A DNA stretch of 11,206 nt from Candidatus Sumerlaeota bacterium (GTDB lineage: Bacteria; CG03; SLGR01), in contig SLGR01000137.1 of assembly GCA_007136585.1 (NCBI GenBank), forward strand, positions 1-11,206, in the 5' to 3' direction. The notes beneath the pieces were generated by a model. That model did not search any database, was not told the origin of the DNA, and worked only from the letters and a program-made list of their open reading frames with translations. Each line of letters starts with the position of its first letter. Within the stretch, counting starts at the first letter, position 1. Positions 1-11,206 of this stretch are shown here, piece by piece. Position numbers and translations under genes: made by a program.

Positions 1-27
1 GGTAACGTATAATCAATTGTGTAATTT
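1..27 (+). repeat. Left terminal inverted repeat of the IS256-family element
   Basis: Bases 1-27 match the reverse complement of 1268-1294 at 21 of 27 positions. The outer 8 bp (GGTAACGT) and an inner block of 11 bp (TTGTGTAATTT, 17-27) are perfect, with a diverged stretch between them. The outer block contributes to a TATAAT at 8-13 that points into the element. Confidence 0.85.
8..13 (+). promoter_or_regulatory. Inward -10 box (TATAAT) in the IS left end
   Basis: A consensus TATAAT lies inside the left terminal repeat with no -35 element inside the IS upstream of it. If the ends are joined in a circular intermediate, the outward TTGACG of the right end (1284-1289) would sit 12 bp plus the junction spacer away. 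A 5-bp spacer would give the ideal 17 bp. The boxes are visible; the junction promoter is inferred. Confidence 0.5.
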
Positions 28-43
28 TGCTTGAAAACAAAAA

Positions 44-86
44 ATGGGCTATTCTCCTAGTGGGAAAAAAAGGAGGAATAGCCCAT
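44..86 (+). promoter_or_regulatory. Hairpin hiding the transposase RBS and start codon
   Basis: Bases 44-58 pair with 71-86 to form a 15-bp stem with one bulged G (75) and a 12-nt loop (59-70). The right arm contains the Shine-Dalgarno AGGAGG (71-76) and the first two bases of the start codon (85-86), so the folded mRNA would hide both. Similar structures in other insertion sequences limit transposase made from read-through transcripts. On the opposite strand the same stem is followed by TTTTTTGTTTT (complement of 34-44), which is the form of a Rho-independent terminator for transcription running leftward out of the element. Confidence 0.75.
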
Positions 87-1287
87 GAGAAATGTAGCAA
101 AAGAACTTGATGTAGACAAGTACTGTCAGGAAAGATGGTGTGAAGTAAAAGACGATTTCTGGGGTGATCTGAAGGCCAATACTGTAAGGGCACTGAAGAC
201 ACTGCTGGAATCAAGCATGGAGGTGGAGATTCAGGATTTAGTCAGCGCTGGATACTGGGAGCGCAGCCAATATCGCAGAGGTTATCGTAACGGGTACTAT
301 CTCCGATGCCTGGATACCAGCATTGGAGAGATCTACGGCTTACGGATTCCGAGGCTGCGGGGTATCAAGATTAAGTATTCTATCATTCCAAAATACAAGC
401 GCCGCGCCAAGGACGTTGACCAGATGGTCTTAAAGATGTTTTTAGCCGGTGTGTCGACCAGACGAGTGAAGGAAGTGCTTGAACCGATACTTGGAAAGAA
501 CAAAATAAGTGCTCAGACAGTATCGAACATATCCAGAAAGGTAGATGTTCTGGTTCAGGCATACCACGACAGGAAGTTAGAAGACAGGTACAAATATTTG
601 ATCTTCGACGGAGTTTACATAAGAACCAAGTCACCTCAGAAAAGCATGAAGAGATGCGTTCTGGTATGTTATGGAATCACTCACGATGACAAGAAGGAAT
701 TAATTGATTTTGAGTTGGCCGGTCATGGTGAAAGTGAAAATGCGTGGTCAAAATTCATGTCGAAACTGTATCACAGAGGATTGACGGGAGAAACTCTTAG
801 TCTGGTTGTAATTGACGGAAACAAAGGGCTCAAAAACGCCGTAGAGCTTGTATTCCCCTTGGCAAAGATCCAGCGCTGCTGGGCGCATAAAATGCGGAAC
901 GTGTCTTCTAAATTGCCGAAGAAGTACCATGATGAGTGTATTAAGGATGCCAGGAAGATATATTATGCCAAAAGCAAAAGGGAAGCTTTGAGCGAGTTCA
1001 AGAGCTGGGCCAACAAATGGCGAGCCCTGGTTCCTAAAGCAGTGAAATGCATAGAAGATGATTACGAGAACCTGGTAGAATTTTTAGATGAGCCGGAAAA
1101 CTACCATGTTAAAATCAGGACGACAAACTCAATAGAGAGGATGTTTCGGGAAGTAAGACGAAGAGTCCGGCCAATCAACTGTTTTGAAAATCGCTCGAGT
1201 GTCGAACGGATAATATTTTCAGTCTTCAATAGGTTCAACGGTATCTGGGAGAATGGAGCTCATTTCGAAATTACACAAAATACTTGA
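85..1287 (+). CDS. IS256-family DDE transposase
   Basis: This 400-residue protein has the normal length for an IS256 (mutator-like) transposase, which cuts and joins the element ends through an RNase H-fold active site. The catalytic triad can be placed at Asp175 (in FDGVYI), Asp244 (in VIDGNKG) and Glu351 (in TTNSIER). The family Cys-x2-His signature is present as CWAH (265-268), and the N-terminal part (about 60-160) carries the basic region expected to bind DNA. The start ATG has a strong Shine-Dalgarno, AAGGAGG (70-76), eight bases upstream, but both lie in a hairpin. The stop codon is inside the right inverted repeat. The frame is intact with no missing catalytic residue, so the element could be active. 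Its base composition is more AT-rich than the genes that follow, which fits independent acquisition. Confidence 0.95.
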   Translation: MRNVAKELDVDKYCQERWCEVKDDFWGDLKANTVRALKTLLESSMEVEIQDLVSAGYWERSQYRRGYRNGYYLRCLDTSIGEIYGLRIPRLRGIKIKYSIIPKYKRRAKDVDQMVLKMFLAGVSTRRVKEVLEPILGKNKISAQTVSNISRKVDVLVQAYHDRKLEDRYKYLIFDGVYIRTKSPQKSMKRCVLVCYGITHDDKKELIDFELAGHGESENAWSKFMSKLYHRGLTGETLSLVVIDGNKGLKNAVELVFPLAKIQRCWAHKMRNVSSKLPKKYHDECIKDARKIYYAKSKREALSEFKSWANKWRALVPKAVKCIEDDYENLVEFLDEPENYHVKIRTTNSIERMFREVRRRVRPINCFENRSSVERIIFSVFNRFNGIWENGAHFEITQNT

Positions 1288-1294
1288 CGTTACC
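1268..1294 (-). repeat. Right terminal inverted repeat of the IS256-family element
   Basis: This is the partner of the repeat at 1-27, ending in ACGTTACC. It contains the transposase stop codon TGA (1285-1287) and an outward-facing TTGACG (1284-1289) that resembles a -35 box. Confidence 0.85.
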
Positions 1295-1314
1295 GGTTTC
1301 CGTTCTTGTATTAT
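1284..1314 (+). promoter_or_regulatory. Possible hybrid promoter at the IS right end
   Basis: TTGACG (1284-1289) in the IS end faces outward, and TATTAT (1309-1314) lies in the chromosomal flank. The spacer is 19 bp, longer than the preferred 17, so any activity is probably weak. Hybrid promoters built from an outward -35 in IS256 ends are known. If used, transcription would start near 1320, downstream of the TTG start of the DUF2141 frame, and would mainly serve the genes from 1723 onward. Confidence 0.35.
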
Positions 1315-1718
1315 CCGGAAATTTAAGTTCGGGGGAAATTGAAGAAAAGGGAAAAATCTCTGTCTGTATGGAGGGGTTCAGGAACGACCAGGGCGGGGTG
1401 GGGGTTCTTCTTTTTAGAGAAAGCGGAGGGTTCCCGGGAGATACGGAGCAGGCCTACAGGGTCTACTACAGCACGCTTGAGGCGGCGGACCACAGTATGG
1501 AGTTTGCTGATGTGGAGTTCGGCACTTACGCCGTAACGGCTTTTCATGACGAGAATATGAACCGCAGGCTTGATACAGGATGGTTCGGGGTTCCCCGGGA
1601 GGGGGTCGGGGTTTCGGGGAGGGTGCGGGGCATCTTTGGACCCCGGTTCGGGGACTCGGCTTTTTCAGTGGAAAAACCCACGGTTGCTGTAAATATTGAG
1701 ATAAAATACCTAAGATAA
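1284..1718 (+). CDS. DUF2141 domain protein, 5' end cut off by the insertion sequence
   Basis: From about residue 25 the protein matches the DUF2141 pattern: a beta strand followed by a G-F-R-N-D-Q-G turn (31-37), a G-F-P-G-D segment (49-53), and the hallmark G-T-Y-A-V-T-A-F-H-D-E-N-x-N-x-x-L-D-T (80-98), then F-G-V-P and a closing F-G-D-S-A-F segment. The family is of unknown function and is normally exported. Native sequence starts only at about base 1295. The first native residues (VSVLVLSG) look like the end of a signal peptide whose basic N-terminus is gone. The only in-frame start ahead of them is TTG at 1284, supplied by the IS right end and overlapping the transposase stop (TTGA). The next ATG (1369) would remove the first strand. 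The product may be made at low level and mislocalised, or the gene may be functionally dead. A 4-bp gap separates it from the next gene. Confidence 0.75.
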   Translation: MTLPVSVLVLSGNLSSGEIEEKGKISVCMEGFRNDQGGVGVLLFRESGGFPGDTEQAYRVYYSTLEAADHSMEFADVEFGTYAVTAFHDENMNRRLDTGWFGVPREGVGVSGRVRGIFGPRFGDSAFSVEKPTVAVNIEIKYLR

Positions 1719-1722
1719 TAAA

Positions 1723-2289
1723 ATGACCGATACTCTTAAAATACTTGTTTTCGTTATCCTTACGGGGCTCTGGCTCTCCGAATTTATATTTTTCTCTTCT
1801 CCAAAGAAAGAGTCTCTTGCGGGTAAAAAAAGTTTTTACCTGGTTCTTGCCGGAATTCTTGTTTCAATCCTGTTTTCTATAATAATGTTCTTAACTGAGA
1901 CTGCTTTAATAACCGGGAGAAACGGAGCACTCCTGAGGGGGGTCTCACTGGTCTTATATGCTTTCGGGGTATTTCTGCGGTACTGGTCTTCACGGCTTCT
2001 TGGGGAGGATTTTTCAAGGAGTATCGCGGTCCGCAGGGACCAGGACCTTGTTTCCCGGGGCCCTTACAGGGTTCTGAGGCATCCGCTTTATACGGCTCTG
2101 ATGATTATGGTGGTATCCGTCTCTCTTTTTCTTCAGAGCATCCCCGGCATTGTTTTTGCCTTAGTAGTAATGACGGCTGTCCTGGGGGTTAGGATTAAAG
2201 AGGAAGAAAGAATAATGGAGGAGCATTTAGGAGAAAGGTATATCCGCTGGAAAGAAAAACGTCAGCTTCTTATACCTTTTGTAATCTAA
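1723..2289 (+). CDS. ICMT/PEMT-type membrane methyltransferase
   Basis: This 188-residue integral membrane protein belongs to the isoprenylcysteine carboxyl methyltransferase / phospholipid methyltransferase group, which uses S-adenosylmethionine at the membrane surface. Hydrophobic segments lie at roughly 5-24, 37-58, 68-86 and 123-156. The family signature G-P-Y-R-V-L-R-H-P-L-Y (113-123) forms part of the cofactor site. It is followed by the usual acidic stretch I-K-E-E-E-R (158-163) and a Y-x-x-W segment near the C-terminus. It starts 4 bp after the DUF2141 gene and ends 6 bp before the first desaturase. Bacteria do not normally prenylate proteins for ICMT to act on, so the substrate is probably a small molecule or lipid. 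In this operon a carotenoid or other isoprenoid carboxylate is attractive, but that is inference. The ribosome binding site is weak. Confidence 0.85.
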   Translation: MTDTLKILVFVILTGLWLSEFIFFSSPKKESLAGKKSFYLVLAGILVSILFSIIMFLTETALITGRNGALLRGVSLVLYAFGVFLRYWSSRLLGEDFSRSIAVRRDQDLVSRGPYRVLRHPLYTALMIMVVSVSLFLQSIPGIVFALVVMTAVLGVRIKEEERIMEEHLGERYIRWKEKRQLLIPFVI

Positions 2290-2295
2290 GTAACT

Positions 2296-3774
2296 ATGAG
2301 TAAAAAAGCAATTGTGATAGGGGGCGGTCTGGGGGGCATCTCGGCGGCTGTAAGCCTCAGGAACGCCGGGTTTGAGGTTGAACTTTACGAGAAGAACGGG
2401 CACCTCGGAGGAAAACTCAACGTTCTCAAAAAAGACGGGTTCTCATTTGATCTGGGCCCTTCCATACTTACATTCCCCCATATATTTGAAGAACTCTTCA
2501 GGGGAGCCGGGAGGAAGATGGAGGATTATTTGAGTATAGTGGAGCCCGGGGTTCACTGGAGGTGTTTCTTTGAGGACGGGGAAAGAATAGACCTTCTTAA
2601 GGATCTGGAAAAGATAAAGCCGTCCAGCACCTGTATATCTGATAAGGATATTGAAGATCTCAGAAGTTTCCTGGAATATTCAGAGAAACTTTACAGTTCT
2701 GTAAAGAGCGGTTACTTTGAGCGGGGGACGGATACTTTTCTCCAGGCTGTAAGAACTTACGGGGTTCTTAAAAGCCTTTCAGGGTTTGATATTTTCTCCA
2801 CAATGCACGAAGGGGTGAGAAGGCGCATAAAAAATGAACACCTCTGCCACGTTATTGATTTCTTTGTAAAGTACGTGGGCTCCTCCCCGTACAGGGCCCC
2901 GGCTGTGCTTAATATGATTCCTTACGGACAGTTTGAGTTCGGACTCTGGTATGTGGAAGGCGGTATGTATAACCTGGCTCTTGCCCTTAAGAAACTTATG
3001 GAGGATACAGGGGTAAAAATAAATTTAAATACGGAGATAAAAGAACTTAAGATTACAGACGGCAGGATAAGCGCAGCCGTTACTTCCGGAGGGGAAAAGA
3101 TAAAAGGCGAGGTGTTTATCAGTAATATGGAGGTCATACCCGCATACCGGGCCCTTACCCGCGAACCGGAAAAGTTTATAAAAAAATATGATAAATTCGA
3201 ACCGGCCTGCTCGGGACTGGTCATACATCTCGGGACAGATAAGGAGTTCCCCTCCCTGGCCCACCATAATTTCTTTTTCTCAGGCGATCCCGAAAAACAT
3301 TTTGACGATGTCTTCGGGAAAAAAATACTACCCGGTGATCCTACGATATACCTTGTCGCCCCTAAGCGCACCGATAAGACGGTAGCCCCGGAAGGGTGCG
3401 ATAATATAAAAATACTTCCCCATATACCGTACCTGCAGGATGAGCCTTTCTCGGAGGAGGATTATATGCTTCTCAGGGAAAGGGTTCTGGATAAACTTGA
3501 AAGGATGGGTTTGCAGGGGTTAAGGGGAAGCATTATCACCGAAGATATCTGGACCCCTGAGGATATTAAAAAGAATTATCTCTCCAACAGGGGGGCTATA
3601 TACGGCGTGGTTTCGGATAAAAAGAAAAATACGGGGTTCAAGGCGCCAAAGAGAAGCGGTAAGTACCCCAACCTCTACTTTGTCGGGGGGAGCGTAAACC
3701 CCGGAGGTGGTATGCCTATGGTAACCTTATCCGGGCAGCAGGCTGCCGGGTTCATCAGGGAAGATAATGCTTGA
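2296..3774 (+). CDS. CrtI/CrtN/CrtD-family carotenoid desaturase or oxidase
   Basis: This 492-residue FAD-dependent amine-oxidase-fold enzyme has an N-terminal dinucleotide-binding motif, IGGGLGG (8-14), an acidic residue binding the ribose at Glu32, and the H-L-G-G-K segment (36-40) typical of carotenoid desaturases. The C-terminal FAD signature is present as Y-F-V-G-G-S-V-N-P-G-G-G-M-P (461-474). Members add double bonds to phytoene-type backbones or oxidise terminal methyl groups to aldehydes. The G-G-S-V-x-P-G-G-G-x-P form recalls CrtD-type 3,4-desaturases and CrtP-like oxidases more than plain CrtI, where G-T-H-P-G is usual; here Asn replaces the common His. It overlaps the aldehyde dehydrogenase gene by 8 bp, which supports coupled expression and a shared pathway. 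The family is secure. Whether it desaturates, hydroxylates or oxidises cannot be decided from sequence alone. Confidence 0.88.
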   Translation: MSKKAIVIGGGLGGISAAVSLRNAGFEVELYEKNGHLGGKLNVLKKDGFSFDLGPSILTFPHIFEELFRGAGRKMEDYLSIVEPGVHWRCFFEDGERIDLLKDLEKIKPSSTCISDKDIEDLRSFLEYSEKLYSSVKSGYFERGTDTFLQAVRTYGVLKSLSGFDIFSTMHEGVRRRIKNEHLCHVIDFFVKYVGSSPYRAPAVLNMIPYGQFEFGLWYVEGGMYNLALALKKLMEDTGVKINLNTEIKELKITDGRISAAVTSGGEKIKGEVFISNMEVIPAYRALTREPEKFIKKYDKFEPACSGLVIHLGTDKEFPSLAHHNFFFSGDPEKHFDDVFGKKILPGDPTIYLVAPKRTDKTVAPEGCDNIKILPHIPYLQDEPFSEEDYMLLRERVLDKLERMGLQGLRGSIITEDIWTPEDIKKNYLSNRGAIYGVVSDKKKNTGFKAPKRSGKYPNLYFVGGSVNPGGGMPMVTLSGQQAAGFIREDNA

Positions 3775-5137
3775 TAAGATAGTAAATTCCCAGAAAGAGT
3801 ATTTCAAAAAAGGGAATACGAAAAATATAGGTTTCCGGATAGAGCAGCTTAAAAAACTCAGATCAGCGATCCTTAAAAACGAGACCGATATAATGAGGGC
3901 GATCCGCCTTGATCTGGGCAGGGCTGATACAGAGATATATACAAGCGAGATATATACTGTTATTTACGAGCTGGATCTTTTTATAAAAAACCTCAGGAAA
4001 TGGGTCAGACCCGGAAAAATAAAAACACCCCTTGCTTTGAAACCGGGTAAAAGCAGGGTTTACCTGGAGCCCCTGGGGACGGTTTTAATACTGGCTCCCT
4101 GGAATTATCCTTTCCAGCTTTTATTTGCTCCTCTTACAGGGGCTATAGCTGCGGGAAACTGCGTTACGGTAAAACCATCGGAGGTATCCTCAAATACGGC
4201 AGGGGTGATATCCGGAATCATCAAGGAAACTTTTGAGCGCGGTTATATAGACTGTATTGAAGGCGGACCAGGTGAGGCGGAAGAGCTGACAAGGCAGGCT
4301 TTTGGCCATATCTTTTTTACAGGAAGCGCTGGGATAGGCCGGAGAGTTTTAAGAAACGCCGCCGAAAACCTCACCCCTGTAACTCTGGAGCTGGGGGGCA
4401 AATGCCCCTGTATAGTTACGGAAGAGGCGCCCTTGAGGAAAAGCGCAAGGAGGATAGCCTGGGGAAAATTCTTTAACGCCGGTCAGACCTGCCTGGCCCC
4501 GGATTATATTTTAGCCCATTCCTCAATTAAAGAAGAGCTGGTAAAAGAGTTAAGAGCCTCGGTAAAAGGTTTTTACGGGGGGGACCCTTCAAAGAGCAGC
4601 GATTACGGCAGGATAATAAACGAAAATCATTTTGATCGTCTGCTGAAACTTGTCCAGGGTAAAAATCCTGATAACTTCGGTTCTGACCGTGATAAACTAT
4701 ATATCTCTCCTGCGGTAATAGATAATATCTCCCGGGAAGATGATATTATGAGAGAGGAGATATTCGGGCCTCTCCTCCCGGTGCTTGAGTACGAAGAAAT
4801 TGAAGAGGCAGCCGCTTATTTATCCTCCGGGCCCGCCCCTCTTAATATTTACCTTTTCACAGGGGATGAAGGGAAAAAGAGAGAGATAATAGAAAATACA
4901 AGTTCCGGGGCAGTTACAGTAAACGATGTGCTTATACAGGCTTTTTCCCCTTACCTTCCCTTTGGCGGAGTGGGAGAAAGCGGTATGGGAAAATACAGGG
5001 GAAGAACCTCTCTTTTGACTTTTTCAAACAGGAAAAGTTTAATGGAGAGAAGTTTTTTCGCGGATTTCAAGTACAGGTATCCTCCTTATAAAACTCCGCT
5101 GGATAAACTGAAGAAGTATCTGAAACTCTTGAGGTGA
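3767..5137 (+). CDS. Aldehyde dehydrogenase, class 3-type; possibly carotenal dehydrogenase
   Basis: This 456-residue NAD(P)-dependent aldehyde dehydrogenase is of the ALDH3 type (about 450-490 residues). Visible elements are the P-W-N-Y-P-F segment (111-116, catalytic Asn113), the cofactor motif F-F-T-G-S (183-187), the general-base Glu208 in L-E-L-G-G, and the nucleophile Cys242 in N-A-G-Q-T-C. The C-terminus carries the R-Y-P-P-Y segment common in ALDH3 enzymes. A Shine-Dalgarno AGGGAAG (3757-3763) lies just before the start, which overlaps the desaturase stop by 8 bp. The gene sits between two carotenoid-type desaturases. In staphyloxanthin biosynthesis an aldehyde dehydrogenase converts a C30 carotenal made by CrtP to the acid, so the analogous role here is oxidation of a carotenoid aldehyde. 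A general fatty or aromatic aldehyde role is the alternative. All catalytic residues are present. Confidence 0.9.
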   Translation: MLDKIVNSQKEYFKKGNTKNIGFRIEQLKKLRSAILKNETDIMRAIRLDLGRADTEIYTSEIYTVIYELDLFIKNLRKWVRPGKIKTPLALKPGKSRVYLEPLGTVLILAPWNYPFQLLFAPLTGAIAAGNCVTVKPSEVSSNTAGVISGIIKETFERGYIDCIEGGPGEAEELTRQAFGHIFFTGSAGIGRRVLRNAAENLTPVTLELGGKCPCIVTEEAPLRKSARRIAWGKFFNAGQTCLAPDYILAHSSIKEELVKELRASVKGFYGGDPSKSSDYGRIINENHFDRLLKLVQGKNPDNFGSDRDKLYISPAVIDNISREDDIMREEIFGPLLPVLEYEEIEEAAAYLSSGPAPLNIYLFTGDEGKKREIIENTSSGAVTVNDVLIQAFSPYLPFGGVGESGMGKYRGRTSLLTFSNRKSLMERSFFADFKYRYPPYKTPLDKLKKYLKLLR

Positions 5138-5141
5138 AAAA

Positions 5142-6677
5142 ATGGAAAAGAAAAAGATCATAGTAGTAGGGGCGGGGCCCGGGGGGCTGACCGGCGGAAT
5201 GATTTTAGCTCACCGGGGGGCCGAGGTGGAGATTTTTGAGAAAGAGGACCGCCCGGGAGGAAGAAATAGGGATATAACCCTGGGGGATTTCAAGTTTGAC
5301 ACTGGCCCCACTTTCCTGATGATGAAGTATGTCCTGGAGGAGATGTTCGAGGAGACGGGGCGCCGGGCATCGGATTACCTGGAGTTTGTAAAACTTGACC
5401 CCTTCTACAGGCTGCAGTTCCCGGATAAAAGGTTCTACCCCTCCGGAAATACTGAGAAGATGAAAGAGCAGATAGCAGAAGTCTTTCCCGGGAACGAAAA
5501 AGGGTTTGAGAAGTTCATGAAAAAAGAGGGGAAACGGTTTGAGAGCCTGATCCCGTGCCTTCAGAAGGATTACGCAAAACTCAGGGCTTTCCTGGACCCC
5601 ATATTCCTGAAGGCCGCTCCCCGGCTCGCCGTGGGCAGAACTTTATACGAAAACCTGGGAAGATACTATGATTCAGAGGAACTTAAACTTGCTTTTACCT
5701 TCCAGTCAAAGTACCTCGGTATGTCCCCCTGGGACTGCCCCGCTCTTTTTACAATCCTCTCGTATATGGAGTACAAATACAGCATCTACCATGTTACGGG
5801 GGGGCTTAACATGATCTCAAAGGCGATGGAGAAGGTCTTTAAAGAAGAGGGGGGGAAGGTTCATTACAACTCGGAGGTAAAGAGGGTTATAACCGAGGAG
5901 AGGAAGGTAAGGGGGGTTGAGCTTTCCGGGGGAGAGAAGGTAATGGCGGATGAAGTGATAATAAACTCTGATTTCGGTTATACCGCCACAAACCTTCTGC
6001 CCCGGGAAAAACTTAAGAAATGGTCCCCGGAGAAACTTGAGAAGAAGAATTTTTCCTGCGGGACCTTTATGCTTTACCTGGGGCTGGGGAAAAAGTACGA
6101 TACGGTTAACCATCACAATATTATCTTTGCCGATGATTACCGGGGTAACGTTGAGACGATGTTCAACGAACATAAAATGACGGATGATTTCTCATTTTAT
6201 ATTCAGAACCCCTCTGTCACCGATCCCACTCTTGCCCCCGAAGGAAAATCTGCGGTATACGTGCTTGTCCCTGTGCCCAATAACAGGAGCAAAATAGACT
6301 GGGGTAAGGAAGCTCCGGATTTCAGGGAGAGGGTAATAGAGAGGATAATCCAGAGGACAGAGATGAAAGATATACGGGAGCATATAGAGGCGGAAAAGAT
6401 GATAACGCCCAGAGAGTGGGAGGATGAGTATAACGTCTATATAGCAGCCGAGTTCAACCTGGGCCACGACCTGAACCAGATGCTCTATTTCCGCCCCCAT
6501 AATAAGTTTGAGGAACTTGATAACCTTTACCTGACGGGGGGAGGGACCCACCCGGGGAGCGGACTCCCGACAATATACGAATCAGGCAGGATCAGCGCCA
6601 ACCTTATCTCCAGGAAATACGGGCTCCCTTATAAAAAGCCGTCGTTTGACCCAAAAAAGATTCTTGAAAACGCATAA
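5142..6677 (+). CDS. CrtI-like phytoene desaturase
   Basis: This 511-residue FAD-dependent desaturase has the N-terminal motif V-G-A-G-P-G-G-L (9-16), the acidic Glu33, and R-P-G-G-R (37-41), a signature of CrtI/CrtN enzymes. The C-terminal FAD motif reads L-T-G-G-G-T-H-P-G-S-G-L-P (464-476), the classic carotenoid-desaturase form with G-T-H-P-G. Length and architecture match phytoene/diapophytoene desaturases, which insert several double bonds at the membrane surface to give neurosporene or lycopene-type products. A ribosome binding site GAGGTG (5131-5136) precedes the ATG and overlaps the end of the aldehyde dehydrogenase gene. It differs clearly from the desaturase at 2296, so the two are likely to do different steps rather than being a recent duplication. 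The expected preceding enzyme, phytoene synthase, is not in the window. Confidence 0.9.
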   Translation: MEKKKIIVVGAGPGGLTGGMILAHRGAEVEIFEKEDRPGGRNRDITLGDFKFDTGPTFLMMKYVLEEMFEETGRRASDYLEFVKLDPFYRLQFPDKRFYPSGNTEKMKEQIAEVFPGNEKGFEKFMKKEGKRFESLIPCLQKDYAKLRAFLDPIFLKAAPRLAVGRTLYENLGRYYDSEELKLAFTFQSKYLGMSPWDCPALFTILSYMEYKYSIYHVTGGLNMISKAMEKVFKEEGGKVHYNSEVKRVITEERKVRGVELSGGEKVMADEVIINSDFGYTATNLLPREKLKKWSPEKLEKKNFSCGTFMLYLGLGKKYDTVNHHNIIFADDYRGNVETMFNEHKMTDDFSFYIQNPSVTDPTLAPEGKSAVYVLVPVPNNRSKIDWGKEAPDFRERVIERIIQRTEMKDIREHIEAEKMITPREWEDEYNVYIAAEFNLGHDLNQMLYFRPHNKFEELDNLYLTGGGTHPGSGLPTIYESGRISANLISRKYGLPYKKPSFDPKKILENA

Positions 6678-7644
6678 TACAGAACCCGTCATAGTATGCA
6701 GCAAGTGCCTGGGGTTTGCCGCCTGCCGGTATAACGGGGAAATAATCCCCGCCCCCTACATAGAAAAGCTGGGTAAATTCTGCCGGATAATAACGGTATG
6801 CCCGGAAGTTTCAATAGGGCTGCCGGTTCCCAGAAAACCCCTGCGCCTTGTAAAAGTAAAAGATAAACTAAACCTTATACAATCCGAGACAGAGATAGAC
6901 TGGACAGATAAAATGGAAAAGTTTTCCCGGGAATTCCTGGATAACCTGGGCGAGGCGCACGGTTTTATACTCAAGTACAAGTCGCCCTCGTGCGGGATGC
7001 TGGCGGCAAAATATTACTCTTCAATGGAGAAGGGAAGTGTCGCTGGAAAAGGTCCGGGGCTTTTCGGAAAAGCCGTAAAAGAACGCTTCCCCGGACACCC
7101 GGCCGAGACGGAAACCAGGCTGACAAACTTTTCCATAAGGGAGCATTTTCTTTTAAAGCTTTTTACCCTGGCCCGGTTCTCTGAAGTAAGAAAGAGCGGG
7201 AAACCAAAGGATCTTATAGATTTTCACTCGGAAAACAAGCTTCTTCTTCTTGCCTACCACCAGGAAAATATGAGGAAAATGGGGAAAATCATAGCGGCTC
7301 AGAAACAAAACGGGATAAAAGAAACAATTGAACTGTACGAGGAGCTCCTTATAAAATCTTTTAAGACCGGGGCCTCGCATAATTCGCATATAAATGTCAT
7401 TGAGCATGCTGCCGGGTATTTCTCAGAAGAGATTAAAAAATCCGAGAGAGAGTATATTGAGGGACTGAAATCGGATTACAGGGGTAACAGGGCCCCCCTG
7501 AGCGCGCTCAGGTCGGTCATATGTTCTTATATAGTAAGGTTTGATATAGAGTACCTTAAGCGGCAGAGTTACTTTAACCCCTACCCTGACGGACTTGTTG
7601 AGGTAAGTGATTCCGGGAAGGGCAGGGACCTCAGGCATATATGA
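6664..7644 (+). CDS. DUF523-DUF1722 fusion protein (TudS/YbgA-type)
   Basis: The N-terminal half (about 8-160) is a DUF523 domain: C-S-K-C-L-G-F-A-A-C-R-Y-N-G (12-25), C-P-E-V-S-I-G-L-P (46-54) and K-S-P-S-C-G (106-111). Conserved cysteines of this family bind a [4Fe-4S] cluster in TudS thiouracil desulfurases. The C-terminal half (about 181-312) is DUF1722 (YbgA): F-H-S-E-N-K-L-L-L-L-A-Y, a central S-H-N-S-H-I-N-V-I-E-H-A-A-G-Y-F block, and the ending Q-S-Y-F-N-P-Y-P. This fusion is a known family, but its role is not established. Its place inside an isoprenoid operon is odd and may point to sulfur or redox chemistry, or simply co-regulation under stress. I chose TTG at 6664, which overlaps the desaturase by 14 bp; another TTG at 6646 would add six residues. 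Neither has a convincing ribosome binding site, so translational coupling is likely. Confidence 0.85.
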   Translation: MKTHNTEPVIVCSKCLGFAACRYNGEIIPAPYIEKLGKFCRIITVCPEVSIGLPVPRKPLRLVKVKDKLNLIQSETEIDWTDKMEKFSREFLDNLGEAHGFILKYKSPSCGMLAAKYYSSMEKGSVAGKGPGLFGKAVKERFPGHPAETETRLTNFSIREHFLLKLFTLARFSEVRKSGKPKDLIDFHSENKLLLLAYHQENMRKMGKIIAAQKQNGIKETIELYEELLIKSFKTGASHNSHINVIEHAAGYFSEEIKKSEREYIEGLKSDYRGNRAPLSALRSVICSYIVRFDIEYLKRQSYFNPYPDGLVEVSDSGKGRDLRHI

Positions 7645-7674
7645 GTATCTGAACCCCGGGGGTGAGTATCGGAA
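7641..7674 (+). repeat. Duplicated start-codon region ahead of the TPR gene
   Basis: ATGAGTATCTGAA (7641-7653) recurs 21 bp later as GTGAGTATCGGAA (7662-7674), with 11 of 13 bases identical and the same frame. The first copy would encode Met-Ser-Ile and then stops; the second begins the TPR protein with Met-Ser-Ile-Gly. The first ATG overlaps the stop codon of the preceding gene (ATGA), the arrangement used for coupled translation elsewhere in this operon. Confidence 0.5.
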
Positions 7675-8540
7675 AATTAAGAAAAACGGCGGTTTTGCTC
7701 TTTCTTGCAGCGGCTTTTCCCCGGGGATTATTCCCCGGTGATATTGACTGGATATCCGCTCATAATAAAGTTTACCGGTATCCGGAGAGAGATTTTTCCA
7801 GGGTTGGCTCCGATCCGGGTAAAGAAGAATATTACAAGGCGGCGGTATACCTTCTTACTGCCGGTAAAGAAAGCAAGGCCGCCGGGTTTTTCCGTAAAAT
7901 ACTGGAGCTTTCCGAGGACTCCCCGGAGGGGTTATGGGGAGTGGGAGAGTTAAAGAGAAGAGAGCGGCTTACGGAAGAGAGCATAGAGATCCTTGACTCT
8001 GTACTCGGATTAAACCCTTCTTTTGTCCCCGCGAAAATAAGCAGGGCGTATATCTATTTTGAAGAAGGGAGTTACGGGGAGGCGATAAGCCTGGTCTCGG
8101 AAGTTCTGGAAGAAGAGGATAATACAGATACGGCAAATTTAATCAGGGCTCATCTTATTGCCGGAGGAGCAATGGGTATGCAGGCCCGGGACTCTTTTTT
8201 TATCGGAAAAATCTCAAGAGGCCTTGCCGCCCGCAGGCATCTTGCGGAGGCGGGAAAGATAGACCCGGATTTCCCGGAGTTCCTCTTTGCCCGGGGGAGC
8301 TACTACCTTGAAGCTCCCCGTATAGCAGGGGGCGATATTGAGAAGGCCCGTAAATACCTGATGAGGGCTCTTGAGAAACTCCCCGGTTCCGCGGATATAC
8401 ACGCCAGGCTGGCTCAGCTTTATCTTAAAAAGGGGGAAACGGATAAATATTACGAGTACCTGGAAAGGGCCCTGGAGATCGATCCCAGGAATACCCTGGC
8501 AGAGAAGCTCAGGGAAGCGGGGGAGGCGCTTTATGAGTAG
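7662..8540 (+). CDS. Exported TPR-repeat protein
   Basis: The protein has 292 residues. The N-terminus has a basic start (Lys5, Arg7, Lys8) and a hydrophobic core (VLLFLAAAF, 11-19) typical of a signal peptide, probably cleaved around 24-27. There is no lipobox cysteine. The rest is helical with several tetratricopeptide-like units, roughly 55-86, 87-120, 121-153, 205-240 and 242-276. The segment E-A-P-R-I-A-G-G-D-I-E-K-A-R (217-230) resembles TatT-like TPR proteins of TRAP-transporter type, and the last unit ends in the canonical A-L-E-I-D-P-R-N. TPR proteins are usually protein-protein scaffolds, so this is likely a periplasmic adaptor; no enzymatic role is visible. The start is GTG, 17 bp after the upstream gene, because the earlier in-frame ATG at 7641 runs into a stop. 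It overlaps the prenyltransferase gene by 8 bp. Confidence 0.8.
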   Translation: MSIGKLRKTAVLLFLAAAFPRGLFPGDIDWISAHNKVYRYPERDFSRVGSDPGKEEYYKAAVYLLTAGKESKAAGFFRKILELSEDSPEGLWGVGELKRRERLTEESIEILDSVLGLNPSFVPAKISRAYIYFEEGSYGEAISLVSEVLEEEDNTDTANLIRAHLIAGGAMGMQARDSFFIGKISRGLAARRHLAEAGKIDPDFPEFLFARGSYYLEAPRIAGGDIEKARKYLMRALEKLPGSADIHARLAQLYLKKGETDKYYEYLERALEIDPRNTLAEKLREAGEALYE

Positions 8541-9432
8541 AACCCCGTCTTTGGCAGTAAGGTATTTAAAGGTGGCCCGGGCAGACTTTTTTATAAGTTC
8601 TATACTTCCGGTTATGATCGCCTCCTCGGCGGCTCTTTATTTTTCCGCTCCCTTAAGGGGTTCTCTTCTGCCCCTGGTATTGGTGGGGGTGGTATCCCTG
8701 CACGCCATGGTAAACCTTACAAACGAGTATAACGATTATAAGAGGGGAGTGGATTTAAGGAGCGGAAATTCTCCTCATCTGATAGCCTCTTCCCAGGTAA
8801 CCCCCCGTGAGGCGGCGGTACTGGCTTATATTTCCTTCGGGGTAAGTTTTGCCGTACTTTTAATACTTGCGTATTTCAGGGGGTGGTTATTGCTTTTCAT
8901 AGGGCTCTTTGGAATAGCAGCCGGGTATTCCTATACAGGCCCTCCCCTGGCCTATAAATACAGGAGCCTGGGAGATATTATGATCTTTTTATTTATGGGC
9001 CCCTTTCTTGTCCTGGGAGCCTATTATGCCTTAACAGGAGAGATATCCTTAAACCCGGTTATCGCTTCTTTCCCCCAGGGGCTTCTTATCGCGGCGGTCC
9101 TTAACTCCAATAATATAAGGGATATAAATGAAGACAGGAGCGCGGGTATAAGAACCCTGCCGATGCTGATAGAAATAAAAAAAGCTTCGGGACTTTACTC
9201 CTTTACCCTCTTCATAAGTTTCGGGTGGGTTGTTTTTTGGGTCCTGGCGGGGGTTTTTCCTGTTTATTCGCTTGCGGTTCTGGTATGTGCCCCCCGGGCA
9301 GTCTCTGCCGCCGGAAGGCTTAGAAGACTTAAAGAAACTGAGCTTGAGAATATTGATTTTATAACTTTAAAAATATACCTGGGGGTAAATACCCTGCTTG
9401 CATCATCCTTTATTGCAGGGGTATTCTTATGA
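8533..9432 (+). CDS. UbiA-family prenyltransferase, MenA-like
   Basis: This 299-residue integral membrane enzyme transfers a polyprenyl group from its diphosphate to an acceptor. The first Asp-rich motif is N-E-Y-N-D-Y-K-R-G-V-D (64-74, N-x3-D-x5-D) and the second is D-I-N-E-D (197-201, D-x3-D); both bind Mg-diphosphate. The G-Y-S-Y-T-G-P-P-L-A-Y-K-Y-R-S-L-G-D segment (131-148) resembles MenA, which prenylates dihydroxynaphthoate in menaquinone synthesis. About eight hydrophobic segments are visible. I chose ATG 8533 because GGGAGG (8521-8526) sits six bases upstream; the open frame extends to 8371, but that part is a shadow of the TPR gene. The gene ends in an ATGA overlap with the polyprenyl synthase, its probable donor supplier. 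UbiA-type lycopene elongases (C50 carotenoids) are an alternative role, less supported by the motifs. Confidence 0.85.
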   Translation: MSRTPSLAVRYLKVARADFFISSILPVMIASSAALYFSAPLRGSLLPLVLVGVVSLHAMVNLTNEYNDYKRGVDLRSGNSPHLIASSQVTPREAAVLAYISFGVSFAVLLILAYFRGWLLLFIGLFGIAAGYSYTGPPLAYKYRSLGDIMIFLFMGPFLVLGAYYALTGEISLNPVIASFPQGLLIAAVLNSNNIRDINEDRSAGIRTLPMLIEIKKASGLYSFTLFISFGWVVFWVLAGVFPVYSLAVLVCAPRAVSAAGRLRRLKETELENIDFITLKIYLGVNTLLASSFIAGVFL

Positions 9433-10487
9433 ACCCCGGGATCGTAGAAGAGATAAAGAAGGAGCTTATCCGCGCCCGGGACGGGTATATCAAGCAGATC
9501 GGGCGCGAGTATGAACTTAAGGAGAAACATCCTGTCTTTTACGACGCGGCAAAGGAGTTTTTAGGGCGCCCCGGAAAGATGGTTAGGCCGGTTATCTTTG
9601 CCCTTTCCTACATGCTCTACTCCGGGAACCCTCCCGGAAGGGATTTATACCGCTCCGCCCTGGGGTTTGAGCTGCTTCATAACTGCGCGGTCATACACGA
9701 TGATATAATAGACAACTCGGAAAAGCGCCGCGGCGGACCGGCGATGCACAGGCTTTTGAAGAATTCCGGTAAGGGAAACAGCGGAAAGAGGGGGGAGGAG
9801 CTTGCGATTGTTGCCGGAGATATACTCTACGCCCTGGGGATAAAGCTTTTTATGGAGATAAACTCCGTTCCTGCCAGGAAAGAGAAAGCCCTTGATAAGG
9901 TTCTTGACACTGCCGTTAAAACGGGGCTGGGAGAGTTTGAAGAAATGCTCCTGGATAAAGCGGATATCAGGGATATAAAAAAAAAGGATATCCTGAGGGT
10001 ATATGATTACAAATCGGCCTGTTATACAGTAAGCGGCCCGCTTCAGACAGGCGCTATCCTGGGAGGAGCCTCAAAAAGACAGGTCGGGAACCTTGGGTCT
10101 TTAGGAAATTGCATAGGCAGGGCCTTCCAGATAAAGGATGATATCCTGGACCTTTATGAGAGCGGCAAATCAAGGGAGCGCTTTGAAGATATAAGGAAGA
10201 AGAGAAAAACCATCCTTATGTTCTACGCTTATATGAACGCCTCTCCCGGAGAAAGAGAGGAGATTGAGGGGTTTTTGAGTAAAAAGGCTCCCGGGGGTTC
10301 TGAGGTTGAGAGAATCAGCCGTATATTCAGGGAAACAGGAAGTGTCGAAGCGGCCGCTCTGGATATCAGAAGCTCTCTCACAGAGGCCGAGAAACTGATT
10401 GAAGGGCTCAGTATAGGAAAGGGGGGGAAACGTCTCCTGGGCGGTTACTCTCTGGAGTTGGTAAGTCTGAAGGGTCTGAGCCTGTAA
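9429..10487 (+). CDS. Polyprenyl diphosphate synthase (GGPP synthase-type)
   Basis: This 352-residue all-trans isoprenyl diphosphate synthase condenses IPP units on an allylic primer. It has G-K-M-V-R-P (49-54) for IPP binding, the first Asp-rich motif D-D-I-I-D (91-95), the K-S/T site at Lys195, F-Q-I-K-D-D-I-L-D (233-241) as second Asp-rich motif, and a basic K-K-R-K-T segment (257-261) where G-K-x-T is usual. Residues four and five before the first motif are small (Ala87, Cys86), not aromatic, which by the known chain-length rule favours products longer than C15. The first motif lacks the two-residue insertion of bacterial FPP synthases. It overlaps the prenyltransferase by 4 bp (ATGA), with an AGGGGT ribosome binding site just upstream. 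It would feed both the prenyltransferase and the carotenoid genes. It is the last gene before the terminator candidate. Confidence 0.9.
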   Translation: MNPGIVEEIKKELIRARDGYIKQIGREYELKEKHPVFYDAAKEFLGRPGKMVRPVIFALSYMLYSGNPPGRDLYRSALGFELLHNCAVIHDDIIDNSEKRRGGPAMHRLLKNSGKGNSGKRGEELAIVAGDILYALGIKLFMEINSVPARKEKALDKVLDTAVKTGLGEFEEMLLDKADIRDIKKKDILRVYDYKSACYTVSGPLQTGAILGGASKRQVGNLGSLGNCIGRAFQIKDDILDLYESGKSRERFEDIRKKRKTILMFYAYMNASPGEREEIEGFLSKKAPGGSEVERISRIFRETGSVEAAALDIRSSLTEAEKLIEGLSIGKGGKRLLGGYSLELVSLKGLSL

Positions 10488-10494
10488 CTTTCCC

Positions 10495-10520
10495 ACCCGC
10501 CCCGGGTTTCCGGGTATTTT
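10495..10520 (+). terminator. Weak candidate terminator after the isoprenoid operon
   Basis: CCCGG (10501-10505) and CCGGG (10510-10514) form a 5-bp GC stem with a 4-nt loop, followed by TATTTT (10515-10520). An alternative pairing of ACCCG (10495-10499) with CGGGT (10511-10515) is possible. The stem is short and the T tract is interrupted, so termination may be partial. Confidence 0.4.
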
Positions 10521-10535
10521 AAGTCTATACTATTC

Positions 10536-10564
10536 TTGACAACGGTAATCCGTTAAGGTATTAT
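10536..10564 (+). promoter_or_regulatory. Sigma-70-type promoter of the arsR operon
   Basis: A perfect -35 box TTGACA (10536-10541) and a near-consensus -10 box TATTAT (10559-10564) are separated by exactly 17 bp. The expected transcription start, about 10571, is only a few bases before the arsR-type ATG at 10574, so the mRNA would be leaderless or nearly so. Confidence 0.8.
10541..10554. promoter_or_regulatory. Probable ArsR operator palindrome
   Basis: AACGG (10541-10545) and CCGTT (10550-10554) are perfect inverted arms around a 4-base centre (TAAT). The palindrome touches the -35 box and lies in the promoter spacer, a position where bound repressor would block RNA polymerase. ArsR-family dimers bind short inverted repeats in their own promoters. 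Binding is inferred from location and symmetry. Confidence 0.55.
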
Positions 10565-10573
10565 TTAGTTATT

Positions 10574-10957
10574 ATGCGAAATAAACAAACATTTGAAATG
10601 CGGGACGCGGTAAAGACTGCCGGGGCTCTTTCAGATATAAGCCGTATGCGTATGGTGGCGGCTCTTATGCACTGCGAGGAGCTCTGCGTCTGCCAGCTTA
10701 CCGCGCTTCTCGGATTCGCGGCTTCTACGGTCTCGCGGCATATAGGGCTCCTTCAGGATGCCGGGGTGGTAAAATCCCGTAAGGATGGGCGCTGGGTTTA
10801 TTACAGGTTATCGGACGGGATCCCTTCTTATCTGAGAGAATGGTTCATTGAAGAGGTTTATGAGACCGGCCGGGCCGAGTCCGACAGGGAAAAACTTAAG
10901 GAGATACTCTCCCGCGACCCGGCTGAGCTATGCGCAGGTTTAAGGAGAAGTAAATGA
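10574..10957 (+). CDS. arsR: ArsR-family arsenic-responsive repressor
   Basis: This 127-residue winged-helix repressor carries the metalloid-sensing motif E-L-C-V-C-Q-L (36-42; Cys38 and Cys40), close to the E-L-C-V-C-D-L of classical As(III)/Sb(III)-responsive ArsR. A further Cys34 lies one turn before it and Cys120 near the C-terminus, either of which could supply a third ligand. The recognition helix is about A-S-T-V-S-R-H-I-G-L-L (50-60), followed by the wing around K-D-G-R-W-V-Y-Y-R-L (70-79). In the family, binding of As(III) releases the repressor from DNA. It has its own promoter with a palindrome in the spacer and overlaps the arsenate reductase start by ATGA. No Shine-Dalgarno precedes the ATG, and Met9 (10598) is an alternative start that also lacks one. 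Confidence 0.9.
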   Translation: MRNKQTFEMRDAVKTAGALSDISRMRMVAALMHCEELCVCQLTALLGFAASTVSRHIGLLQDAGVVKSRKDGRWVYYRLSDGIPSYLREWFIEEVYETGRAESDREKLKEILSRDPAELCAGLRRSK

Positions 10958-11206
10958 CCGGGGAAAAAATAAGGGTGCTCTTTCTGTGTACGGGGAACTC
11001 CTGCCGTAGCCAGATGGCCGAAGGCTGGGCAAAACATCTTAAATCAGAGAGTATCGAGGCCTTCTCCGCCGGGTTTGAGGCCCGCGGGCTGGACCCTGAT
11101 GCTGTAAAGGTGATGGCGGAGGAGGGGGTTGATATTTCCGGGCAGAGTTCTAAAAAAATTTCCGGGGTTAACGGGATTGATTTTGATTACGCGGTTACAG
11201 TCTGCA
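10954..11206 (+). CDS. arsC: Arsenate reductase, low-MW phosphatase type, 3' truncated by window
   Basis: Only the first 84 codons are in the window. The N-terminus carries the phosphatase loop C-T-G-N-S-C-R-S (12-19), the C-x5-R active site shared by low-molecular-weight tyrosine phosphatases and thioredoxin-coupled arsenate reductases. The Cys at position 17 inside the loop, Q-M-A-E-G (20-24) and a Cys84 in V-T-V-C are features of the arsenate reductase branch, where Cys84 would be the second of three redox cysteines; the third would lie just beyond the edge. The enzyme reduces arsenate to arsenite in the cytoplasm. A Shine-Dalgarno AAGGAG (10942-10947) lies six bases before the ATG, which overlaps the repressor stop (ATGA), so the two genes share a transcript. 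An arsenite efflux gene probably follows, outside the window. Confidence 0.9.
   Translation, partial: MTGEKIRVLFLCTGNSCRSQMAEGWAKHLKSESIEAFSAGFEARGLDPDAVKVMAEEGVDISGQSSKKISGVNGIDFDYAVTVC

Follow-up and report, generated by a model that had tools for sequence, protein, structure and literature searches.

The staphyloxanthin pathway of Staphylococcus comprises CrtM, CrtN, CrtP, AldH, CrtQ, and CrtO, and its product is capped with a sugar and an acyl group. The locus described here resembles that pathway in having a CrtN-type desaturase, a CrtP-type oxidase, and an aldehyde dehydrogenase, which together would lead to a terminal carotenoic acid. It differs in that CrtM, CrtQ, and CrtO were not found here and that an ICMT-family methyltransferase lies 5′ of crtP instead.

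Planococcus, Halobacillus, Bacillus, and Methylobacterium are among the bacteria that have yielded carotenoid methyl esters. For instance, Planococcus maritimus makes methyl 5-glucosyl-5,6-dihydro-4,4′-diapolycopenoate, and a cluster of CruF-like, acyltransferase, glycosyltransferase (GT), CrtNb, CrtM, and CrtN genes has been described for it, with the acid-forming and methylating steps left without a gene assignment (PMC8502411). In P. faecalis, functional CrtP2 and AldH are encoded remotely from the crt cluster (PMC7764019), and in Planococcus CP5-4 a 3-kb deletion that hits crtP and three further ORFs abolishes the methyl-ester pigment (PMC8933910). For M. extorquens PA1, an “unknown methyltransferase” has been invoked (PMC10448405). 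A literature search found no prior description of an ICMT assigned to any carotenoid pathway; that of Exiguobacterium profundum PHM11 appears among secretion predictions, with no link to carotenoids (PMC8851196).

The known product of the Planococcus/Halobacillus pathway is a carotenoid carboxyl methyl ester (PMC8502411, PMC8933910), and genomes with this type of cluster share the ICMT subfamily of the present locus, often with the gene directly upstream of a remote crtP. By contrast, a single operon holds all the tailoring genes here, and its contig lacks genes for the CruF-like hydratase, GT, and acyltransferase. The C30 clusters of alphaproteobacteria (Azospirillum and Palleronia plasmids) are also similar in their crtN-crtP pair with an aldehyde dehydrogenase (ALDH) gene and, in Palleronia, in an upstream DUF2141 gene, but they contain HpnCDE, acyltransferase, GT, and sulfotransferase genes and lack an ICMT. 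Judging from the genes, it can be held with fair confidence that the CrtN-CrtP-ALDH-ICMT operon tailors a linear carotenoid to a methyl ester, with ICMT as the capping enzyme.

The operon and its enzymes

The window is an entire 11.2-kb contig (C102) of an assembly that is 88% complete and consists of 257 contigs. Four crt-type genes lie closely packed on its + strand at 1723-6677, with a 6 bp gap, an 8-bp overlap (3767-3774), and a 4 bp gap between them. The ORFs were confirmed at these coordinates, which upholds the order of methyltransferase, oxidase, aldehyde dehydrogenase, and desaturase, overlap included, that was given in the preliminary description. Two related Elusimicrobia (loci L033 and L042) have the genes in this order as well, at 63-90% identity, and the arrangement is therefore far beyond chance. 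An IS element cuts the upstream end of the operon in this genome, which was counted against a methyl-ester product, and breaks the 5′ end of a gene for a DUF2141 protein (1294-1718, + strand; PF09912, 89 bits). With the IS-fused start set aside, this protein is 58% identical to the DUF2141 protein of L042. DUF2141 is a recurrent neighbor of crtN/crtP clusters, as it precedes crtN/crtP in Palleronia and the second crtN of a related Elusimicrobium (L154, genome G004). At the other end, the same operon includes a gene for a DUF523 and DUF1722 protein (6646-7644, + strand; PF04463 and PF08349), the true start of which may be the TTG at 6664; it is also kept 3′ of crtN in L042 and after the second crtN at L154. 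Genes for a MenA-like UbiA protein and a polyprenyl synthase lie downstream within the window.

In Pfam searches, the four proteins matched PEMT and ICMT (56.8 and 55.2 bits against gathering thresholds of 25 and 24), Amino_oxidase twice, and Aldedh. No GT or acyltransferase family had a Pfam match anywhere on the contig, in agreement with the earlier claim that neither is present, and genome-wide searches did not find the staphyloxanthin acyltransferase CrtO in this assembly, in the related genomes G001 and G004, or in the archaeal genome G105.

Both desaturase-like proteins exceed the 238-bit cut-off of the NCBIfam family crtI_fam (TIGR02734), with 336 bits for the 2296-3774 product and 479 bits for that of 5142-6677 (both + strand). 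The former belongs to a CrtP clade with staphylococcal CrtP (33 sequences, support 98; 95 in a 16-sequence set), a placement that was repeated in a second tree; its neighbors include the CrtP of S. caprae and S. equorum, and it stands apart from CrtN, CrtI, and CrtD. We infer that it oxidizes the terminal methyl group of a diapocarotenoid to an aldehyde. The latter is a CrtN-type 4,4′-diapo desaturase in a 22-sequence clade (support 100) with the CrtN-type proteins of Azospirillum and Palleronia, and staphylococcal CrtN is in a neighboring clade. Purple-bacterial CrtD references fall far outside both clades, and the CrtD equivalog cut-offs of NCBIfam were missed (298 versus 500 and 291 versus 580 bits). 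Thus, from the earlier label “CrtD/CrtP-like” for the gene at 2296, the CrtP part is retained and the CrtD part is rejected, and the phylogeny of both desaturases leaves the proposed pathway unrefuted. The gene at 3767-5137 (+ strand) encodes a class-3 (ALDH3-type) aldehyde dehydrogenase (Aldedh, 277 bits) with the catalytic Glu and Cys motifs LELGGK and GQTC; among solved structures, it is closest to class-3 and fatty aldehyde dehydrogenases. An ALDH gene adjoins crtP/crtN in many phyla.

The gene at 1723-2289 (+ strand) encodes an integral-membrane protein of the ICMT/PEMT fold (PF04140/PF04191), as indicated by its scores over gathering, an RHP...EE motif, and its predicted structure, the top match of which is the archaeal ICMT of Methanosarcina acetivorans (4a2n; TM 0.73, E 7.5e-5). 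It shares the fold and the C-terminal catalytic motif with this enzyme and with the eukaryotic ICMT 5v7p; nevertheless, it is only about 20% identical to them and, with 77 versus 160 bits, far under the cut-off of the NCBIfam equivalog for protein-S-isoprenylcysteine O-methyltransferase (NF040696). NCBIfam also gives weak matches to LmtA and MddA. The motif RHPxY...EE...G..Y..W...R is invariant across the CrtP-linked ICMT set, and all sampled CrtP-associated ICMTs form a single clade (38 sequences, support 97/87) that is paired with several distinct CrtP lineages. We propose them as a newly recognized subfamily, with carotenoid carboxyl O-methylation as the putative activity.

Association of the methyltransferase with CrtP

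A profile built from CrtP-linked ICMTs was run on 299 Bacilli genomes. CrtP is encoded in 57 of them and strong ICMT matches occur in 35, all of which carry CrtP (35/35; Fisher 6e-31, a value uncorrected for relatedness). The ICMT gene is 23-34 bp upstream of crtP in 17 Bacilli genomes; in the other 18 of the 35 it is not beside crtP, which was counted against a methyl-ester product. The subfamily also adjoins crtP in Elusimicrobia, in Methanohalarchaeum (a haloarchaeal methanogen), in several Bacilli sub-lineages, and in Acholeplasma-like genomes, where crtN and crtM are on a different contig. This recurrence, together with the confinement to CrtP genomes in Bacilli, is a favorable outcome of the co-occurrence survey suggested with the earlier proposal. 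Nevertheless, many CrtP/CrtN/ALDH clusters of other phyla have no detected ICMT of this clade, which also counts against that proposal. For instance, this ICMT is absent beside crtP in many clusters of Planctomycetota, Verrucomicrobiota, and Lentisphaerota, an absence that fits a lineage-variable cap and not a core gene, and none was seen beside crtP in named plasmid records. A class I methyltransferase adjoins crtN in two of the Bacilli clusters inspected and might carry out the methylation in those.

Within the Bacilli sample, CrtO and this ICMT alternate. Among the 57 Bacilli genomes with CrtP, 21 have CrtO only, 32 have ICMT only, 1 has neither, and the 3 with both each hold two crtP copies. 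The inspected ICMT genomes hold the Planococcus-type CruF-like/acyltransferase/GT/CrtNb/CrtM/CrtN cluster. Outside this sample, ICMT and CrtO are found together in four genomes (G115, G116, G118, and G121), and the two caps are thus not strictly exclusive.

Alternative substrates and backbone supply

The methyltransferase might act on a non-carotenoid target, such as a prenylated or lipid hydroxyl or thiol or another isoprenoid acid, and be merely co-regulated with crtP. The substrates of ICMT/PEMT-fold enzymes are diverse lipids and small molecules, and such a role would suit the LmtA and MddA matches, the divergent pairing of ICMT with a CAAX-type M48 protease at L052 and L053, and its separation from crtP in about half of the Bacilli ICMT genomes. 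It is nonetheless unlikely, as these ICMTs are confined to CrtP genomes in the Bacilli sample, recur in tight linkage with crtP in distant lineages, an archaeon included, form one clade, and alternate with CrtO. It is less probable still that unlinked genes cap the acid with a sugar and an acyl chain, as in staphyloxanthin, and that the methyltransferase is not the cap. Although AldH, CrtQ, and CrtO genes can sit away from crt clusters, and four genomes do combine ICMT with CrtO, the searches of this assembly, G001, G004, and G105 found no CrtO, and no GT was seen on the contig or, among the genes examined, beside the clusters of L033 and L042.

A complete C30/C40 pathway also requires a gene of the squalene/phytoene synthase family (SQS_PSY), and none was found in this assembly, either with PF00494 (thresholds E<=1e-3 and E<=10) or with a same-order homologue as query; relaxing the threshold to E<=10 gave no match in G001 either, a relative with 97% completeness. 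The backbone is thus left with no apparent source, which was counted against the methyl ester, although an assembly that is 88% complete may simply have a gap at this gene. The genes of about 300 aa near crtP, considered as an unrecognized synthase, proved to encode UvdE, UbiA, TPR, GAPDH-like, and LytB proteins. In total, no SQS_PSY match was obtained in 15 distinct genomes with CrtP/CrtN, among them the present one, G001, and the archaeal G105 with its large contigs. This would fit if the substrate of the four enzymes were a head-to-tail polyprenyl chain, such as a quinone or polyprenol tail, in place of a squalene- or phytoene-derived carotenoid, and the UbiA and polyprenyl synthase genes downstream in the window, as well as a UbiA gene that precedes crtP at L039, point the same way. 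Such a substrate appears quite improbable, however, because SQS_PSY is present in 13 further genomes with CrtP, one of which is the same-order G004, the genomes with no match are mostly draft MAGs, and the enzymes group with characterized carotenoid CrtP/CrtN-type proteins. To our knowledge, no head-to-tail polyprenyl product of this type has been described.

A proposed route to a carotenoid methyl ester

In the preferred reading, the operon would form the tailoring half of a pathway for linear carotenoids, probably C30 (4,4′-diapo), whose end product is a methyl ester. CrtN would desaturate the backbone, CrtP would convert a terminal methyl group to an aldehyde, and the class-3 aldehyde dehydrogenase would take this carotenal on to a carotenoic acid. 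The ICMT-family enzyme, embedded in the membrane, would then transfer a methyl group from S-adenosylmethionine to the carboxyl, as a cap where staphyloxanthin carries its sugar and acyl group. We infer each of these reactions, methylation included, and the C30 chain length from the observed enzyme families and phylogenetic placements. The pathway to a carotenoid carboxylate methyl ester put forward in the preliminary description is, in this sense, supported by the genes, and neither phylogeny nor co-occurrence contradicted it.

Since the ICMT group tracks CrtP across Bacilli and other phyla, it is probably the enzyme behind the carotenoid methyl esters known from pigmented bacteria. A wider and unlikely extension is that the subfamily O-methylates carotenoid carboxyls in bacteria and archaea generally, having arisen as an alternative to the capping of CrtP-derived acids with sugar and acyl groups, and that, in lineages with no SQS_PSY gene, the CrtN-CrtP-AldH-ICMT set uses a backbone from another synthase or a non-carotenoid polyprenyl chain. 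For the methyl-ester step, genome linkage now singles out one specific enzyme family as a candidate. From the comparison, Elusimicrobiota and a methanogenic archaeon also hold C30-type carotenoid tailoring genes, and a recurring choice between two caps, glycosyl/acyl and methyl, is suggested for the same oxidized carotenoid.

Gene content and identity of the enzymes

Four consecutive genes on the forward strand encode an ICMT-family methyltransferase (1723-2289), a CrtI-family protein (2296-3774), a class 3 aldehyde dehydrogenase (3767-5137) and a second CrtI-family protein (5142-6677). Re-reading the window at these positions bears out the order and coordinates given in the preliminary description, including the 8-bp overlap between the oxidase and dehydrogenase genes. 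The carotenoid methyl ester proposed there as the product is supported by comparative genomics, that is, by the co-occurrence of ICMT with CrtP, the single ICMT clade and the alternation with CrtO in Bacilli, and the methyl-ester step itself is a prediction from sequence.

The desaturase phylogeny proposed earlier was run as a quick tree of 68 rows without bootstrap. Its references, all from annotated plasmids, were Staphylococcus CrtP and CrtN, the crtN/crtP-type pairs of Azospirillum and Palleronia, CrtI from Pantoea and Roseobacter, and CrtD from Roseobacter and Roseinatronobacter. The alphaproteobacterial references are named CrtN/CrtP by their position in C30-type clusters, as their records say only phytoene desaturase family. 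In this tree, the 2296 protein falls in the CrtP clade (support 98), inside a set (95) that contains staphylococcal CrtP, whereas the 5142 protein belongs to a CrtN-type clade (100) shared with the proteins of Azospirillum and Palleronia. CrtD identity is excluded. The Elusimicrobia CrtP and CrtN nest among Planctomycetota, Actinomycetota and other MAG proteins (L034-L038, L056, L069), several from the same soda-lake sediments, a placement that suggests inter-phylum transfer.

For the methyltransferase, an AlphaFold model from six sequences (pLDDT 82, pTM 0.80) best matches Methanosarcina ICMT 4a2n (TM 0.73), the only structural match passing E 0.001, and the SAM-site motif is unchanged throughout the CrtP-linked set. 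Since the window protein falls far short of the score required of a protein-S-isoprenylcysteine methyltransferase, it is taken to work like ICMT only putatively.

Linkage of the methyltransferase to CrtP

METHYLTRANSFERASE is tied to CrtP far outside the window's lineage. ICMT directly precedes crtP in three Elusimicrobia, the sole CrtP genomes among 16 of the phylum searched. The same arrangement occurs in an archaeon, Methanohalarchaeum (L040), and in genomes of Acholeplasmataceae/Bacillota (L052, L053 and G121). CAAX-type proteases (M48 or Rce1-like) adjoin ICMT or lie near crtP in L052 (595-1851), L053 (459-1718) and L039 (2146-2973).

The proposed co-occurrence survey covered 299 genomes drawn evenly from the Bacilli, with cut-offs placed at gaps in the score lists. 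A profile of six crtP-linked ICMTs found 35 genomes at 130-162 bits (next 106, then at most 102), and the CrtP profile found 57 at 674 bits or more (next 542, then at most 439). Each of the 35 genomes with ICMT is also among the 57 with CrtP (Fisher p 6e-31, ignoring kinship), and in 17 of them ICMT lies 23-34 bp upstream of crtP. In a tree of 61 rows, flagged for long branches among outsider sequences, the sampled ICMTs of CrtP genomes make up a single clade (38 rows, 97/87) separate from the rest of the ICMT family, and their CrtP partners fall in several separate CrtP lineages.

Putative alternative caps and known methyl-ester pigments

In most of the 57 sampled CrtP Bacilli, ICMT and the staphyloxanthin acyltransferase CrtO are alternatives: CrtO without ICMT in 21, ICMT without CrtO in 32, both in three and neither in one (Fisher p 2e-11, ignoring kinship). 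The three with both (G179, G309, G328) each carry two CrtPs; in G328, which was inspected, CrtO/CrtQ are next to one crtP and ICMT is next to the second. Nevertheless, the alternation is not universal, because Acholeplasma-like G115, G116 and G121 and the PVC genome G118 have both.

The main crt cluster of three inspected ICMT genomes (G400, G356, G259) reads CruF-like, acyltransferase, GT2, CrtNb, CrtM, CrtN-like and CrtN; G328 has the same genes without GT2 at that place. This arrangement corresponds to a seven-gene cluster in Planococcus maritimus, whose product is methyl 5-glucosyl-5,6-dihydro-4,4'-diapolycopenoate and in which carboxylic-acid genes were not found (PMC8502411). In P. faecalis, the genes for the functional CrtP2 and AldH lie far from the cluster (PMC7764019), and a 3-kb deletion across crtP and three further ORFs in Planococcus CP5-4 yields a pigment without the methyl ester (PMC8933910). 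An unknown methyltransferase has been proposed in M. extorquens PA1 (PMC10448405). The cluster order is shared by Exiguobacterium profundum PHM11, and the published 70-residue N-terminus of this strain's ICMT is 77% identical to that of locus L122. A link between ICMT and carotenoids was not found in the literature searched, which was mostly open-access.

A competing candidate methylase in two Bacilli clusters is a class I SAM methyltransferase that adjoins crtN (L147 13515-14576, L148 13324-14355) and is also listed in E. profundum; it is absent from a third Bacilli cluster (G259) and from the window.

Backbone source and genomic surroundings

No squalene/phytoene synthase family gene was found, even at E<=10, in 15 distinct genomes with CrtP/CrtN-type genes: the window's genome (G000), G001, and 13 that are mostly draft MAGs (G099-G105, G112, G117-G119, G122, G125). 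Such a gene is present in same-order G004 and G006. Either draft assemblies have repeatedly missed it or these lineages have another backbone source.

Contig C102 (11,206 bp), which the window spans in full, belongs to a 1.88-Mb assembly in 257 contigs, 88% complete. The features named here lie on the forward strand. A Mutator/IS256-type IS (1-1294; 27-bp terminal inverted repeats, 78%) is followed by DUF2141 before the ICMT gene; its right end reaches into the DUF2141 signal-peptide region, and it cuts the crt genes off from the upstream operon part found in relatives. DUF2141 also precedes the crtN-crtP pair of Palleronia. Downstream come DUF523-DUF1722 (6646-7644), a TPR protein, MenA-like UbiA, polyprenyl synthase and ArsR. 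The fusion recurs after crtN in these Elusimicrobia (L042 11288-12325, L154 8388-9455), L154 being a second locus of G004 with the order DUF2141-crtN-DUF523/DUF1722.

The nearest named relatives, Elusimicrobia from soda-lake sediment (L033, L042), keep the gene set at 62-90% identity. Directly upstream of their ICMT-crt genes lie MsrB, MsrA, a flavodoxin-fold oxidoreductase and UvdE (L042 3468-6399, also including DUF2141; L033 292-2773). Together, these genes likely form an oxidative/UV stress operon, and the presence of genes for oxidative and UV damage near the crt set would fit a photoprotective pigment.
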